DNA of 64,000 bases. Source: Gemmatimonadaceae bacterium (GTDB lineage: Bacteria > Gemmatimonadota > Gemmatimonadetes > Gemmatimonadales > Gemmatimonadaceae). Location of the stretch: NCBI GenBank assembly GCA_019186945.1, contig JABAQJ010000002.1, positions 647,897 through 711,896 of the forward strand, read 5' to 3'. Every line of letters begins with the position of its first letter. The stretch's first letter is position 1. A program made the translations under genes and the position numbers. The notes beneath the pieces are model-generated. The model did no database searches. It was not told the origin of the DNA and saw only the letters and a program-made list of their open reading frames with translations. Shown here piece after piece: positions 1-64,000 of the stretch.

Positions 1-454
1 CAAGCGGTGTCACTTCGCCTCTTTGGAATCTGAACAGCCGTGCCTGTGTCCTGTCCAGAATCACGAGAAGAGCGGGATGCTCGTGCTTCAGCGACCGCAG
101 GTAGGGTGCGACGAGCATGCCGCGACCCCAGCGCAAGGCGGATGCTACGGGGGCAAGAGTTGGCCCGGCATACAGCACACCGTCAGCCGTCGTGAAGGCC
201 ACGAGCGGCACGCCTTGGCCGGCCAACTCCACAAGGGCCTGTCGCAGATTGCTCACGGCGGCGTCGAAGGCCAATCTCTCGTTGCGCGTTGCCGACTGCA
301 GTCCGCGCGCGAGGTCGGAAAGTTCGCCCTCCAGGCGAGTGATACGCGCCGTACGAGCAGCGGGATCGGGATCCACACGCGCGATGTAGGCACTCAGCAC
401 CAGGGCATCGCGACTACCACGGTCGAGCTGGACGAGTTGTTGTTGGGTCAGCAT
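1..454 (-). CDS. Bacterial eRF1-like (baeRF) family protein, N-terminal part, cut by window edge
   Basis: I translated this directly on the minus strand. It opens with an ATG at 454-452 preceded by a strong GGAGGAGG ribosome-binding site and stays open to base 1, giving 151 codons of the N-terminal part. Residues about 14-30 (ALVLSAYIARVDPDPAAR) resemble the opening strand of eRF1-like domains. A glutamate/arginine-rich helix follows, then a segment LRSLKHEHPALLVILDRTQA ending in an ARLFRF-type strand, typical of the second domain of bacterial archaeo-eukaryotic release-factor-like proteins. That family has been proposed to act on ribosomes (peptide release or hibernation), but biochemical proof is thin. 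The C-terminal domain is outside the window, so the subfamily and any GGQ-like loop cannot be seen. Family call is fairly sure; function is inference. Confidence 0.68.
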   Translation of the reverse strand, partial: MLTQQQLVQLDRGSRDALVLSAYIARVDPDPAARTARITRLEGELSDLARGLQSATRNERLAFDAAVSNLRQALVELAGQGVPLVAFTTADGVLYAGPTLAPVASALRWGRGMLVAPYLRSLKHEHPALLVILDRTQARLFRFQRGEVTPL

Positions 455-721
455 GCCTCCTCCTGCGCAACGCCATCGCGGCCAAGTCAATCGGTGACCG
501 GGGTGATCAACGACCGCCGCGTTCCACCAGTCGCACTGGAGGATCATGGGCTATGGGTGCGCGAGTGTCTGTGGGCATTTCACCCAACCGCGTCAGGGAA
601 ATGGAAACACGGCACATCTCGGAGAGAATGTGCGTGAATCCCTGACAGCGAATCCGCTACATGCGCGCGATTCTGCGCGTTAGCCGTTCCGCTCATCGAC
701 ACCCACTCTTGCCAGTTCCAC
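455..721. other. Divergent intergenic region between baeRF-like gene and tnaA
   Basis: These 267 bases separate two divergent genes and must hold the promoters of both the baeRF-like gene and the tnaA-tpl operon. I see no convincing -35/-10 pair. A 45-codon open frame starts at 546, but it contains no tryptophan codon and does not look like a tnaC leader peptide. Confidence 0.5.
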
Positions 722-2092
722 GTGAAGTTCGAAACCATCATCGAGCCGTTCCGGATCAAGACCGTCGAGCCAATCCGACAGACGACACGCGAGGAACGGC
801 TGTCTGCGATCCGTGGAGCGCACTACAACGTTTTTCAGCTCAACGCTGAGGATGTACTGATCGATCTGCTCACCGACTCCGGGACGGGAGCGATGTCGGT
901 TTACCAGTGGGCAGGGATGATGCGAGGTGATGAGTCGTATGCGGGCGCGCGGTCGTTCCACACGTTTGTGAAGTCGGTGGCCGGCATTACCGGGTTTCGC
1001 CATGTGATCCCGACGCATCAGGGGCGCGCCGCCGAGCACATACTGTCGAGTGCGATGTTACAGCCGGGGGACATTGTCCCGAACAACACGCATTTCGACA
1101 CGACGCGGGCGAACATCGAGCATCGCGGGGCCGTCGCGCTCAACCTGCCGATTCACGAGGGTCACCAGCCTCAGACGCTGCATCCGTTCAAGGGCAACAT
1201 GGATGTGGTCGCCCTCGAACGCGTGCTGCGCGAGAATGCGGGGACAGTTCCGCTGGTGATGATCACCGTCACCAACAACTCCGAGGGCGGGCAGCCGGTG
1301 AGCATGGAGAACATCCGGCGCACGTCGGAGCTGTGTCGGGCGCACGGTGTGCCGTTCTTCATAGACGCGTGCCGGTTCGCGGAGAACGCATGGTTCATCA
1401 AGACGCGCGAGCCCGGGTATGCCGACAAGGCGCCGCTGGAGATCGCGCAGGAGATGTTCAAGCTGGCGGATGGCTGCACCATGAGCGCCAAGAAGGACGG
1501 GATGGCGAACATCGGCGGTTTCCTGGCGATGAACGACGATGCCCTGGCCGTGACGTGCCGCAACTCCTTGATCCTGACGGAAGGGTTTCCCACGTACGGC
1601 GGACTGGCCGGCTACGATCTCGAGGCAATCGCGGTCGGTCTGTACGAGGCTCTCGATCCGGACTATCTGCAGTACCGCGTGCGATCTGTCGAATACCTTG
1701 CGGAGAAGATGCTGGCGGCGGGGATCCCGACGGTCCGCCCCGCCGGCGGCCATGCGTTGTACCTGGATGCCCGGGCGTGGTTGTCCCACATCCCGCAGCA
1801 CCAGTACCCGGGCTGGGCGCTCTCCGTGGCGCTGTACGTGGAAGGCGGGATTCGCGCCTGCGAGATAGGGTCAGTGATGTTCGGCCGCCAGCCGGACGGA
1901 TCGGAGCGGCCAGCCGATCTGGAGCTGGTACGGCTGGCCTTTCCCCGCAGGGTGTACACGCAGAGCCACATGGACTACGTCGCCGAAGTACTTCTGTACC
2001 TCAACACGATCTCACAGGATCTGCGCGGCGTGAGGATCGTCGAGCAACCGGCGGCGCTCCGGCACTTCACCGCCAAGTTCGCTCTCTTGTGA
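722..2092 (+). CDS. tnaA: Tryptophanase (tryptophan indole-lyase)
   Basis: 456 residues, GTG start at 722; E. coli TnaA is 471. A PLP enzyme of the beta-eliminating lyase family that splits L-tryptophan to indole, pyruvate and ammonia in the cytoplasm. Visible landmarks in order: LTDSGTGAMS near residue 50, PTHQGRAAEH near 100, NTHFDTTRAN near 120, TNNSEGGQPVS near 185, IDACRFAENAWFIK near 220, and the PLP lysine in MSAKKDGM near 258. The specificity segment reads ACEIGSVMFGR, like E. coli TnaA (AVEIGSFLLGR). It lacks the MERG arginine used by tyrosine phenol-lyases, which supports tryptophanase over TPL. Its TGA overlaps the ATG of the next gene by one base, so the two lyases are probably translated together. 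Confidence 0.88.
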   Translation: MKFETIIEPFRIKTVEPIRQTTREERLSAIRGAHYNVFQLNAEDVLIDLLTDSGTGAMSVYQWAGMMRGDESYAGARSFHTFVKSVAGITGFRHVIPTHQGRAAEHILSSAMLQPGDIVPNNTHFDTTRANIEHRGAVALNLPIHEGHQPQTLHPFKGNMDVVALERVLRENAGTVPLVMITVTNNSEGGQPVSMENIRRTSELCRAHGVPFFIDACRFAENAWFIKTREPGYADKAPLEIAQEMFKLADGCTMSAKKDGMANIGGFLAMNDDALAVTCRNSLILTEGFPTYGGLAGYDLEAIAVGLYEALDPDYLQYRVRSVEYLAEKMLAAGIPTVRPAGGHALYLDARAWLSHIPQHQYPGWALSVALYVEGGIRACEIGSVMFGRQPDGSERPADLELVRLAFPRRVYTQSHMDYVAEVLLYLNTISQDLRGVRIVEQPAALRHFTAKFALL

Positions 2093-3591
2093 TGACCATT
2101 CGAGCCGCAACCAACGAGGATACACGCGTGACACGCCATCGTAGCTGGGCCGAGCCCTGGAAGATCAAGGTTGTCGAGCCAATACGCATGACCACCGCCA
2201 GCGATAGAAAGCGGCACATCGAGGAAGCCGGCTACAACACGTTCCTCCTGCACTCCGAGCACGTGTACATAGACCTGCTGACGGACTCCGGTACCAGCGC
2301 GATGTCCGATCGCCAGTGGGCGGGGATGATGCTGGGGGACGAGGCCTATGCGGGATCGCGGAATTACTACGCGCTGGAGGATGCCGTGCGTACGTACTAC
2401 GGCTTTCCGGAGCTCATTCCGACGCATCAGGGACGAGGAGCCGAGCATCTGTTGTCGACCATTCTGATCAAACCGGGCGACCATGTGCCGGGCAACATGT
2501 ACTTCACGACGACGCGAGCGCATCAGGAACTGGCCGGTGCCACGTTCCACGACGTCATCATCGACGAAGCGCATGACCCGACATCCGAGCATCCGTTCAA
2601 GGGCGACGTCGACCTGGGCAAGCTGAGCACCTTGGTCAAGCGCTATGGAGCGAGCCGAATCCCGTACGTGTCCGTGGCGGCGACGGTGAACTTGGCGGGC
2701 GGCCAGCCGATTCGACTGGCCAATCTCCGTCAGGTCGCCGACTTCTGCAGGATGCATGGCATCAAGGTGATCCTGGATGCCACTCGTGCCGTAGAGAACG
2801 CATGGTTCATTCAGCAACGCGAGCCGGGGATGCGCCATGTGACCGTGGCGGAGATTCTGAAGATGATGTGCGAGTGTGCAGATGGCGCCACCATGTCCGG
2901 GAAGAAGGATTCGCTGGTCAACATCGGCGGCTGGCTGGCGTTGCGCGATCGGGGGCTCGCGGAACAGGCTCGCGGGTTGGTGGTGGTGTACGAGGGGTTG
3001 CACACGTACGGCGGGCTGGCGGGGCGCGACATGGAAGCGATGGCGATCGGGATAGCGGAATCCGTCGAGGAGGACTACATCCGAAGCCGCATCGGTCAGG
3101 TGCACTATCTGGGTCAGCAGTTGATCGGACTTGGAGTGCCCGTGGTGAAGCCGCTTGGCGGCCATGCAGTCTTTCTTGACGCGGCGGCGATGCTCCCGCA
3201 CATCCCGCGCTCGGAGTTTCCGGCGCAAGCGCTGGCGTCGGCCCTGTACGTGGAATCGGGCGTACGGGCGATGGAGCGCGGGACGGTCTCAGCTGGGCGC
3301 GATCCGGAAACGGGCGAGAACCGCACGCCATCTCTGGAGTTGGTGCGGCTGACGATCCCGCGACGCGTCTACACGCAGGCTCACATGGACGTGGTGGCAG
3401 AGAGCGTTGCGGAAGTATTCGATCGTCGGAGGTACGTGCGAGGGTTGCGTTTCACGTACGAGCCCAAGCTGCTGCGCTTTTTCCAGGCGCGGTTCGAGCT
3501 TGTCGCGAGGCCTGCCGCCTCCGTTGTGACCGAAATGGGGTCAGACTCCAATTCCCGTGAAATTGGTGAAATTGGGGTCAGACTCCAATAA
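2092..3591 (+). CDS. tpl: Tyrosine phenol-lyase (beta-tyrosinase)
   Basis: 499 residues from ATG 2092, overlapping the tnaA stop. Predicted PLP-dependent cleavage of L-tyrosine to phenol, pyruvate and ammonia. Markers of TPL rather than tryptophanase are GNMYFTTTRAHQ (the Phe-Thr pair lining the phenol pocket), AVTVNLAGGQP-like AATVNLAGGQP, MSGKKDSLVNIGG with the PLP lysine, GLAGRDMEAMAIG, and AMERGTVSAGRD with the arginine that sets tyrosine specificity. The normal family end (KLLRFFQARFELV) comes about 29 residues before the stop. The remaining tail is largely encoded by two copies of a REP-like repeat, so the original stop has probably been lost and replaced. An N-terminal extension of about 13 residues also precedes the RHSWAEPWKIK start region; a GTG at 2128 is a possible alternative start. 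Confidence 0.88.
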   Translation: MTIRAATNEDTRVTRHRSWAEPWKIKVVEPIRMTTASDRKRHIEEAGYNTFLLHSEHVYIDLLTDSGTSAMSDRQWAGMMLGDEAYAGSRNYYALEDAVRTYYGFPELIPTHQGRGAEHLLSTILIKPGDHVPGNMYFTTTRAHQELAGATFHDVIIDEAHDPTSEHPFKGDVDLGKLSTLVKRYGASRIPYVSVAATVNLAGGQPIRLANLRQVADFCRMHGIKVILDATRAVENAWFIQQREPGMRHVTVAEILKMMCECADGATMSGKKDSLVNIGGWLALRDRGLAEQARGLVVVYEGLHTYGGLAGRDMEAMAIGIAESVEEDYIRSRIGQVHYLGQQLIGLGVPVVKPLGGHAVFLDAAAMLPHIPRSEFPAQALASALYVESGVRAMERGTVSAGRDPETGENRTPSLELVRLTIPRRVYTQAHMDVVAESVAEVFDRRRYVRGLRFTYEPKLLRFFQARFELVARPAASVVTEMGSDSNSREIGEIGVRLQ

Positions 3592-3615
3592 CGGTGAAAT
3601 TGGAGTCTGACCCCA
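3536..3615. repeat. REP-like repeat cluster with perfect 17-bp hairpin at end of tpl
   Basis: Three copies of the unit TGGGGTCAGACTCC are present: two direct copies at 3536 and 3573 and one inverted copy ending at 3615. The last two form a perfect 17-bp inverted repeat (3573-3589 and 3599-3615) around a 9-base loop. The tpl stop codon overlaps the left arm, so the element may double as a transcription terminator or mRNA-stabilising stem. The same unit recurs at 42116-42159 and 42951-43056. Confidence 0.9.
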
Positions 3616-3622
3616 TTCTTCC

Positions 3623-4069
3623 ATGACTATCGGGCCGACCGGCGAGGGCTCACCAGCTCCTTCGGAGACGATCAATCGGCTGCGAACCGTGCGCCGCGGT
3701 CTACTGCTGCTTCACAAGGGCCTCCTGGACGCCGAACGGGTGCGCTACGAGCGGCTCAACGGCCGCGTGGAAGGCGGCGGAACGATGTTGCAACTGCTGC
3801 TCCATGACCCGTGGTTTGCCTGGCTCCGCCCCCTCTCCGAGCTGATCGTCCAGATCGACGAGCAACTGGACGATGACAAACCAGCCAGCGCGAACCAGGT
3901 GGCTGCCCTGATCTCGCAGGTCAAGACCCTGCTCCGCCCGCGCGAAGGCAGCGACGACCCGTTCGAGGAGAACTACTTCGCCGCCCTGCAACAGTCGCCG
4001 GATGTAGTGATGGCGCATCGCGCCGTCATGATCCAGCTCAAACAATCCGGCGCCGAACCGGCCTCATGA
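3623..4069 (+). CDS. Conserved hypothetical protein
   Basis: 148 residues from the ATG at 3623, starting 8 bases after the REP-like hairpin that ends the tpl gene. I do not recognise a named domain. It looks like an all-helical soluble protein: a helix-rich N-terminus with arginine and leucine (RLRTVRRGLLLLHKGLLDAE), a central WFAWLRPLSELIVQIDEQLD helix, and a NYFAALQQSPDVVMAHRAVM segment. No signal peptide, membrane segment or catalytic motif is visible. It is on the same strand as tnaA-tpl but lies beyond the hairpin, so it may be expressed separately. The reading frame has typical high-GC codon use and no good competitor on the other strand. Confidence 0.6.
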   Translation: MTIGPTGEGSPAPSETINRLRTVRRGLLLLHKGLLDAERVRYERLNGRVEGGGTMLQLLLHDPWFAWLRPLSELIVQIDEQLDDDKPASANQVAALISQVKTLLRPREGSDDPFEENYFAALQQSPDVVMAHRAVMIQLKQSGAEPAS

Positions 4070-4285
4070 CCCGCAAACCGTCGGGTGCGCACCCGAGCGC
4101 AGTGCCTTTCCGGGCAGCACGCGTCATGAATGAAGCCGCGATGCAGCGCAAGCGAGCCACGAGATTACGCGTGAGGGACTTCGGAGTACTCGACGCGTCG
4201 TAGCTCAGGACACGCCACGGACAGCGCGTCGAGTAGCCCGTTTCACCGGATCCGGACCGACGGAGCCGGATGTCCCGCCCAGGCG

Positions 4286-5128
4286 TCACGAAGCAACCGT
4301 CAGTGTAAAATGGGTTATTTCCGGCCGAGCGTTGAAACGCACCTGAATGAGGAATCCGACTCCGCGGTTGACGTAGAGTGTCCGTTCGCCCTCGATCGCG
4401 AACTCGCCGGCGGAGTACCGCGTGTTCCTTACCGGGAGCAACGGCGGCGGCAGGAAGGGCGGCTTGCATTGTCCACCGTGTGTGTGGCCCGCCAGGATCC
4501 ATCCGCGAAATCGCTCCCACCCCGGAAGATCCACCGTATCCGGGTTGTGGCTGAGCACTACGCTCGCCCGCTCGTCGCCCCTCATTGACAGTACTCCGGG
4601 ATCGAAGCGACGCGCCCAGAGATCGTCGAGCCCGACGATCGTCAGGCCCGCAACGTCGCGGGCAGCGTTTCGCAGCACGTCGATGCCGCGCCTGGCCAGC
4701 AGACGCTGCAGTTGCGCAGCGACTTCCGGATGCTCCCAGCGCGCTCCGTAGTCATGGTTCCCGAAGCTCGCGAGCGTGGCTATCCGTCCGTGAGGTGCGT
4801 AATCATAGACGGCGGCCATCTGGTCGAAGACATCGCGGTGGTAGCTGATGAAGTCGCCAGTGTACACCACGATGTCCGGCGTCAACTGGCGCACCCGCTC
4901 GAATACCGACAGCACGTACTCGTCGTCGACACGTTTGCCGACATGGATGTCACTCAGCTGCACCATGGTCCGCCCTTCGAGCGCTGCCGGGAGGTTGCGG
5001 ATCGGAAGCCGGCGCCTGACGACTTCGATCCAGTAAGGCTCGACCAGCCACGTGTAGCCACCCGCGGTCAGAACGGTCGCCGTTCCCGCCATGGATGCGC
5101 GCAGGAACATGCGCCGACTGATCGCCAC
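4286..5128 (-). CDS. Tat-exported metallophosphoesterase (YkuE/YaeI type)
   Basis: 280 residues if started at GTG 5128, four bases after the hslU stop. This start gives a short N-terminus with a twin-arginine signal, SRRMFLRASMAGTA, followed by a hydrophobic stretch, so export through Tat is likely. The calcineurin-like metal-binding motifs appear in order: LSDIHVGKR (D-x-H), YTGDFI (GD), FGNHDYG (GNHD), an HNPD histidine and LAGHTHGGQ (GHTH). All ligands of the two-metal site are present, so the enzyme should be active as a phosphatase or phosphodiesterase. B. subtilis YkuE, a Tat-secreted member, acts at the cell wall; the substrate here is unknown. A longer upstream start (5203) lies inside hslU and is not favoured. 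Confidence 0.85.
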   Translation of the reverse strand: MAISRRMFLRASMAGTATVLTAGGYTWLVEPYWIEVVRRRLPIRNLPAALEGRTMVQLSDIHVGKRVDDEYVLSVFERVRQLTPDIVVYTGDFISYHRDVFDQMAAVYDYAPHGRIATLASFGNHDYGARWEHPEVAAQLQRLLARRGIDVLRNAARDVAGLTIVGLDDLWARRFDPGVLSMRGDERASVVLSHNPDTVDLPGWERFRGWILAGHTHGGQCKPPFLPPPLLPVRNTRYSAGEFAIEGERTLYVNRGVGFLIQVRFNARPEITHFTLTVAS

Positions 5129-5132
5129 CGGT

Positions 5133-6590
5133 CTACAGGATGTATTTCCGCAGATCCTCGTCGTCGAGAATCGCCCTGAGTCGATCCTGAACCATCGCGG
5201 CATTCACCTCGACTTGCACCAGTGACTTGTCCGGCAGCGTGTAGAGTACGTCCTCCAGCAGGGTCGTCATCACGGTGTGCAGGCGACGTGCGCCGATGTT
5301 CTCCATCCGCTGGTTGGCCAGCGCCGCCAGCCGCGCGACTTCGGCTACGCCATCCGGCGTGAACACCATGCGCGCTCCCTCAGCCTCAACGAGCGCCGTG
5401 TACTGCTTTGTCAACGCATTCTCGGGTTCGGTCATGATTCGGACGAAGTCCGCCTCGCTCAGCGGCTTGAGCTCGACACGGATCGGAAACCGACCTTGCA
5501 GCTCGGGGATCAGATCGCTGGGCTTGGATACATGGAACGCTCCAGCGGCGATGAACAGCACGTGATCAGTCTTCACCATGCCGTACTTCGTCTGGACGTT
5601 CGACCCCTCCACGATCGGAAGGAGGTCTCGCTGCACGCCTTCGCGCGATACGTCCGGCCCGGACGACTCGCCGCGGGCGTTCGCAATCTTGTCGATCTCG
5701 TCGAGGAAGATGATGCCCAGCTTCTCCACTCGCTCCAGGGCATCCGCCGTCACCTCCTCGTGATCGACAAGCTTCTCGAACTCCTGCTCCAACAGGACGC
5801 GCCGCGCCTCGGACACCTTGACGACGCGCTTCCTGGTCCGTCGCGGCAGCATGTCCTTCAGCATGTCGGCGATGTTGCCCATACCCTCTGGCGCACCCTG
5901 CGGCGTCATTACGTCGAACATCGCCGGCACCGGTTGAGCCACCTCGATCTCGACCTCGCGCTGTTCAAGCTGACCATCGCGTAGAAGCTGGCGGAGCTTG
6001 TCCCGGGTGCGCTGGTGCCGCTCGCGTGCCGCCTCGGCATCGGCCTCGCGCTTGACGTCTCCAGTGGGCGAGACGATGAACACAGACGATGGCGTGCCTT
6101 GAGTCTGTGCGGGCGTCGCCTCGGCCGGCTTCGCGTCCGGTATCGGCAGCAGCAGGTCGAGCAAGCGCTCGTCGACACGTTCCTGGGCCAGGTCGTCAAT
6201 CTCGGACTCGCGCTCCGTGCGCACCATGTCTATGGCGCTTTCTACGAGGTCGCGCACCATCGACTCGACATCTCGCCCGACATACCCGACCTCGGTGAAC
6301 TTGGACGCCTCTACCTTGATGAACGGCGCCCCCGAGAGCTTTGCAAGCCGCCGCGCGATCTCCGTCTTCCCGACACCGGTCGGCCCGATCAGGACGATGT
6401 TGTTCGGCGAGATCTCCTCGCGAATCCCATCCGGCGCCCGCTGACGTCGCCAGCGATTGCGCAAGGCGATCGCGACCGACTTCTTCGCTTCGCTCTGCCC
6501 CACGATGTAGCGGTCGAGTTCAGCGACGATCTGTCGAGGCGTCAGATCAGCGAGCCGCGCGAGCGCTTGTTCAGTGCGAGGAGAAGGCAT
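5133..6590 (-). CDS. hslU: HslU, ATPase subunit of HslUV protease
   Basis: 485 residues from ATG 6590. Hexameric AAA+ unfoldase that feeds proteins into HslV in the cytoplasm. Motifs: LTPRQIVAELDRYIVGQ near residue 12, Walker A IGPTGVGKTE near 65, the GYVGRDVES pore loop, an insertion (I) domain of about 150 residues, Walker B IIFLDEIDKI, GPDVSREGVQRDLLP, the sensor region PSDLIPELQGRFPIRVEL, and ENIGARRLHTV. The last residues KYIL match the conserved C-terminal tail that docks into HslV and activates it. An alternative ATG at 6641, closer to the hslV stop, would add 17 residues with no family match. Part of a topA-trmFO-xerC-hslV-hslU cluster like that of Firmicutes. Confidence 0.96.
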   Translation of the reverse strand: MPSPRTEQALARLADLTPRQIVAELDRYIVGQSEAKKSVAIALRNRWRRQRAPDGIREEISPNNIVLIGPTGVGKTEIARRLAKLSGAPFIKVEASKFTEVGYVGRDVESMVRDLVESAIDMVRTERESEIDDLAQERVDERLLDLLLPIPDAKPAEATPAQTQGTPSSVFIVSPTGDVKREADAEAARERHQRTRDKLRQLLRDGQLEQREVEIEVAQPVPAMFDVMTPQGAPEGMGNIADMLKDMLPRRTRKRVVKVSEARRVLLEQEFEKLVDHEEVTADALERVEKLGIIFLDEIDKIANARGESSGPDVSREGVQRDLLPIVEGSNVQTKYGMVKTDHVLFIAAGAFHVSKPSDLIPELQGRFPIRVELKPLSEADFVRIMTEPENALTKQYTALVEAEGARMVFTPDGVAEVARLAALANQRMENIGARRLHTVMTTLLEDVLYTLPDKSLVQVEVNAAMVQDRLRAILDDEDLRKYIL

Positions 6591-6646
6591 GTGAGTGACG
6601 ATGTAGCTGCTGCCGGCTGTGCTCGAACCGGCCGCAGTCATGCCAG

Positions 6647-7201
6647 TCAGGCAGGAGAAGCAGGTTCGAGGACAGTGATATGCGAGTTCGTGTAAATGCA
6701 GATGTCGGCGGCGATGGCCAAGGCCCGCCGAACGATATCCGCGGGCAACAGCTCCGTCGCTGACACAAGGGCGCGGGCAGCGGCCAGAGCATACGGACCC
6801 CCTGAACCGATGGCGAGAATGCCATCGTCGGGCTCGATGATCTCCCCATTCCCCGACAGGACGAAACCGTGCTCGCGGTCGCAGACGACGAGAAGCGCTT
6901 CGAGCCTGCGTAGCACCCGGTCGGAACGCCACTCTCGAGCCAGTTCGACGGCCGCTCGGGGCAGGTTGTTCGGAAATCGCTCGAGCTTCTCCTCGAACTT
7001 CTCGAAGAGCGTGAAGGCGTCGGCTGCCGCTCCGGCAAAGCCAGCCAGAAGCCTGCCGCCATGCAGGGCGCGGACTTTCTGTGCATTGGCCTTCATCACC
7101 GTCTCTCCCACGGTCACTTGGCCGTCGCCGCCTAGCGCAACCATCCCGTTCCGGCGCACAGCCAGAATCGTCGTCGCGTGAACTACGTGATCCGGTTTCA
7201 T
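6647..7201 (-). CDS. hslV: HslV, peptidase subunit of HslUV protease
   Basis: 184 residues from ATG 7201. Ntn-hydrolase related to proteasome beta subunits; forms the two-ring peptidase core for HslU. The sequence begins with a short propeptide of about nine residues before [10 protein letters not shown]; cleavage would expose the catalytic N-terminal threonine. Further family landmarks are [69 protein letters not shown] and [10 protein letters not shown]. Length is normal for the family (176 in E. coli). The stop is 56 bases before the chosen hslU start, so the two are co-transcribed. Confidence 0.96.
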
Positions 7202-7302
7202 GGTGGAAACGTAACAGCGTTGCGCGATGGAGCCTTGAGCCCGAGGCAGACGGGAGCGCGACGCGTCAAGCTCTGTGCGCGCCATCTCGGCGCGGCGGCT
7301 CT

Positions 7303-7557
7303 CTACGAAGTCGAGTCGCCCCTCAGGACTTGTCGATCTCGCTTGGTGGACGTGGTTCCGCCTGCGCGAGTCAATTCGGCCACTCGGGCGATCGGACGCT
7401 CCCGATCCGTGAGGCCTTCGGCGCTGACGGCGCTATTGTCTATCGCTGGTGCACTCCGAGGAGTACGCAGCGACGCATGCCGCAACCAGCGCGAGACCGG
7501 GCCCCACGCAATCACGGTCACAGACGCTGCAACGATCAGGAGGAGCAGTGTGGTCAT
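7303..7557 (-). CDS. Small putative membrane protein between xerC and hslV
   Basis: 84 residues from ATG 7557. The N-terminus [19 protein letters not shown] is a good single membrane segment, followed by a basic flank (VSRWLRH) and a polar, probably disordered tail of about 60 residues. No family recognised. It sits in the 450-base gap between the xerC stop (7653) and the hslV start (7201), in the same direction, so it could be a small operon member. The Shine-Dalgarno sequence is weak and there is no comparative support here, so it may be spurious. Confidence 0.42.
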
Positions 7558-7652
7558 CGTGCGGAGCAGGCCGCCGTCGAGATCGAGAGAAATCGGGAAT
7601 CAGCGACGGCAGAAGATAGTGACACCAGCGCCGGCAATGAAGGGCCGGCGCC

Positions 7653-8708
7653 TCAGGCGCGCGGGTGTGACTTCCGGTAGACCTGCTTGAGTCGTTCGAC
7701 GCTGGTATGCGTGTAGATCTGCGTCGTGGAAATCGAGGCGTGGCCGAGGAGTTCCTGAACGGCTCGGAGGTCAGCTCCGGCATCGAGGAGGTGTGTCGCA
7801 AAGGAGTGACGGAGCGAGTGCGTGCTCAGACCGGCGTCCTCGTCCACCTTTGCCAAGTGCCGGGTGACGACCGTTTGTATGGCGCGCCGACCAAGGCGTT
7901 TTCCGCGCACGCCGAGGAACAAGGCACGTCGGTCCGTACCGCCGGAGAGTGTGTGGGCGAGGCGGTCGCGTGCGGCATCGTAGTTCCGGATGGCGAGCAT
8001 TGCGTGGTCGCCGATGGGAAGGATGCGCTCCTTTCTACCCTTGCCGCGGACCTTCACTTGCTGGGAAACGAGATCGAGATCGCGAATGTCGATACCATGA
8101 AGCTCCGACAAACGCATCCCGGTCGAGTAGAAGAGCTCGAGAATCGCGAGGTTGCGCACGTCGACGAAGCGCCCTTCCCACGCGCGGCTCTCCGCGGAGG
8201 CAAAGAGCTGTTCTACCTGACGGCGTCCCAGGTAGGACGGGAGATGGCGATCGAGTTTGGGCGAGGAGACGGCGCGCGCCGGATTGGCACTGACCACTCC
8301 TTCGCGATGAAGGAACCGGAACAGGGAGCGCACGGCGGAGAGGGCACGCGAGGCCGATCGTTTGCCAAGGCGGGCACGGGTCAGGTAACCGAGGAACGAT
8401 CGGAGTGCGAGGCGATCGATATCGGACCATGCCCAGGCTTCGGTACCGTGGTAGGACGCGAGGAAGTCGTTGAAGCGGGTGAGGTCGCGCGCGTAGGCGG
8501 CTCGCGTGTGCGGAGAGACGTCGCGTTCCTTTTCGAGGTGGAGCAGGAAATCCGCAACAGGTTGGGGGAGCGTTGCTGTGGTACTGTCGGCAACCGAATG
8601 GTTATGGGAGTCGCGTGACGCGGCGTTATCGTGTTTTTCGGGGGGGGCCCCCCGCTCCGTCTCGTCCGGCTGGTCGTGAGCACCGCGGCCGCTGCGCGTC
8701 CCCGTCAT
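7653..8708 (-). CDS. xerC: Tyrosine recombinase XerC
   Basis: 351 residues from ATG 8708, whose ATGA overlaps the trmFO stop. Resolves chromosome dimers at dif with XerD. After a polar N-terminal extension of about 50 residues, the SAM-like core-binding domain runs from VADFLLHLEKERDVSPHT to about residue 150. The catalytic domain shows the full set: arginine in STGMRLSELHG, lysine in VRGKGRKERILP, HSLRHSFATHLL (H-x-x-R), ELLGHASISTTQ and the nucleophile tyrosine in IYTHTS. The xerC-hslV-hslU order matches the codV-clpQ-clpY cluster of Bacillus, so this is a housekeeping Xer protein rather than a phage integrase. The long N-terminal extension is unusual; an internal start nearer VADSTTATLP is possible. 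Confidence 0.93.
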   Translation of the reverse strand: MTGTRSGRGAHDQPDETERGAPPEKHDNAASRDSHNHSVADSTTATLPQPVADFLLHLEKERDVSPHTRAAYARDLTRFNDFLASYHGTEAWAWSDIDRLALRSFLGYLTRARLGKRSASRALSAVRSLFRFLHREGVVSANPARAVSSPKLDRHLPSYLGRRQVEQLFASAESRAWEGRFVDVRNLAILELFYSTGMRLSELHGIDIRDLDLVSQQVKVRGKGRKERILPIGDHAMLAIRNYDAARDRLAHTLSGGTDRRALFLGVRGKRLGRRAIQTVVTRHLAKVDEDAGLSTHSLRHSFATHLLDAGADLRAVQELLGHASISTTQIYTHTSVERLKQVYRKSHPRA

Positions 8709-10075
8709 GTCCGCGCCGGTTCGTACCGACTCTCCACCGGCCGGATACCGTGCTCCACTTTCCATTCCATCAGGTCACGTAACGATCGCGCGGACATTTG
8801 CTCCTTCCTGAGCCGCTTGTCCCGTGGCGGCAGCGACAACTCGTCCAACAGACCAAAGTTGGCGTTCATGGGCTGAAAGTCACTCGGATCGCTTTCACGC
8901 AGGTACCGATACAGCGCACCCAGCATTGTTGTGGCTGGCGGTATGGCTGCGTCCTGTCGGTTCAACATTCGCGCCAAATTGATTCCCGCCATCAACCCGG
9001 TAGCCGCGCTTTCCGTGTAACCTTCGACGCCCGTCAGCTGGCCAGCCACGAACGTGAGCGGATCGGATTGGAGTGAGAGGCAGGAAGTCAGCGCCGCCGG
9101 CGCGTTCAGGTACGAGTTCCGATGGATCGACCCGTACCGCAGAAACTCGGCGTCGGCGAGTCCCGGGACCATGCGGAAGACACGTCGCTGTTCGGCCGTT
9201 CGCAGACGGGTCTGGAACCCGACCATGTTCCACATCTGGCCGTTCCTGTCCTCCATTCGCAACTGCAATACGGCATAGGGCCGTCGCCCCGACCGTGGAT
9301 CCCTCAGTCCAACCGGCTTCATCGGCCCGAAGCGCAACGTGTCACGTCCGCGTCGCGCCATCTCTTCGACCGGCATACAGCCCTCGAAGTACGGAATAGC
9401 GTCGAAATCGTGGCCAGGGTACTGATCCGCTGCGCCGAGCGCATCGATGAAGGCATCGTACTCGTCGCGCGAGAACGGACAATTGAGGTACGCCCCCTCG
9501 CGGCTGGCGCCAACCATCGTTTCCTTGTCGTAGCGTGAGGCACGGAAAGCGATAGAATCGTCGATTGACTCTCGACTGAGGATAGGCGCAATGGCGTCGT
9601 AGAAAGCGAGCGCCTCCATGCCCAGGCGGTGTTGCAGCGATCGCGCAAGGGCATCCGACGTCAACGGTCCGGTTGCGACGATACCGGATGACGGCAGACT
9701 GGTGACTTCCTCGCGCACGACACGGATGCTCGGATGCGCCAACACCCGCGCAGATACTGCCTCGGAGAACTGCGCGCGATCCACCGTCAGAGCGGAGCCG
9801 CCGGGAACTCGCGTTTCATCTGCGGCAGCGAGGATCATGCTGCCCAAGGCCCGCATCTCTGCCTTGAGCAAACCATGCGCATTGGCGAGCTCCGTGCTCT
9901 TGAATGTGTTCGAGCAGACGAGTTCCGCGAATCCGTCGGTCTGGTGCGCCGGTGTGAGTCGACCGGGGCGCATTTCGTGGAGGACGACGTGGAAGCCCCG
10001 CTGCGCGAGCTGCCATGCAGCCTCGCTGCCAGCAAGTCCGCCACCGATGACGTCCACGTGGAGGTCGCCGCTCAT
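8705..10075 (-). CDS. trmFO: Methylenetetrahydrofolate-tRNA-(uracil-5-)-methyltransferase TrmFO
   Basis: 456 residues from ATG 10075. Folate- and FAD-dependent enzyme that makes ribothymidine at position 54 of tRNA; this is the alternative to the SAM enzyme TrmA. The N-terminus has the FAD-binding VDVIGGGLAGSEAAWQLA, then VVLHEMRPGRLTPAHQTD, the family signature AELVCSNTFKS with its cysteine, NAHGLLKAEM, and SALTVDRAQFS. Later come EGCMPVEEMARRGRDTLRFGP, NMVGFQTRL, PLTFVAGQLTGVEGYTESAA and MNANFGLL. A TTG start at 10087 would add four residues. Sits between topA and xerC exactly as gid does in Bacillus. Confidence 0.96.
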   Translation of the reverse strand: MSGDLHVDVIGGGLAGSEAAWQLAQRGFHVVLHEMRPGRLTPAHQTDGFAELVCSNTFKSTELANAHGLLKAEMRALGSMILAAADETRVPGGSALTVDRAQFSEAVSARVLAHPSIRVVREEVTSLPSSGIVATGPLTSDALARSLQHRLGMEALAFYDAIAPILSRESIDDSIAFRASRYDKETMVGASREGAYLNCPFSRDEYDAFIDALGAADQYPGHDFDAIPYFEGCMPVEEMARRGRDTLRFGPMKPVGLRDPRSGRRPYAVLQLRMEDRNGQMWNMVGFQTRLRTAEQRRVFRMVPGLADAEFLRYGSIHRNSYLNAPAALTSCLSLQSDPLTFVAGQLTGVEGYTESAATGLMAGINLARMLNRQDAAIPPATTMLGALYRYLRESDPSDFQPMNANFGLLDELSLPPRDKRLRKEQMSARSLRDLMEWKVEHGIRPVESRYEPART

Positions 10076-10120
10076 ACACAATAACAATAGCAGGCAGCCT
10101 GCTGGTATGCGGCCGCAGCG

Positions 10121-12676
10121 TCAGACGGCTATCGCGGATTCCTCGTTCTTCACGGCCTCCCATTCGTTGCCGCACTTGAGGCAGCGACGGTACTCTCCGC
10201 GCGTCTTGGTCGACTTCGCCTCCGCGCCGACGTAGCCGCACTCCTGACACGTCTCCTTAACAGGCTTATCCCAGCAGACAAAGTCGCACTGCGGATAGTT
10301 GGAGCACCCATAGAAAGCCTTGCCCCGCTTCTTCGAGCGCCGTTCGGCAATCTCACCGCCGTCCTTCGGGCACAGCACGCCGGTAGGCATCGAGCGCGTC
10401 CCGCGGCACTTTGGAAAACGCGAACAACCGAGGAAGTCGCCGCTCCGTCCGTGCCGAACGACCATCGGCGCGCCGCACTCCTGACACGCGTACGACGTCA
10501 TCTCCGGCGGTTTTCGCTCGCCCTTGATCGGGCGAGTGTACTTGCATGTCTTGGGATGGTTGATGCAGGCGACGAATGGCCCGAAGAAACCGCCCTTGGC
10601 CACCAGTTTGCCTCCGCACTCCGGGCACTTCTGTCCTTCGAGTACGGAGAGGTCGTGCGCCTCGGCGATCAAGTCGTCCACTCTCACGTCGTTGAGTGCC
10701 ACCTCGAAGGGAGCGTAGAAGTCACGCAGCACGTTCTGCCACGAGAGAGATCCTTCCTCGATCTTGTCGAGTTCCGCCTCCATCCCGGACGTGAACCCGA
10801 CGTCGAACACATCGGGGAACTGCTTGATCATGACTCGCTCCACCGATTCGCCTAACGATGTCGGAAAGAAACGGCGCTGATCGAGCGTCACGTAGTGGCG
10901 ATCGGCAAGCGTGGAGACGATCTGCGAATACGTCGACGGTCTTCCGATGCCCAGTTTTTCGAGTTCCTTTACGAGCGATGCCTCCGAAAAGCGCGGCGGC
11001 GGTTCGGTGAAGTGCTGGTTCGGCGCCAGCTCGACAAGCGGCACGATATCGTCCGGCGAAGCGTCCGGCAGCGCCTGCTCGTCCTCGAGTGCCTTGCCCT
11101 CGCCTTCTTCGCGCGACTCACGATACAACGCCAGAAAGCCGGCAAACTTGATGACGCTTCCGGTTGCGCGGAACAGGAACCTGCGCGCATCGCCATCGGC
11201 GTTGAGCAGAAAGTCGAACGTGGTGGTGTCGAAAATCGCGGGGGCCATTTGCGACGCCATGAAACGCTGCCAGACGAGCTGATACAGCTTGAACTGCTCT
11301 TCCTTCAGGAAGCGACGCACACTGTCCGGCGAACGCGACGGATCCGTGGGACGGACGGCCTCATGCGCATCCTGCGTGTTGGATTGCGCCTTCCGGTCGT
11401 TTCCGTACAACTGCGGCCCGGCTGCCAGGAATTCGGCGCCGAACTGCCGTCGAAGCGCATCCCGCGCCTGCAACGCCGCGCTTTCCGCCACGCGCGTGCT
11501 GTCGGTCCGCATGTACGTTATGAGTCCGACCGCTCCCTCGGCGCCAAGATCGATGCCCTCGTACAATCCCTGCGCGATGCGCATGGTCCGTTTCGAACCA
11601 AAGCCCAGCTTCTTCGCGGCTTCCTGCTGCAGCGTGCTCGTCGTGAACGGGGCAGCCGGGTTCTTGCGCCGCTCGCGCCGCTTGACGCTCGTCAGGGGGA
11701 ATGCCTGCGGGACTGTCGTGGAGCGATCGGCGAACACCGGCATCGTCAGGCGTGCCCGACGCGCGACTTCACGAGCAGCGTGTTGTACCTGGCCGACGAT
11801 TTCCTGCGCCCGGAGTGCGGACGGGATATCGATCTTGCGATCGTCGACACTGTGGAGCCTGGCGGTAAACCGATGACCGTCGAGTTCCATCAGTGCCTCG
11901 ATGCTCCAGTACTCCTGCGGCTTGAAGGCGCGTATGTCCCGCTCACGCTCGACGATCAATCGCAATGCCACGGTCTGCACACGTCCCGCGGACAACCCCT
12001 TTTTTACGGTCTTCCAGAGGATCGGACTCGCCTTGTAGCCGACAAGCCGGTCCAGCACGCGCCGAGCCTGCTGCGCGTCCACCAGCCGCAAGTCGATATC
12101 GCGCGGGTGTGACATCGCCTCTCGTACCGCATCCCTGGTGATCTCGTGAAAGAGGACGCGTCGGATCGGTGCGCTCCCCTTCTTCTTCAGCGATTCCGCG
12201 ACGTGCCAGCCGATCGCCTCCCCCTCGCGATCCGGGTCTGTCGCAATGAAGATCGCATCCGAACCCTTCGCCGCGGCCTTCAGTTCGGCGAGCGTCTTCT
12301 CCTTGCCTTCGATTGTCACGTACTCGGGCTTGAAGTTCTTCTCCAGATCGATGCCCAAGCGCTTCTCCGGCAGATCCCGGAGGTGCCCAATCGTCGCCTT
12401 TACCCGATAGCCGCGACCAAGATACTTGCTGATCGTTTTCGCCTTGGCCGGCGACTCAACAATGACCAGAGAGCCGCCGCTCCCGGCGCTCGACTCGACT
12501 TCCGGCTCCGCCGGAAGCGCGGCGCGTGCCCTCGCGCTACCGGGCCGCTTCTTGCCCGCGGCTTTCCGAGCCGCCTTCCGCACCGGCGCGCGCCGCGACG
12601 CTCCTCGCCCCGCTATCCGGCGAGTCACCGGCACTTCGTCCTTCGTCGCGTCGCCACGCGTTCCAGACCCAGTCAT
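10121..12676 (-). CDS. topA: DNA topoisomerase I
   Basis: 851 residues from ATG 12676. Type IA topoisomerase that relaxes negative supercoils. A basic, Lys/Arg/Ala-rich extension of about 67 residues precedes the TOPRIM domain, which opens with LVIVESPAKAKT and contains IATDPDREGEAIGWH. The active-site tyrosine lies in GLITYMRTDSTR. The C-terminus carries four cysteine-rich zinc-ribbon modules, each with paired cysteines (CPECGG, CQECGAP, CPKDGG with a downstream GCSNYPQC, and CQECGY with CLKCG). The extra basic N-terminal extension is not in E. coli TopA and may add DNA binding. Begins two bases after the stop of the smg-like gene, so translation is probably coupled. Confidence 0.97.
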   Translation of the reverse strand: MTGSGTRGDATKDEVPVTRRIAGRGASRRAPVRKAARKAAGKKRPGSARARAALPAEPEVESSAGSGGSLVIVESPAKAKTISKYLGRGYRVKATIGHLRDLPEKRLGIDLEKNFKPEYVTIEGKEKTLAELKAAAKGSDAIFIATDPDREGEAIGWHVAESLKKKGSAPIRRVLFHEITRDAVREAMSHPRDIDLRLVDAQQARRVLDRLVGYKASPILWKTVKKGLSAGRVQTVALRLIVERERDIRAFKPQEYWSIEALMELDGHRFTARLHSVDDRKIDIPSALRAQEIVGQVQHAAREVARRARLTMPVFADRSTTVPQAFPLTSVKRRERRKNPAAPFTTSTLQQEAAKKLGFGSKRTMRIAQGLYEGIDLGAEGAVGLITYMRTDSTRVAESAALQARDALRRQFGAEFLAAGPQLYGNDRKAQSNTQDAHEAVRPTDPSRSPDSVRRFLKEEQFKLYQLVWQRFMASQMAPAIFDTTTFDFLLNADGDARRFLFRATGSVIKFAGFLALYRESREEGEGKALEDEQALPDASPDDIVPLVELAPNQHFTEPPPRFSEASLVKELEKLGIGRPSTYSQIVSTLADRHYVTLDQRRFFPTSLGESVERVMIKQFPDVFDVGFTSGMEAELDKIEEGSLSWQNVLRDFYAPFEVALNDVRVDDLIAEAHDLSVLEGQKCPECGGKLVAKGGFFGPFVACINHPKTCKYTRPIKGERKPPEMTSYACQECGAPMVVRHGRSGDFLGCSRFPKCRGTRSMPTGVLCPKDGGEIAERRSKKRGKAFYGCSNYPQCDFVCWDKPVKETCQECGYVGAEAKSTKTRGEYRRCLKCGNEWEAVKNEESAIAV

Positions 12677-12678
12677 TT

Positions 12679-12921
12679 TCAATGCACCGTCAGCGAATCG
12701 ACCGTCGTCATGGTCCCCTCCAGCGAGGCGCTGTCGATCAAGGCCCGCAGATCGTCCAAGGCGATGCGCCCATCCAAATGGGCAAGAGCCCGCTCGATCA
12801 CCTGCTCGAGCTCCACGCGAGAGAGAGCGCCGGATTCCTTGAGTGAAAGCAGATGGCCCCACGCGTCCGGAGCGAAACGCCCCCGTTCGTGCGGACCCTG
12901 AATGCGAATCGTTGAATCCAT
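12679..12921 (-). CDS. Short Smg-like (DUF494) protein
   Basis: 80 residues from ATG 12921, with GGGAG about ten bases upstream. The stretch RFAPDAWGHLLSLKESGALS followed by ELEQVIERALAHLDGRIALDDLRALI resembles the C-terminal half of Smg/DUF494 proteins, which in E. coli reads (E)ARGFLLxLEQ...VIERxLALD...LDDLKWVI. The family is normally about 157 residues and lies next to topA (dprA-smg-topA). The same position here supports homology. The N-terminal half is missing: either a genuine short form or a decayed one. Longer frames to 13092 give no Smg-like sequence upstream. Function of the family is not established. Confidence 0.6.
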   Translation of the reverse strand: MDSTIRIQGPHERGRFAPDAWGHLLSLKESGALSRVELEQVIERALAHLDGRIALDDLRALIDSASLEGTMTTVDSLTVH

Positions 12922-13127
12922 GATCGTTGGCTCCCGAAAACCGCCGGAGCGGAAACTTGTCATTCCCATTCTCATCTCCCCCAGCAGTCCATGCTGGGAG
13001 ATTTCATCGCCACGTGGCCACGACAGATATGCCCGGTCGGCGGCAACATGGTTCCCAATCGCGGTCGGTTCACACCGCTCAAACGCCTGCATCTATAAGT
13101 ACGGTGGCCTAACCTAAGTAAGGAGGG

Positions 13128-13673
13128 CTAACCTACCGGCCCCCACCGGCGCAAGGCAAGTCGGATCAGTTCGTTCACAACCTCTTTGGGTGAAAGGACT
13201 TCCGTGTCTAACTCCACATCGGCAAGGCCGTAGAGCGACTCGCGACGCTCGAGAATAGCCCTCAGACTCCCGAGAGGCTCAGCACCCGAAAGTAGCGGTC
13301 GCCGGTCTCTGCGCGGCCCCATCCGGCGAAAGGCTGTCTCCGCGGACACACGCAGGTACACGGTCCAACTCACCCCGCGAACCAAGGCGCGATTCTCCTC
13401 GTCCTCGATCCAGCCACCGCCGGGCGATATCACGGAGGCGGGGGCCGCGATGAGAGACCGCGTGACCTCGCTCTCGAGGCGACGGAACTCCCTTTCGCCG
13501 CCAGTTGCAAAGATCTCTCGCACAGCGCGCTGCTCGCGTCGTTCGATCTCGGCATCCAGGTCAACGAAGGGACGTCTCAGTCGTCGCGCAAGCATCGAAC
13601 CGCACCGCGTTTTCCCGGCGCCAGGCAACCCCACGAGAATTATGTGTGGCGCCCGAGAGGCCCCGGTCGACAT
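13128..13673 (-). CDS. aroK: Shikimate kinase
   Basis: 181 residues from ATG 13673, preceded by GGGGAG; an upstream ATG at 13709 would add 12 residues. Phosphorylates shikimate to shikimate-3-phosphate with ATP. P-loop VGLPGAGKTRCG near residue 12; DLDAEIERRE with the shikimate-binding aspartate; FRRLESEV with the substrate arginine; SPGGGW, the glycine-rich shikimate loop; and the lid RRDRRPLL with the second arginine. All needed residues are present. Downstream of aroC and, further upstream, of pilMNOPQ, like the pilQ-aroK linkage in many Proteobacteria. The gap to aroC is under 100 bases. Confidence 0.94.
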   Translation of the reverse strand: MSTGASRAPHIILVGLPGAGKTRCGSMLARRLRRPFVDLDAEIERREQRAVREIFATGGEREFRRLESEVTRSLIAAPASVISPGGGWIEDEENRALVRGVSWTVYLRVSAETAFRRMGPRRDRRPLLSGAEPLGSLRAILERRESLYGLADVELDTEVLSPKEVVNELIRLALRRWGPVG

Positions 13674-13771
13674 CTCAATGAACTCCCCGTGCCAACCCAG
13701 CCTCTTCATCGATCCCGGATGACCAGCAGTGCCTTACGAAGGCAAATGCGGCATGCGGGGCGCTGACTCGT

Positions 13772-14968
13772 CTAGGCATCCGCGGGGACTCGATCGTTCA
13801 CGCGAGCGACGTACGACTCGAAGTTCCGGCGTGTCTCGCTCAACGAGTCCCCACCGAACTTCTCCAGCCACGCGTGTGCAACGACGAAAGCCACCGCAGC
13901 TTCCGCGATAACGCCGAGGGCTGGCACCGCGGTGACGTCCGAACGCTCGGCGGTTGCGGCCGCCGCTCTACCCGTCGCGAAGTCGATCGTGGCGAGCGGT
14001 CGCATCAGTGTGCTTATCGGCTTCATTGCCACTTGCAGGACGAGCGCTTCACCCGTCGTGATCCCGCCTTCGAGACCACCGGCACGATTGGTTCGGCGCC
14101 TGACATTTCCTGACAAAGGCCGCCCTGGCGCGGGATCGATCTCGTCATGGACATCTGCCCCGGTTAGACGAGCCGCAGCGAAACCTGCGCCGATTTCCAC
14201 GCCCTTGACGGCCGGTATCGACATGAGAGCACCGGCGAGCCGTGCGTCCAGCTTCCGATCCCATGACACATGCGAACCGAGTCCTACAGGGATACCGGTT
14301 GCAACGACCTCGCAAATGCCGCCGAGTGTGTTCCCCGCGGCCTTGATCTCGTCGATACGCGCCACAGCCCGAGCGCCTGCTTCGGCATCCAGCATTCGGA
14401 CGGGAGAGGCGTCGGCGGCAGCGTTCAAGTCGGCGGGAAGCAATTCGGGACGACGCGCATCGACACCTCCCAGGTGCACCACGTGGCTGCCGATGACGAC
14501 TCCGAACTCCCTGAGAAAGCGCTTGCAGACGGCGCCGGCAGCGACTCTCGCGGTCGTTTCCCTGGCCGACGCTCTCTCGAGGATATCGCGGGCATCGGAC
14601 CTGTCATACTTGAGCAGGCCGCTGAGGTCGGCATGGCCAGGACGGACTCGTGTGACTGCTCGGCGACGGGGGGTCGGATCCGTATCGCGGGGAGCTGGGT
14701 CCATGATTTCCTGCCAGTTCTTCCAGTCGCGATTCCTGATCAGCATGGCGATCGGGGATCCCAGGGTTTCTCCGGCACGGACACCGGACAGCAGTTCCAC
14801 CCGATCCTGTTCGATTTGCATTCGCCGGCCCCGCCCGTGCCCCTGCTGGCGCCTGGCCAGCTCGACGTCGATCTCGGAGGCGAGCAGCGGCACTCCGGCC
14901 GGCATTCCCTCGAGAATACAGGTCAGCGCCTGGCCGTGAGATTCTCCGGCGGTCGTGAAACGCAGCAT
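13772..14968 (-). CDS. aroC: Chorismate synthase
   Basis: 398 residues from ATG 14968. Last common step of aromatic amino-acid synthesis: converts EPSP to chorismate using reduced FMN. The three classic signatures are visible: GESHGQALTCILEGMPAG at the N-terminus with the catalytic histidine, RPGHADLSGLLKYD with ERASARETTARVAAG following, and RRTNRAGGLEGGITTGE near residue 300; a conserved DVTAVPALGVIAEA segment lies near the C-terminus. Length is normal. Followed at 99 bases by aroK and preceded by the pilus operon, so it may be read from pilus transcripts as well as its own promoter in the 78-base gap upstream. Confidence 0.97.
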   Translation of the reverse strand: MLRFTTAGESHGQALTCILEGMPAGVPLLASEIDVELARRQQGHGRGRRMQIEQDRVELLSGVRAGETLGSPIAMLIRNRDWKNWQEIMDPAPRDTDPTPRRRAVTRVRPGHADLSGLLKYDRSDARDILERASARETTARVAAGAVCKRFLREFGVVIGSHVVHLGGVDARRPELLPADLNAAADASPVRMLDAEAGARAVARIDEIKAAGNTLGGICEVVATGIPVGLGSHVSWDRKLDARLAGALMSIPAVKGVEIGAGFAAARLTGADVHDEIDPAPGRPLSGNVRRRTNRAGGLEGGITTGEALVLQVAMKPISTLMRPLATIDFATGRAAAATAERSDVTAVPALGVIAEAAVAFVVAHAWLEKFGGDSLSETRRNFESYVARVNDRVPADA

Positions 14969-15046
14969 GGCATACCCGGAATGAGACGCGAGCCCGACCG
15001 AGGAGGCCGGGCCCGCGTGAGGTGGTGTCCTGACGCGATCGACGCG

Positions 15047-17500
15047 TCAGCGTTTGACGTTGTCGATGTCTCCTATCCGTACATCTATGACGATCACACC
15101 TTCGGCGGTCAAGCCAAAGAGCTTCACGACGAGTGACGGATCGGCGGACAGCTCTGCCGGTGTGGGAATGACCGCGCGGAGAGCGCCGTACAGGTTCGTG
15201 CGGATGGGGATGCGTCCTCTGAGCCTGTAGCTGTAGGTGTCGACGATCTGAATCGACTTGTCACCCGAGGCTACGAACGCGACGCGCGCCGTGGAGTCCG
15301 CGGTGTTCTCGTCCGAGTTGAGCGGATGGAAGGCGATTCCGGCGCCGGTGTTGAACGTGGCGTATTTCCCTTGAAGGCGCAGAGAGGAGTCCGCGAAGAA
15401 CGTTTCCGTTCCGTGCACGGCGATATTGTAGCTGTTGGCGTTGATATCGAGGCCGTAGACCTTGTCGGAAGCATTGTTCGTAAGGTCGGTGACCTCCATC
15501 GGCGCCGAGTATTGTGCGGCGTTGGCCTGAGTTCCAGTCGGATCGTAGACGAGCAGGACGCGTCCCGCGCGCTGTGGCGTGTTCCCTTCGCCGAAGGCCA
15601 CGCGGCGACGATCGCCACCGACCGCGACGAAGTTCGTGTCCGGGAGCGCCAGGGATGCGACATCCAGATCCTTGATGGCTTCGAGGTTACCGTTGATCGG
15701 TGCGCTCTTGAGTGCGGCGACAGCGCCTTCGACCGTCAGGCTCTGCACGCACACAGCGGTTGTCGGTTCGTTACCCGGCGTGTGTTCGCAAATGATGATC
15801 TGGTCGGGAATGCCGGTCTGTCCTTCGATGACGTCGACGGCATCGGCGTTGATGATCACGTAGTGGTTCTTGAGGTACGCGCCATACTGCCAGATCTGCC
15901 TGGGTTCGGTGCGGGCATCGAGGAAGTTGTCGATGCGTCGCAGCGTTCCGGGAATCGCGGTTGTCGTCGGGCGTGTTGAGTAGTAGAGGGCCCCACTCGC
16001 CGACTGCGCGATGTACTGTGGGCGGTCCGAGTAATCGATCGGCGGCGCCACCTTGAACTTGAAGCCGCCGGACGATTCGTCCTTGGTGTAGGTGACGTCG
16101 AAGACATACTCGTTGGCAGTCTTCACGCGCCCTTCCTCCTGGCGGGTCGTCAGGTTCACCTTGCTGATGTTGGTTCCGCCCGAATTGGCGACCAGGAGCA
16201 GCGAGTTGCTGTTGTCGATGATCATGCCCCATGGCATGGCGCCCACCGCGACAGCAGTCAGGCGGGACAGCGTCGTCCCGTACGTGAAGGCCTCGATTTC
16301 GTTCTTGGTGATGTTCGAGACGAAGAGCGTGCTGCGCGCCGTGTCCACCGCCACGTCCGCGCCGAGGGAGCCGGCGGGCAGACCGTAGGTGAGACCGTAG
16401 GCGTACACTACGTTGTCGCGCTTGGCGAGCGTATCGTCCACGACCGGAACGGTCGCGCCGTTAGGCACTGCCCATCCAGTGTGACCGGCAACGTCGACGG
16501 CATAGGCGGTGATGCTGAGGGGCCTGCCGCGGAGCGTGATCGGCGCGAGGAATGCCTTTCGCCTCGTCACCAGTTGCGAAGGCGATTGCAGGGTGTCCGC
16601 TGACCGATAAACGATGCGTCCGGTGGAGTCCTTGGCGACGAAACCCACGATGCGGATGATGCCATCGGCGTCACGCGCCTGGACGTCGATCGAGTCCGGA
16701 GTCTCCAGTCGAGGCGGAACCGTCTGGTAGACGAGCGGCGCGAGGATGTCAGCACCCGGCGACTGGACGCGAACGGTTATCGATCCGCCGTTCGCGCGCA
16801 GTCCGTCTCGATTCTCGGCGAACGGAGTGATCGTGAAACTGGACCCGGCCACCGCGCTCGTGGGAATCGTGATCTGGTACGACACCGTGTCGACCTTCGG
16901 AATCGGCACCGCGAACAGGCTGCTGTCCGCTTTCGTTACCGCGCCTGTAGCTCGATACCCTGCCTTGGCGACGCCAGTAGTGTCAGCCAACACCAGGTCA
17001 AACGAGTAGGTGCCGCCAATGATGACCGTTGCGGCTGGCTGGGCAAACGCCATTTTCGGGACGTTCGGATCGAATGCAACCGCCGCAGCCATGCCGCTGG
17101 CGGCGTTGCCCGCGCCGTCGGATGCCTCGGTTCGCACGGTCACGTTCTGACCGGGTCGAACGCCCGCCAGCGAAACCGTCAGAGTCTTGTTCAGCGACGT
17201 ACTGGCAGCGATGAACAGCGCGGTATCCGCCTTGATCTCGGCGGTATCCGCGAACACTCGCGTGATCACTTTCAGCAGTGCCGCGTTGTCGCTGGCGCTG
17301 ACCTTCACCTGCAGCGGTGCGCGGACCGACACCGAGTCGTAGCCGGCCTGCCCGACCTTGCCCTCGATCGCGATCGACACCGTCGGAACGATCCGGTCGG
17401 TGGTCACGGACGCGAGCTGCGTAGCGTCGCAGCTCGTGAGGGCGAGAACGGCAAGCGTGCCGGTGGCCGCGGAAACCGCGCGATGCATCGTATTCCTCAT
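15047..17500 (-). CDS. Large lipoprotein, Ig-like plus beta-propeller, end of pil operon
   Basis: 817 residues from ATG 17500; a GTG at 17524 overlapping the pilQ stop is less likely. The N-terminus is a lipoprotein signal with lipobox LTSC at about residue 24. Residues 40-330 look like two to three Ig-like beta-sandwich repeats (VPTVSIAIEG, SVRAPLQVKVSASDN, TPDSIDVQARDADG). The second half has beta-propeller-like strands (LFVSNITKNEIEAF, GMIIDNSNSLLLVANSGG, VAFVASGDKSIQIVDTYS). No enzyme motif is seen. Position directly after pilQ suggests a surface or periplasmic partner of the pilus, perhaps an adhesin or secretin-associated lipoprotein; that role is inferred only from context. Confidence 0.72.
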   Translation of the reverse strand: MRNTMHRAVSAATGTLAVLALTSCDATQLASVTTDRIVPTVSIAIEGKVGQAGYDSVSVRAPLQVKVSASDNAALLKVITRVFADTAEIKADTALFIAASTSLNKTLTVSLAGVRPGQNVTVRTEASDGAGNAASGMAAAVAFDPNVPKMAFAQPAATVIIGGTYSFDLVLADTTGVAKAGYRATGAVTKADSSLFAVPIPKVDTVSYQITIPTSAVAGSSFTITPFAENRDGLRANGGSITVRVQSPGADILAPLVYQTVPPRLETPDSIDVQARDADGIIRIVGFVAKDSTGRIVYRSADTLQSPSQLVTRRKAFLAPITLRGRPLSITAYAVDVAGHTGWAVPNGATVPVVDDTLAKRDNVVYAYGLTYGLPAGSLGADVAVDTARSTLFVSNITKNEIEAFTYGTTLSRLTAVAVGAMPWGMIIDNSNSLLLVANSGGTNISKVNLTTRQEEGRVKTANEYVFDVTYTKDESSGGFKFKVAPPIDYSDRPQYIAQSASGALYYSTRPTTTAIPGTLRRIDNFLDARTEPRQIWQYGAYLKNHYVIINADAVDVIEGQTGIPDQIIICEHTPGNEPTTAVCVQSLTVEGAVAALKSAPINGNLEAIKDLDVASLALPDTNFVAVGGDRRRVAFGEGNTPQRAGRVLLVYDPTGTQANAAQYSAPMEVTDLTNNASDKVYGLDINANSYNIAVHGTETFFADSSLRLQGKYATFNTGAGIAFHPLNSDENTADSTARVAFVASGDKSIQIVDTYSYRLRGRIPIRTNLYGALRAVIPTPAELSADPSLVVKLFGLTAEGVIVIDVRIGDIDNVKR

Positions 17501-17520
17501 CGTGATGGCTCCGTATGGTC

Positions 17521-19449
17521 TCACTTCTGGCTGCCGCCGGGCGGGCGCACAGGCTGACCTTCGTCGATGATGGTCGGCGTAATCATGATCAACAGATCCT
17601 TCTTCTCTTCGCGGTCGTCGACCTGCGAGAAGAGGCGACCGAGCAATGGCAGCTCGCCGAGAATCGGGATGCCGCTCTTGTTCTTGACGATCTGCGTCTG
17701 CGTCAGGCCGCCGATGATCGCGGTCTCGCCGTCACGCACCAGCAGTTGGGTCTTGGCATTGCGCTTGTCGATGAAGAAGCCGAGGTCGCCTCCCACCACC
17801 CGCAGTTCCGACTGTTCAGCTTCGATCTGCATGCGGATCTGTCGATTGTTGGTGATGTGAGGAGTGACGGTCAGGATGATGCCGGTCTCCTTGAACTGCA
17901 CGTTGGCACGCGCCGGCTGACCGATCTGCGAGGCCGATCCGGCGTCGATGACGCGCACTGGCGTTTCCTGACCGACGAGGATGCGTGCCTGGCGATTGTC
18001 CAGAGTCACGATGCTGGGCTCGGCCTGGATGTCAGACAGGTCGTGCTCCTTGAGGGCGTCAAGGAACGACGTGAGCGTGAAGTTCCCCAGCGACGTCGAG
18101 AAAAGGAGATTGAGGGCGCTCCCTTGCTTGTACTTGCGGCCGGCGTTGGCGACGCCTGCAAGCGCGTCCCCTCCCAACGTGACGCGTGCCTCCTTGTCGT
18201 CGGTCGAGGTCTCCTGACCAGGCCGCGATCGCGGGAGCAGCGTATTGAAGTATGCCGCGCTGCTGCCAAGATCGTAACTCATGCCGAGCTGCTCGATCTG
18301 AGTGCGCGACACCGAGATCACCTTGGCCTTGAGCGCCACCTGCGGGGTGCGGACATCGAGTTGTCTGACATACTGCAACAGATCAGCCATCCGCGATGAC
18401 ACTTCCGTCAGGAGCAACGAGTTCGTGGAGCTGTCGGCGACCACGTTGCCGCGAACCAGGCAGCCGCTCTGGGTCGCATCGGCCGCACCCTGGCCGGAGG
18501 CGCCGGGTGCACAATCGCGGGACAGCAGCCCCTTGACGACATCGACCATGCTGGATGCCGAGACGTAGTTGATGTTGACCATTTGGGTGGACAACGGTTC
18601 GCTCGACTGCTTCTTGAGGATGTTGTCGTACGAGTCGATCGCGATGATGCCGGACGCTTCCTCGCTGGCCGCCAGTCCCTGAGCTTCGAGGATTGACTTC
18701 AGGGCGACGTCCCAGGGCTGGTCCTTGATCTCCGCGGTGACCGTTCCCTTCACATCCTTGCCTACGACGATCGTGCGGCCGGAGAACGCCGCGAATGCCG
18801 CAAGGACGTCGCGGATCTCCGCGTCCTGATACGTCACCGTGATGCGTGCCTGCTGTGAGGCCTGCTGGAACAGGATCGGCCGCGGGGTTGTGGCTGCCGG
18901 GGCTATCGGCGCCTCTGCCTTGGACGCGATGCTGCTGTCTCGATCGAGCTGGCCTTCGCTGACGACCGTTGCCTCTGCCTTTGCCGGCGTTCTTGCCGCG
19001 ACGGCCGGTGTGCCGGCGGAATGCCAGGCAGCGAACTCTTCGGTCGACTGGACCGAGACGCGAATCGTGGAGTCGTCCTGCGCGACTGTGTAGCCGTGCG
19101 GGGCATCCATGTCGAACACGATCCGGACGACGTCCTTGTCGTACTGCGACAGCCGAATGTTGGTGATTCCGGCGCGAGGGATGCGATCGTACGCGCGAGC
19201 CAGCGGCGCCAGATGGGCGCCCGCGATGTCGAGTACGATGCGGTGCGGCGTGGGGACGGTGAAGTCCTGGACCGTCACGGGACCGGACACGGCGATGACG
19301 ACGTCCGCCGCACCATCCGACGGGAGTATGCTCATCGCGGTAATCGCGCTGGTGTTGGTCGAGTCGGCGGCGCTCGCGGCGCCGACTCGACCGGGACCGA
19401 GCGTAAGCACCGCGGCCGACAGCGCGACCATGGTACGGACTGGCCTCAT
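17521..19449 (-). CDS. pilQ: Type IV pilus secretin PilQ
   Basis: 642 residues; the ATG overlaps the pilP stop by four bases. Outer-membrane channel through which the pilus exits. Order of parts: signal peptide, one AMIN domain at about 40-135 (peptidoglycan or secretin anchoring), a low-complexity linker, an STN-like domain (DAEIRDVLAAFAAFSGRTIV) near 215, a secretin N1 domain (VNINYVSASSMVDVVKGLLS) near 290, and the C-terminal secretin domain from about 370. That domain contains VPVRVIDAG-like TPVRVIDAG, ETGIILTVTPHI, GETAIIGGL and IPILGELPLLGRLF. The cysteine-containing insert in the N1 region (SRDCAPG...SGCLVRG) is unusual for PilQ and could form a disulfide. Confidence 0.95.
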   Translation of the reverse strand: MRPVRTMVALSAAVLTLGPGRVGAASAADSTNTSAITAMSILPSDGAADVVIAVSGPVTVQDFTVPTPHRIVLDIAGAHLAPLARAYDRIPRAGITNIRLSQYDKDVVRIVFDMDAPHGYTVAQDDSTIRVSVQSTEEFAAWHSAGTPAVAARTPAKAEATVVSEGQLDRDSSIASKAEAPIAPAATTPRPILFQQASQQARITVTYQDAEIRDVLAAFAAFSGRTIVVGKDVKGTVTAEIKDQPWDVALKSILEAQGLAASEEASGIIAIDSYDNILKKQSSEPLSTQMVNINYVSASSMVDVVKGLLSRDCAPGASGQGAADATQSGCLVRGNVVADSSTNSLLLTEVSSRMADLLQYVRQLDVRTPQVALKAKVISVSRTQIEQLGMSYDLGSSAAYFNTLLPRSRPGQETSTDDKEARVTLGGDALAGVANAGRKYKQGSALNLLFSTSLGNFTLTSFLDALKEHDLSDIQAEPSIVTLDNRQARILVGQETPVRVIDAGSASQIGQPARANVQFKETGIILTVTPHITNNRQIRMQIEAEQSELRVVGGDLGFFIDKRNAKTQLLVRDGETAIIGGLTQTQIVKNKSGIPILGELPLLGRLFSQVDDREEKKDLLIMITPTIIDEGQPVRPPGGSQK

Positions 19450-20036
19450 TTCGAGCTCCCCTTGTTGGAATCACCCAGCGCCAGGTTCTCCTGACGGCTG
19501 AAACCGAACTCCTCGATCGTGAACGTGACGAACTTCGGACTGATGGCGGACACACGCATGCGTCCAAGTGTGTTGTTGACCCGCACCCGGTACTGCTCCT
19601 TCGTGTTCACGTCGCGCAGCACGGCGACCGAATTGCGGCCGGTCGCGTCGTACGCCACGGCGACCAGCTTGAGGTCCGACACCAGCGGGCGCAGTTCGCT
19701 GCTGGTCATCAGCGACGCGAACGGATCACGCCGCCCACTGCGTTCGTAGTAGAAGACCTCGCGTTCGAACCCGCCGCTTGGCGCGGACGCGGACGTGGTC
19801 CCCGCCGCACTCTCGACCTCGCGCGCACTCTGTGTTGCTGCTGGCGACTGGCGGGCGGCGGCATCGCTCGCATTCGCCGACGAGGAATCGGAAACAGCCG
19901 TCATCGCCGCCGTCTGCGCGTTCGTCTTCTCCACGGCGCGCTGGGCGGTGGCTTTGGTCCGTGTGATTGGCGGCACCGACTGTGCACGGGCGGAGCCGGC
20001 AAGCAGGAACGCGATCGCAAACCCCAGGCGCCTCAT
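19446..20036 (-). CDS. pilP: PilP-like pilus assembly protein
   Basis: 196 residues. The ATG overlaps the pilO stop, and its own stop overlaps the pilQ start. Signal peptide ending near SARAQS. Residues 25-90 are a low-complexity Ala/Ser/Thr-rich linker, then a small beta domain with GRRDPFASL, LVSDLKLVAVAYD, NSVAVLRDV and EFGFSRQENLAL. In Proteobacteria PilP is an inner-membrane lipoprotein that bridges PilNO and PilQ. Here there is no lipobox cysteine, so it is probably a soluble or linker-tethered periplasmic protein. Identity rests on the conserved RDPF segment and gene order; sequence similarity to classical PilP is modest. Confidence 0.8.
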   Translation of the reverse strand: MRRLGFAIAFLLAGSARAQSVPPITRTKATAQRAVEKTNAQTAAMTAVSDSSSANASDAAARQSPAATQSAREVESAAGTTSASAPSGGFEREVFYYERSGRRDPFASLMTSSELRPLVSDLKLVAVAYDATGRNSVAVLRDVNTKEQYRVRVNNTLGRMRVSAISPKFVTFTIEEFGFSRQENLALGDSNKGSSK

Positions 20037-20632
20037 GACTTCCCTCCCTGGACAGCCGGAGCCTTCGACCCGGCTTTCGAGACATACGTCTGCACCACGA
20101 ATCGGGCATCCAGGCCCGCTGCGGCACCGCGGCGCTGCGCCGCGGTACTGATGGCCACGTTGACCGGCGACACGATTCGTGTCAGCGAGCCTACGTTCGT
20201 TAGGAACTCACCGACGGCGTGGTAGCCTCCGGAGACGGCAAGCTTGTAGCGATACGTGTCGAACTGTTCGCCGACGAGCACGGGTTCCGGTTCCACCGTC
20301 GCGATATCGAGGCCGACGCGCCGCGCCGCAGTCGATACCTGTTCGAGCAGCGCAGGCACCTCGTTCCCCGTAGGCACGAGTTGTCGCATGACATCGAGGT
20401 CCTTCTGGTAACTCGCTGCCTCGGACTTCGCCTTGTCGGCGGTGCCGGCAGCCATCTCGCGCTTCGCAGCGCTGTTCTTCGCCTCGAGCGAATCGACTCG
20501 GATCTGCACGCTGGCGAGTTCAGCATGCCGGGGCGTGAAGACGTACATCCAGTAGAGTCCGACGAGCGCCAGTGCGACGATCCCCACGAGCATCATCGCC
20601 TGATCGCGCTGGGTCTTGGGAAGGAGGGACAT
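20033..20632 (-). CDS. pilO: Type IV pilus inner-membrane protein PilO
   Basis: 199 residues. Short cytoplasmic N-terminus, one membrane helix (MMLVGIVALALVGLYWMYVF), a coiled coil of about 55 residues (ELASVQIRVDSLEAKNSAAK onward), and a ferredoxin-like periplasmic domain with VPTGNEVPALLEQVSTAARR and the YKLAVSGGYHAVGEFLTNVG signature. Pairs with PilN to form the alignment complex between the inner-membrane motor and PilQ. The gene lies two bases after pilN and overlaps pilP by four, so stoichiometric translation is expected. Confidence 0.92.
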   Translation of the reverse strand: MSLLPKTQRDQAMMLVGIVALALVGLYWMYVFTPRHAELASVQIRVDSLEAKNSAAKREMAAGTADKAKSEAASYQKDLDVMRQLVPTGNEVPALLEQVSTAARRVGLDIATVEPEPVLVGEQFDTYRYKLAVSGGYHAVGEFLTNVGSLTRIVSPVNVAISTAAQRRGAAAGLDARFVVQTYVSKAGSKAPAVQGGKS

Positions 20633-20634
20633 CG

Positions 20635-21342
20635 TTACCTCACGGACAGCGAAACGGGAGCCGTCGTAAGCGCGGCCTTGTCAGGACGCTCATACTCGGC
20701 ATCGAGCTGAAACTCGGTCACTTCCTTGCCGTCGACGATGACGGCTTCCGACTTGGCGAGCTGCACGCCCCGGATGAACGGAGAAGTCTCGAGCAGCTTC
20801 ATGAAGCGCGTCAGCGCCTGGATGTCGACGGTGTTCCCGATGATCCTGAAGCCGAGGGGCTGCGGCGCATCGGGCTCGGCCGCATCCTTGTCGGCCTTGC
20901 CTGGTGCCGCCGGCGCAGTGAGCGGCGTGGTTGCGGCCAGCGACTTGAGCCACGTATACGGCGGGAGAGCGCGGCTGACCTCGTCCATGATGTGCGGCCA
21001 AACGAAGCGATCGTTATCGATGGAGCGGATGATCTGCAGTTCGCGCATCACGGAATCGCGCTTGGCTTCGGCCCGACGACGCTCCCGGATCAGTCCGGAG
21101 TACCTCACCGAGTCGCGTTCGGCTGTCTCAAGCCGCGCGCTGAGCGAGGATTGACGCCGTGTTTGCGTCACATGGAGGCCGCCGATGGCGAGTACGGCCA
21201 CGACCACTGAACCGGCGGCCGCCAGCATGAACGGATCCTTCACCCGATTCCTGAATCCAGCGGCAGCGTCCTTCAGCGAGAAGCCCGGTCCGCGTCCCTT
21301 CGACTTCCTGGCCGCGCCTGGCAGCAGATTGATTTCGATCAT
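20635..21342 (-). CDS. pilN: Type IV pilus inner-membrane protein PilN
   Basis: 235 residues. Begins with MIEINLLPGA, the conserved PilN peptide that binds the groove of PilM. A cytoplasmic stretch of about 35 residues leads to one membrane helix (MLAAAGSVVVAVLAIGGLHV), then a coiled coil (SLSARLETAERDSVRYSGLI) and a periplasmic ferredoxin-like domain (WPHIMDEVSRALPPYTWLKS, FRIIGNTVDIQALTRFMKLL). A proline/alanine/lysine-rich loop of about 25 residues interrupts the periplasmic domain. Starts 34 bases after pilM ends. Confidence 0.94.
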   Translation of the reverse strand: MIEINLLPGAARKSKGRGPGFSLKDAAAGFRNRVKDPFMLAAAGSVVVAVLAIGGLHVTQTRRQSSLSARLETAERDSVRYSGLIRERRRAEAKRDSVMRELQIIRSIDNDRFVWPHIMDEVSRALPPYTWLKSLAATTPLTAPAAPGKADKDAAEPDAPQPLGFRIIGNTVDIQALTRFMKLLETSPFIRGVQLAKSEAVIVDGKEVTEFQLDAEYERPDKAALTTAPVSLSVR

Positions 21343-21376
21343 CGGTTAGCCGAGTGTCGGTCGATGAGTGGGGAGC

Positions 21377-22420
21377 TCAGGCTGCCTTTCGCAGCGCAAG
21401 GCCGATCGGGAGCATCAGCAGCGGGGCGACTTCATCCGTCACGAGGCCGTCGAGCGCGCCGTCGCGGACGCGGATGTTCGCCAGAGGGTTCGCCAGCTCC
21501 ACCGAGAGCCGCAGTCGGCGACCGAGCGCGTCGGCGAGACCGGGAACACGCGCGCCGCCGCCCGACAGATATACGGCGCGCAGCTGGCTGGCTGACCGCG
21601 TCGATGAGGCGAGGAACGCGGCGGCCCGCTCGACGCCCACAGCGATCTCTTCGCCGCGGCTCTCGATTACCGCCTCCAGGTGCGGCGAGCGGTCGTACCC
21701 CTGGAGGAGCGCATCGGCCTCGTCAGCTCCAAGGCCGCGTTCGCGCTGCAGATCCTCGCGGAATCGACGTGTGCCGACAGTAATGTCACGCGTCAGGATC
21801 GGCACGCCATCGTCCAGGATGTTGATGTTAGTTACTTCGTGGCCGATGTTGATGAGCCCGACCACGCCGTTCATGGCGTCGGGATGATTCACTTCGAAGG
21901 CGTTGTGCAGGGCGAAGGCATCGACGTCGACCATTGCCGGGTTCAGCCCGGCATCCGTCAACAAGCGCATTTTCGTCTCGATGAGCTCGCGCTTGGCAGC
22001 GACCAGCAGCACGCTCATCTCCATCCCGTCGCCTTCGGGATCGAGGATCTGGAAGTCCAGTTCCACCGACTCCATATCGAAGGGGACATGCTGCTCCGCT
22101 TCCCACCGCATCAGCTCGCGCGCCTGTTGCTCCTTCACGCGCTCGATCTGGATCTTCTTGATGATCACGTCACGACCGCCGACGGCTGTGACGATATCAC
22201 GCGACTTCACGCCGGCCTGATCGAGCGCGGCGCGGATCGCGTCCGTCACGATCCCGGGGTCCATGACCTCCCCCTCCACAATGGCATCCGCGAGGAGCGG
22301 CGTGATGATGACTTTGGCGAGTTCCGGTTCGCCACGTCCATGATCAATCACGCAGACCTTGATCAGGCCGGAGCCAACGTCCAAGCCGATAGTGGTCTTC
22401 CTGCGATTGAAGAGCGCCAT
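21377..22420 (-). CDS. pilM: Type IV pilus actin-like protein PilM
   Basis: 347 residues from ATG 22420. Cytoplasmic actin-fold protein that binds the N-terminal peptide of PilN and links it to the motor. Landmarks: TTIGLDVGSGLIKVCVID (phosphate-1 motif), VTAVGGRDVIIKKIQ, RWEAEQHVPFDMESVELDFQ, VDVDAFALHNAFEVNH, GLINIGHEVTNINIL (phosphate-2 motif), RDITVGTRRF, VYLSGGGARVPGL (adenosine motif) and a VELANPLANIRV tail. All nucleotide-binding motifs are intact. The frame extends upstream to 22519, but residues before MALFNRRK do not match the family. Confidence 0.95.
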   Translation of the reverse strand: MALFNRRKTTIGLDVGSGLIKVCVIDHGRGEPELAKVIITPLLADAIVEGEVMDPGIVTDAIRAALDQAGVKSRDIVTAVGGRDVIIKKIQIERVKEQQARELMRWEAEQHVPFDMESVELDFQILDPEGDGMEMSVLLVAAKRELIETKMRLLTDAGLNPAMVDVDAFALHNAFEVNHPDAMNGVVGLINIGHEVTNINILDDGVPILTRDITVGTRRFREDLQRERGLGADEADALLQGYDRSPHLEAVIESRGEEIAVGVERAAAFLASSTRSASQLRAVYLSGGGARVPGLADALGRRLRLSVELANPLANIRVRDGALDGLVTDEVAPLLMLPIGLALRKAA

Positions 22421-22672
22421 AGGGATTCTTGATCTGAGCGGTGATTCGTGCGCGAGGCCGCGCACCATGTCGATCCCGATTCGGGCACTTTGTCCCGTGC
22501 TTCGGACTTTTCTGCCCATGACACGACCGGGAGCGAGCGTTGGTAACAGTCAGCGATGCCTCGCGTTTCCGGCCGCTCTTCCGGTGAGCACAGTCACGCG
22601 TGAAGCGTGACCAATGGTTGCGTCACAGCACCCTCCATCGTCGGTCGTGGCATCTTTGGACGACCATATCCA

Positions 22673-23791
22673 TCAGTCGTATACGGGCGCCCAGCTTCGT
22701 TCACGCACGCGTTGGAGCGGTGCCGATCCGAGCGTTGCGCGTGCGATGGCACACGTGGAGCGCTCGATGATGCCGCCAGCTGCGATATCCGGATGAACGC
22801 CGTCCGCGACGTCGCGGTCCTCGGCCAGCACCGCGCCGGTGACACGAGCCCCTCCAGTCGACAGCCTTACGTCGTCGCGCGACACGATCACTCCGATGAA
22901 GCGCGCTCCGGCGGAGAGCACGACGTCGCCTTCCGCGAGCAGGATCCCCTGCCCCGAACCACCGACGACTGTCACGTCCCCCAGAGCGTGGATGACGGGA
23001 AACCAGTCGCTGCAGACAGATGCGCGAGCTGGATCGCCCCAGTTGGACACAACGCTGCGATCGCACGTCCCACCCGTCAGTACGAAGCCCGGAGTGACCG
23101 AGGAGCTCGGCAACAGCGTCAGATCGGCGCGCGACGTGAGCGTCGACCATGTCTCCGATCCGAACTGCGCGAAACGCGCGGCTCCAGCTGCGCTGGAATC
23201 GGCATGCCGAGCTGGCATGCCGACTATCCCACCGGAGGGGGACTGGCACGGCCCATCGCAGATGTGCGTCGTGTCCGGCGCCGCAACGCCAGCTCCACCG
23301 CCCGAATTCGGGCATCCCAGCCCGACCCAGCTGGCAGGACTGACATCCGCTCCGCTCACGCTACCGCCCGCGCGCACGAACGCGGAGTCCCGAACGGTGA
23401 GCGCGGCGGTAGTATCGAATCCCGGCAATGCGAGTCTCAGGTAGGCCGTCACTGTGCGATGCGCATGCTGGAATGCCCCGTCCCCCTGCGCCACGAAGGT
23501 GGAAGACGACGTTCGTTGCACGCGCCACGACGCGGTCGCACCTCCGGCAAGCGTCGCGGTGTACGGCCCCCTTGCTTCTCCTAACGCCCACGCCAACGCG
23601 TCGCCCCGCCGCCAATCCGACATCGGTCGTGTCGCGCCGTACTCCGCGGCTTCGCTGGCACGTAGTGCGGCGCCGCCCGACTGAGACGACTTGAACTCAC
23701 GGTTCACGATCATCCAAGCAACGGCCACGAATGCCAGTACGAGCACCATGGTCAGGAGCGACGAGACGAGAACGAACCCGCGGCGCTTCAT
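22673..23791 (-). CDS. PilX-like minor pilin assembly protein
   Basis: 372 residues. The N-terminus MKRRGFVLVSSLLTMVLVLAF is a type III-like leader: basic residues, glycine, then phenylalanine and a long hydrophobic helix that keeps going to about residue 30, as in PilX-type proteins. The rest is a large Gly/Ser/Ala-rich beta domain with six or more cysteines (GLGCPNSGG, HICDGPCQSP, TGGTCDRS, ASVCSDWF), suggesting disulfides, and a strand series (VTVVGGSGQGILLAEGDVVL) typical of PilX C-terminal regions. Overlaps the pilW-like gene by four bases. Probably part of the pilus-tip or priming complex. Confidence 0.72.
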   Translation of the reverse strand: MKRRGFVLVSSLLTMVLVLAFVAVAWMIVNREFKSSQSGGAALRASEAAEYGATRPMSDWRRGDALAWALGEARGPYTATLAGGATASWRVQRTSSSTFVAQGDGAFQHAHRTVTAYLRLALPGFDTTAALTVRDSAFVRAGGSVSGADVSPASWVGLGCPNSGGGAGVAAPDTTHICDGPCQSPSGGIVGMPARHADSSAAGAARFAQFGSETWSTLTSRADLTLLPSSSVTPGFVLTGGTCDRSVVSNWGDPARASVCSDWFPVIHALGDVTVVGGSGQGILLAEGDVVLSAGARFIGVIVSRDDVRLSTGGARVTGAVLAEDRDVADGVHPDIAAGGIIERSTCAIARATLGSAPLQRVRERSWAPVYD

Positions 23792-24726
23792 CGGCGATTC
23801 CTCAGCGCCACGCGCAGCTCCAGAGAGTCCGTGCGCTGTACCTGGACAGGGCCGCCGCCGATCCCGCGCACGAACACCTGCGTTCTGAGCGCGACACCGA
23901 CACTCCCGACCGCAGCTGGCGATGCCGGGAAAATGAGTGACGCGCCTAACGAATCCCGCAACTCCATCTGCACGCCGCTAGGCAGAGGGCTTGGTGCGAA
24001 TGGGCGATACGATCCCGCCACGGGCTGGATGACATTCCATCCCCCCAACGCACTGTTCCAGTCGGCCCAGCCAAGGAACCAATCAGGCGCCGAGCGATAC
24101 AGCACAAGTCGCGAGGGACGCAGAACCCGGACACCAGCGCCAGTGGTCACCGTGATCGGAATCGCCGACGCTTGCATCCGCAGACGATAGCCGGCACGCC
24201 CCGCGTCACGCACGGGATCCACATAAGGAGATGTGGTGCAGAGGTCGGTCACCGACGAAACGGATGACAAGGTCGCCGGAAACCACCGATCGTCGCTCGC
24301 GTCCGATCGCGGTCCTTCGTCGAACACAAGGACGAGATCCCCCGGCTGCAGGGAGGCCATTCCCGTGGCCGGGCGCAGACCGCTGGCCAGCGAATCAGGT
24401 AGCACGTGGATCGATGTGCCCGATGGGGCGCTGCACAACACGCCCGATGCGACCAGCCCCCGATACCAGAGTGAGGAATCGCTCACCAGCAGAAGGTCGC
24501 CGCCGACCGGAGAAACAGCTTGCAGTTCGACGGACGCGACGTCAGCGCCATGCCAGAGCGCGCTCTGCGAATCCAGGCGATCCGTGAGCGCAGTGAGTGA
24601 GCGCGCGCTGGCAGACAGCTGCGCGATCGCAATCGCACCCAGTATACCGAAGACGACGATCGCGACGATCAACTCGACAAGCGAGGTGCCTGACCGTGAG
24701 TGCACGGTGCCACGATTCAGTCGCAC
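23788..24726 (-). CDS. PilW-like minor pilin
   Basis: 312 residues. Prepilin leader SRSGTSLVELIVAIVVFGIL: a glycine cleavage site and the glutamate at mature position about +5, then the membrane helix. Residue +1 would be threonine rather than phenylalanine, which prepilin peptidase tolerates. The remaining 270 residues form a beta-rich domain with SDSSLWYRGLVASGVLCS and LQPGDLVLVFDEG, the kind of domain annotated as PilW/GspJ-like. Overlaps the upstream pilV-like gene by ten bases and the pilX-like gene by four. Likely a minor pilin of the priming complex. Confidence 0.75.
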   Translation of the reverse strand: MRLNRGTVHSRSGTSLVELIVAIVVFGILGAIAIAQLSASARSLTALTDRLDSQSALWHGADVASVELQAVSPVGGDLLLVSDSSLWYRGLVASGVLCSAPSGTSIHVLPDSLASGLRPATGMASLQPGDLVLVFDEGPRSDASDDRWFPATLSSVSSVTDLCTTSPYVDPVRDAGRAGYRLRMQASAIPITVTTGAGVRVLRPSRLVLYRSAPDWFLGWADWNSALGGWNVIQPVAGSYRPFAPSPLPSGVQMELRDSLGASLIFPASPAAVGSVGVALRTQVFVRGIGGGPVQVQRTDSLELRVALRNRR

Positions 24727-25076
24727 GGGACCAGGCTCTCCGTAACGAGGGTGTGCGATGTGCGGTCAGCGAACGTGGCACTCAGTATCATCGATCTGGA
24801 GACGTTGCCGCGCGCAATTCGCCAATCCACGCGCACGCCAGCCGTCGAGTCCGTACCGCTCGTGAGCGTAAGGCACGATACGGAGCGCAAGGAATCTGCT
24901 ATCGAGGCGAGTCGCGCCGTCGCCTGCGTTCTCCGCGCGGTCGCCACACCCAAGGCCATTAGCCTTCCTCCTGCGGCGGCCAGCGAGAGGACTACGACCG
25001 CCAGCAGCGCGAGAGCAACGATGACTTCTGCCAGGGCGAACCCTCTGAGTCGATCGAACGATGACGAGCTGCGCAT
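24717..25076 (-). CDS. PilV/GspI-like minor pilin
   Basis: 119 residues. Leader DRLRGFALAEVIVALALLAVV: glycine then phenylalanine at +1 and glutamate at +5, the standard prepilin peptidase site, followed by the hydrophobic helix. A short globular domain of about 80 residues follows (DSLRSVSCLTLTSGTDSTAG, VDWRIARGNVSRSMILSATF) with two cysteines that may pair. First gene of the minor-pilin set (V-W-X), 167 bases downstream of the pilA terminator hairpin, so it needs its own promoter or read-through from pilA. Confidence 0.76.
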   Translation of the reverse strand: MRSSSSFDRLRGFALAEVIVALALLAVVVLSLAAAGGRLMALGVATARRTQATARLASIADSLRSVSCLTLTSGTDSTAGVRVDWRIARGNVSRSMILSATFADRTSHTLVTESLVPCD

Positions 25077-25242
25077 GCGGTCACGATGCTCGTTCTCGAT
25101 CGCGTGTGCGTCATCGTTCGAGCGCAGGAGGGTTCATTCCATTGCTGCCACCGCGCAGCCAGTCGATCGTCGGGCGAAGGCGATCGGCGCACTCCGCCAA
25201 CATGTGCACACGAATGCGTCGGACTTCGGGCATGCACCAAGA

Positions 25243-25280
25243 CCGAAGGGGCGATGGTCGGATGACCATCGCCCCTTCGG
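25243..25280 (-). terminator. Perfect 17-bp hairpin after pilA
   Basis: Inverted repeat with arms 25243-25259 and 25264-25280, all 17 pairs matched, and a four-base loop. It begins 30 bases beyond the pilA stop on the minus strand. No long T run follows, so it may cause partial termination or protect the 3' end of an abundant pilin mRNA, letting some transcripts continue into the minor pilins. Confidence 0.85.
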
Positions 25281-25309
25281 ACGTTGCAGCTTGGCGCAGA
25301 GCTACGCGC

Positions 25310-25717
25310 TTAGTTGCACTTCGGTTCCGCTTCGACCGTCGCCGGCGACACTGGAGAAACTCCGACGAAGATCGCGCAAGTCTTGGTCGTCGCCGTGTGG
25401 GCGCTCGTCGCGCTCCAGCCCGTGCCGGAGGATGCCGTCGCCACAACCGTCACGCCAGCCGAGGGCACGAAACCGTTCACGGCCGCCGTACCACCAGTGG
25501 TGTTGGAAGCCGTCCCGGAGACGTAGACCTGATAATCGGCGAAGTACGCTTCCTGAGTCGTGGCCATGTTGCGAAGATCGGACTTCATCGACGCGAGATA
25601 GGCCTTCTCCTTCGTATTCGCGAACTTCGGGATCGCGATCGCGGCCAGGATGCCGATGATGACGACGACGATCAGGAGTTCGATCAGCGTGAAGCCCTTG
25701 CGAGTTACGTTGCGCAT
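25310..25717 (-). CDS. pilA: Major type IV pilin PilA
   Basis: 135 residues from ATG 25717, with GGAG six bases upstream. Classical prepilin: MRNVTRKG then FTLIELLIVVVIIGILAAIA, with glycine at -1, phenylalanine at +1 and glutamate at +5. The globular part is short (about 90 residues), starts KFANTKEKAYLASMKSDLRN, and is rich in Thr, Ser, Gly and Ala. It has two cysteines (KTCAIF and the final KCN) that would form the usual C-terminal disulfide loop. Many Ser/Thr residues could serve as glycosylation sites. A very short leader and a conserved helix of this kind are also seen in pseudopilins, but the isolated position between hairpins suggests high expression, as for a major pilin. Confidence 0.88.
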   Translation of the reverse strand: MRNVTRKGFTLIELLIVVVIIGILAAIAIPKFANTKEKAYLASMKSDLRNMATTQEAYFADYQVYVSGTASNTTGGTAAVNGFVPSAGVTVVATASSGTGWSATSAHTATTKTCAIFVGVSPVSPATVEAEPKCN

Positions 25718-26056
25718 GTGTTCTCCGGGTGCTCGAGTGAGGAAGGTGACGTGGTACTGAGGTCGAAGGTCTCGGCGATCAGTCAGGGCAACGCGTGGAC
25801 CAGAGGGGCCGAGCAACTCGAAGCAGTTCCGCTGCAACAAGTTGGACGCTTCGTCGAACTGCCGATAAACCGCGCTTCGCTGTGTGAATTGCGTCCTGTC
25901 TTGCAGTCTGCCACAGACCCAGCCAAGCCAGTTCCCTCCGTCCGATCGTTGCGCCATTCTCTCACACCCGAGGGGAGTCCGCCTCGTCGAACACCCCGTG
26001 GACGAAACAGCGGACCGACGCGTAACGCGCGGTCCGCTATTGCTTTACACGGACGA
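25718..26056. other. Intergenic region upstream of pilA
   Basis: 339 bases without a gene. It holds a terminator-like hairpin of the upstream glycosyltransferase (26009-26038) and must carry the pilA promoter. Because a PilR-type activator lies nearby, I looked for a sigma-54 -24/-12 element. GG and GC dinucleotides occur, but none with correct spacing and consensus, so no promoter is called. Confidence 0.5.
26009..26038 (-). terminator. Hairpin downstream of GT2 gene
   Basis: Nine-base arms 26009-26017 and 26030-26038 pair perfectly around a 12-base spacer that can itself fold. On the minus strand it lies 18 bases after the glycosyltransferase stop. The following sequence is only mildly T-rich, so termination efficiency is uncertain. 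Confidence 0.6.
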
Positions 26057-26863
26057 CTAGTTCGTGCGCTTCGTCACAGGCGGGAAGAGGTTGTATCTCA
26101 CGATATGCCAGAACGCGGCGACACCGTCCTTCCATCCGATTTTCTTCCCTTCGGCGTACGTGCGCCCGGAATACGAAATCGGCACTTCGTAGATCCGTAC
26201 GTTGGCCTGAGCAAGACGCGCCGTGACTTCGGGCTCGAACCCGAAACGGTCCGACGTCAACACGAGGCTGCGCGCGATGTCGCCACGAATAGCCTTGTAG
26301 CACGTCTCCATATCCGTCAGGTTCAAATTGGTGAACATGTTGCTCACCGTCGTCAACACCCAGTTGCCGATCGAATGCCAGTAGTACAGCACTCGGTGCG
26401 AACCGCTGAGGAACCGCGAGCCAAATACCGCGTCGGCTAATCCGAGAACGATCGGTTCCATGAGCGCTGGCCAATCCGCGGGATCGTACTCGAGGTCCGC
26501 GTCCTGCACGATCACCACGTTCCCCGTACTCGCCTTGAGTGCGGTGCGGATGGCTGCACCTTTGCCCTCGTTCACCGGCTTGTGGATCACCGTGTCGATC
26601 AACCCCTCGGCGTGGAGCGCATCGAGGATCGTTTTCGTTCCATCGGTGGAGCAGTCGTTCACACAGATGATCTCCTTCTGCACCGGAACGGCGTGCACCT
26701 GATCGAGAATCACCCGAATCGTATTCTCCTCGTTGTAGACAGGTATCAGCACCGACAGGCGTAGCTCGTCACGCTCGATGGGGGTCTTGCCGCGCATACG
26801 CGGCACCTTGCCCTCGGCGGAAAATCCGGTGTCGGCTGGAGCCATTGGTTGGAAGTGGGTCAT
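26057..26863 (-). CDS. DPM1-like family 2 glycosyltransferase
   Basis: 268 residues. GT-A fold: LSVLIPVYNEENTIRVIL at residue 36, CVNDCSTDGT, VNEGKGAAIRTALKAS, the metal/nucleotide motif VQDADLEYDP (D-A-D), GSRFLSGSH, and the acceptor-side segment DMETCYKAIRGD with FGFEPEVTARLAQ. This pattern matches polyprenyl-phosphate glycosyltransferases (dolichol-phosphate mannose synthase type), which load a sugar from a nucleotide donor onto a lipid carrier on the cytoplasmic side. No membrane helices are present. The ATG overlaps the stop of a GT-C membrane transferase, the class that uses such lipid-linked sugars, so donor-making and donor-using enzymes are coupled here. Confidence 0.88.
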   Translation of the reverse strand: MTHFQPMAPADTGFSAEGKVPRMRGKTPIERDELRLSVLIPVYNEENTIRVILDQVHAVPVQKEIICVNDCSTDGTKTILDALHAEGLIDTVIHKPVNEGKGAAIRTALKASTGNVVIVQDADLEYDPADWPALMEPIVLGLADAVFGSRFLSGSHRVLYYWHSIGNWVLTTVSNMFTNLNLTDMETCYKAIRGDIARSLVLTSDRFGFEPEVTARLAQANVRIYEVPISYSGRTYAEGKKIGWKDGVAAFWHIVRYNLFPPVTKRTN

Positions 26864-28416
26864 CGTCTGTCGATCACTCGTTCGAAGATCAAGGCACTCT
26901 CCAGGCTGGCGTACCGTCGAAGCTGCGGCGGCGAAGTCCGTTCGAGCGCCGCGGCGGTCCGCATGCCTTGCCTGGATGCGGTGATAAAAAACCGCGGCTG
27001 GAAGGATGCAAGAATCGCGCGCACGGCGGCAATATCTTCCTCGTCCGTGAGAGGACGAACGCGCTCCAGTGCGAGAAACGTAGATGTTGGGACAGCGCGC
27101 CGCTGGGTGTAGAGATAGACGACGAGGTCGTCATCGGTCGCCAACACGTCTGTGGGAGCGGTGTTGCGCGCCGTCCACTCCACGATGGGTTTCGCGCGCT
27201 CGCCCGTATCCCGTTGGACCGATGCCCACCACTGGTTTCTGACGCCCCGGACGTTGTAGGCCAGGAAACCGAGCGCGAGCACCGTGGCCGAGGCGAGTCC
27301 GATCCAGCGAGCGGCTCGCTGTCCGCCCCCCGCGGCCTGCCAGCGCCCGAGCCACAGCACAGGAAGGAGGAAACAAACAATCAGGAGCGGCCATACCGCC
27401 AGCAGGAAGCGCGCCGGATCGAACGGCCATACGATGGCGATCGACAGGTACGCCCACAGAAAGGTGGCCGTGATGGGAGCCCGCATAACGAGCATTGCGC
27501 TGCCGGCAGCCACGAAAAGGGACACAGCGGCGATAGCGGCCATCCGCGGCGGTTCTGCGACCACCGGCATGAAAGCGAAACCGAACATCGCCGCCAGGCC
27601 TTGCACGTTCGAAGTCACGACATCCCGCAGGAACGGCAGGCCGCCGTCGCCATAGCCCGCGATCAGCCACGGCAGGTAGGATCCGTACTTCCCGTTCAGC
27701 ACCGCGGGGACTTCGGCCGCGTGAGCGCTGACCCAGAGCTGCCAAGGCAGGAGCAGGAGGAGTGCGCCGACGGCGAATGCCGCGGCGTCGCGCGGTCGCC
27801 GTTTCCACAGGAACACCAGGAGGGCAGCCGGCAGCATCGCCACACCAATCGTCCGGACGAGCGCCAGGGCGCCGGCCGCTACTCCGGAGGCAAAGGCACG
27901 GCGCGGACCGCGCGTGTCGACGGACGATTCCGCCAGCAGCAACACTCCGAACAGGCCCGCCATGAACAACGGCTCCGACAGCACCACGCCAGTGATCAGC
28001 AGGACTACTATGGACGTCGTACCTGCGACGGCAGCTACGGCGGCCCACGGCACGGTCCAGGCGAGACGGCGTCTCACGAACGCGAACGCGCCGAGCGCCG
28101 CGGTGGCCAGGCATCCCGCGTTCGCGAACTTGAAGGCGACGACGTTGTCCGGGAAGGACGGCCAGACCTTCCAAATCCCCGCGAGGAAGAGTGGATAGCC
28201 CGGCGGAAAGTGCGTGCCGTTCGGTTCGCCAGGGAGGTTCAGCAGCCGATACCCTCTTCCAGTCGCGAGCGATTTCGCGAGGATCGTGTAGATGGCATCG
28301 TCCTGGAAGCTCCCCACCGGCCATGGCGTAATCGTGGCGATCGCCACAATCAGCACCAGTGCCCCGACACCGACCCGTACGAGCCGGTCATGATCCTCGA
28401 GACGATCGACGGTCAT
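26860..28416 (-). CDS. GT39/ArnT-like membrane glycosyltransferase (copy B)
   Basis: 518 residues with about ten membrane helices. First helix followed by the periplasmic loop FQDDAIYTILAKSLATGRGY, which carries the paired acidic residues and the Tyr seen in GT-C (PMT/ArnT-type) active sites, then NGTHFPPGYPLFLAG. A soluble C-terminal part of about 100 residues begins near VEWTARNTAPTDVLATDDDL. Uses polyprenyl-linked sugar as donor, judging by family; acceptor unknown. Close paralogue of the next gene upstream, with which it overlaps by four bases (ATGA). The position between pilR and pilA suggests modification of pilin or another surface protein. Confidence 0.8.
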   Translation of the reverse strand: MTVDRLEDHDRLVRVGVGALVLIVAIATITPWPVGSFQDDAIYTILAKSLATGRGYRLLNLPGEPNGTHFPPGYPLFLAGIWKVWPSFPDNVVAFKFANAGCLATAALGAFAFVRRRLAWTVPWAAVAAVAGTTSIVVLLITGVVLSEPLFMAGLFGVLLLAESSVDTRGPRRAFASGVAAGALALVRTIGVAMLPAALLVFLWKRRPRDAAAFAVGALLLLLPWQLWVSAHAAEVPAVLNGKYGSYLPWLIAGYGDGGLPFLRDVVTSNVQGLAAMFGFAFMPVVAEPPRMAAIAAVSLFVAAGSAMLVMRAPITATFLWAYLSIAIVWPFDPARFLLAVWPLLIVCFLLPVLWLGRWQAAGGGQRAARWIGLASATVLALGFLAYNVRGVRNQWWASVQRDTGERAKPIVEWTARNTAPTDVLATDDDLVVYLYTQRRAVPTSTFLALERVRPLTDEEDIAAVRAILASFQPRFFITASRQGMRTAAALERTSPPQLRRYASLESALIFERVIDRR

Positions 28417-30032
28417 TGTGTGTCGACAGGAACGTAGATCGCACCGCTCGGAAGCACGGCAGCGACACGGATCCGGGCATTCGGTCCCACGACCAGCGCG
28501 TTGGTGGCGTAAGTCGCATAGCGCGTCGACGCGATGACGTAGTCCGGCCGGTAGCGCTGCAGGATCTCCCGCAGGCCGTCAGCCGCGAATGCCGGGGTCT
28601 GCGGCGAGAGGTGTTCCTGCGCCGTGAATGGACCGGTTGGAACTGTCCGGCGGCCAGTGTAAAGGGAGATCAGGATGTCGTCGTCGGTGGCGAGGATATC
28701 GGCGGGTTTCGTGTTCTCCAGCACCCACTCGGCGATCGGGAGGGCGCGCTCCGCGACGTCCCGCTGCAGCGTCGTCCACCAGCCGCGGCTGACAGCCTTG
28801 GCATTGTAGCTGGCGTAGCCGACCAGGAGCGCCACCGCCGCTACGCCCGACACCGCAGGCCACGCGCGCCGCGCATTACGCTCCGGAGCCGCGTTCGTCC
28901 ACCGCTCTCCGACCCATTGCACAGCGCAGGCATAACACAGCCCGACGAGGGGCCAGATACCCCACGTGAACCGCGCGGGCGCGAACGGCCACACGACGAC
29001 CATTCCCAGGTAGCACACCACGAACAGTGCGGTGACAGGAAGCCGCCGGCGGAGCCGCAACAGTCCGCCGAGGAAGAATGCGGTGAGGCTGACGGTGGCG
29101 GACAGGCGCACCAAGAGCGGGAAGCCCTCAGTCGACGTCGTTGCCCAACCCTGCGCCGCGATCATGCGGAGGTTATGGATCGCTACGTGGCCGACCCAGC
29201 CCACGCCTTCGGCGCCGATGGCTTGTGTCCACCACCCGAAGTAGGAGCCGTACTTGCCCAGGTAGATGTCCGGAACCTCGTGCGCGTGCTGGATGACCCA
29301 GAGTTGCCATGGTGACACGAGGATGGCTGCGCCAAGTACCACCGCGCCGGCCGCGGCCCACCGTCGGCGGTAGAGCAGCACGAGCACCGTCGCCGGAGCA
29401 ACGAGCAGGCCCAGCGAACGTATCAGCGACAGAATGCCGGCAGCGGCCCCGGCAATCGCCGCCTCGCGGACACGCCCGGATCGAGCAGCGCGTTCCGCCG
29501 CGATCACCGTCGGGATCAGCGCAACCAGGAAGAGTGGCTCCGACAGCACCATCACGCTCAGGAGGACCAGCGGGGCGCAACTGACGAACGCGGCCGTCAT
29601 CAACGCCGCACCTCGCTCGCCCAATCCTCCCCAGGTGCGAGCGAACCGGAACGTGCCGACGGCCGCAATCGCCAGCAGCACCGCGTTCGCGAACTTGAAG
29701 ACCACGACATTCTGCGGGAATGGCGGAGCGAGCTTCCACATCAGTGCGAGGAACAGCGGATAGAGTGGCGGATAGTGCGTCGCGTTCGGAGCGCCTGGCA
29801 TCTGGAGGAAGCGATAGCCTTCGCCGTTAGCGAGGGATTTCGCGAGCACAGTGTAGATCCCGTCGTCCTGGAACACGCCGACTGGCCACGGCCCGATGGA
29901 CGCAACCACCGCGCCCATGGTGAGCGCAGCGAGGGCAAGCGGGAATATCCGTGAGCTCGACCCGGCCGACGGACGCGCCACGACTCCGGCCTTCGGTGTC
30001 GGGATCGCGAGCGCTCGCGTCCCGTCGGTCAC
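28413..30032 (-). CDS. GT39/ArnT-like membrane glycosyltransferase (copy A)
   Basis: 539 residues, GTG start whose GTGA overlaps the pilR stop. Same architecture as copy B: helix 1, loop VFQDDGIYTVLAKSLANGEG with acidic pair, NATHYPPLYPLFLALMW, about ten membrane helices, and a soluble C-terminal segment with LENTKPADILATDDDILISL. The two share many identical blocks (PWPVG.FQDD.IYT.LAKSLA, ATDDD), which indicates tandem duplication. Copy A has an extra Pro/Ser-rich cytoplasmic N-terminus of about 25 residues. Different loops may reflect different acceptors or donors. Confidence 0.8.
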   Translation of the reverse strand: MTDGTRALAIPTPKAGVVARPSAGSSSRIFPLALAALTMGAVVASIGPWPVGVFQDDGIYTVLAKSLANGEGYRFLQMPGAPNATHYPPLYPLFLALMWKLAPPFPQNVVVFKFANAVLLAIAAVGTFRFARTWGGLGERGAALMTAAFVSCAPLVLLSVMVLSEPLFLVALIPTVIAAERAARSGRVREAAIAGAAAGILSLIRSLGLLVAPATVLVLLYRRRWAAAGAVVLGAAILVSPWQLWVIQHAHEVPDIYLGKYGSYFGWWTQAIGAEGVGWVGHVAIHNLRMIAAQGWATTSTEGFPLLVRLSATVSLTAFFLGGLLRLRRRLPVTALFVVCYLGMVVVWPFAPARFTWGIWPLVGLCYACAVQWVGERWTNAAPERNARRAWPAVSGVAAVALLVGYASYNAKAVSRGWWTTLQRDVAERALPIAEWVLENTKPADILATDDDILISLYTGRRTVPTGPFTAQEHLSPQTPAFAADGLREILQRYRPDYVIASTRYATYATNALVVGPNARIRVAAVLPSGAIYVPVDTQ

Positions 30033-31408
30033 GACTCGGCCCCGAATCGTGACAACTTGCGATGCAGAGTCGACGGATCGATGCCGAGCGACTCGGCGGC
30101 TCTCGTCTTATTCCCGCCCTCTGCCTGGAGGATCCACATGATGTAGGCACGTTCGATCGTATCGAGCGTGGGGTTGGGCGAAGGCCGGTCTTCGATGAGC
30201 CGTTCGGGCGCCCGCGCCGTCACACGTTCCGGGAGCGCCGAGGACTCTATCGTCTCGCCAGGCGTCAGGATCCAGGCGCGTTCGAGCGCGTTCTCGAGTT
30301 CCCGCACGTTACCGGGCCAGCTGTGCTCCTGGATCGCTTCTTCGGCGGTCTGGGAGAGGCTCTTGGTCGTCCCGCGCGTTTCGCCCAGCCTCTGAAGGAA
30401 TGCGTCGACCAGTAGGGGAATGTCTTCGCGGCGTTCCCGCAGGGGCGGCAGATGCAGCGCAATGACGTTCAGCCGATAGAACAGGTCGCGGCGAAAATGG
30501 CCGCGCCGGATTTCGTCATCGAGATCCCGGTTCGTGGCGGCGACCATCCGCGCGTCAGTCGTCAGTGCATCCGTTGAGCCGACGGGTATGATCTGCCGGC
30601 TTTGCAGAACGCGCAGCAATTTGACCTGGGTCGCCGGTGTCGTCTCGCCAATCTCGTCGAGGAAGAACGTCCCTTTGGCGGCGGCCGCGAACAGTCCGAC
30701 CTTGTCCTTGACCGCTCCGGTGAATGCGCCTTTGGTGTGTCCGAACAACTCGCTCTCCAGCAGGCTTTCCGGCAGCGCACCGCAGTTGATCGACAGGAAC
30801 GGTCCATCGGCGCGATGCGACAGGTCGTGGATGTAGCGCGCGATCACTTCCTTGCCGGTTCCCGATTCCCCCTGGATGAGGACCGTCGATTCCGTTGGCG
30901 CGACGGTCTCCGCCAGACGCAACACCTCCAGCCAGGACTTGCTCTTGCCCACCGGTTGGCCGGCCGTCGTCTTGTCGCGCCGCCGAATCTCCGCTTTGAG
31001 CGAGTGATTCTCCACTTTCAGGCGCCGATGTTCCGCTGCCCGGCGCAGAATGGCGACCATTTCATCGTTGCGGAACGGTTTCTGGATGTAGTAGTAGGCG
31101 CCTTCGTTCACTGCCTGCATTGCCGACTGGAGTGTGGCCTGCGCCGTCATCAGGATCACCGGCGTGTCGGGATCGCGGTGACGGACGGCGCTCAGAATCT
31201 CCAGCCCGTCGACGGCCGGCATCCGGACGTCGGTGAGGACAATGTCCGGCGACACAGTGGCAATCCGGTCCAGCCCGGCTCGGCCACCTAGCGCGACGTG
31301 CGGCGTGAAGCCCTCGTTCTTGAGCAGAATGCGGAGCGAGTCGAGGATTCCGGCCTCGTCGTCGATGACGAGAACCTGTGGCCCGCCGTTGGCGGTGCGG
31401 TCGATCAT
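30029..31408 (-). CDS. pilR: PilR-like NtrC-family sigma-54 response regulator
   Basis: 459 residues from ATG 31408, with a GGAGG site; overlaps the kinase stop as TGATG. Receiver domain at 10-125 with acidic pocket (VIDDE), phospho-aspartate in IVLTDVRMPAVDG, and switch lysine in YIQKPF. AAA+ domain near 165-400: Walker A IQGESGTGKEV, the sigma-54-contact loop GAFTGAV, Walker B GTFFLDEIGE, ATNRDLDDEIRRGHFRRDL, and SWPGNVRELENALERA. A Fis-type helix-turn-helix ends the protein (GNKTRAAESLGIDPSTLHRK). All parts for activation of a sigma-54 promoter are intact. Next to the sensor kinase and the pilus genes, so the likely target is pilA. Confidence 0.9.
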   Translation of the reverse strand: MIDRTANGGPQVLVIDDEAGILDSLRILLKNEGFTPHVALGGRAGLDRIATVSPDIVLTDVRMPAVDGLEILSAVRHRDPDTPVILMTAQATLQSAMQAVNEGAYYYIQKPFRNDEMVAILRRAAEHRRLKVENHSLKAEIRRRDKTTAGQPVGKSKSWLEVLRLAETVAPTESTVLIQGESGTGKEVIARYIHDLSHRADGPFLSINCGALPESLLESELFGHTKGAFTGAVKDKVGLFAAAAKGTFFLDEIGETTPATQVKLLRVLQSRQIIPVGSTDALTTDARMVAATNRDLDDEIRRGHFRRDLFYRLNVIALHLPPLRERREDIPLLVDAFLQRLGETRGTTKSLSQTAEEAIQEHSWPGNVRELENALERAWILTPGETIESSALPERVTARAPERLIEDRPSPNPTLDTIERAYIMWILQAEGGNKTRAAESLGIDPSTLHRKLSRFGAES

Positions 31409-33093
31409 CACGTCCCTCCTTCTCCTGTGTCTTCCTGGTGTCGCGGCAGCAGCACAGAGACCCGCGTGCCTCGCTCGTCGCTGTCGACGAACACCAGACC
31501 GCGATGCGCCTCGATGGCGCGATGCACCACCGAGAGGCCAAGCCCGCTGCCTCCGGGCTTCGTAGTGAAGAACGGATCGAACAGCCGGTTGCGGATCTCC
31601 GCCGGGATACCCGGGCCCTCGTCCGTCACCCGAACCAGCGCTCCGCCCTGTTCGAATCCGGCGCCGGCTGGCGCCTCGTCCCCGGTGAGCACGCTGACCT
31701 CGACGCGAACGTGGCCCTCCGGCGGCGACGCCTGCACGGCATTCAGCGTCAGGTTGAACACTGCACGGTGAAGCAGATCCTCGTCCCCCTCGATTCGAAG
31801 CGGCGTCGCGCTCGTTATGCACTCGACTGCCACGCCGGCGGACTTGTCCGGATGAGTCGCCGCCAGGCGCGCTGCCATTGTGGCTACCGTGCGTATGTCG
31901 AGAGGAGCGATTCGCGTCACGCGCACGCGCGCGAAGTCGAGGAACTCGGACAGCAGGCGCGCCAGCCGGTCGGACTCCCGCACGATCAAGGAGGCCAGCG
32001 TCCGCTCGTCTGGCGTCGTGCGTGTGGAGCGGCCCAGTTGCTCCACCGCACTGCGTATCGACGCCAGCGGGTTCTTGATCTCGTGAGCGAGCGACGCGCT
32101 CAGTTCCGCGACCGCTTCCAGCCGCTCGGCGCGCATATGAAGCGTATCCAGTCGCTTCTGGTCGGAGATATCCTGAAAGATCGCCGTCGCTGTACCGGCA
32201 GCGTCATCTCCGCTGGTCGTGAACGTCGTGTTGAGCCCGATCGGGAACCGGCGACCGTTGTGGGAGACCAGGCCCTCCGCCCGGTGCGTGCGTACGCCGT
32301 CGCGCGCGGCGCGCTCCAGCGCCTTCGCCAGTGCGGGAGAGACTGGTTCGAGAGCCTTGAATGCGTGACGACCGACGTGGTCCTCGAGGGGAATGCCCAG
32401 CAGCGCGCAGGCCGCCGGATTGGCATACAGGAGGCGGCCCTCCGCGTCAACCGTAAGGATGCCACTCCGGATGTTCCGCAGGACGTCCGTCGCCTGCAGC
32501 CGGACCTTTATCAGTTCCGCAGCCAACTCCTCGCCGACGTCCCGCGACTCGCGCAGCCGCGAGGCGATGTAGGCACTGGACACTGCGACCAGCGCGAATA
32601 CCGCCAACTGCAACCACACATCCAGACTCGGTGGAGCCACGTTGGTGATCAGGATGTCGCCGAAGTACAGCCCGCAGCCGAGTGCCGCCAGCAGGATGCC
32701 CGCACCAGTGGTCAAGAGCAGCGACGACACCGCGATCACGAGGATGTACAAGGCGGCGAACTGTGACGCCGCCCCACCGGTGACGTGGACAACCATGGTC
32801 ACCAGTCCAAGATCGAAGAGTCCCTGGGATATCTGGTACGCCGACGTCAGCGGCCGGCGATACACCTCCGCATAGGCGAAGGACGCGACCGTAAAGATCA
32901 GCGCCACGGTAATCACCAGCGACGCAATCAGTGTGGACGACCGCTCCGCATCTCGCCATGCCAACACTGCCGCCAGATAGATCGCCGCAGCCAGTACCAA
33001 ACGCCCGGCAAAGACCCAGCGCAGGAGGCGACGCGAGTCCAGAAAGAGCGGGAGCCTGAGTGGCTGACGGCTGTTCACTTCGGCGGGAGACAC
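31408..33093 (-). CDS. pilS: PilS-like sensor histidine kinase
   Basis: 561 residues, GTG start at 33093. The N-terminus has about six membrane helices (residues 25-185) as in PilS, where they sense pilin in the membrane. A PAS domain follows near 205-320 (VLRNIRSGILTVDAEGRLLY), then the dimerisation domain with the phospho-acceptor in ASLAHEIKNPLASI and the ATPase domain with N box FNLTLNAVQAS, G1 DEGPGIP, F box LFDPFFTTK and G2 GSGLGLSVV. All catalytic boxes are present. Divergent from arfB across 225 bases. Co-translated with the response regulator; controls pilus genes by family analogy. Confidence 0.88.
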   Translation of the reverse strand: MSPAEVNSRQPLRLPLFLDSRRLLRWVFAGRLVLAAAIYLAAVLAWRDAERSSTLIASLVITVALIFTVASFAYAEVYRRPLTSAYQISQGLFDLGLVTMVVHVTGGAASQFAALYILVIAVSSLLLTTGAGILLAALGCGLYFGDILITNVAPPSLDVWLQLAVFALVAVSSAYIASRLRESRDVGEELAAELIKVRLQATDVLRNIRSGILTVDAEGRLLYANPAACALLGIPLEDHVGRHAFKALEPVSPALAKALERAARDGVRTHRAEGLVSHNGRRFPIGLNTTFTTSGDDAAGTATAIFQDISDQKRLDTLHMRAERLEAVAELSASLAHEIKNPLASIRSAVEQLGRSTRTTPDERTLASLIVRESDRLARLLSEFLDFARVRVTRIAPLDIRTVATMAARLAATHPDKSAGVAVECITSATPLRIEGDEDLLHRAVFNLTLNAVQASPPEGHVRVEVSVLTGDEAPAGAGFEQGGALVRVTDEGPGIPAEIRNRLFDPFFTTKPGGSGLGLSVVHRAIEAHRGLVFVDSDERGTRVSVLLPRHQEDTGEGGT

Positions 33094-33318
33094 TGGGCCT
33101 TGCAGGCTGCAACGGGGAGTACAGGACAGTGGTAATGCATTTTGCCATGGTAATGACGATCTGCCGGAACGCCTGTTACCGCCGAATCTGCCGCGTACCT
33201 GTCACGCCGGCGTTGTCAGAGGAGGCGACCAGCCCCGCGGCTTCGACGAGATGTGCCTTCCGTCCCGGAGCCGCACTCTCGTATCGTTCGCGCGCTACCT
33301 GTCCATTTCGTCTACCCT

Positions 33319-33750
33319 ATGCAGCCGGACGACATCGTCATTGACGGGGAAGTGATCATTCCGGCACATGAGATCGTGCTCCGTACATCACGATCGGGAG
33401 GTGCCGGCGGTCAACACGTCAACACATCCTCGACGCGCGTCGAGCTCCTGTGGAATCCCGCTACGAGCGCTGCGCTGACGGACGCGCAGCGCCAGCTTCT
33501 GCGCGACCGTCTGGCTCGCCGTATCGATGCTGCCGGGTTTCTACGTGTCGTGTCGAGCGAAACGCGGAGCCAGGCGCAGAATCGTGAGCGCGCACGGGCG
33601 CGTTTGGCGGAACTGATCCGTTCGGCGCTCGTCAGGCCGAAGGTCCGACGGGCCACGAGACCATCGCGCGCCGCGAAAGAGCAAAGACTCGTGGACAAGA
33701 GACAGCGGGCAGAAAAAAAGTCCGGGCGGAGGCGCCCGGACGTTGATTGA
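33319..33750 (+). CDS. arfB: Peptidyl-tRNA hydrolase ArfB (ribosome rescue)
   Basis: 143 residues from ATG 33319. Rescues stalled ribosomes by hydrolysing peptidyl-tRNA. The catalytic loop SGGAGGQHVNTSSTRV holds the GGQ motif at residues 30-32, and the tail (KVRRATRPSRAAKEQRLVDK onward) is strongly basic, as needed to enter the empty mRNA channel. Length (140 in E. coli) and both parts distinguish it from full release factors. The frame begins upstream at 33253, but the family starts at MQPDDIVI. Its last codons overlap the terminator of the convergent desaturase. Confidence 0.93.
   Translation: MQPDDIVIDGEVIIPAHEIVLRTSRSGGAGGQHVNTSSTRVELLWNPATSAALTDAQRQLLRDRLARRIDAAGFLRVVSSETRSQAQNRERARARLAELIRSALVRPKVRRATRPSRAAKEQRLVDKRQRAEKKSGRRRPDVD
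33713..33741 (-). terminator. Rho-independent terminator of the desaturase gene
   Basis: On the minus strand: a GC-rich stem (33734-33741 with 33720-33727, extended by one further pair) with a tight loop, followed by seven T residues (33719-33713). A textbook intrinsic terminator, 25 bases past the desaturase stop. It lies entirely inside the last codons of arfB on the other strand. On the plus strand the same hairpin lacks a T run. Confidence 0.88.
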
Positions 33751-33765
33751 CGGGAAACTGCGCGT

Positions 33766-34866
33766 TCAGCGCCATGTGACGGGCACAGCGTCGGGCTTGG
33801 TCGCCATTATCGCTGCGCCGGCGCCCATCTCGCGCGCGAGACGCTCTCGAATGCGCCGCAGGTCCCGGAAGCCCACGAGGCGCTTTTCGTCCTCGTCCCA
33901 GAGCGTCAGCCACAGAGTCTTGACGCTCGCCGGAAGAGTCAGTGTGGTCACCTTCTGGAGCATCGGATTTTCATCGAAGCACTTCTGCAACCGGTAGTTC
34001 GGGATGCGGCTGGCAATGTGGTGGATGTGGTGGAGCCCAATGTTGGCCGTGCACCACTGGAGGACTCTCGGCATGACCAGATGCGACGCGCCTTCCAGCC
34101 CCGAGGCGTAGTAGTTCCAGGCCTCGCGGTACCGCCAATACGTGTCCTCATACTGATGTTGTACGTAGAACAGGTAGACACCGATCGCACCGGCGATCAA
34201 GGTTACCGGCAGCTGCACCATGAGGAAGCGCTCGATCCCTATCCACCATGACATGAGGATCGTGACGGCGGCCAAGCCGACGTTGGTCCAGTGGACACTG
34301 GCCCACTCCCGTTTCCATTTCCGCGGGATGTCCAGCGGCAGCCGGTGCTTGAGGATGAACTGCCATGCCGGTCCAACGACGAGGAGCACCAGCGGATGGC
34401 GGTACATGCGATACAGCACTCGCTTGGACCGGGAACGGCTCAAGTACTCGCGCACCGTGAGCGTGTCGATGTCGCCGAAGTCGCGACCGTCCAGGTCGCC
34501 GGACGTCGCATGATGGATGGCATGCGTCTTTCGCCAATACGTGTATGGCACCAGCGTCACGATACCGAGGATGAACCCTACGGTGTTGTTGGCCGTCGTC
34601 GACTTGAAGAAGCTCCCGTGCCCGCAGTCGTGTTGCACCATGAAGATGCGGGCGACCATGATCGCGGTCGGAAGAGCGAGCAGCAGGGTCAGCCAATAGC
34701 CGACCCGAAGGCTCCACACCATCGCGCACCACAGAGCGATGAACAACGCGATCGAGTTGGTGAGCTGCCAGACGCTCTTCCACAGGATCGGGCTTCGGTA
34801 CGGTCCGAGCATCGCATTCCAGTCGATCGCGTCGCCTGGATGCGATGCTGACTTTTCTTTGGCCAT
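33766..34866 (-). CDS. Membrane fatty-acid desaturase
   Basis: 366 residues from ATG 34866. Di-iron enzyme of the membrane that introduces a double bond into acyl chains. The three histidine boxes are in place: VQHDCGHGSFF near residue 80, KTHAIHHATSG near 115, and GLHHIHHIASRIPNY near 285. Two pairs of membrane helices flank them (LFIALWCAMVW, WLTLLLALPTAIMV; ILMSWWIGIERFLMV, GAIGVYLFYV). Spacing and HDCGH type match delta-12/omega-3-like bacterial desaturases (DesA group); regiospecificity cannot be told from sequence. Probably tunes membrane fluidity. The frame extends far upstream to 35286 without family match. Confidence 0.9.
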   Translation of the reverse strand: MAKEKSASHPGDAIDWNAMLGPYRSPILWKSVWQLTNSIALFIALWCAMVWSLRVGYWLTLLLALPTAIMVARIFMVQHDCGHGSFFKSTTANNTVGFILGIVTLVPYTYWRKTHAIHHATSGDLDGRDFGDIDTLTVREYLSRSRSKRVLYRMYRHPLVLLVVGPAWQFILKHRLPLDIPRKWKREWASVHWTNVGLAAVTILMSWWIGIERFLMVQLPVTLIAGAIGVYLFYVQHQYEDTYWRYREAWNYYASGLEGASHLVMPRVLQWCTANIGLHHIHHIASRIPNYRLQKCFDENPMLQKVTTLTLPASVKTLWLTLWDEDEKRLVGFRDLRRIRERLAREMGAGAAIMATKPDAVPVTWR

Positions 34867-35065
34867 TGGGGGGCGTCGTGACGGGGCTGGGCTCGTGATC
34901 GTAGCGGCGCGGACGACCGGCAAATCTACGCGATGCTGGCGTACTCCGCACCTGGCGTGGCCGCCGGATGCCATCAGGACGCCGCGAACCGTGGCCTCCA
35001 GGTCGTCCGACGCCGGCGGTGCGGGCTGCGCGCCCGCAGAAGCACCGCCGTCTGCAACCGCGTCG

Positions 35066-38000
35066 CTACCAGCCCGGCAGCAACTGAAACCCCCAGATCC
35101 AGCCCTTCGTCGGGCGTTGGAACGGCTTGGCATAATACACTTCCAGCACGGCCGCTCCGAGTATGTTGAATCTGGCGGATACGCCGGTGGAGACGATCGG
35201 CACGCGATCCTCCGTCTTCCGCTTGAATGCGAGTTTGGGCGAACTGGTGCTGGTCCAAGCCACACCGGCATCAGCAAACGGTGCAATCTCTATCGGCAGG
35301 AATCGTGTCGACAGCAGCCCCAGCTGGGGCGTCCCGAACAGGGGAATACGGAACTCGATATTCGTGACGCCGACTCGACTCCCGACCAGCCGGTCGAACT
35401 CCGGACACTGCGATCCGCCGGCCACCGCGCTCGTGCACTCCGACGGGTCGAACGAGAAGACCGAATAGCCGCGCACCAGCGAACCGTCTCCAACGTAGAG
35501 CGGCGTGATCTGGTCGGTCTCCGCATCCCGCCCAACGCGGGCGGCAGCCATCGTGCGGATCGCCAGCGTAAAAGGCCGTGCAAAGAAGTACCGGCGCGAA
35601 TCTGCCGATAGACTGGTGAACCGGAGCGATCCGATCATGGGCGATACTTCGAAGCGCGAGCGGGCGCCCGCCACCGGCGACGTAAAACCGAACACCGAGT
35701 TGTCATGGACGAACGCTGCCGTACCCTGGGCAAACTTCAGCGCGCCGGGCGACGTGGTGTCCGAACGACCGAGGTCGTAGACCAGGTCGTTCAGCACCGC
35801 CAAACGTTGCACCTGCATGTTGAAGCTGAGGCGCGACAGCCCGGCGGAGAACTCCAGGCGCTTCGTCGTCGAAAACGGGTAGTTGGTTCCGACCTGAGCC
35901 TGGTCCAGATACGTACGCTGCAGATACTGGTTCACGACCAGAGCATCGACGATTCCGCCGCCGGGAAGCTCAATCGGTTGCTGGCTCACGGTAGAGAACA
36001 CGGACAGGTACGGGATGTGTCCGATCGTGGCAAATCGCTGCCAGCGATGCTTCAGGTCGAGGTAGGAGACCTGGCCGCCGATGTCGCGCACCTCGCCCAT
36101 CGCCTGGACCGCGACGCCCAGATTTCGATTCCCCAGTTCGTCGCTGAACGAGGCCGATACACCGCCGGCGAGCCCGGTGCCGAACGTACCAGTGGCGACG
36201 CCGACGGAGACGGGCGACACCGCATCCAGCTTCAAACTCGCGACATAGGGGCGCTCCTCGTACATCGAGCCGTCCACCAGGCCCGACTGCGCGTCGTGAA
36301 CGCGCGCCTCCACCAGACTGGTCCGGGCCGCCTCCACGGGCGGGAGCAGTCCCGCGGTCGCGCGCGAGTCGGCGAACGTCGGCACCGGCTGCCCGCTGGC
36401 CTCCGAGGCATCGAGCGCCGCCATGCGATATCCCGTGCGATCGAACACCGAGAAAAAGAGGCGCCCCGTCTTCGCCGCCACCGACATGGCCGGTGACATC
36501 GCGGCGATGCCGCTGATGCCAGTTGCCGTGCGCGTCACGCGGAATAGTGCGCCGCTCGCGAGTTCCACGCGATAGATATCCTGAAAACCGTCGGGCGCTG
36601 AAATGAAGTAGAGACTGCGGGAGTCCGGCGACCACTGCGGATTGAACGTGTTGTCGTCGGGAAAGAGCGGCAGCCGTGTAATCTGTCGGGACTGGAGGTC
36701 GATCGTTGCCACGCCTAACGGTCCGTAAGTGAGCGCGGCGAAGTCCGTACGCGGCCCGCGATCGGTGATGAAGGCGATCGACCGCCCGTCGGGCGACCAG
36801 GAGGGTTGCAGGTCGGCATAGGCGTCGCTGGTCAGTCGAGTGACGCTCCCGCCGGCGATATCGTAGATGTACAGGTCACTCACTCCTCCGGCCTGACCGG
36901 AAAACGCGATGCGTCCTCCGTCTTGCGACCAGGTGGGATTGGCGATCGCGCTTACCCCTCGAACGGCAAGTTGCCTAACCACGTCGGCCCGTTCGACATC
37001 GACGATCGCCAGTTCGTTGCGTCCGTTCGCGAACGTGACGAAGGCAAACTCCTTGGCGTCCGGCGACCACGCTCCAACGTTGTAAACGAAACTCAAGGCG
37101 TCGTAGTGCGTGCCTCCGGTGGAACTCGTCAGGCGCTTCACGATCCGCCCTGAAGCAACGTCGGCGATGAAGATGTCGATCGAGAACAGCCCGCGATCGG
37201 AGAAGAAGGCGACATACCGCCCGTCCGGACTCACCACCGGTGCCACGTCCAGTCCAGCATCCTTGCTGCGCTCAGCCAGAATCGGCGTGCCCAGGCTCCG
37301 CGGGTCAGTCCGCCCCGCCATCGCCGGCCGATACAATGCCTGCATCGCCGTCGTCCACTCGGCCACCAACTGGTCCGGTGTCACCCCAAGAACAGTGTGG
37401 ATCGCCTTGTCCAATGTCGTCCGCAAGGACTCCTTGTAGAGCCGGATCAGTTGCGCGTCGCCGTACCGTCCGCCGATGTAGGCGCACAATGCCTGTCCGT
37501 ACCGATACGGGAATATCCGCGGGTCCGTCAGCTGCTTGTACTTCGGTACTTCATCCCGCAAGACCGCTGCCCGCATCCACATTGCCGTCTGCGGATCGGC
37601 GCGACCTAACGAGATGTACTCCGCCATGCCCTCCACCAGCCACAACGGCAACGATGCCGTGCTCTGGAGGCCACCACGACTCATCGCCGCCGCATACTGG
37701 AACACGTGCACCAACTCATGCCCCATCACGTGATCCGTCTCCCGGTAGACGCCCGTGAGCGGCAATGTCACGCGACTGCGATATCCTTCCGTCACGCCAC
37801 CCGTCCCCTCGCCAATCTCGCCGCCCACCACGTTGGTCTGCTCGAACTCCGCGGGGCTGGCGTAGAGAATGATCGAGCGCCGCCCAACGGTATCGCCAAA
37901 GGTGGCACGGTGCCGCCCGTACCATCGATCCGCCATCCGCGCCGCGTCGCGCGTGGCCTGCGCCTCTTCGGGATAGAAGTGCACGTCGTAGTGCGGGGTG

Positions 38001-38149
38001 CGCAGGATACGGAAATCGAAGTCGCGATAGGCAACCTTGTTGCGGCCGAAGTACTGGGCGCTAATGGCGCCCGCAGGAATGCACGCCGCGGGCATGGCAA
38101 GGACGAGCGCGAGCCAGCAAGCTCGGCACGATCCGGGGATTGGTTTCAT
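35066..38149 (-). CDS. Gluzincin metallopeptidase, TolB-like propeller and outer-membrane barrel fusion
   Basis: 1027 residues from ATG 38149 with GGAGG eight bases upstream. Signal peptide to about residue 30 (GAISAQYFGRN). Residues 40-290 form a peptidase MA-like domain: zinc motif MGHELVHVFQY and the third ligand in LVEGMAEYISL. Residues 310-640 are a TolB/WD40-like propeller with repeated blades (VVSPDGRYVAFFSD, WSPDAKEFAFVTF, WSQDGGRIAFSG, WSPDGRSIAFIT, WSPDSRSLYFIS). The last 350 residues are a D15/BamA-type barrel ending in aromatic GFQLLPGW, with the conserved LVRGY segment. Peptidase active site intact. Probably a barrel that holds a protease and a propeller in the periplasm; substrate unknown. 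Confidence 0.86.
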   Translation of the reverse strand: MKPIPGSCRACWLALVLAMPAACIPAGAISAQYFGRNKVAYRDFDFRILRTPHYDVHFYPEEAQATRDAARMADRWYGRHRATFGDTVGRRSIILYASPAEFEQTNVVGGEIGEGTGGVTEGYRSRVTLPLTGVYRETDHVMGHELVHVFQYAAAMSRGGLQSTASLPLWLVEGMAEYISLGRADPQTAMWMRAAVLRDEVPKYKQLTDPRIFPYRYGQALCAYIGGRYGDAQLIRLYKESLRTTLDKAIHTVLGVTPDQLVAEWTTAMQALYRPAMAGRTDPRSLGTPILAERSKDAGLDVAPVVSPDGRYVAFFSDRGLFSIDIFIADVASGRIVKRLTSSTGGTHYDALSFVYNVGAWSPDAKEFAFVTFANGRNELAIVDVERADVVRQLAVRGVSAIANPTWSQDGGRIAFSGQAGGVSDLYIYDIAGGSVTRLTSDAYADLQPSWSPDGRSIAFITDRGPRTDFAALTYGPLGVATIDLQSRQITRLPLFPDDNTFNPQWSPDSRSLYFISAPDGFQDIYRVELASGALFRVTRTATGISGIAAMSPAMSVAAKTGRLFFSVFDRTGYRMAALDASEASGQPVPTFADSRATAGLLPPVEAARTSLVEARVHDAQSGLVDGSMYEERPYVASLKLDAVSPVSVGVATGTFGTGLAGGVSASFSDELGNRNLGVAVQAMGEVRDIGGQVSYLDLKHRWQRFATIGHIPYLSVFSTVSQQPIELPGGGIVDALVVNQYLQRTYLDQAQVGTNYPFSTTKRLEFSAGLSRLSFNMQVQRLAVLNDLVYDLGRSDTTSPGALKFAQGTAAFVHDNSVFGFTSPVAGARSRFEVSPMIGSLRFTSLSADSRRYFFARPFTLAIRTMAAARVGRDAETDQITPLYVGDGSLVRGYSVFSFDPSECTSAVAGGSQCPEFDRLVGSRVGVTNIEFRIPLFGTPQLGLLSTRFLPIEIAPFADAGVAWTSTSSPKLAFKRKTEDRVPIVSTGVSARFNILGAAVLEVYYAKPFQRPTKGWIWGFQLLPGW

Positions 38150-38582
38150 GGTGCGTACCTCCGCCGGCGTCGCCGGCGGTCTGTGCTGAACCGACGTGAT
38201 TGACCCTTGCACGGAGGGGCGCTGCACGCTGGCGAAGCCGGTAGGGCTCGGCATCGATCGTCGTCCCATGCGCAAGACTCGCCCATCGTTCACCCCTCAT
38301 CGCGTGCGATGTTCATGAGGGATATCGGGTCGCACGTTACGGTTCGATAACGGACGCCGCCAAGGAAACCCCGACCTGCGCAGTCGAGGCTCGACCGAAG
38401 GAGCGAGCGCTGCGCGCCGAGGGCCTCAGGAGGGCTCGGAAGCAGCTACGCCAAGGGGCGTCCGGCGACGATCATGGCGCCGGGAGATACTCGCAGACGC
38501 ATCCGTCCCAGTGCCCGGACCGCCCACGCCACCGGCGCCGCGGTCGGCACCGGCAGCGTCCGTGCGAAGTTCGCGGCGGCGC
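38150..38582. other. 433-base intergenic region, no gene seen
   Basis: Lies between the fusion-protein start and the tldE stop. It must carry the promoter of the fusion gene; I see no clear -35/-10 element. Open frames here are shadows with Arg/Ser-rich sequence. No tRNA, riboswitch or strong hairpin was recognised. Confidence 0.45.
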
Positions 38583-40001
38583 TCAGACCGCGTCAGACAA
38601 GGAACTGAACGTGAACGCCTTGACCTTGATCGTCGGCATATAAACGGCCCCGCCCGCTCCAAGGTTCTCGGACGAGTTCACGCGGACTACGGGCCCGAGC
38701 ATTTCCAGGTTGTTCAGGAAGAATATCGGCGACTCGTTGAACCTGAAGTTCTTCACGGCCCGGGTCACCTTGCCATTCTCGATCAGGAACGTCCCATCGC
38801 GCGTGAGACCCGTGTTGAGCAGGGTGCGCGGATCGACGCTCCTGATGTACCAGAAGCGCGTAACCAGAATCCCCCGCTCGATGCTCCGTATCATGTCCGC
38901 GGTGGAAGTATTCCCGCCCGACATGCGCAGGGTTCGACCTCCGGTACCGCCACCACCGCCGCCAAAACCGAAGCCGCCTCCGCCCATGCCCGCGTGCGTC
39001 GGCTTGACCCCCTGCTTCTGCGCCCAGAATCGATCGTAGTTCAGGGTCTTCACGATCCCGTCCTCGATCCATATGACCTTCTCCAGCGGCACCCCATCGG
39101 CGTCGAACCCGCCGTTGGCCGTGGATCCATCGGCCGGATCGCTGAGCAGTGTCACGCGCTCATCCACGACCTTCATGCCCAGCTTGTTTCCCCCACCAGG
39201 CTTCGAGAAGAATGAGCGTCCTTCGTCGGCGCTGCGCGCCTGCATCGCACCGGTGATGAGCTGTACCAGGTTGCCGGTAGCTGTCGGCTCGAGGATCGTT
39301 ACGTAGACTCCCGGCTCGATCGCCACCGGATTGCGTGACTTGAGCGCCTTCTCGACCGCGGTCGCACCTACCTGCTGAGCATCGATATTCGCGAACGAAT
39401 CGCCATCGCTGCACGCCCAGCCGCTTCCCGTGCCGTCAGGAGTCCTGACCGTTGCCGTCATCGTCACCACGGCCGTTGTATCGTATACGAACAGGCCTTT
39501 CGAGTTCGCCAGAGCGCTCGCTCCCGCGCGGCATTCGATGAACCCCGTCGCAATCAGGTCAGCGGCGCGTGCCTGATCCGTCACCCTCTTCGCCGCCTGG
39601 GCCCGTTCGGCTGGCGACGGTATCGTGATCGCGCGCTGCGCGCCCGACGGATATTGCTGGGCGCCCAGTTCGGGCATCCGTTCTGGGTTCGGCGGCACCA
39701 GCCTGGCGCTCTCCGCTGCCTGACGAGCGGCGCTGGCGAGCGATTCCTCGTCCAGCCGGTTGGTCGTTATGCTCGATGCCCGGCCCCCGACGATCGCCGT
39801 GATCGTTACCGTGGTGTCGTGATTCTCGCCACTTGTAGTTACCTGGTTCAACGCGAAGCGCGTGTCTGCCCGCGCCGAGTTGTTGATGCTGACGCGCGTC
39901 TCGTCCGCGGGTGAGTGCTTCAGCGCGCGTTTCGCGATCTCCTCCGCGTCCGCGCGCGACAGGATGTCGACCGGAGCGAACAGCGACTTTGGCCTGAACA
40001 T
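38583..40001 (-). CDS. TldE/PmbA-like protease subunit
   Basis: 472 residues, starting two bases after the tldD-like stop. TldD/TldE form a heterodimeric metallopeptidase that acts on unfolded or RiPP peptides; TldE is the subunit without the metal site. Matching features: the N-terminal domain with VSINNSARADTRFALNQVTT and no HExxxH, a central domain (LIATGFIECRAGASALANSK), and the C-terminal barrel with GSTANGGFDADGVPLEKVIW, GILVTRFWYIRSVDPRTLLN and GLTRDGTFLIENGKVTRAVK. The insert GMGGGGFGFGGGGGGTGG, about 20 residues of glycine, is unusual and probably flexible. No signal peptide is visible, in contrast to its partner. Confidence 0.83.
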   Translation of the reverse strand: MFRPKSLFAPVDILSRADAEEIAKRALKHSPADETRVSINNSARADTRFALNQVTTSGENHDTTVTITAIVGGRASSITTNRLDEESLASAARQAAESARLVPPNPERMPELGAQQYPSGAQRAITIPSPAERAQAAKRVTDQARAADLIATGFIECRAGASALANSKGLFVYDTTAVVTMTATVRTPDGTGSGWACSDGDSFANIDAQQVGATAVEKALKSRNPVAIEPGVYVTILEPTATGNLVQLITGAMQARSADEGRSFFSKPGGGNKLGMKVVDERVTLLSDPADGSTANGGFDADGVPLEKVIWIEDGIVKTLNYDRFWAQKQGVKPTHAGMGGGGFGFGGGGGGTGGRTLRMSGGNTSTADMIRSIERGILVTRFWYIRSVDPRTLLNTGLTRDGTFLIENGKVTRAVKNFRFNESPIFFLNNLEMLGPVVRVNSSENLGAGGAVYMPTIKVKAFTFSSLSDAV

Positions 40002-40003
40002 GG

Positions 40004-41626
40004 TTACGCTCTCCGGCCGGTGTTGATGATGTTGACTTGCGTGAACAGGGACGGCGTGCAGCCGTGGCTCACCGCGTTGCTCTGTCCCGGCTGTCCCTTC
40101 GCGTCACCGAACGCGCCACCGAGGTGATAGCTTCGTGGCCCACCGATCACTTTCATCGACCCCCAGAAGAGGGGCGTCTTGAACTGGTACGCCACATCCT
40201 TGAGCATGCCGACGATCTTGCCGCCCTTCACTTCGTAGAAGACCTGTCCGGCGAACTGCCCGTTGTAGCGTTGCTGGTCGATCGAGAAGGAGCCATCGCC
40301 GACGATCGCTATGCCCCTGTCCATCTGCCCGATCATATCCTCCCAGGTGTAGTCGTTCTTCCCCGGCTCGATGGAGACGTTGGGCATGCGCTGGAACTGC
40401 ACGTCGGCCCAGCTCTGCGCGTAGGAGCACCCGTAGCTTCGGACCGGCTTGCCGATCTTCTTGTAGTACGATTCCAGCATCGTGGCCTGCTCGCGTGTCG
40501 TCTGGTAGTCGACGAAGATCCCGTCCTTCACGATGTCGAACCGGACCGGTTTCACGGCTTCGTCGTCCCAGCCGACGGCACCCAGCGACCCCGGCTGCTC
40601 GCGGTCGCCAACCACGTTCATGATGGAGCTGCCGAACTTGAGCTTCCCGAGGACCTGGTCCGGCGGGGCCACGAAACTCGTGCCGGCGTAGTTGGCTTCG
40701 AAGCCTAACGCGCGATCCAGTTCCGTGGGGTGGGCGATCGTCTCGTGGACCGTAAGCCAGAGATTGGACGGATGCAACAGCAGGTCGTAGCGGCCTGGCT
40801 CCACCGGCCTTGCCGACAGCTTTTCGACGGCGTCGTTTGCCCATCGAGTCGCGTTTTCCTGCAACCTGGCGTTGAGGACGTGCTCGTAGCCGAGCCCCAT
40901 CGGCGCGATATCGTTCGCCTCGCGCGTCTGGAAGTCCGTGAAATCCGGGGACACGGCGGTAATCGACATCGTCGGAGATGTCCGGTAGATCGTCTGGACG
41001 ATGTACGACCCGTCGCTCGTCATCAGCGTCTTTTCTTCGCGAAGGAAGAACATCGCCGAGACGACGTTCCGCACGCCCTTGACCTTGGCGGCCGCCTCGT
41101 TGGCGGCCAGCAGCAACGCCACCTTGTCCGGGATGGAGACCGTGAACGGATCCGTCTGGACAGGGCTCTTCCATTCGCCCACCTGGTTGCCGGGGGTGGG
41201 AGCGAGCACGACCGGACGGAGTTGACTGGGGCGGTTCGAACGCGACTGATCGAGCGCGGCTTGCGTGATCTTCGCCACCGCGTCCTTCGTCATCGCGCTG
41301 GTAGCCGCGAATCCCCATGAACCGTCCACGAGCGTCCGGACGCCGATGCCGTACGTATCCGTGTCGCCGACGCCTGTGACGATCCGGTCGCGCGTGCCGA
41401 CGTTCTGCTGCCGGCGGGCGGCCACGCGCACATCCGTGTACGACGCACCGCCGCTCTTCGCGACGTTGAGCGCGACCTCCATGAGTTCCTTGACGGCGGG
41501 ATCGCCCGGGGTGGGTCGTGGTGAGGCGGCCAGTGCGTCACCGGCGGAAAGAATCCTCGCGCCGACGGCGGTCGCTGCGGCGACCGCGGCGGAGTGCTTG
41601 AGGAATTGTCGTCGTGATTGGGTCAC
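40004..41626 (-). CDS. TldD-like metalloprotease with Tat signal
   Basis: 540 residues from GTG 41626. The N-terminus is a clear twin-arginine signal: SRRQFLKHSAAVAAATAVGA with a cleavage-like ALAAS. The mature part is TldD: metal-binding motif in LTVHETIAHPTELDRALG (HExxxH) near residue 300 and the third ligand in SHGCTPSLF near the C-terminus. E. coli TldD is cytoplasmic, so export would be a real departure. The ATG of the tldE-like gene lies two bases after this stop, so the two are translated as a pair. The start is set by the Tat motif; longer upstream frames would bury it. Confidence 0.84.
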   Translation of the reverse strand: MTQSRRQFLKHSAAVAAATAVGARILSAGDALAASPRPTPGDPAVKELMEVALNVAKSGGASYTDVRVAARRQQNVGTRDRIVTGVGDTDTYGIGVRTLVDGSWGFAATSAMTKDAVAKITQAALDQSRSNRPSQLRPVVLAPTPGNQVGEWKSPVQTDPFTVSIPDKVALLLAANEAAAKVKGVRNVVSAMFFLREEKTLMTSDGSYIVQTIYRTSPTMSITAVSPDFTDFQTREANDIAPMGLGYEHVLNARLQENATRWANDAVEKLSARPVEPGRYDLLLHPSNLWLTVHETIAHPTELDRALGFEANYAGTSFVAPPDQVLGKLKFGSSIMNVVGDREQPGSLGAVGWDDEAVKPVRFDIVKDGIFVDYQTTREQATMLESYYKKIGKPVRSYGCSYAQSWADVQFQRMPNVSIEPGKNDYTWEDMIGQMDRGIAIVGDGSFSIDQQRYNGQFAGQVFYEVKGGKIVGMLKDVAYQFKTPLFWGSMKVIGGPRSYHLGGAFGDAKGQPGQSNAVSHGCTPSLFTQVNIINTGRRA

Positions 41627-41700
41627 GGTTTTTTGGCGCAGGTAGGGGTAAGATCGTGTCACCAGAGTACGACATGCTGGCGAATTCGTTGAACGACTCC

Positions 41701-42063
41701 TTACGGAAGCGGCTTCCGGAGGATCGTGTGAATGCGATCGGGGGAGAGGCCGAGTCTGTCGAGCCACATGTCTTCGAGCGCGGCCAAGTCCGACGTGGGA
41801 TCACGCGCAGGATCTTCGGCCGGCTCCAGCACGTCAAGAACCTCGAACGTGAAGGAATCCGGGCCGTGCGCGTTCCATGCCGCCTGCAACGTTTTCGACG
41901 GATGCGCCCCTGTCCGCAACTGCGCCCTGTGCCGGTTGAGCAGACTGTTGACGTCCCTGCTTGCCGCGACGAGGGACTCGCCGGTGACTGTGGTGCTAAC
42001 GCGGTACACGCCCATGGTCGGTCGTCGTTCCTTGTACTCGCGGATCAGTTCTTTTCGATTCAT
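41701..42063 (-). CDS. GIY-YIG-like nuclease family protein, degenerate
   Basis: 120 residues from ATG 42063. Overall pattern MNRKELIREYKERRPTMGVY, then NSLLNRHRAQLRTGAHPSKT, LQAAWNAHGPDSFTFEVLDV and LEDMWLDRLG matches a group of small GIY-YIG proteins found widely in bacteria. Catalytic landmarks are weakened: the first motif reads GVY and the YIG position reads SLVAAS; the arginine of NRHR and the later Glu are kept. It may be inactive as a nuclease or use a variant site. Stand-alone gene between tldD and a REP-like hairpin. Confidence 0.7.
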   Translation of the reverse strand: MNRKELIREYKERRPTMGVYRVSTTVTGESLVAASRDVNSLLNRHRAQLRTGAHPSKTLQAAWNAHGPDSFTFEVLDVLEPAEDPARDPTSDLAALEDMWLDRLGLSPDRIHTILRKPLP

Positions 42064-42391
42064 TGCGTCTGCTCACCTACTCATGTCCGTCCAGTGCCTA
42101 TGGAGGTCGGGGTCAGAATTCGAGTCTGACCCCATCGAGTTGGGGTCAGACTCGAATTCGCGACGCAACGCACCGCAGGCGCCCAGGTCCTGTCGGACAG
42201 GATCAGCCCTCGGTCGGGCAGCTCCGAGGTGAGGACTCCTACGGAGTGCCATGTCGTTGCGGCTGTCAGGTGCAGCGTCGTGCGCTGCACGCATGCCTCC
42301 CCATTGACGAATAATAGATGCCTGGGGACTTGCAGCAAGCCCGGGGCGAGTCGGCTAATCGGCGCGATTCCCTTCCGAGCAGAGGTGCCCT
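42064..42391. other. Intergenic region with REP-like hairpin and a second stem-loop
   Basis: 328 bases upstream of the broken monooxygenase. Contains the 19-bp REP-like hairpin (42116-42159) and an 8-bp stem-loop with arms 42270-42277 and 42283-42290. The frames here do not look coding. Confidence 0.5.
42116..42159. repeat. REP-like palindrome, 19-bp perfect stem
   Basis: Arms 42116-42134 and 42141-42159 are perfectly complementary with a six-base loop. Each arm contains the GAGTCTGACCCCA unit (or its complement) shared with 3536-3615 and 42951-43056. A partial third copy (GGGGTCAG) abuts on the left at 42109. The orientation (head-to-head copies) matches REP/BIME-type elements. Confidence 0.9.
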
Positions 42392-42936
42392 ATGCAGCTC
42401 GATCATGCAGTGATCATCGCCGGCGGCGGCCCCACGGGCCTGATGCTCGCTGGCGAACTCGCACTTGCGAACGTGGACGCCGCGATCGTCGAGCGCCGTG
42501 CCACGCAGGCCGTCGAAGGCGCACGGGCCCGCGGCCTGCACAGCCGCACGCTGGAAATCCTCGATATGCGAGGCATCGTGGACCGGTGGCGACGGACATG
42601 ACGGGCCTCGGCGTGCGCTACGATCTTGGCAATGGGCATCCGTTGATTGGGGCAAGGATGCCGGATCTCGATCTGGTGGTCGCGGACCGGAGCGTGCGCA
42701 TGTTTGAGCTGCTGCGCGATGCGCGGCCGATCGTGATCACCTTCGGGGAGCCGGGCGGCGTTGATCAGGCGCGACTAGGCGAACGTGTGCCGGTGATCGC
42801 TGCAACCTGCGATGGGAAATGGGAGTTGCCCGCGATTGGGTTCGTTGATCCTCCCACCGCTTTGTTCGTCCGGCCCGATGGCTACGTGGCCGCGGTCGAC
42901 GGTTCGTTCCAAGAGTTGTTGACTCAATGGCGCTAG
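42392..42936 (+). pseudogene. FAD-dependent aromatic monooxygenase, internal deletion
   Basis: The first part (42392-42601) encodes the N-terminal FAD-binding segment of a PheA/TfdB-type hydroxylase: HAVIIAGGGPTGLMLAGELA, VERRATQAVEGARARGLHSR, TLEILDMRGIVDRW, then a stop. The second part, in another frame from about 42585 to 42936, encodes the C-terminal thioredoxin-like domain of the same family: DMTGLGVRYDLGNGHPLIGA, MPDLDLVVADRSVRMFELL, ARPIVITFGEPGG, FVRPDGYVAAVDGS. Intact enzymes are near 480-500 residues; about 300 residues holding most of the FAD and substrate domain are absent. So a deletion and a frame change have broken the gene. It lies between two REP-like clusters. Confidence 0.85.
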
Positions 42937-42950
42937 TCCGCATTGGAATC

Positions 42951-43056
42951 GGAGTCTGACCCCATTTTCGGAATCGGAGTCTGACCCCATCTTCGCATTT
43001 CCGGGGTCTGACCCCTTGGAACCGGAGTCTGACCCCATTTTCGGAGTCTGACCCCA
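42951..43056 (+). repeat. Array of five GAGTCTGACCCC units
   Basis: Five copies in the same orientation at 42951, 42976, 43003, 43024 and 43043, separated by 6 to 13 bases of AT-richer spacer (CATTTTCGGAATC type). The third is a variant, GGGGTCTGACCCC, which is a perfect palindrome with one central base. Not CRISPR-like: spacers are too short and alike. Same family as the elements at 3536 and 42116, but here arranged as direct repeats. Confidence 0.9.
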
Positions 43057-43232
43057 TTCAACGTTGCCGGCGGCAAACCACGGTTGCGCCAGCTGACCCT
43101 CCATCGAGGCGGCCCAATGGGGTATTCTTCGGACCACGCCGCCGCCGCTCGTTTACGCTCGGCGGCGTGCGCTCCAATCCAGCTACAACTCAGCCATCGT
43201 CGTGCTGTCGCAGCGACGTTCCGAGGACATCC

Positions 43233-43598
43233 GTGGTAGAAATCACGATCGACGGCGACCGCGCCCACTTCGACGTGCAAGGCTGGGACAAGCTGTGGGC
43301 GTTCAAGAGCCATCTGGACATCCCGCTCGCCCACATCAGGGGCGTGCGCATCGATCCCGAACAGGCTCGCGGGTACTGGCACGGTGTCCGGTACCCCGGA
43401 GTGCAGATCCCGGGAATGCTCACGGCGGGCACGTACTACCAGGTCGAGGGTGCGGTCTTCTACGACGTACATGACCCGGAGCGAACGATCGTGCTCGACC
43501 TCGATCACGAGGAGTACACACGCCTCGTGGTCGAGGTCGCCGATCCACCCGCCACGGTCGCCCTGGTGGAGCAGGCGCTAGCCCGCCGCGCTGACTGA
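43233..43598 (+). CDS. Small PH-like domain protein
   Basis: 121 residues from GTG 43233 with GAGGA six bases upstream; an ATG at 43167 would add 22 unlikely residues. The sequence EITIDGDRAHFDVQGWDKLW, then HLDIPLAHIRGVRIDPEQAR, YPGVQIPGMLTAGTY and ERTIVLDLDHEEYTRLVVEV alternates strands and ends with a helix, the pattern of a bacterial PH-type beta-sandwich. No signal or membrane segment. Function unknown. It follows the direct-repeat array and is convergent with the hybrid kinase gene. Confidence 0.65.
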   Translation: MVEITIDGDRAHFDVQGWDKLWAFKSHLDIPLAHIRGVRIDPEQARGYWHGVRYPGVQIPGMLTAGTYYQVEGAVFYDVHDPERTIVLDLDHEEYTRLVVEVADPPATVALVEQALARRAD

Positions 43599-43625
43599 TG
43601 CCTCACCACCCGTCCCGGTCGCGGG

Positions 43626-45743
43626 TCACGGCGACGGCGGTTTCGCGAGCAGATCCCGTACCCGATCGGCGAGCTCTCGCGGGGCGTAGGGTTTCCGCAG
43701 GAATCCGAGGAACCCGGTTCGCCATGAGTCGGAGTCAGCTTCCTCGCCGGTGAACCCGCTGGTCAACACCGCCCGCACACCGGGCGCGATCTGTTGCATG
43801 GCCCGAAATGCCTCGACGCCGTCCATCCTGGGCATCGTCAGGTCGAGGACCGCCAAGTCGATGTCCGCGTGGTGCCGCTCGAAGACCGCGACGGCTTCGG
43901 CACCGTCAGCGGCAAGCAGGACGGTCAACCCCATACTCTCGAGCACCCGCTGGGCCACGTTGCGGACGAGCGGCTCATCGTCTGCGAGGAGGACGATGCC
44001 CTCCGAGCGTGGACCGCGGGCGGTGGACCGCGCGCGATCCATGTCCGGCGCCGCGACGGACGGCGCCAACGGCAGGAGGACGTGCACGGTCGTCCCCTTT
44101 CCCGGAGCGCTCGTCACTTTGATCGCGCCTCCATGCGATCGTACGATTCCCTGGACCGCGGCCAGTCCGAGCCCGCGTCCGGTGAACTTGGTGGTGAAGA
44201 ACGGCTCGAACATCCGATCGCGTGTGGCGGAGTCCATTCCGCCCCCTGAATCAGACACAAGCAGGAAGGCACAGGCACCGGCGGGAGTAGTGGCTCCGAA
44301 ATACGCTCCTTCTCCTTCGGGCGGCCGGTCCAACACTCCCGTTCGTACGACGATCGTTCCGGAGGCGTCACCCAACGCATCGGAAGCATTGATGATCAGG
44401 TTCATCACCACTTGCCGCAATTGTGTCGCGTCGCCTTCGACCGACGGTCCCGGTTCCGTCGGCACGAAGTCGAGGACAGCCTTCTTGTTGATCGATGCCA
44501 TTAACAGATGCAGCATCTCGCGAACCAGACGCGACAAGTCCACCCGCTCGATCACGAGGCGTCCCTTGCCGGCGTACGCCAGCATCTGCCGGACGAGATC
44601 GGCAGCCCGCCACGCGCCAATCTCGATGTCCTTCACGTAGTCTCTCGCCGGCGAGTCGGATGGCAGTTCCTCCAGCGCCAGTCCCGCGTTCCCGAGCACG
44701 CCCACGAGCAGGTTGTTGAAGTCGTGGGCAATGCCGCCAGCCAGAACGCCGAGGCTCTCCAGTTTCTGCGTCTCGAGCAGCTGCGCCTCCAGCAAGCGGC
44801 GCTCTTCCGCCTCGCGCTGACGTTTCGCCATCTCTTCCTTCAGCGCTGCATTGGCTCGGACGATCTCGGCCGTTCGCTCCTCCACCCGTCGCTCCAGATC
44901 CTCGTACGAGGCCTTCAGCGCATCCTCCATCCTCTTCCGCTGAAAGAACTCCGGCACATCGATCACTGCCCGCGTACCGCGCCACGGCGATCGCTTGCGA
45001 TCGGATCGTGCTCCTGCCCGGTATTCGGTCACGCGCTGCTCGATCCGTGATGGCGGCGCCATCACGAACCGGCAATGATCGTCGCCCATCGCCCGGCATT
45101 CGACTTCAGCCGCAACCAACGACAGACCGAAGCTGTCCTCGCACCACCCGGACGAGTATCCGCAGTTCATCACGCAGACTGGGAAGGACACGAGTGACGC
45201 ACGCTTGAGCCACGCATCCGCCTCGAACGAATACGGATGGTCGTAAAGGAGGTAGTAGTCCTCGCTGGGATCCGGCCGCGACTCCGGGTGGATGAGCACG
45301 CTCGCCCAGCCGGCAAATGCGAAGTGGACGGGGCCAGCCGACAGACGTTCCACGGGATCGGTGACGCCCATCCGCTCGTGGAACACCCTGGCATCGGCCT
45401 TGCCGATGGCGTGCGCTACGTCGAACAGGAGGTTCTTCGCCACGAGGTGCGCGGCCTCCACCCCCTTCTCGCGGTACAGAGACGCGACCAGCTCGAAAAA
45501 CTCAACGGACATCGACGCGGCACGGACGAGGATGTACCGCTCACCGGCGATGGTGATCGAGCCCTGGCCGGGATCCTCGACGCGATCGCTGAAGTAGCGC
45601 GCCACATAGCTCTGCGCGCGAAGGAAGATCTCGCTCAATGGCGCTGGAACCGAGACGGTGCGCAAGTCGCGCATCGCCGTCCAGTGGTTTGGGCTGGCGG
45701 CGCCGCCATCTTGCGCCGATGTGCCATCCCTGTCGCTTGCCAC
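43626..45743 (-). CDS. Hybrid histidine kinase with XylR_N/V4R sensor and receiver
   Basis: 705 residues, GTG start. Residues about 35-135 match the activator-of-aromatic-catabolism N-terminal domain (SVEFFELVASLYREKGVEAA), followed by a V4R domain at 135-232 with the family's conserved cysteine cluster (CVMNCGYSSGWCEDSFG, VECRAMGDDHCRFVMAPP). Then a coiled coil (280-325), kinase dimerisation domain with H340 in GGIAHDFNNLL, ATPase domain (NLIINASDAL, DSGGGMD, RGLGLAAV), and a C-terminal receiver with phospho-aspartate D634 (LAVLDLTMPRMDG). In XylR/DmpR the same sensor binds phenols or toluenes and drives a sigma-54 activator; here it feeds a phosphorelay instead. Ligand unknown; the pathway receiver is not encoded nearby. 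Confidence 0.87.
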   Translation of the reverse strand: MASDRDGTSAQDGGAASPNHWTAMRDLRTVSVPAPLSEIFLRAQSYVARYFSDRVEDPGQGSITIAGERYILVRAASMSVEFFELVASLYREKGVEAAHLVAKNLLFDVAHAIGKADARVFHERMGVTDPVERLSAGPVHFAFAGWASVLIHPESRPDPSEDYYLLYDHPYSFEADAWLKRASLVSFPVCVMNCGYSSGWCEDSFGLSLVAAEVECRAMGDDHCRFVMAPPSRIEQRVTEYRAGARSDRKRSPWRGTRAVIDVPEFFQRKRMEDALKASYEDLERRVEERTAEIVRANAALKEEMAKRQREAEERRLLEAQLLETQKLESLGVLAGGIAHDFNNLLVGVLGNAGLALEELPSDSPARDYVKDIEIGAWRAADLVRQMLAYAGKGRLVIERVDLSRLVREMLHLLMASINKKAVLDFVPTEPGPSVEGDATQLRQVVMNLIINASDALGDASGTIVVRTGVLDRPPEGEGAYFGATTPAGACAFLLVSDSGGGMDSATRDRMFEPFFTTKFTGRGLGLAAVQGIVRSHGGAIKVTSAPGKGTTVHVLLPLAPSVAAPDMDRARSTARGPRSEGIVLLADDEPLVRNVAQRVLESMGLTVLLAADGAEAVAVFERHHADIDLAVLDLTMPRMDGVEAFRAMQQIAPGVRAVLTSGFTGEEADSDSWRTGFLGFLRKPYAPRELADRVRDLLAKPPSP

Positions 45744-46052
45744 TGCGGTCTCCCAAGGGTTGCGACCGCTGGAGAATAGATCGATCCGCTTCTAATGTCG
45801 AGACGACAGCTCGTACGAGCTCCCGGTTCTGGCCAGTGGCGCAAGACGGGAGCCCACCTACAGACGGGCAGGCAGTCGAATTCCGGCGGTGTCGTTCCGC
45901 ACAGTCGCACCGGTGACCAGCAGCGAGAATCCGACGTCGTGTCGAGTGCTGGCGGGCCGGGTCGAGAGAATCGGCTTCGGGAATGGTTGCGGCCAGGGAG
46001 GGCCCCACGGCCGCACCACGCCTCCCTGGTTCTCTGCGTTCGAGACCGCTCC
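45744..46052. other. 309-base intergenic region between kinase and barrel protein
   Basis: Holds the promoter region of the hybrid kinase and the terminator-like hairpin of the barrel protein (45993-46029). I see no other feature; the open frames are short and lack coding character. Confidence 0.45.
45993..46029 (-). terminator. Possible terminator of the outer-membrane barrel gene
   Basis: Nine-base arms 45993-46001 and 46021-46029 pair perfectly with a 19-base GC-rich loop, 24 bases past the barrel protein stop. No T run, so it may only stabilise the 3' end. Confidence 0.5.
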
Positions 46053-46775
46053 TCAGCGGATTCGAGCCGATATTCCCAGGCGGAACGTCAGGAGGTTGGC
46101 ATCGCTCTCGATCGGGGTGATCTGGATGCCGCCGTTAGGCAGATCGACGATACTGCCTTTGCGCAAGTAGCGCACTTGTCCGTTGTCGCGATACTGCACG
46201 CCAACGTCCAGCGAAACGTCGCGTCGAACGCCAACCGGGATCAGGATGCCGCTGCCGGCAGACCACGACAGCGCGAAGTCGTCGTAGTTGGTAGTGCTAG
46301 CGAACGGTTCGTTGTCGTTACTCCCCTCGACCGACGACGTCGTGAAGAAATACGAGAAACCGCCGCCGCCGTTCACGTACGGCCGGAAAGGGCCGTCTGG
46401 CGCGGTTAGCTGTGGGCCAAGCCCCAGATGAACGATGTTGTTGGATGTCGTCAGATCCACCAGGATGCGACCGCCGACGGTACCGCTCAAGGGAACCCGT
46501 TTGGTTTCGCGGCCGTAGCCGAGGAACCCTCCATCGGCGCGCAAGCTGAGGATCCCCTGGCGGTCGAAGTTCCAGCGAAAGAAGGCGTCGGCGCCAAACC
46601 CCTGTTTCACATAGTCCCGAAAGACACCTTGTGGAAGTCCGTAGTTCACACCGGCGCCGGCCTCGAAGCGCCACTCCCGGCCGAAGGGATCGTTCCTCTC
46701 GGCGCGCTGGGCGTACAGGGATGCAGGGAACGACAACGCCACAACGGCCGCTAATCGCACAGATATCGATCGCAT
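46053..46775 (-). CDS. Outer-membrane beta-barrel protein
   Basis: 240 residues. Signal peptide RLAAVVALSFPASLYAQ. The mature protein alternates short strands rich in aromatic and glycine residues (WRFEAGAGVNYGLPQG, GFGADAFFRWNF, LSLRADGGFLGYGR, RPYVNGGGGFSYFF, WSAGSGILIPVG, DVSLDVGVQYRDNG) and ends LLTFRLGISARIR, as expected for an eight-strand barrel of the OmpA/OmpW sort. No enzymatic motif. Stop followed by a hairpin. Function unknown. Confidence 0.76.
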   Translation of the reverse strand: MRSISVRLAAVVALSFPASLYAQRAERNDPFGREWRFEAGAGVNYGLPQGVFRDYVKQGFGADAFFRWNFDRQGILSLRADGGFLGYGRETKRVPLSGTVGGRILVDLTTSNNIVHLGLGPQLTAPDGPFRPYVNGGGGFSYFFTTSSVEGSNDNEPFASTTNYDDFALSWSAGSGILIPVGVRRDVSLDVGVQYRDNGQVRYLRKGSIVDLPNGGIQITPIESDANLLTFRLGISARIR

Positions 46776-46850
46776 ACAGAAAGAGATGTCGTGATGGGCA
46801 GAATCGCCGGAGCGATGGTGCTCATCGTACGCGCGAGCGCCGGTTGTGTT

Positions 46851-49358
46851 TCAGCGCCAGGTCATCTCCTCTTCGTCGTCGCCGAAAGGATCACCCGGCG
46901 GGGCACGCAGAGCGGCAGTCGACGGTGGCACCTCGTGCTCGGTGAACCAGTACGCGATGTCCGCACCTGCTGCCGTCCAGTGCGCGCGATGGACGACGCT
47001 ACCGGTCATCGCCTTCTGGCGAGCCAAGGTCTGGTAGCTGCGCAGTTTGAAGTCGGCCATGGCACGGACGTCCGGTGAGGCTTCCTTGTCCGCGGCGAGG
47101 AGGATGAGCCGGTCGATGAACGCGCGCTGACTCGTACGGAGCAGCGATGCGACCTTCCGGTCCGTTGGCTCCGGCTTCTGGATGGTTGCGCCAGCCAAGG
47201 CGTCGATCGTTTCCGAGAGCGTCAACGGATTCGTCCCGCGTGCGCCAAGAGCGATCAATCGGCCGGCGCGGTCGCGGTTCAGGACCAGGTCGACGACCAT
47301 CTGGGCCAGTGTGCGTGCGGCACCCAGCTCATCGAAGATCGGCCGCGTACGCGATTGAAACAGTTCAACGCCACCGCTGTAACCCACGGGCGCCGGCGCC
47401 AGCAGAGCAAGGACCGTGTCCGGAATCGCCAGTTCGTCAGGAGTGATCGCATTCACCATCATGCCTAACGCCTGACGCTGCTGCGCCGCGCTCACCGGTC
47501 GAGTGGCGAACTGACCATCGCCTCTGACGGCATTGCTGTACTCGACACCGCCGATCGTCTTGGAGGCCGCGATCAGGGCCCAGCGGTGGAACAGGTACAG
47601 GTGCGCGAACCGGTCATGCAGCAGCGCAACCGGTTCCCCCGGACGGATGTTCCGGAGGCCGAATCGCTTCATCGCCGCGCGCCGGACGTCGGTCTGGCGC
47701 TCGAGGAACTCGATGGCGGTGCTGCCGTCATCCCAGATGCTGACGCGCGGGTCCGAGCCGCCCTCGGGTCGGCCGTCCTGATCCGTCAGGAACAGGAAGC
47801 CCTGTCGCAGCCCCTCGGTGGCGATCGCCGCGAGCGAATCCCGTTCGCTCTCCGGCGGGAAAATGCCATACGCCCAGCGTACCGCCCACACGTCGTAGGC
47901 GCCCGGCCCGACGGCGTAGGCATCCGACACGTCCACCTCGCCCTGCGCGTTCAGGCGCACGCGCGGCGCCGGATAGTCCATCAGCGAGCCACGCTCGTAC
48001 GTGGATGCGATGTAATTGTGCGCCAGTCCGAGCGTGTGTCCGATTTCATGCGCCGTCACCTGCCTGACGCGACCGAGAACGAAGTGCGTGTCCATTGGCG
48101 AAGGATCCGCCCCGAGCAGCGCCGCGTAGATGTTGTACGACGTGCGATTTCGATGCGAGTCCAGGTGGGCAACACCCTTGAGGTTCTCGCCGGTCCGCGG
48201 GTCACCTAACGAGCCGCCGAACGACCAGCCGCGCTCATTCCGGTTGATCCACAGAACCATGTTGTAACGCACGTCCATCGGGTCCGCACCTTCCGGCATG
48301 TCGCGCACGACGAAACCGCCGCGCAACCCTGCCCGATCGAAGGCTTCCTCCCAGAACTTCGCTCCGGTAACCGTCGCCGATCGTACCGGCTCGGGAATGC
48401 CGCGATCGACGTAATAGACGATCGGGTTCGCGATCGGCGAACCGGGATCGCGCGTATTCGTCCGCTCCAGACGGAACCGGGAGATCAAACGCTGCTCCAT
48501 CCGTTCTTGCGGCGGCAGGCCGTAATCCTTGAACGTCGGTCCGAAGAAGCCGATGCGCGGATCGACGGCCCGCGGACGATACCCGTCGTCGGGCAGGCGT
48601 ACGAACGAAAAATGCGCCCGCATCGTGAACGCTCGGCCATCCGGAGTGACGCGAGCAATGGTGTTTCCGGGCCGACCGCTGGCCACGAATGTCTGTGCGA
48701 TTTCGATCTCGGTATTGTCCGGAAAGCCGTTCGTATTGGGACGGTATACGGTCGAGCGGTCGCGGGCGATTGCGTAGCTGCCTTCCTGGCTGCCCTGCAA
48801 CCGCACACCCACGTCCAGCCAGTCGCGCATCAAGAAGTCCGTGGCATCGACGAGCAGACGGCCACCCTCCTCCGCCAGCACGGGGAGCGCGCCAACGGTA
48901 CTCGGTGCGAACGACTCGGAGATGGCTTCGCGCTGGCCGGCCGTGGCCAGCGACGTGCGATACTGCCAGTTCTCGAACACGACCAGCACGCGATCGCCAC
49001 GTCGGTCGAGTCTGGCAACGTTCTCGCTGCCGCCTCCGCCACGATCGAAGCCGAGCGGATTCGATCCAAGTCCCGTCGTCTCCTGCGTGAAAAAGAGGAA
49101 GCGCAGAGTATCCGCAGGTACTTCGAGATAGATCTTGCCGTTCTTCTCGTCGAGGTACACGGGAATGAAGCCATTGCGCATCTCCATTCCCTGCGTGCGA
49201 GCGGCGATGGTTGTCGGTTGCCCTTGCGACGCTGAAGCCGCGCCCTGTTGCGCGCCAACTGACAGCGGCATGAGACCGATACCAAACGCAAGCAACAGCG
49301 GCCTGACGACGTGGCGAAGCGGGACTGGGCGATCTGTTACGGACGCTGATGACGACAT
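46851..49358 (-). CDS. Secreted zinc metalloprotease (DUF4953/DUF5117 type)
   Basis: 835 residues from ATG 49358. Signal peptide (LLLAFGIGLMPLSVGAQQ). Domain near residues 50-215 (GFIPVYLDEKNGKIYLEVP, FLFFTQETTGLGSN) resembles DUF5117/5118, followed by a metzincin-like catalytic domain: HEIGHTLGLAHN, a complete HExxHxxGxxH zinc site, and the Met-turn candidate SLMDYPAPRV. The C-terminal 300 residues are helical (PVSAAQQRQALGMMVNAITP, RKVASLLRTSQRAFIDRL). The whole layout matches large zinc-dependent peptidases found in Bacteroidota and Gemmatimonadota. Ends in acidic DDEEEMTW. Acts in the periplasm or outside; substrate unknown. Confidence 0.88.
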   Translation of the reverse strand: MSSSASVTDRPVPLRHVVRPLLLAFGIGLMPLSVGAQQGAASASQGQPTTIAARTQGMEMRNGFIPVYLDEKNGKIYLEVPADTLRFLFFTQETTGLGSNPLGFDRGGGGSENVARLDRRGDRVLVVFENWQYRTSLATAGQREAISESFAPSTVGALPVLAEEGGRLLVDATDFLMRDWLDVGVRLQGSQEGSYAIARDRSTVYRPNTNGFPDNTEIEIAQTFVASGRPGNTIARVTPDGRAFTMRAHFSFVRLPDDGYRPRAVDPRIGFFGPTFKDYGLPPQERMEQRLISRFRLERTNTRDPGSPIANPIVYYVDRGIPEPVRSATVTGAKFWEEAFDRAGLRGGFVVRDMPEGADPMDVRYNMVLWINRNERGWSFGGSLGDPRTGENLKGVAHLDSHRNRTSYNIYAALLGADPSPMDTHFVLGRVRQVTAHEIGHTLGLAHNYIASTYERGSLMDYPAPRVRLNAQGEVDVSDAYAVGPGAYDVWAVRWAYGIFPPESERDSLAAIATEGLRQGFLFLTDQDGRPEGGSDPRVSIWDDGSTAIEFLERQTDVRRAAMKRFGLRNIRPGEPVALLHDRFAHLYLFHRWALIAASKTIGGVEYSNAVRGDGQFATRPVSAAQQRQALGMMVNAITPDELAIPDTVLALLAPAPVGYSGGVELFQSRTRPIFDELGAARTLAQMVVDLVLNRDRAGRLIALGARGTNPLTLSETIDALAGATIQKPEPTDRKVASLLRTSQRAFIDRLILLAADKEASPDVRAMADFKLRSYQTLARQKAMTGSVVHRAHWTAAGADIAYWFTEHEVPPSTAALRAPPGDPFGDDEEEMTWR

Positions 49359-49488
49359 GAGGGGAAGCAGTTCGAGGATATGCGTCGTAGCAACCGTCCC
49401 GATTATCAGGCGCGCGACCGGCGGTGGCAAGGCGCGTCGCCAACGCCGCGCTGCGACGGTTAGATTCGTGCCGTCGCGGACTCAGACC

Positions 49489-50484
49489 ATGCCCTCATCT
49501 TCATTCCAACCCGGCACGCGCGCGTGGCCGATTTCGCTTGACGACGTGCGGGCCGCCGAAGCGCGCATCCGACCGTACCTTGCGCCGACCGCCTGCCATT
49601 CGTATCCCGTGCTGGACGCCGAAGTTGGGAGCGGGATCCGGGTGCGGGTCAAGCACGAGAACTTCCAGCCCACGGGTTCGTTCAAGATCCGCAACGGCGT
49701 GTCCTTCATGACCGCGCTGACGGCAGAGCAGCGGGCACGGGGCGTCGTGGCAGCGACACGCGGCAACCATGGGCTTGGCGTCGCCTTCGCCGGACAGGCC
49801 CTTGGCGTGCGGACGACCATTTGCGTGCCGGTTGGCAACAACCCGGACAAGAACGCGGGAATGACGGCGTTAGGCGCTCGCCTGATCGAGGACGGCAGGG
49901 ATTACGATGATGCCGTGCTCGTCGCCGAGCGGATCGTGAGGGAGGAGAGCGCGACCATCGCCCATTCGACAAACGACAGGACCGTTGTAGCTGGCGCCGG
50001 TACGCTGACGCTCGAACTGATCGGGCAGTGTCGGTCGCTCGACGCGATGGTGCTCGCCGTCGGAGGCGGCTCGCAGGCCGTTGGCGCCATGACCGTGCTG
50101 CGCGCTCTTCGGCCGGGGACACCAGTCTATGCCGTTCAGGCGGAGGGAGCGTCGGCCGCCCATGACGGCGTGCGGGCCGGACACCCGGTGAGCTACCCGT
50201 CCTGCAACACCTTCGCCGACGGCCTGGCGACGCGAAGTACGTACGATCTGACGTTCCCTGCCCTGCTGGACGGCCTGGCGGATTTCATCACCGTCACTGA
50301 CGCGGAGATCGCTCACGCAATGCGGGTGCTGTTGCGGACCACGCATTCGCTGGTAGAGCCCGCCGGCGCGGCCGGGCTCGCGGGTCTGTTGCGCCTGCGG
50401 GAAACGCTGGCTGGCAAGACCGTGTCGATCGTCCTCAGCGGGGCGAACGTGGACGAAGCGACTCTGAGGCACGTCCTGTCGTAG
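49489..50484 (+). CDS. PLP-dependent serine/threonine dehydratase-like enzyme
   Basis: 331 residues from ATG 49489. Fold-type II PLP enzyme with the lysine in NFQPTGSFKIRNGV (K66), TRGNHGLGVAFAG, and LSGANVD close to the end. These match threonine/serine ammonia-lyases (IlvA/TdcB). The phosphate-binding loop reads VGGGSQAVGA where most dehydratases have GGGGLxxG, so substrate or kinetics could differ; serine racemase-like or ectoine-type enzymes are alternatives. No C-terminal regulatory ACT domain, so it is the short catabolic form. Divergent from the metalloprotease, with an overlap of upstream frames but not of the genes. Confidence 0.82.
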   Translation: MPSSSFQPGTRAWPISLDDVRAAEARIRPYLAPTACHSYPVLDAEVGSGIRVRVKHENFQPTGSFKIRNGVSFMTALTAEQRARGVVAATRGNHGLGVAFAGQALGVRTTICVPVGNNPDKNAGMTALGARLIEDGRDYDDAVLVAERIVREESATIAHSTNDRTVVAGAGTLTLELIGQCRSLDAMVLAVGGGSQAVGAMTVLRALRPGTPVYAVQAEGASAAHDGVRAGHPVSYPSCNTFADGLATRSTYDLTFPALLDGLADFITVTDAEIAHAMRVLLRTTHSLVEPAGAAGLAGLLRLRETLAGKTVSIVLSGANVDEATLRHVLS

Positions 50485-50613
50485 CGTCCGCTGCCGGCAG
50501 CGTATCGGGCCGGCCGATCGGGTTCTGCCGCCGCGGGCCGGCGCTTTCTTGCGAACCGATACTGTGACGCACATGACGCCGACATGGTCGCGCCGCCAGG
50601 CCCGCGGTTGGCA

Positions 50614-51444
50614 TCACCGCGGTCGCTCGGCGAAAGCCCCACTGACGATCGGTGTCGTGGTGGGCTGCGGTGACCCACCTGCCGGTTCCTGGGTGACCGC
50701 GCCGATCGCGATCCGGAGCCCGGGCGGCACCGCCGCCGCGATGCGTCCCTCCCCCGAGGCGCTGGTATTGAACGTGCCTAGCGACACCGGCGGTCTTCCG
50801 GCAGCGATGCCCCACAACTGCCAGGTTCGTCCCTTCTGGACCGCCGGCAGGTTGGACGCGACCAACGCGACTCGAGCCGCGGTCCTGTTCCAGAACATCA
50901 ATCCGGAAGCCGAACCAACAGCCGCCGTAAGTCGCGCCGACTCGACGTCGGGTCCGATCAACACGCCGAGCAGCGAGTCGCGCGATGCGAGGTCGGTACG
51001 GAGAGCCGAATTGGCGCGCGAAAGCGCCGTCGCCGCCGACGCGCGTTCCCGGTAGCGATTCTGCATGACGGCGGCCAGGATCAGCGACGCCGCGAGCGCT
51101 GACCATGCGAACCCGTCGGGGAAGCGCCACCGTGACGGCGATGCGCGCATGGGAACGGGTCGGAGCGATGTCGCAGGCGATTCCCGCCGCTGTGCATCCG
51201 CGAGGCGTGGCGCGATCGGGCGTACGGCCCTGGCATCGGAGACGATCCGTTCGCGCAACGTCGGTGGCGGAGCGACTGGGCGTACCGCCAGCGCCAACAT
51301 CCCCGCGACTTCACGCAATTCTGCAACCTCACGCTGCAGCTCCGCCGAGTCGTTCAGCGCCAGCTCGAAGGCCAGCCGTTCCTGCTCTTCGAGCGCGCCC
51401 AGCACATAGGCGGTGGCGTCCTCGGTGCGGTCGCGCGGTATCAT
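50614..51444 (-). CDS. RskA-type anti-sigma factor
   Basis: 276 residues; ATG overlaps the sigma factor stop (ATGA). N-terminal cytoplasmic part (ATAYVLGALEEQERLAFELA, VAELREVAGMLALAV) fits an anti-sigma domain but lacks the HxxxCxxC zinc motif. One membrane helix (FAWSALAASLILAAVM) near residue 115, a coiled coil, then an RskA C-terminal domain with LMFWNRTAARVALVASNLPA, RTWQLWGIAAGRPPVSLGTF and IAIGAVTQEPAGGSPQPTTT. The final prolines/threonines match the family's typical ending. Holds the ECF sigma factor inactive until a signal in the periplasm. Confidence 0.88.
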   Translation of the reverse strand: MIPRDRTEDATAYVLGALEEQERLAFELALNDSAELQREVAELREVAGMLALAVRPVAPPPTLRERIVSDARAVRPIAPRLADAQRRESPATSLRPVPMRASPSRWRFPDGFAWSALAASLILAAVMQNRYRERASAATALSRANSALRTDLASRDSLLGVLIGPDVESARLTAAVGSASGLMFWNRTAARVALVASNLPAVQKGRTWQLWGIAAGRPPVSLGTFNTSASGEGRIAAAVPPGLRIAIGAVTQEPAGGSPQPTTTPIVSGAFAERPR

Positions 51445-52043
51445 GAGAACGAATCTGCCAGCGGTCGTAACCGCTGCCGGAGTTTCTCCATACCGGCTCG
51501 CAAGCGCGTTCTTACGGTGCCAGACGTCTCCAGCAGACGATCGGCGATCTCGGTACGGGACAGTCCATCGAAGTACGCCAGCTCCAGGACCGTCCGCTGG
51601 ATATGGGGCAGGCTGGCGAGGGAATGGCAGACGGCCGTGCGGGTCTCCGACAGCTCGATCAGGTGACCGGCGCTGGTCACTGAGTTCGACGCAACCGGCG
51701 TTTCAGCGCCAACGCTCAGCGTCACTGCCCGATCGAACGCACGAGGCCTTCGCCGTCGCGATCCGATGAAATCGAGCGATCGTGAGCGCACGATCGCCGT
51801 CAGCCAGGCACGAACGTTTCCGCGAACGGCGCCGCTGGTGGCCGCCGACCGCCAGACCTGCGCGAACGCATCGGCAACGACATCCTCGGCGTCGGAAGGA
51901 TCCGACACGATCGCGGAAGCGAGCGAAAACGCCAAGCCACCGTGGCAATCGAATAACTCCCCCAACGCACGCTCGTCGCCGGCGATAATGCGCGCGAGGA
52001 GGGCGCGCTCCGCGCTGTGGGGACTGTCCGTGGTCGTCGTCAT
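51441..52043 (-). CDS. ECF sigma factor (SigK/RpoE-like)
   Basis: 200 residues from ATG 52043. Region 2 near 15-85: LLARIIAGDERALGELFDCH, LASAIVSDPSDAEDVVADAF, VRAWLTAIVRSRSLDFI (the -10 recognition stretch). Region 4 near 135-195: SLPHIQRTVLELAYFDGLSR, TEIADRLLETSGTVRTRLRA (helix-turn-helix for -35). The linker holds an acidic-poor segment (TLSVGAETPVASNS). Coupled to an RskA anti-sigma, the SigK-RskA arrangement. The autoregulated promoter should lie in the 269 bases upstream; I cannot assign it. Confidence 0.9.
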   Translation of the reverse strand: MTTTTDSPHSAERALLARIIAGDERALGELFDCHGGLAFSLASAIVSDPSDAEDVVADAFAQVWRSAATSGAVRGNVRAWLTAIVRSRSLDFIGSRRRRPRAFDRAVTLSVGAETPVASNSVTSAGHLIELSETRTAVCHSLASLPHIQRTVLELAYFDGLSRTEIADRLLETSGTVRTRLRAGMEKLRQRLRPLADSFS

Positions 52044-52312
52044 CGCCTGAGCGCGCGAGGAGTCGGTCGATATGGCGCTTGCAACTTGCCGTTCCCTGTT
52101 CGAGAGCGCAACGACCGCTCGCCGTCCAGGTCGTGTGGGCGGGGCGTCGCGCGCCGTCCCCGACGATCGTTCGGGCATGGATCGGACCCTGGGAACGGAT
52201 CGCATGCAGATGACAGGACGCGACCAGGCAGGCCGGCCGCGCCACGCGCCAAGCGGTCGTACGGATCCCACATCGCCCACCGTCCGTGCTGGCCTCGATC
52301 CAATCGGCGGTC

Positions 52313-53920
52313 TCATTCGGGTATCGGCGCATCATGCAGCACGCGCCTGACCGTGGCGAGGAGGGCCTCCGCGGAGAACGGCTTCTGGAGGAACGGGATC
52401 CTGGCGTCGAGCCCAGGCGTCGCGACGGCGTTGTCGGGGAAGCCGGACATCATCAGCACGCGCAATCGCGGGTGGACGCCCCGCATGGCGTGCGCCAGAT
52501 CTCGACCGTTCATCCCCGGCATGACGACGTCGCTTACGAGGAGGTCTGGCGGCTCGCCGAGCTCGGTCGCCAGCCGCAACGCCTCCCGTGCGTCCGCCGA
52601 TGTCAGGACGCGGTAACCGCCTCGCTGCAGGGATCGTGCGGTCATGCGACGGACCGGCTCGTCGTCGTCGACGACGAGAATCGTGGTCGGGGAGTCGCCG
52701 GCCGGCACTGGCGCTTTTCGAACAGGCGCTCGAATGGTCGCGGATTGACCGGCGACCGGCAGGTAGATGGCGAACGCGCTCCCTGCCCCCGGCACGCTGT
52801 CCACCCAGACGAATCCGCCGCTCTGTTTGACGATGCCATACACCATGGCTAGTCCCAGGCCGGTACCGCGGCCGCGTTCCTTTGTGGTGAAAAATGGCTC
52901 GAAGACCCTGGCTCTCGTAGCGGCATCCATTCCGGCCCCGCTATCGAGCACGCGGAGGCGCGCGTAACGACCCACTGCCATCGGAGCCAAGCGTGCCGCG
53001 CGCTCCGTCGTCACGTCCACCTGGTCCGTCTCGATGCGCAGCCGACCGCCTTCAGGCATCGACTCCCGCGCGTTCATCGCCAGTTGCAACAACGCGATCC
53101 TGAGCTGGCGGGCATCCACGAGCGCGGGCTCGCACGCGGGATCGAGGTCAGTCTGCAGCTCGATATCGGGGCCGAGAGCTGTCCGCACGTCTGCCACGTT
53201 CGCCTGGACGAACGAAACAAGGGAGACCGCCTCGGGCCTGAGCTGCTGCCGGCGACTGAACGCAAGCAACTGCTGCGTCAGCGCGGCCGCCCGTTTCGCC
53301 GCTCCCACGATCTCTTCCAGTCCGCCGCGTGCCTCGTCGTCCAGGTTCTCGTCCATCAGCAACAGCTCGGCGTTCCCGCTCACCACCGTGAGGAGGTTGT
53401 TGTAGTCGTGAGCGACGCCGCCGGCGAGACGAGCGATGGCTTCGATATGCTGTGCCTGATGCAGCTGACGGAGCGACTCCTCCTGCGCAGCGACGCTTCG
53501 TGCCGTGAGCACGAGCCCGCCCACATCGGCGTGCGACAGCAGACCACGGATGGTTGCGTCATGCAGCCGCCAGTGGCCAGCGCGCGTCTGGGTACGAAAG
53601 GCGACATCCACCTGCTGCCCGAGCGCCCCAACGGCGGCGCTGTGGACGGCAGCCGCAACGAGTGCCCGATCGTCCTCATGGACGAGTTCCGCAAGGGATT
53701 TACCGGCCAACGCTCCCGGCGGATAACCGAACACGTGGCGCGACGCCGGATTGGCGATGCGGATTCCCGCGTCGCGATCGAGGATGACCACCGCATCGGC
53801 GCCATAGTCGTACAGGGCACGGAACAGGCGATCGTCGCGTCGATCAACGCGCGCTGCGCCAGCGCCGTGACGTGTCTCGTTCGCGCGCGCGTCAGGATTC
53901 ACAGGCTTGGGCCTCCACAC
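52313..53920 (-). CDS. PAS hybrid histidine kinase with receiver
   Basis: 535 residues, GTG start. No membrane segment. PAS domain near 30-150 (LFRALYDYGADAVVILDRDA, NPASRHVFGYPPGALAGKSL). Dimerisation domain with the phospho-acceptor in AGGVAHDYNNLLTVV near 177; ATPase domain with MNARESMPEGG, DSGAGMD and GTGLGLAMVYG; C-terminal receiver with VVDDDEP, phospho-aspartate in LLVSDVVMPGMNG and switch lysine FLQKPFS. Cytoplasmic hybrid kinase; partner unknown. Similar in layout to the kinase at 43626 but with a PAS instead of V4R sensor. Confidence 0.88.
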   Translation of the reverse strand: MWRPKPVNPDARANETRHGAGAARVDRRDDRLFRALYDYGADAVVILDRDAGIRIANPASRHVFGYPPGALAGKSLAELVHEDDRALVAAAVHSAAVGALGQQVDVAFRTQTRAGHWRLHDATIRGLLSHADVGGLVLTARSVAAQEESLRQLHQAQHIEAIARLAGGVAHDYNNLLTVVSGNAELLLMDENLDDEARGGLEEIVGAAKRAAALTQQLLAFSRRQQLRPEAVSLVSFVQANVADVRTALGPDIELQTDLDPACEPALVDARQLRIALLQLAMNARESMPEGGRLRIETDQVDVTTERAARLAPMAVGRYARLRVLDSGAGMDAATRARVFEPFFTTKERGRGTGLGLAMVYGIVKQSGGFVWVDSVPGAGSAFAIYLPVAGQSATIRAPVRKAPVPAGDSPTTILVVDDDEPVRRMTARSLQRGGYRVLTSADAREALRLATELGEPPDLLVSDVVMPGMNGRDLAHAMRGVHPRLRVLMMSGFPDNAVATPGLDARIPFLQKPFSAEALLATVRRVLHDAPIPE

Positions 53921-54004
53921 CGGTATTGCCGAGCTGTAAGCTGTCGCTCGGGCGGCGCGCGCGGCGTGACGGCCCTCACGAACGAAACACGGGGATTCCT
54001 TGAC

Positions 54005-54403
54005 ATGTCGACCGGCGAGGATCGCGACGTCCGATTGGACAAATGGTTGTGGGCAGCACGCTTTTTCAAGACACGTTCGCTGGCAGCGGAAGCGATCGAT
54101 GGCGGCAAGGTCGACGTGAACGATGAGCGTGCGAAGCGTTCACGTGCGATTCGTGCCGGCGATCGGATTCGCATCCGGCAACCGCCGTTCGTCCGGGAGA
54201 TCCAGGTGCGTGCCTTATCCGACCAGCGCGGCCCTGCTGCGGTGGCGACCGCCCTCTACGTCGAGACGCCGGACAGTCAGCGGGCGCGGGAGGCGCTGGC
54301 GCTTCAGCTCAAGGCGCTTGGGTCGCCGGCGTTTCGCGATCGCGGGAAACCGGGGAAGAAGGATCGACGGAACATCAACCGACTGCGTGGCCGCGACGAC
54401 TAA
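54005..54403 (+). CDS. hslR: S4-domain RNA-binding protein, Hsp15 family
   Basis: 132 residues from ATG 54005. S4 fold VRLDKWLWAARFFKTRSLAA, then AIDGGKVDVNDERAKRSRAI and GDRIRIRQ. The C-terminal helix is basic (AFRDRGKPGKKDRRNINRLR). Closely follows the pattern of Hsp15, which binds free 50S subunits carrying stuck peptidyl-tRNA. Length matches E. coli HslR (133). The third ribosome-rescue-like gene in the window, with arfB and the baeRF-like gene. Divergent from the PAS kinase. Confidence 0.9.
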   Translation: MSTGEDRDVRLDKWLWAARFFKTRSLAAEAIDGGKVDVNDERAKRSRAIRAGDRIRIRQPPFVREIQVRALSDQRGPAAVATALYVETPDSQRAREALALQLKALGSPAFRDRGKPGKKDRRNINRLRGRDD

Positions 54404-54431
54404 GACGCCAGTTCGGAGCCGGCCCGCCAGC

Positions 54432-55643
54432 TCACACCACGAACCGCGGCAGAGTCGCTCCAAGGTGCATCAGGACGTCGTAGACCGAAACTCCGACCCC
54501 TCCCGCAAGCGCGTTCGGGTGGATCGCGGGATCGTCGGGGCCTAACGCGGTCACGACGTCGCCAACGGTCACACTAGTGGTGTCTCCGAGATTCACTATC
54601 GAATGACTGGCGCTTACCGCGCCTATCACCGGGTACGTCCGTCCGCCAATCAGCACGCGGCCGCCCTGCACGGCGCGCCGGGGGTACCCGTCGGCGTGCC
54701 CAACGGGAATCGTCGCTATCCAGGTGGCGGAATCGGCTGTGAAGCGCCGCCCGTAGCTGACAGTGTCTCCGGCACGGAGCCGTTCCACCCGCACCACGCG
54801 TGCCTTGAGCCGGAAGGCAACGGTCAGTTGTGCGATGGAACGCTCGCTCCCGTCATCGGTGGGATACGCGCCGAACAACGCGATGCCGGGGCGGACCGCG
54901 TCGAGGAGTACCGCCCGATTGTTGAACACGGCATGCGATGACGCGGCATGAAGCGGTCCCGTTGGGATGCCGTCGGCACGCGCCGCGGCCGCCAGCTCAG
55001 ACAACCGGTGCGCCTGCTCCAGATCGAATGCCGGATCCTCGGTCAACTCGGTAAACGTGCCGGCGACGCTCAACCGCGGTATCCGCGCCAACTCGCGCAG
55101 CACGGGAAGGGCAGTGCGATACGGAAGTCCCATGCGACTCATTCCGGTATCGATGTAATACTGGACGCGCGCCTCCCCTCCGGCTCTCCTCATGGCCGTG
55201 ACCAGTCTGGCGCCGACATCCGGCACGCAGGCGGAGAGCGTGATGCGACTCCGCAGCAGCGCCTCGCCTTCGGCGTCGTCGAAGATCGCCAGCAGCAGGA
55301 TGGGCTTCCGGATCCCGGCCTCACGGAGTGCCAGCGCCTCGGCCACCTTGACGACTCCGAAGCCGCTCACGCCCGGCAGACTATCGAGCGTGCGCGCGAC
55401 TTCCGCCAGCCCCAACCCGTAGCCGTTGTTCTTCACCACGGCGACGATCGGCCGGCCGCCGGCAAGCGTAGAGAGCACCGAGACGTTCGTGCGTAGCGCC
55501 GCCGGATCGACCTCGATCCACGGCTCGAACCGATCGGGAGGAACGTCGGTCGGCGGCGCCGCGTCACCCTCCCGAGCCAACCGCGGTCCCGCCAGCGACG
55601 CTGCCGTCAACCCGACAACGAACTGGCGACGCGAAACGGACAC
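54432..55643 (-). CDS. Tat-exported alanine-racemase-like PLP enzyme
   Basis: 403 residues from GTG 55643, one base after the stop of the upstream gene. The N-terminus has a twin-arginine signal, SRRQFVVGLTAASLAG. The PLP lysine is K71 in VAVVKNNGYGLG, and the second base tyrosine is in GDTVSYGRRF. PVGHADGYPRRAVQGG follows. Differences from standard Alr: the YGHG histidine is replaced by leucine, and the CMDQ-type substrate loop reads VSASHSIVNLGD. So racemase activity on alanine or another amino acid in the periplasm is possible (periplasmic broad-spectrum racemases exist), but the substrate cannot be fixed. All cell-wall Alr enzymes are cytoplasmic, so this one is unlikely to be the sole source of D-alanine. 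Confidence 0.84.
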   Translation of the reverse strand: MSVSRRQFVVGLTAASLAGPRLAREGDAAPPTDVPPDRFEPWIEVDPAALRTNVSVLSTLAGGRPIVAVVKNNGYGLGLAEVARTLDSLPGVSGFGVVKVAEALALREAGIRKPILLLAIFDDAEGEALLRSRITLSACVPDVGARLVTAMRRAGGEARVQYYIDTGMSRMGLPYRTALPVLRELARIPRLSVAGTFTELTEDPAFDLEQAHRLSELAAAARADGIPTGPLHAASSHAVFNNRAVLLDAVRPGIALFGAYPTDDGSERSIAQLTVAFRLKARVVRVERLRAGDTVSYGRRFTADSATWIATIPVGHADGYPRRAVQGGRVLIGGRTYPVIGAVSASHSIVNLGDTTSVTVGDVVTALGPDDPAIHPNALAGGVGVSVYDVLMHLGATLPRFVV

Positions 55644-55644
55644 C

Positions 55645-56292
55645 TCAGGTGCCGAAGCAGTAGAACAGTCCGTTCCCGCCCGACGACTGCAGATTCTGCT
55701 GGCTGCAGCCACGGGATGGATGCGCCGAGTTCCACGACGTGGGATTGGCTCCGCCACCCTGGCGGTCATGATGACCGACGATCGCGCTGCCGGCATCGGA
55801 ACTCGTCCAGTTCCGGCACGTCGTATCGGTTGTGTCTGACGAGACGGTTCCGTCGAGCTTAGACCCGGTGAGAATGTCGTGCATGTTCGGCGTATCCCCT
55901 CGACCGTTGACCGCTGCGCCTTTCTCCGTAAGGCTGGTTTCCTTGCCCAGCTTGTTGTTGTCGCTGTGAAGGTCCGCCACGTTCCTCGCAACCATCACGC
56001 CTCTGGCGTTGTACCACGGACCCGGACCAATGCGATCGCGTGCGTTGACGGCTGCGTGACCGTTGCCAGCGGTCGCACTCAGATAAGCATGCCACGAGGC
56101 GCCGGTTACACCGGCCGCCTCGGCCAGCGCTTGGCAATGTCGGTCCGCGCCCTCGAGACCACCCAGGTCAGCCCCTTTGCCCGAGCCCGCGCTCGTGATG
56201 AAGAAGCTCATGTGTGGCGCTTGTGCTCCCGCGGATGCAGAAACGCAGGAGAGCACGGCGACCACGGACGCAACAGGAAGGGCCATGCGCAT
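55645..56292 (-). CDS. Secreted C-type-lectin-like (DUF1554-type) protein
   Basis: 215 residues from ATG 56292 with GGAGG six bases upstream. Signal peptide (LPVASVVAVLSCVSASAGAQ). Mature part: MSFFITSAGSGKGADLGGLE, GADRHCQALAEAAG, WHAYLSATAGNGHAAVNARD, IGPGPWYNARGVMVARNVAD, then TTCRNWTSSDAGSAIVGHHD and a C-terminal RGCSQQ/FYCFGT pair. Four cysteines fit two disulfides. This is the endostatin/C-type-lectin-like fold found in DUF1554-type bacterial proteins; a binding rather than catalytic role is likely. It ends one base before the racemase-like gene, so the two form one operon. Confidence 0.66.
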   Translation of the reverse strand: MRMALPVASVVAVLSCVSASAGAQAPHMSFFITSAGSGKGADLGGLEGADRHCQALAEAAGVTGASWHAYLSATAGNGHAAVNARDRIGPGPWYNARGVMVARNVADLHSDNNKLGKETSLTEKGAAVNGRGDTPNMHDILTGSKLDGTVSSDTTDTTCRNWTSSDAGSAIVGHHDRQGGGANPTSWNSAHPSRGCSQQNLQSSGGNGLFYCFGT

Positions 56293-56545
56293 GACGAACC
56301 TCCGGAGTGCGGGGGGGAACCGGAACGGCCGATAACGCCTTCCGGGAGCGCATAGAATAGGGCTGCCTGCGCTTCGCTGTCCATGCCGGACGTATCGTGA
56401 CGGCAGTCTCGGACGCGTCGATTGGAGGACACGAGAGCACATCGTTGGAGTGGCTTCGACCGTGCCCAAGAACCACGAGCCACGGTCCCAGAATCCCACT
56501 ACGTGCATGGGCCTGGAGCCGACCGGTTCGGCGTTAGCAGCGCAA

Positions 56546-57325
56546 TCACCGTTCCGGCCGGACGATGAGACGCTGGCCGGCGGCAATGCGATCACTGGCA
56601 AGTCCATTCCATTGACGGAGTGAGTCGACGCTCGTGCCGTACCGTGCTGCGATCGTCGTCAACGCTTCACCCGGCCGGACAAGGTGCGTCACCGCGCGAC
56701 GTGAGGCCTCGCTTGCGGCTTCCTCGGCCCGGCGTTCGGCGACTGCGGCGGCCTCGCGTTCCGCCTGCCGCCGAGAGACGACCGCCAGGACGGCGTCCAG
56801 TCGGCTGCGATCGAGCGCCGCCACCGCATACGTTACGGTACCTCCAGCGACTGAGATCGTCACGCCGTTCATCGTGTTCAGGACCGCGCGCGTTCGAGCG
56901 ATTGCCAGTGGGCGTTCGTAGGGCGCAATCAGGACATCGAGTTCCTGGGGTTCGGGCTCGCGCGGCAAGAGTTCGGCCGGCGGTATGCCGACGTAGAGCA
57001 GGCGTCGGTCGGTCGCTGCCAGCACGCCGTGCGTGACGCGGAAGTAGTCGAACCAGCGTCGCCGCTGCACGGCGACCCGCCGCTCGACAACCTCGCCGCG
57101 CTGGAGCATGTCCTCGATCTCGCGATTGGCGATTCGTGCGGATCCCTCGGCGTCACCTCGATGGAGGAACAGGAGGACGGCGATCGCAACGACTGCGGCC
57201 ACGACTGTGGCCACGCCCAAGGCGGTCCGGAGAGCGCTGCGTGTCCTGCGGGAACGGCCGAGCCGGCGTTCCGGGGATCGACGCGGCTGGCCGCCAGGTT
57301 GAACGCGGGCGTGCGCCGCGCGCAA
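56546..57325 (-). CDS. Membrane-anchored PH-like/LysM protein
   Basis: 259 residues from a TTG at 57325; an in-frame start further in cannot be excluded. Basic N-terminus (RRSPERRLGRSRRTRS), one membrane helix (LGVATVVAAVVAIAVLLFLH), then a PH-like stretch with YFRVTHGVLAATDRRLLYVG, a coiled coil rich in Ala/Glu/Arg (RRQAEREAAAVAERRAEEAA), and a C-terminal LysM domain (HLVRPGEALTTIAARYGTSV, WNGLASDRIAAGQRLIV). The LysM would bind peptidoglycan in the periplasm and the helix anchors it in the inner membrane. Six bases after the upstream stop. Confidence 0.74.
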   Translation of the reverse strand: MRAAHARVQPGGQPRRSPERRLGRSRRTRSALRTALGVATVVAAVVAIAVLLFLHRGDAEGSARIANREIEDMLQRGEVVERRVAVQRRRWFDYFRVTHGVLAATDRRLLYVGIPPAELLPREPEPQELDVLIAPYERPLAIARTRAVLNTMNGVTISVAGGTVTYAVAALDRSRLDAVLAVVSRRQAEREAAAVAERRAEEAASEASRRAVTHLVRPGEALTTIAARYGTSVDSLRQWNGLASDRIAAGQRLIVRPER

Positions 57326-57331
57326 CTCCCC

Positions 57332-57844
57332 TTATGCCGACGGCCGGCGGCGCGGCTGGCCGGCCTGCTCGCGCAATCGCGCGTCGCGCTCTGCCTTAAG
57401 GATCGAGTCGACCCTGGTTCGCTGACTCGGTTCGAGCCACGTCCACGCTTCGCCTCGCGCCACGTCATTGTTTGCCCGAATCGAATCGGCGAAAGGTGCC
57501 GAGAGCTTCTGGAAACGATCGAGCTTCTCGCGCTCCTTTTCGTTGGCCCTGGGGCTTGGCTCGACCTCGAGGCCCACGACGCCTCTGAGGGAGTCGAGTG
57601 ACTTCACGTACGGAGCATTTTGAGCGCGGAGGCGCCGTCGCAGCGCCATCAGAGTGTCGCGCTGAGCGTCCGTGAGCTCGAGATCCTTGCTGTGCTCGAT
57701 GAAGAAGGATATCGGCTCGCTGGCAGTGACTTCGAGCGTGGCCGCACCACGTCTTACGATGCGCACTGGCAGCGTCTGGGCGGACGCTTCGACGGCGAGT
57801 GGCAGCGCGACGATGGCGAGAACAACGAACTGGCAGTGCTTCAT
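57332..57844 (-). CDS. Spy/CpxP-like periplasmic protein
   Basis: 170 residues from ATG 57844. Signal peptide (FVVLAIVALPLAVEASAQ). Contains the LTxxQ-type helix: SKDLELTDAQRDTLMALRRR, and a second helix pair (EKLDRFQKLSAPFADSIRAN, WLEPSQRTRVDSILKAERDA). This is the cradle-like layout of Spy/CpxP proteins, which act as periplasmic chaperones or stress sensors. Basic C-terminus. Begins the run of envelope genes at 54-58 kb; no regulator is adjacent. Confidence 0.7.
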   Translation of the reverse strand: MKHCQFVVLAIVALPLAVEASAQTLPVRIVRRGAATLEVTASEPISFFIEHSKDLELTDAQRDTLMALRRRLRAQNAPYVKSLDSLRGVVGLEVEPSPRANEKEREKLDRFQKLSAPFADSIRANNDVARGEAWTWLEPSQRTRVDSILKAERDARLREQAGQPRRRPSA

Positions 57845-57948
57845 GCTACTGTGTCTCGTGCTTGTGGTCGCGACGGGGCCGATGGACCCCCGGGTGCTGG
57901 GTACACTTGCACCCGCGCGCCGCGTCCTCCCGGCGCTCACAATCGCGT

Positions 57949-58116
57949 CTAGTGCGATTCTGCCTTCGCTGCCGGAGCGGTCACGTCGTTGGGTGAACGA
58001 AACGTGTACTTCTTGAATACACCTGCCCCGACGTAGAGCCCTATCGCGAGCAGCGTAATGAATGCCGCGACACCCCAGCCTTGGGAGAAGTTGCCCTCGA
58101 TCCGACGGTTCGCCAT
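57949..58116 (-). CDS. 55-residue membrane protein
   Basis: I found this by direct reading; it is only 55 codons. ATG 58116 with GAGGA about six bases upstream, stop TAG at 57951-57949. The protein starts MANRRIEGNFSQGWGVAAF, has one strong membrane helix (AAFITLLAIGLYVGAGVF), then a basic KKYTFRS and a short hydrophilic tail. Good ribosome-binding site, sensible topology (cytoplasmic N-terminus, or positive-inside by the KK), and position between genes of the same strand support a real gene. No family recognised; size resembles small subunits of respiratory or transport complexes. Confidence 0.66.
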   Translation of the reverse strand: MANRRIEGNFSQGWGVAAFITLLAIGLYVGAGVFKKYTFRSPNDVTAPAAKAESH

Positions 58117-58170
58117 GCGCTGTCCTCGTTGGTCCGTTGAGCGCCCCAGTGGCGGGGGCGGGGAGAAAAG

Positions 58171-58749
58171 TTAATGCGCGGCGGGAAGGTCGGCACCCCT
58201 TTCCCCATCGACTCGACCCCTGGCAGCCTGCTCCAGCACCGACAGCACCTCATCGAGCGTCGTCGCTCCTCGATCGCGCGCATACCACTGGCGCGTGGTC
58301 CGGTATCGTACATCGCGGGGGAGGCCCAGGCCCTCCGAGAGGACCCAGGACTGCAGCGGGGCCGGCCGCGGGCCCCAGCGTCCCCGCTCGACGAAGCGTT
58401 CGTCCAGAACCATGACGATCGGGATCGATCGCGTGCCATTGGTCAGGTGCGCGTTCATGACATCCGGATTCAGGTCGCGGCTCAGAATGCGCAGGTCGAG
58501 CGACGGTATCTGCTCGACGAGACGGGCGATGAGCGGGATCGTGTTGACTGCGTCGCCACACCAATCCTCGCTCAGCACCAACAGGTGCCACTGGCCCGGA
58601 ACCGCCTTGGCACGCTCGACAAGTCCCACCGGCACCGTCGGCGTTCGATACAGGCCGTTCCAGAGTTCTGCGTTCCTTTGCGCTAGAGCGACATACGACG
58701 CGAAGTCGGCAGCCGCCAGGTAACGCTCCGGCGCGAACGAGAACGCCAT
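58171..58749 (-). CDS. Thioredoxin-fold protein with single-cysteine WCGD motif
   Basis: 192 residues. Thioredoxin-like core: WHLLVLSEDWCGDAVNTIPL, IARLVEQIPSLDLRILSRDL, NAHLTNGTRSIPIVMVLD and RWGPRPAP. The site reads WCGDA with only one cysteine, which is normal for the Thioredoxin_9 family and argues against classical disulfide reduction. No signal peptide. The real role of this family is not known; it may act as a thiol sensor. It follows the M28 peptidase gene with almost no gap (stop and start touch). Confidence 0.8.
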   Translation of the reverse strand: MAFSFAPERYLAAADFASYVALAQRNAELWNGLYRTPTVPVGLVERAKAVPGQWHLLVLSEDWCGDAVNTIPLIARLVEQIPSLDLRILSRDLNPDVMNAHLTNGTRSIPIVMVLDERFVERGRWGPRPAPLQSWVLSEGLGLPRDVRYRTTRQWYARDRGATTLDEVLSVLEQAARGRVDGERGADLPAAH

Positions 58750-58750
58750 G

Positions 58751-60550
58751 CTAGCGGCCAGAGAGTCGGTTCACGCGCTCCCGTGCCGCCAACTCGACTC
58801 GAGCACTGGCGGCATCGATCTCGCCTTTCGTCAGCTCGGACGACCCGCCAATCTCGATGTCCGCCGCCATGCGAATGCCGTCGCGGTAGTACGAACCCCA
58901 CGCGGAGACGATGGCCGCCTCGTCAGCCGGCTTCGCTCCGCCGGCGATCGCCTGCAGCGACAGAGCCGTTTCCGTCTCCAGTCGCTGCAGCGCGGTCTGT
59001 TCCACATCACGCACGATCGCGCGAGCGACCGCACCGTCGGCAGATGCGAGCGTCAGCACGGATACCAGGGCGCACGTCCCCACATTCGCCAGTGTGGTCG
59101 CCGACACCTTGTCGATCCGGTCCTGGTCGGTGTGGTAGAAGGTATCCGTGAAGTGCCACAAGAGCAGGCCTGGTTTCTGCGCGCGCAGGAATGGCACGTG
59201 ATCGCTTCCACCCTCGTAGGGGTTCGCATTCACCGTCCAGTTCGCGTAACGGCCTTGCTCTCTGCACCGATTGATGACGAAATCGTTGTAGTAGTGCGGG
59301 CGAACGTCCTTGAGCGCGAGCGGCGATCCTCCCCATTCCGTGTGTTTGTCTTCTCCGCGCGTCCAGACGGCGGACGGATCGGGCATCTTCTCGATGAGGA
59401 ACGTTCCTCCGGTCACTGCGGTGTTTTCTCCTACCATGTCGAGGCTCATCCCCCAACGCACATCGCGCATGCGTTCGGGGTTCTGCTCCAGATAGCGTTG
59501 CGGCGCCTGAATCTCGTTCCCCCAAATCATGGTGACCGTGCGACCCGGATCCACGCGACCGTCGCGAACGAGCGACGCCAGCACGCGCGCCATCTCTGCC
59601 TGAGCTCCGACGCCAGAGGCATTGTCGTTGGCGCCTGGCTCCTGCACGTGCGCGCTGAGCACGAAACGCTCGGCCGGTCTCGTGCTCCCACGGACCTCCG
59701 CGATTACCGTGCGTTCCACCGACTCCCAGCTGCGGGCGGCAGTCATTACCCGCACACGGACCGGGCCCCGCGCCAGAGCGGCACGCAACCGGTCACGGGC
59801 TTCGCGCGAGAGCAGGATGCCAAAGCTCCGGCGCGACGTGTCGTACGGGATCCCCGTGAACTGAATGGAGGTCCGATGCGTCTCTGGCTGCGTGTAGGCC
59901 GGCAGATTGTAGGACAGGATGCCTAACGCGTCGCGGCGTTGCACGGCGATCTGGAACAGGCGGGCCGCCGGCACATCGGCGAGTACGATCTTCCCGGTCA
60001 GATCCGAAGGAGTGCGCAGCGTGTCCGCAAGTGACTCCCACAAGACTACCTCCGCCTCCACTCCCGAAGGCGGAGTACTGAACGACTGCATCGCGAGCAT
60101 GTTGCGATTCGTCGCGAACGTGAGCAGTGGCACGGCATCGCCAACGATCGTCAGGCGTGCGCTGTCAGGCTCCCACGTGGGAGCCCGGAGTGGATAACGT
60201 TCGACGCGGTACGTCAGGCGCGACGCCGCCGCCGACCCTTCCTCCACGTAGCCGCTCGCTCGAAGCGCCTGCACGACGCGGTCGATGCTCTCATCGAAGC
60301 CACGATTCCCCGGAAGGCGCCAGCGGCTTTCGACGAAGGCCACGATTGCCCGTGCCGAGTCGCCGTCGATGCGCGGCCGGATCGCCTCGAAGAGACGCTG
60401 GGCGAGGGGAATCGTCGACCTTGCGTCGCCCGGGATCTGCGCCGCGATAGCGACGGATGGCATCGAGACCAGCAGCAGGATCTTCGAGTTACGCACCAGC
60501 ACCCGCGACGCGGCCCGTCGGGCGCTATTCAGACATCGGCACAGTGACAC
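58751..60550 (-). CDS. M28-family zinc aminopeptidase, secreted
   Basis: 599 residues, GTG start at 60550, one base after the stop of the upstream gene. Signal peptide (KILLLVSMPSVAIAAQ). Residues 30-290 include a PA-like insert; the catalytic M28 domain has the metal ligands in LSAHVQEPGANDNASG (His, Asp), TMIWGNEIQAP (Glu region), MSLDMVGEN (Asp) and FYHTDQDRIDKV (His). The first motif reads SAHVQEPGAND rather than the usual HYDSxxxxGAxD, a mild variation. Likely a periplasmic or secreted aminopeptidase; substrate unknown. Confidence 0.84.
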   Translation of the reverse strand: MSLCRCLNSARRAASRVLVRNSKILLLVSMPSVAIAAQIPGDARSTIPLAQRLFEAIRPRIDGDSARAIVAFVESRWRLPGNRGFDESIDRVVQALRASGYVEEGSAAASRLTYRVERYPLRAPTWEPDSARLTIVGDAVPLLTFATNRNMLAMQSFSTPPSGVEAEVVLWESLADTLRTPSDLTGKIVLADVPAARLFQIAVQRRDALGILSYNLPAYTQPETHRTSIQFTGIPYDTSRRSFGILLSREARDRLRAALARGPVRVRVMTAARSWESVERTVIAEVRGSTRPAERFVLSAHVQEPGANDNASGVGAQAEMARVLASLVRDGRVDPGRTVTMIWGNEIQAPQRYLEQNPERMRDVRWGMSLDMVGENTAVTGGTFLIEKMPDPSAVWTRGEDKHTEWGGSPLALKDVRPHYYNDFVINRCREQGRYANWTVNANPYEGGSDHVPFLRAQKPGLLLWHFTDTFYHTDQDRIDKVSATTLANVGTCALVSVLTLASADGAVARAIVRDVEQTALQRLETETALSLQAIAGGAKPADEAAIVSAWGSYYRDGIRMAADIEIGGSSELTKGEIDAASARVELAARERVNRLSGR

Positions 60551-60551
60551 G

Positions 60552-61316
60552 TCAGGCCTGCTTGTCCTTGAAGGAGAAACTCGTAAACAGAGAGAAGGTC
60601 AGCGTGTGGTTGTCCTCGAGCCGCCGTCCGTCGGACTTGAGCGACAACTGCTCGAGATAGCCCGCCTCCAGGCGAAGGGACTTGCCGACACGGTACCCGA
60701 AGGAGATCGCGGCGCGATTCTGGTCGAAGATATTGTATTGCACGTTCGATCCGAACGCGATCAGCAGTTCATTAGCGCCGCTGACATACCACTCGCCGTC
60801 GTCGAGCGTCGCCCCCTCCAGGGGCACGGTGGCCCGTATCTGGTACCGGAACCTGTTCACGCGCACCCAGTCCGAGACCGCATCGTCGGGCAGTTCCTTC
60901 TTCCCCTGCCAGCGCTGTTCGACGCGATATCGATGTGAGAGCCCGACGCGACCCACGCTGTGTGTCAGCTGCAACTGCTCCCACAGGCGGCGTTCCGGCG
61001 TCCGATAGGCAATCGGCATTTCACCGTACGGCCACGTCTCGGATCGGCTGACGCCAACGGCGATCTTCACGGCTGGCGTGATCTCGTAGGTGATGCCACC
61101 GCGAGCGAACGCGGCGTACATCTCGCGAACCGGACCCGATCGACGGATGGATACGTCGTATATCGCACCCCACCGTCCGGCGGTCTCCAGCTCCCCGTAG
61201 TACGTGAACCAGGCATTGAAGTTGTCTGCCGTCCGCCGCAATTGGGCATGCGCTGGTGCGGCGGCGAACGCGCTGGCGAGCAGCAGGCTGGTCAGGCGGC
61301 GAAGCTGCACGAGCAT
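60552..61316 (-). CDS. DUF2490-like outer-membrane protein
   Basis: 254 residues from ATG 61316; GTG at 61310 sits at a better distance from GGGAG and may be the real start. Signal peptide (LTSLLLASAFAAAPAHAQ). Mature: NFNAWFTYYGELETAGRWGA, then RPVREMYAAFARGGITYEI-type strands, RRLWEQLQLTHSVGRVGLSH, YRVEQRW, RVNRFRYQIRATVPL, ISFGYRVGKSLRLEAGYLEQ and a C-terminal FSLFTSFSF. This alternating pattern with Trp/Arg markers matches DUF2490 barrels. Cotranscribed with the M28 peptidase (one-base spacing). Confidence 0.77.
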   Translation of the reverse strand: MLVQLRRLTSLLLASAFAAAPAHAQLRRTADNFNAWFTYYGELETAGRWGAIYDVSIRRSGPVREMYAAFARGGITYEITPAVKIAVGVSRSETWPYGEMPIAYRTPERRLWEQLQLTHSVGRVGLSHRYRVEQRWQGKKELPDDAVSDWVRVNRFRYQIRATVPLEGATLDDGEWYVSGANELLIAFGSNVQYNIFDQNRAAISFGYRVGKSLRLEAGYLEQLSLKSDGRRLEDNHTLTFSLFTSFSFKDKQA

Positions 61317-61459
61317 TCTCCCGATGTGACGTGAGTGTAATTGACGGCGCCCCGGCTCACGCCACGATCGCCCCTCCTGCCGGCGCGGCGCGCACCGCAT
61401 AATCTGGCACGCCGCGACGAAGCGCGGCACCGGTCTTCACCCTCCGTTCGAGCCACCCC

Positions 61460-62263
61460 ATGCTCGTTCCCGTCGATCCCCGAAAGCCGCTCTCCCTCAC
61501 AGATGCCGACGCGCGGCCACCCAGGTTCACGCCGAAGGGCGATGAACTCCACGAACGACTCGATCGCGCCGTCTCCGAACTGGGCGATCTGCAGGAAGTG
61601 ATCTACGCCGATCGTCGCTTCGCGATCCTGGTGATTCTCCAGGGCCGCGATGCATCGGGAAAGGACGGCACCATCAAGCACGTCTTCAACGCCTGCAACC
61701 CGCAGGGATGTCGCGTGAAGAGCTTCAAGGCTCCGACAGCCGAAGAGCTGTCGCACGACTATCTGTGGCGCGTGCATCACGCGATTCCTGAGCGGGGCAT
61801 GATCGGCATCTTCAATCGCTCGCACTACGAAGACGTGATCGTCACCCGTGTGAAAGGGCTTGTGCCACGAAAGATCTGGGAGGCTCGCTACGAACAGATC
61901 AACGCGTTCGAGCGGCACCTGACGGAGAACAGCGTGGTGATCCTTAAGTTCTTCCTGCACGTCTCGCGGGACGAGCAGGCCGAGCAGTTGCGCGAGCGGC
62001 TGACGGACCCGACCAAGAACTGGAAGTTTCGCGCTGGCGACCTGGAGGATCGCAAGTTGTGGAAGGACTACACCGTCGCGTACCGGGACGCACTGAGGAA
62101 GTGCAGCACGCGCTGGGCACCCTGGTACGTGGTCCCCGCCGACCACAATCCCACGCGCAACCTGCTGGTCACCGAAACGATCAACGCCCGACTGCGGAAG
62201 TTGAAGCTGCACTACCCGCGCGCTGCCCAGGAGGTCCTGGACCTGGTGCATACGATCCGGTAG
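61460..62263 (+). CDS. ppk2: Polyphosphate kinase 2 (PPK2)
   Basis: 267 residues from ATG 61460. Transfers phosphate between polyphosphate and nucleotides. Walker A GRDASGKDG at 62-70, the lid region with arginines after FKAPTAEELSHDYLWR, and Walker B IFNRSHYEDV near 122; the tail has WKFRAGDLEDRKLWKDYTVA and PWYVVPADHNPTRNLLVTET. The one-domain, short form resembles class III/I enzymes that can phosphorylate both AMP and ADP. No PPK1 in the window. Divergent from the DUF2490 gene. Confidence 0.93.
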   Translation: MLVPVDPRKPLSLTDADARPPRFTPKGDELHERLDRAVSELGDLQEVIYADRRFAILVILQGRDASGKDGTIKHVFNACNPQGCRVKSFKAPTAEELSHDYLWRVHHAIPERGMIGIFNRSHYEDVIVTRVKGLVPRKIWEARYEQINAFERHLTENSVVILKFFLHVSRDEQAEQLRERLTDPTKNWKFRAGDLEDRKLWKDYTVAYRDALRKCSTRWAPWYVVPADHNPTRNLLVTETINARLRKLKLHYPRAAQEVLDLVHTIR

Positions 62264-62364
62264 TCGATTCCGGCGCCACCGCCACGACTCGACGAGGCAA
62301 CGCGCCGGCGAGCGGGCAATGGTCCGCGCAAGGCGTGCCGCGTGACTCCGGATACTCGTCCTGC

Positions 62365-64000
62365 ATGGAGGCTTCGTCACGACTCCTGCTCGCGCTTTCA
62401 ATGCCGCTCGTCCGCGCCCTTGCCGCCGTCCTGCTCGCCCTGCCCGCCGTCGGCGGCCGGGCCCAGGCGCCGAGTGCACCGTCGGGCGCCCGGTTCGGGA
62501 TCGGCGACAGCCGGGACCGCGTGCGCGCTATCCAGGGTCGGCCCCTGGTCATCGAGCGCCTTGCCTCGCTGGGCAGCGAGACGTGGAGTTGGCGATCGGC
62601 GACCGTTCGTTTCGCTCCGGAGAGCGGCATAGTGATTGGGTGGCACGACTCTCAGCGCGAACTCAAGGTTCGTGCACGGTCTGGCGGCGTTCCTACCGCC
62701 AACAGGCAACTCGCACTGGGAAGCTCCGCCGCCGACGTCCTGCGATTGCTGGGACAGCCGGTCGCTGCTGCCCTGTCCGGCGACCGCGAGATCTGGAGCT
62801 ACTTCGGTGCCCGGGCGACGATCGCGATCGACAGCTCACGGCGGACAGTCGTCGCGTGGCGGGATCCCGACAGGCACATGCCGGCGGTGGAGTCCGATCG
62901 CGACGCCGCGGAACGCGCGCCGCTGACAGGCCGCGACGATCGGCAGCGGACACCGCGCGGAGTTCCGGTCCTCGATATCGCCGTGGCCCTTCGCGACACT
63001 GCCGCTGCCACGCGAGCCGCCGGAGCGTTAAACGTGTTGCTGCTGACGATAACCAACCGCGGCGACGGCTCGGCGCTCACCGTGGTGCCCTATGCCCTCG
63101 TTTCACCCGTCGGTGGCGCTGGCGCCCACGCGATCCGGACGGCGCCGATCGCCAGCATCCTTCCCGGTCAATCCGTGACGCGCGAGGCAGAGATCCGGTT
63201 TCCCGCCTCTCTGTCGAGCGACAGGGTCGTACTGCGGGCCGGCGCCAACGAGCAGAACGGATATGGCGTTGCACCCGAAGTGCGCATCGAACTGCCAGTC
63301 GTACCCTCGCATGCGCCACGACTGGTTGCGATCGGCATAGAGCAGGACGACCAGTCCGGAGACGGTCGCGTGTCGCCACGCGAAGCAGTCGACCTGCGCG
63401 TGCGACTCGTGAACGTCGGCGCCGGCGATCTCTCCGGAGCCAGCGCACTGCTCTCGTTAGGTCGCGACGTGTTTGCCGCCGCCGGCACGCCATCGCGGCT
63501 CGAACTCCCGCGCATGCGGCCCGGCGACTCCGCGGACGTCAATTTCTCCGTGTACACGAATGCGCGGGCCGAATCGGTCAGCGTGCGTGTGCGCATAAAC
63601 GATGCGGCGGGCCGTGAAGTCCTGGGCGTCGGCGTCCCGTTGCGCCTCACGGGAAGGACGGCCCCGACGGGCGACGTGCGCACCCCGACCGGTCGCGCAC
63701 CGGCTGACAGCGACGAAGTGGACGCACCGTTCCGAAGCCGCGCTCCGATCAATCCGGATGCCGTCGCCGTCGTCTTCGGCGTCGACTATTACCGATCGCT
63801 GCCTAGGGCCAGGTTCGCCGCCCGCGACGCGGCAACGATGCGGCAATACGTGACTGGCGTCTTCGGTGTGCCGAACGACGGCGATCACCTCCTGCTGCGA
63901 ATGGACGGCGACGCGACGCTGGGCGAGTTCCGCCGAGTGTTCGGTGAGGCCGGGTGGCTGACCCGACGCGTCCGGCCGCAGAGCGACGTCATCGTGTACT
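62365..64000 (+). CDS. Secreted caspase-like (peptidase C14) protein, cut by window edge
   Basis: I translated 545 codons from ATG 62365 (alternative ATG 62401) with no stop to the window end. Signal peptide around LVRALAAVLLALPAVGGRAQ. Two tandem SmpA/OmlA-like modules: one with FGIGDSRDRVRAIQGRPLVI and ETWSWRSATVRFAPESGIVIGW (split here), one with LALGSSAADVLRLLGQPVAA and EIWSYFGARATIAID. Two CARDB/Ig-like domains follow (LNVLLLTITNRGDGSALTVV; VDLRVRLVNVGAGDLSGASA). The last 80 residues open a caspase fold: DAVAVVFGVDYYRSLPRARF, AARDAATMRQYVTGVFGVPN, ending SDVIVYY. The usual SGHG catalytic histidine would come next, outside the window. Confidence 0.84.
   Translation, partial: MEASSRLLLALSMPLVRALAAVLLALPAVGGRAQAPSAPSGARFGIGDSRDRVRAIQGRPLVIERLASLGSETWSWRSATVRFAPESGIVIGWHDSQRELKVRARSGGVPTANRQLALGSSAADVLRLLGQPVAAALSGDREIWSYFGARATIAIDSSRRTVVAWRDPDRHMPAVESDRDAAERAPLTGRDDRQRTPRGVPVLDIAVALRDTAAATRAAGALNVLLLTITNRGDGSALTVVPYALVSPVGGAGAHAIRTAPIASILPGQSVTREAEIRFPASLSSDRVVLRAGANEQNGYGVAPEVRIELPVVPSHAPRLVAIGIEQDDQSGDGRVSPREAVDLRVRLVNVGAGDLSGASALLSLGRDVFAAAGTPSRLELPRMRPGDSADVNFSVYTNARAESVSVRVRINDAAGREVLGVGVPLRLTGRTAPTGDVRTPTGRAPADSDEVDAPFRSRAPINPDAVAVVFGVDYYRSLPRARFAARDAATMRQYVTGVFGVPNDGDHLLLRMDGDATLGEFRRVFGEAGWLTRRVRPQSDVIVY

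Follow-up and report, generated by a model that had tools for sequence, protein, structure and literature searches.

An exported caspase-like protease heads a flagellum-linked three-gene operon in Gemmatimonadaceae

The window, a stretch of 64,000 nt (G000:C1:647897-711896) from a Gemmatimonadaceae assembly of 3.95 Mb, ends inside the gene of a caspase-like protease. Its reading frame begins at 62365 and stays open through base 64000, as the first-pass annotation had it. The contig runs on past the edge, and the complete gene (L002:2365-4527) ends at window-equivalent position 64527 and encodes 720 amino acids. It is the one caspase gene of this genome. The annotation also placed the cut just before the catalytic histidine, and rightly so: the last residue in the window is Tyr545, and the histidine follows four residues past the edge, as His549 in the motif YFAGHG. 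The protein consists of a signal peptide, two N-terminal modules, two beta domains, a disordered linker and the caspase domain, which extends from about residue 460 to about residue 713 and has both His549 and Cys599 in the part beyond the window (Table 1).

Table 1 Features of the protease gene, its promoter and its operon partners. Positions are window coordinates, except for those on L002.
Feature	Position	Strand	Basis
Sigma-28 (FliA)-like promoter: CAAG, 15-nt gap, CCGGATAC	62329..62355	+	Consensus match; start codon 9 nt on
Exported caspase-like protease gene, 5′ part	62365..64000	+	Open reading frame; Peptidase_C14, E 3.8e-10; 16 relatives aligned
Predicted Sec-type signal peptide, residues ~1-32, cleavage near GGRA/QA	62365..62460	+	Read from sequence
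N-terminal module 1, residues 43-100, BamE/SmpA-like	62491..62664	+	Homology to module 2
N-terminal module 2, residues 111-170, BamE/SmpA-like	62695..62874	+	PF04355, E 1.2e-4
Beta domain 1, residues 200-312, CARDB/NEW3/Ig-like	62962..63300	+	Model strands; CARDB in relatives
Beta domain 2, residues 318-427, with DQSGDGRVSPRE loop	63316..63645	+	hhalign against beta domain 1
Start of caspase domain, residues 460-545 in window	63742..64000	+	Pfam, alignment, model fold match
DUF4384 gene (gene 2, P0003)	L002:4524-5468		Overlap with caspase stop codon
LPP20-type lipoprotein gene (gene 3, P0004)	L002:5575-6159		After DUF4384 gene

Peptidase_C14 (PF00656) matches residues 467-700 above the Pfam cut-off, and caspase_w_EACC1 (NF047832), the nearest NCBIfam model, matches below its own cut-off. 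The His/Cys dyad that the first-pass annotation proposed to look for past base 64000 is there, although His549 lies in AGHG rather than in the expected SGHG; Cys599 lies in DACFSG. Structure prediction, another check it proposed, gives a caspase fold. The best match of the model is the caspase domain of MALT1 (TM 0.72 by target length), further matches are caspase-9 and metacaspase-4, and pLDDT is about 90 over much of the length of the domain.

When the protein is aligned with 16 relatives that are 31-42% identical to it, His549, Cys599, Asp488, Asp541, Asp597, Arg605 and Arg615 are invariant in all 17 sequences. That the catalytic residues are intact is well supported. That His549, Cys599, Asp488 and Asp597 are retained despite such divergence makes it improbable that the protein is a non-catalytic scaffold with the caspase domain as a binding module, even though pseudo-orthocaspases are known (PMC6426788) and the N-terminal half is made of binding-type modules.

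The domain has the features of an orthocaspase, namely a p20-type fold, a His-Cys dyad and an acidic S1 pocket with equivalents of TbMCA2 Asp95 and Asp211. Asp488 is aligned with the NDA Asp of metacaspase-1, and Asp597 lies two residues ahead of the catalytic Cys. In TbMCA2, two aspartates take basic residues (PMC6426788), and since Asp488 and Asp597 correspond to them, the window protease is predicted to be specific for Arg or Lys. The invariant Arg605 and Arg615 sit directly behind the catalytic Cys in a loop with pLDDT below 50, which would be a natural place for self-activation. Protease activity, together with the substrate and role discussed below, is what we would infer for this protein.

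At the N-terminus of the protease lies the hydrophobic run LVRALAAVLLALPAVGGRAQA, and most of the aligned relatives are likewise hydrophobic there. An export-type N-terminus is well supported, in agreement with the signal peptide and export that the annotation had read from the sequence. The envelope setting that it had added is supported as well. The BamE likeness does not make the protease itself a lipoprotein. The protease has no lipobox and no Cys near its signal-peptide cleavage region, so this resemblance is no proof of an outer-membrane lipoprotein. The lipoprotein of the operon is the product of the third gene, not the caspase.

The two N-terminal modules had been described as tandem SmpA/OmlA-like modules. 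Their duplication is confirmed by hhalign (98.3%, E 2e-14), and the model of the first has a helix and antiparallel strands. On the other hand, BamE/SmpA (PF04355) matches the second module only, and with 22.3 bits against a cut-off of 23.2; across the family, Pfam detects a BamE domain at E <0.01 in 1 of 17 members. The beta domains, described as CARDB-like, are also homologous to each other (hhalign 97.2%, E 3.5e-11). Pfam finds CARDB in 11 of the 17 members, whereas the window protein itself gives only a weak NPCBM_assoc/NEW3 match in its place. In addition, TIGR03900 (MXAN_5808 peptidase) matches residues 201-427 with E 3.1e-10.

Because the pTM of the whole-protein model is only 0.43, the model does not fix how these domains are arranged in the protease. 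Their order along the chain, for which the annotation suggested a search in other genomes, recurs in the 16 relatives, with a front module missing in four: the second N-terminal module is absent from G236, and the first beta domain from G155, G354 and G029. The catalytic domain is kept in every aligned relative, including those that lost a front module. Conservation of this domain order is far beyond chance. Exported caspases also occur in genomes without FlgI (L050:2728-5646 and L051:2914-5439), where the CARDB-caspase half is kept and a WD40 propeller or another front end stands in place of the BamE-like modules.

The protease gene opens a three-gene operon, in which it is followed by a gene for a DUF4384 protein and one for an LPP20-type lipoprotein. 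The overlap of the caspase stop codon with the start of the DUF4384 gene recurs in many relatives, and the three-gene order in most genomes examined. A search for the caspase over 395 genomes of the phylum gave a match at E 1e-10 in 48. In 28 of them the match reaches E 1e-30 or better and is set off by a gap from the rest, a line that was picked after the gap was seen. Searches with DUF4384 and LPP20 alignments place all three genes in the same 28 of the 395 genomes; beyond these, one genome has LPP20 only and two have weak DUF4384 matches. The co-occurrence of caspase and LPP20 (28/28) has a Fisher p of 5e-42 if kinship is ignored. A contig scan of other phyla gave matches to the caspase domain only, with the front end absent, and a plasmid search likewise gave caspase-domain matches only.

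The product of the third gene gives an LPP20 match (Pfam, E <0.01) in 12 of 15 orthologues, and seven genomes score above the cut-off of 25.9 bits; that of the window genome scores 15.1. The family profile matches PDB 5ok8 (E 1.4e-4). Cys18, which follows TTLLG, is invariant in 15/15, as lipidation would need of the sequence. Among 46 genomes scanned, every LPP20-family match is the operon gene.

For the DUF4384 protein, the model has a helix at residues 76-96, a hairpin at 103-122 and strands at 129-165. No match to FlgT_N (PF16548) above the cut-off was found in 18 genomes, the DUF4384 profile matched no solved structure in the PDB, and Foldseek with the model returned general beta-sandwich matches only. 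Its suggested likeness to FlgP and FlgT is one of model topology alone, with a hairpin of low confidence (pLDDT <50).

The surroundings of the operon vary. Directly 3′ of it in the window genome lies a gene for a large AAA ATPase with a LuxR-type DNA-binding domain (L002:6293-9328), an adjacency that is not kept in relatives. Directly upstream of the caspase gene is a PPK2-like polyphosphate kinase gene (window 61460-62263). A PPK2-like gene (68-69% identity) is also near the caspase gene in G090 and G155, where the operon is outside the flagellar cluster. In G003, from another family of the phylum, five tandem caspase-domain genes stand beside LPP20 and a lipoprotein-like gene (L052:5040-13962); here, partners of this kind have expanded separately. 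Outside the phylum sample, the closest relatives found that carry a name are three tandem caspase-domain genes of Geobacter sp. UBA5730, which lie amid housekeeping genes (L033:4622-8140).

Ahead of the protease gene is a site that, as a consensus match, is a FliA-regulon promoter of the TMAAG-spacer-GCCGATA type. In its CAAG form, the pattern occurs twice in the ~287 kb of strand-bases scanned in the window genome, ahead of caspase and ahead of flgL (L146, minus strand, 3253), with CAAG at the same spacing in both. The −10 element of the window copy has two mismatches to GCCGATAC and is among the weakest of the set. The site is in register with those ahead of the caspase genes, motA and lpp20 of other genomes. 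Most operon copies that are unlinked to flagellar genes have the box GCCGATACTCC and T(C/A)A(A/G)G at sigma-28 spacing directly ahead of the start codon. Of 16 genomes, 6, including a near-identical pair, have exact GCCGATAC upstream, several of the 16 start codons having been re-read as the one following the box, against 1.7% of 253-nt background windows. The same or a similar box also precedes motA in several genomes, flgL in the window genome, an EAL/HDOD-type gene in two or three genomes and lpp20 in two.

An 11-letter matrix, which was built from the operon sites themselves, has matches about equally dense in flagellar and other DNA overall. The two kinds of DNA are told apart by the location of its best matches, at the operon promoters, lpp20, motA, flgL and the EAL/HDOD gene. 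Two other patterns were dropped: an initial sigma-28 search for TAAA with GCCG hit only a single genome, and a loose search for GCCGA failed to separate flagellar from other DNA.

In three genomes (G317, G222 and G031) the operon lies inside a flagellar/chemotaxis cluster, beside cheB-cheR-cheX. A CheZ-like gene, called below the Pfam cut-off, comes directly after lpp20 in all three, and in G317 and G222 motA, motB and flg genes come next. In the sense direction, no comparable box was found at these embedded copies.

Caspase-like proteases are effectors in some defence systems, and the PADLOC caspase model matches the protease with E 2.7e-7. It is nevertheless very improbable that this one is a defence effector, acting for instance against phages that adsorb to flagella. 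No defence genes were seen beside the operon, whose neighbours are of flagellar, chemotaxis or housekeeping type, and the signal peptide and the lipoprotein partner also argue against defence. This reading was dropped because the partners are lacking.

FlgI is present in 80 of the 178 genomes of the family. It is found in 18 of the 19 genomes with a full-length caspase and in 62 of the 159 others, which gives p 2e-6 when counted by genome, although the genomes are related and not independent; at the genus level the association is modest (p 0.033). The sole genome with a full-length caspase and no FlgI, G407, has an assembly that is 74% complete. Many flagellated relatives are without the operon, so the operon is accessory.

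The history of the operon genes was compared with that of FlgI. In genus g11, identities are 95% for RpoB and 89-93% for AlaRS, but only 56-65% for FlgI between G222, G031 and the G114/G201 pair, and the divergence of caspase, DUF4384 and LPP20 follows FlgI. For FlgI and for each of the three operon genes, the closest sequence to that of G222 is from G317, a member of another genus; AlaRS and RpoB do not show this pairing. Over 10 genomes, the partial correlations with FlgI, given AlaRS and RpoB, are 0.66, 0.75 and 0.71 for caspase, DUF4384 and LPP20, with permutation support of 4, 1 and 2 of 5000, respectively. The operon and FlgI are on separate contigs in G114 and G201, two genomes for which a simple transfer as one block does not account. 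Thus, the operon genes track FlgI, and not AlaRS or RpoB, through horizontal transfers. Genus g11 (G031, G114, G201, G222, G065 and G301) combines near-identical housekeeping genes with at least three flagellar types, and FlgI is absent from G065 and G301; the whole flagellar system has been replaced or lost repeatedly in this genus.

Most operon copies, that of the window genome included, are away from flagellar genes. This would suit a general envelope-stress or cell-death protease whose flagellar link is indirect, the operon and flagella both being retained by the same free-living lineages and travelling on the same mobile segments. So would the related caspases that have WD40 or other front ends in FlgI-less genomes, and exported caspase homologues have been tied, speculatively, to cell death or fratricide (PMC3501461). 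The sigma-28-like promoter argues against such an indirect link, as does the agreement with the FlgI tree, which holds where the two loci are on separate contigs (G114, G201) and persists once AlaRS and RpoB are corrected for, and we consider a stress or death protease unlikely. The link of the operon to the flagellum is well supported by position, presence, shared history and promoter. The first-pass annotation was silent on this link and on the DUF4384 and LPP20 genes, all of which lie beyond the window.

In our preferred reading, to which we give a probability of about two in three, the gene product acts in the periplasm as an Arg/Lys-specific protease of the orthocaspase type, is encoded in a three-gene operon and belongs to an accessory complex of the flagellum at the outer membrane. 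The operon and its promoter are well supported by computation. From this promoter the operon would be expressed with the late flagellar genes. The LPP20-family lipoprotein would be anchored in the outer membrane, and together with the DUF4384 protein, in whose N-terminal domain helix, hairpin and long strands are modelled in the order of the FlgP/FlgT ring type, it could form a scaffold around the outer part of the motor. The exported protease may dock there via its duplicated BamE-like and Ig-like modules. It probably activates itself by a cut after Arg605 or Arg615 in the disordered loop, and would then cleave proteins on the C-terminal side of Arg or Lys, at the motor or close to it. Its purpose may be to mature or turn over parts of the envelope while flagella are assembled or lost.

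More tentatively, a caspase-type protease could have become a dedicated flagellar part, with its export under FliA control, held at an outer-membrane accessory ring by the LPP20 and DUF4384 proteins, that matures, recycles or sheds envelope parts of the motor. If true, this would give the caspase fold a periplasmic task other than cell death. Discussion of bacterial caspase homologues has been mostly about cytoplasmic cell death, to which the operon is a concrete and testable alternative: it offers a periplasmic caspase whose regulon is inferred to be that of the late flagellar genes, with defined partners and with residues predicted for catalysis and processing. The operon further suggests that a DUF4384 protein can be an envelope partner of the protease; elsewhere, such proteins are fused to caspases or lie beside them.

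The first-pass annotation called a secreted caspase-like protein uncommon. This is partly right, but a survey of 2012 already listed 46 sequences of caspase homologues from bacteria whose N-terminal helix could be a signal peptide, and in one phrase it names flagellar proteins among operon neighbours (PMC3501461). Beyond that remark, our literature search, which covered few subscription journals, returned no paper on a flagellum-linked caspase. As far as checked, the enzyme family is known, and the front end, the partners and the flagellar regulon are new. As for the partners, FlgP, FlgT and LPP20 of H. pylori have an SHS2-like fold in common, and members that form rings have a hairpin insertion behind the SHS2 helix (PMC12222027). 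In H. pylori, a pull-down recovered LPP20 together with a motor accessory protein, and LPP20 was also tested as a candidate for the disk (PMC11756786).

Among known systems, the protease shares with the orthocaspases (PF00656) the caspase fold, AGHG and DACFSG, two acidic S1 residues and a flexible loop after the Cys. It differs from them in being exported, with two BamE-like and two CARDB-like modules in front, and in its DUF4384/LPP20 operon, which is linked to the flagellum by promoter, co-inheritance and, in three genomes, position. MALT1 is a protein of Ig and caspase domains with Arg specificity, and this paracaspase (PDB 3v4o, 4i1p) is the best fold match of the model. However, MALT1 is a cytosolic signalling protein of animals, its Ig domains are different, and beyond the fold it has no sequence kinship with the window protease. 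The double beta-domain region is common to the window protease and the long periplasmic peptidases of the MXAN_5808 family (TIGR03900), but those are serine peptidases, and the window protease scores 38.7 bits against a family cut-off of 661. With the SHS2-like proteins LPP20, FlgP and FlgT, the operon has in common the LPP20-type third gene, the helix, hairpin and strands modeled for the second, and the flagellar link. Unlike FlgT, the second gene has no FlgT_N match and carries a DUF4384 beta domain, and we know of no protease in the ring operons of Vibrio or Campylobacter.
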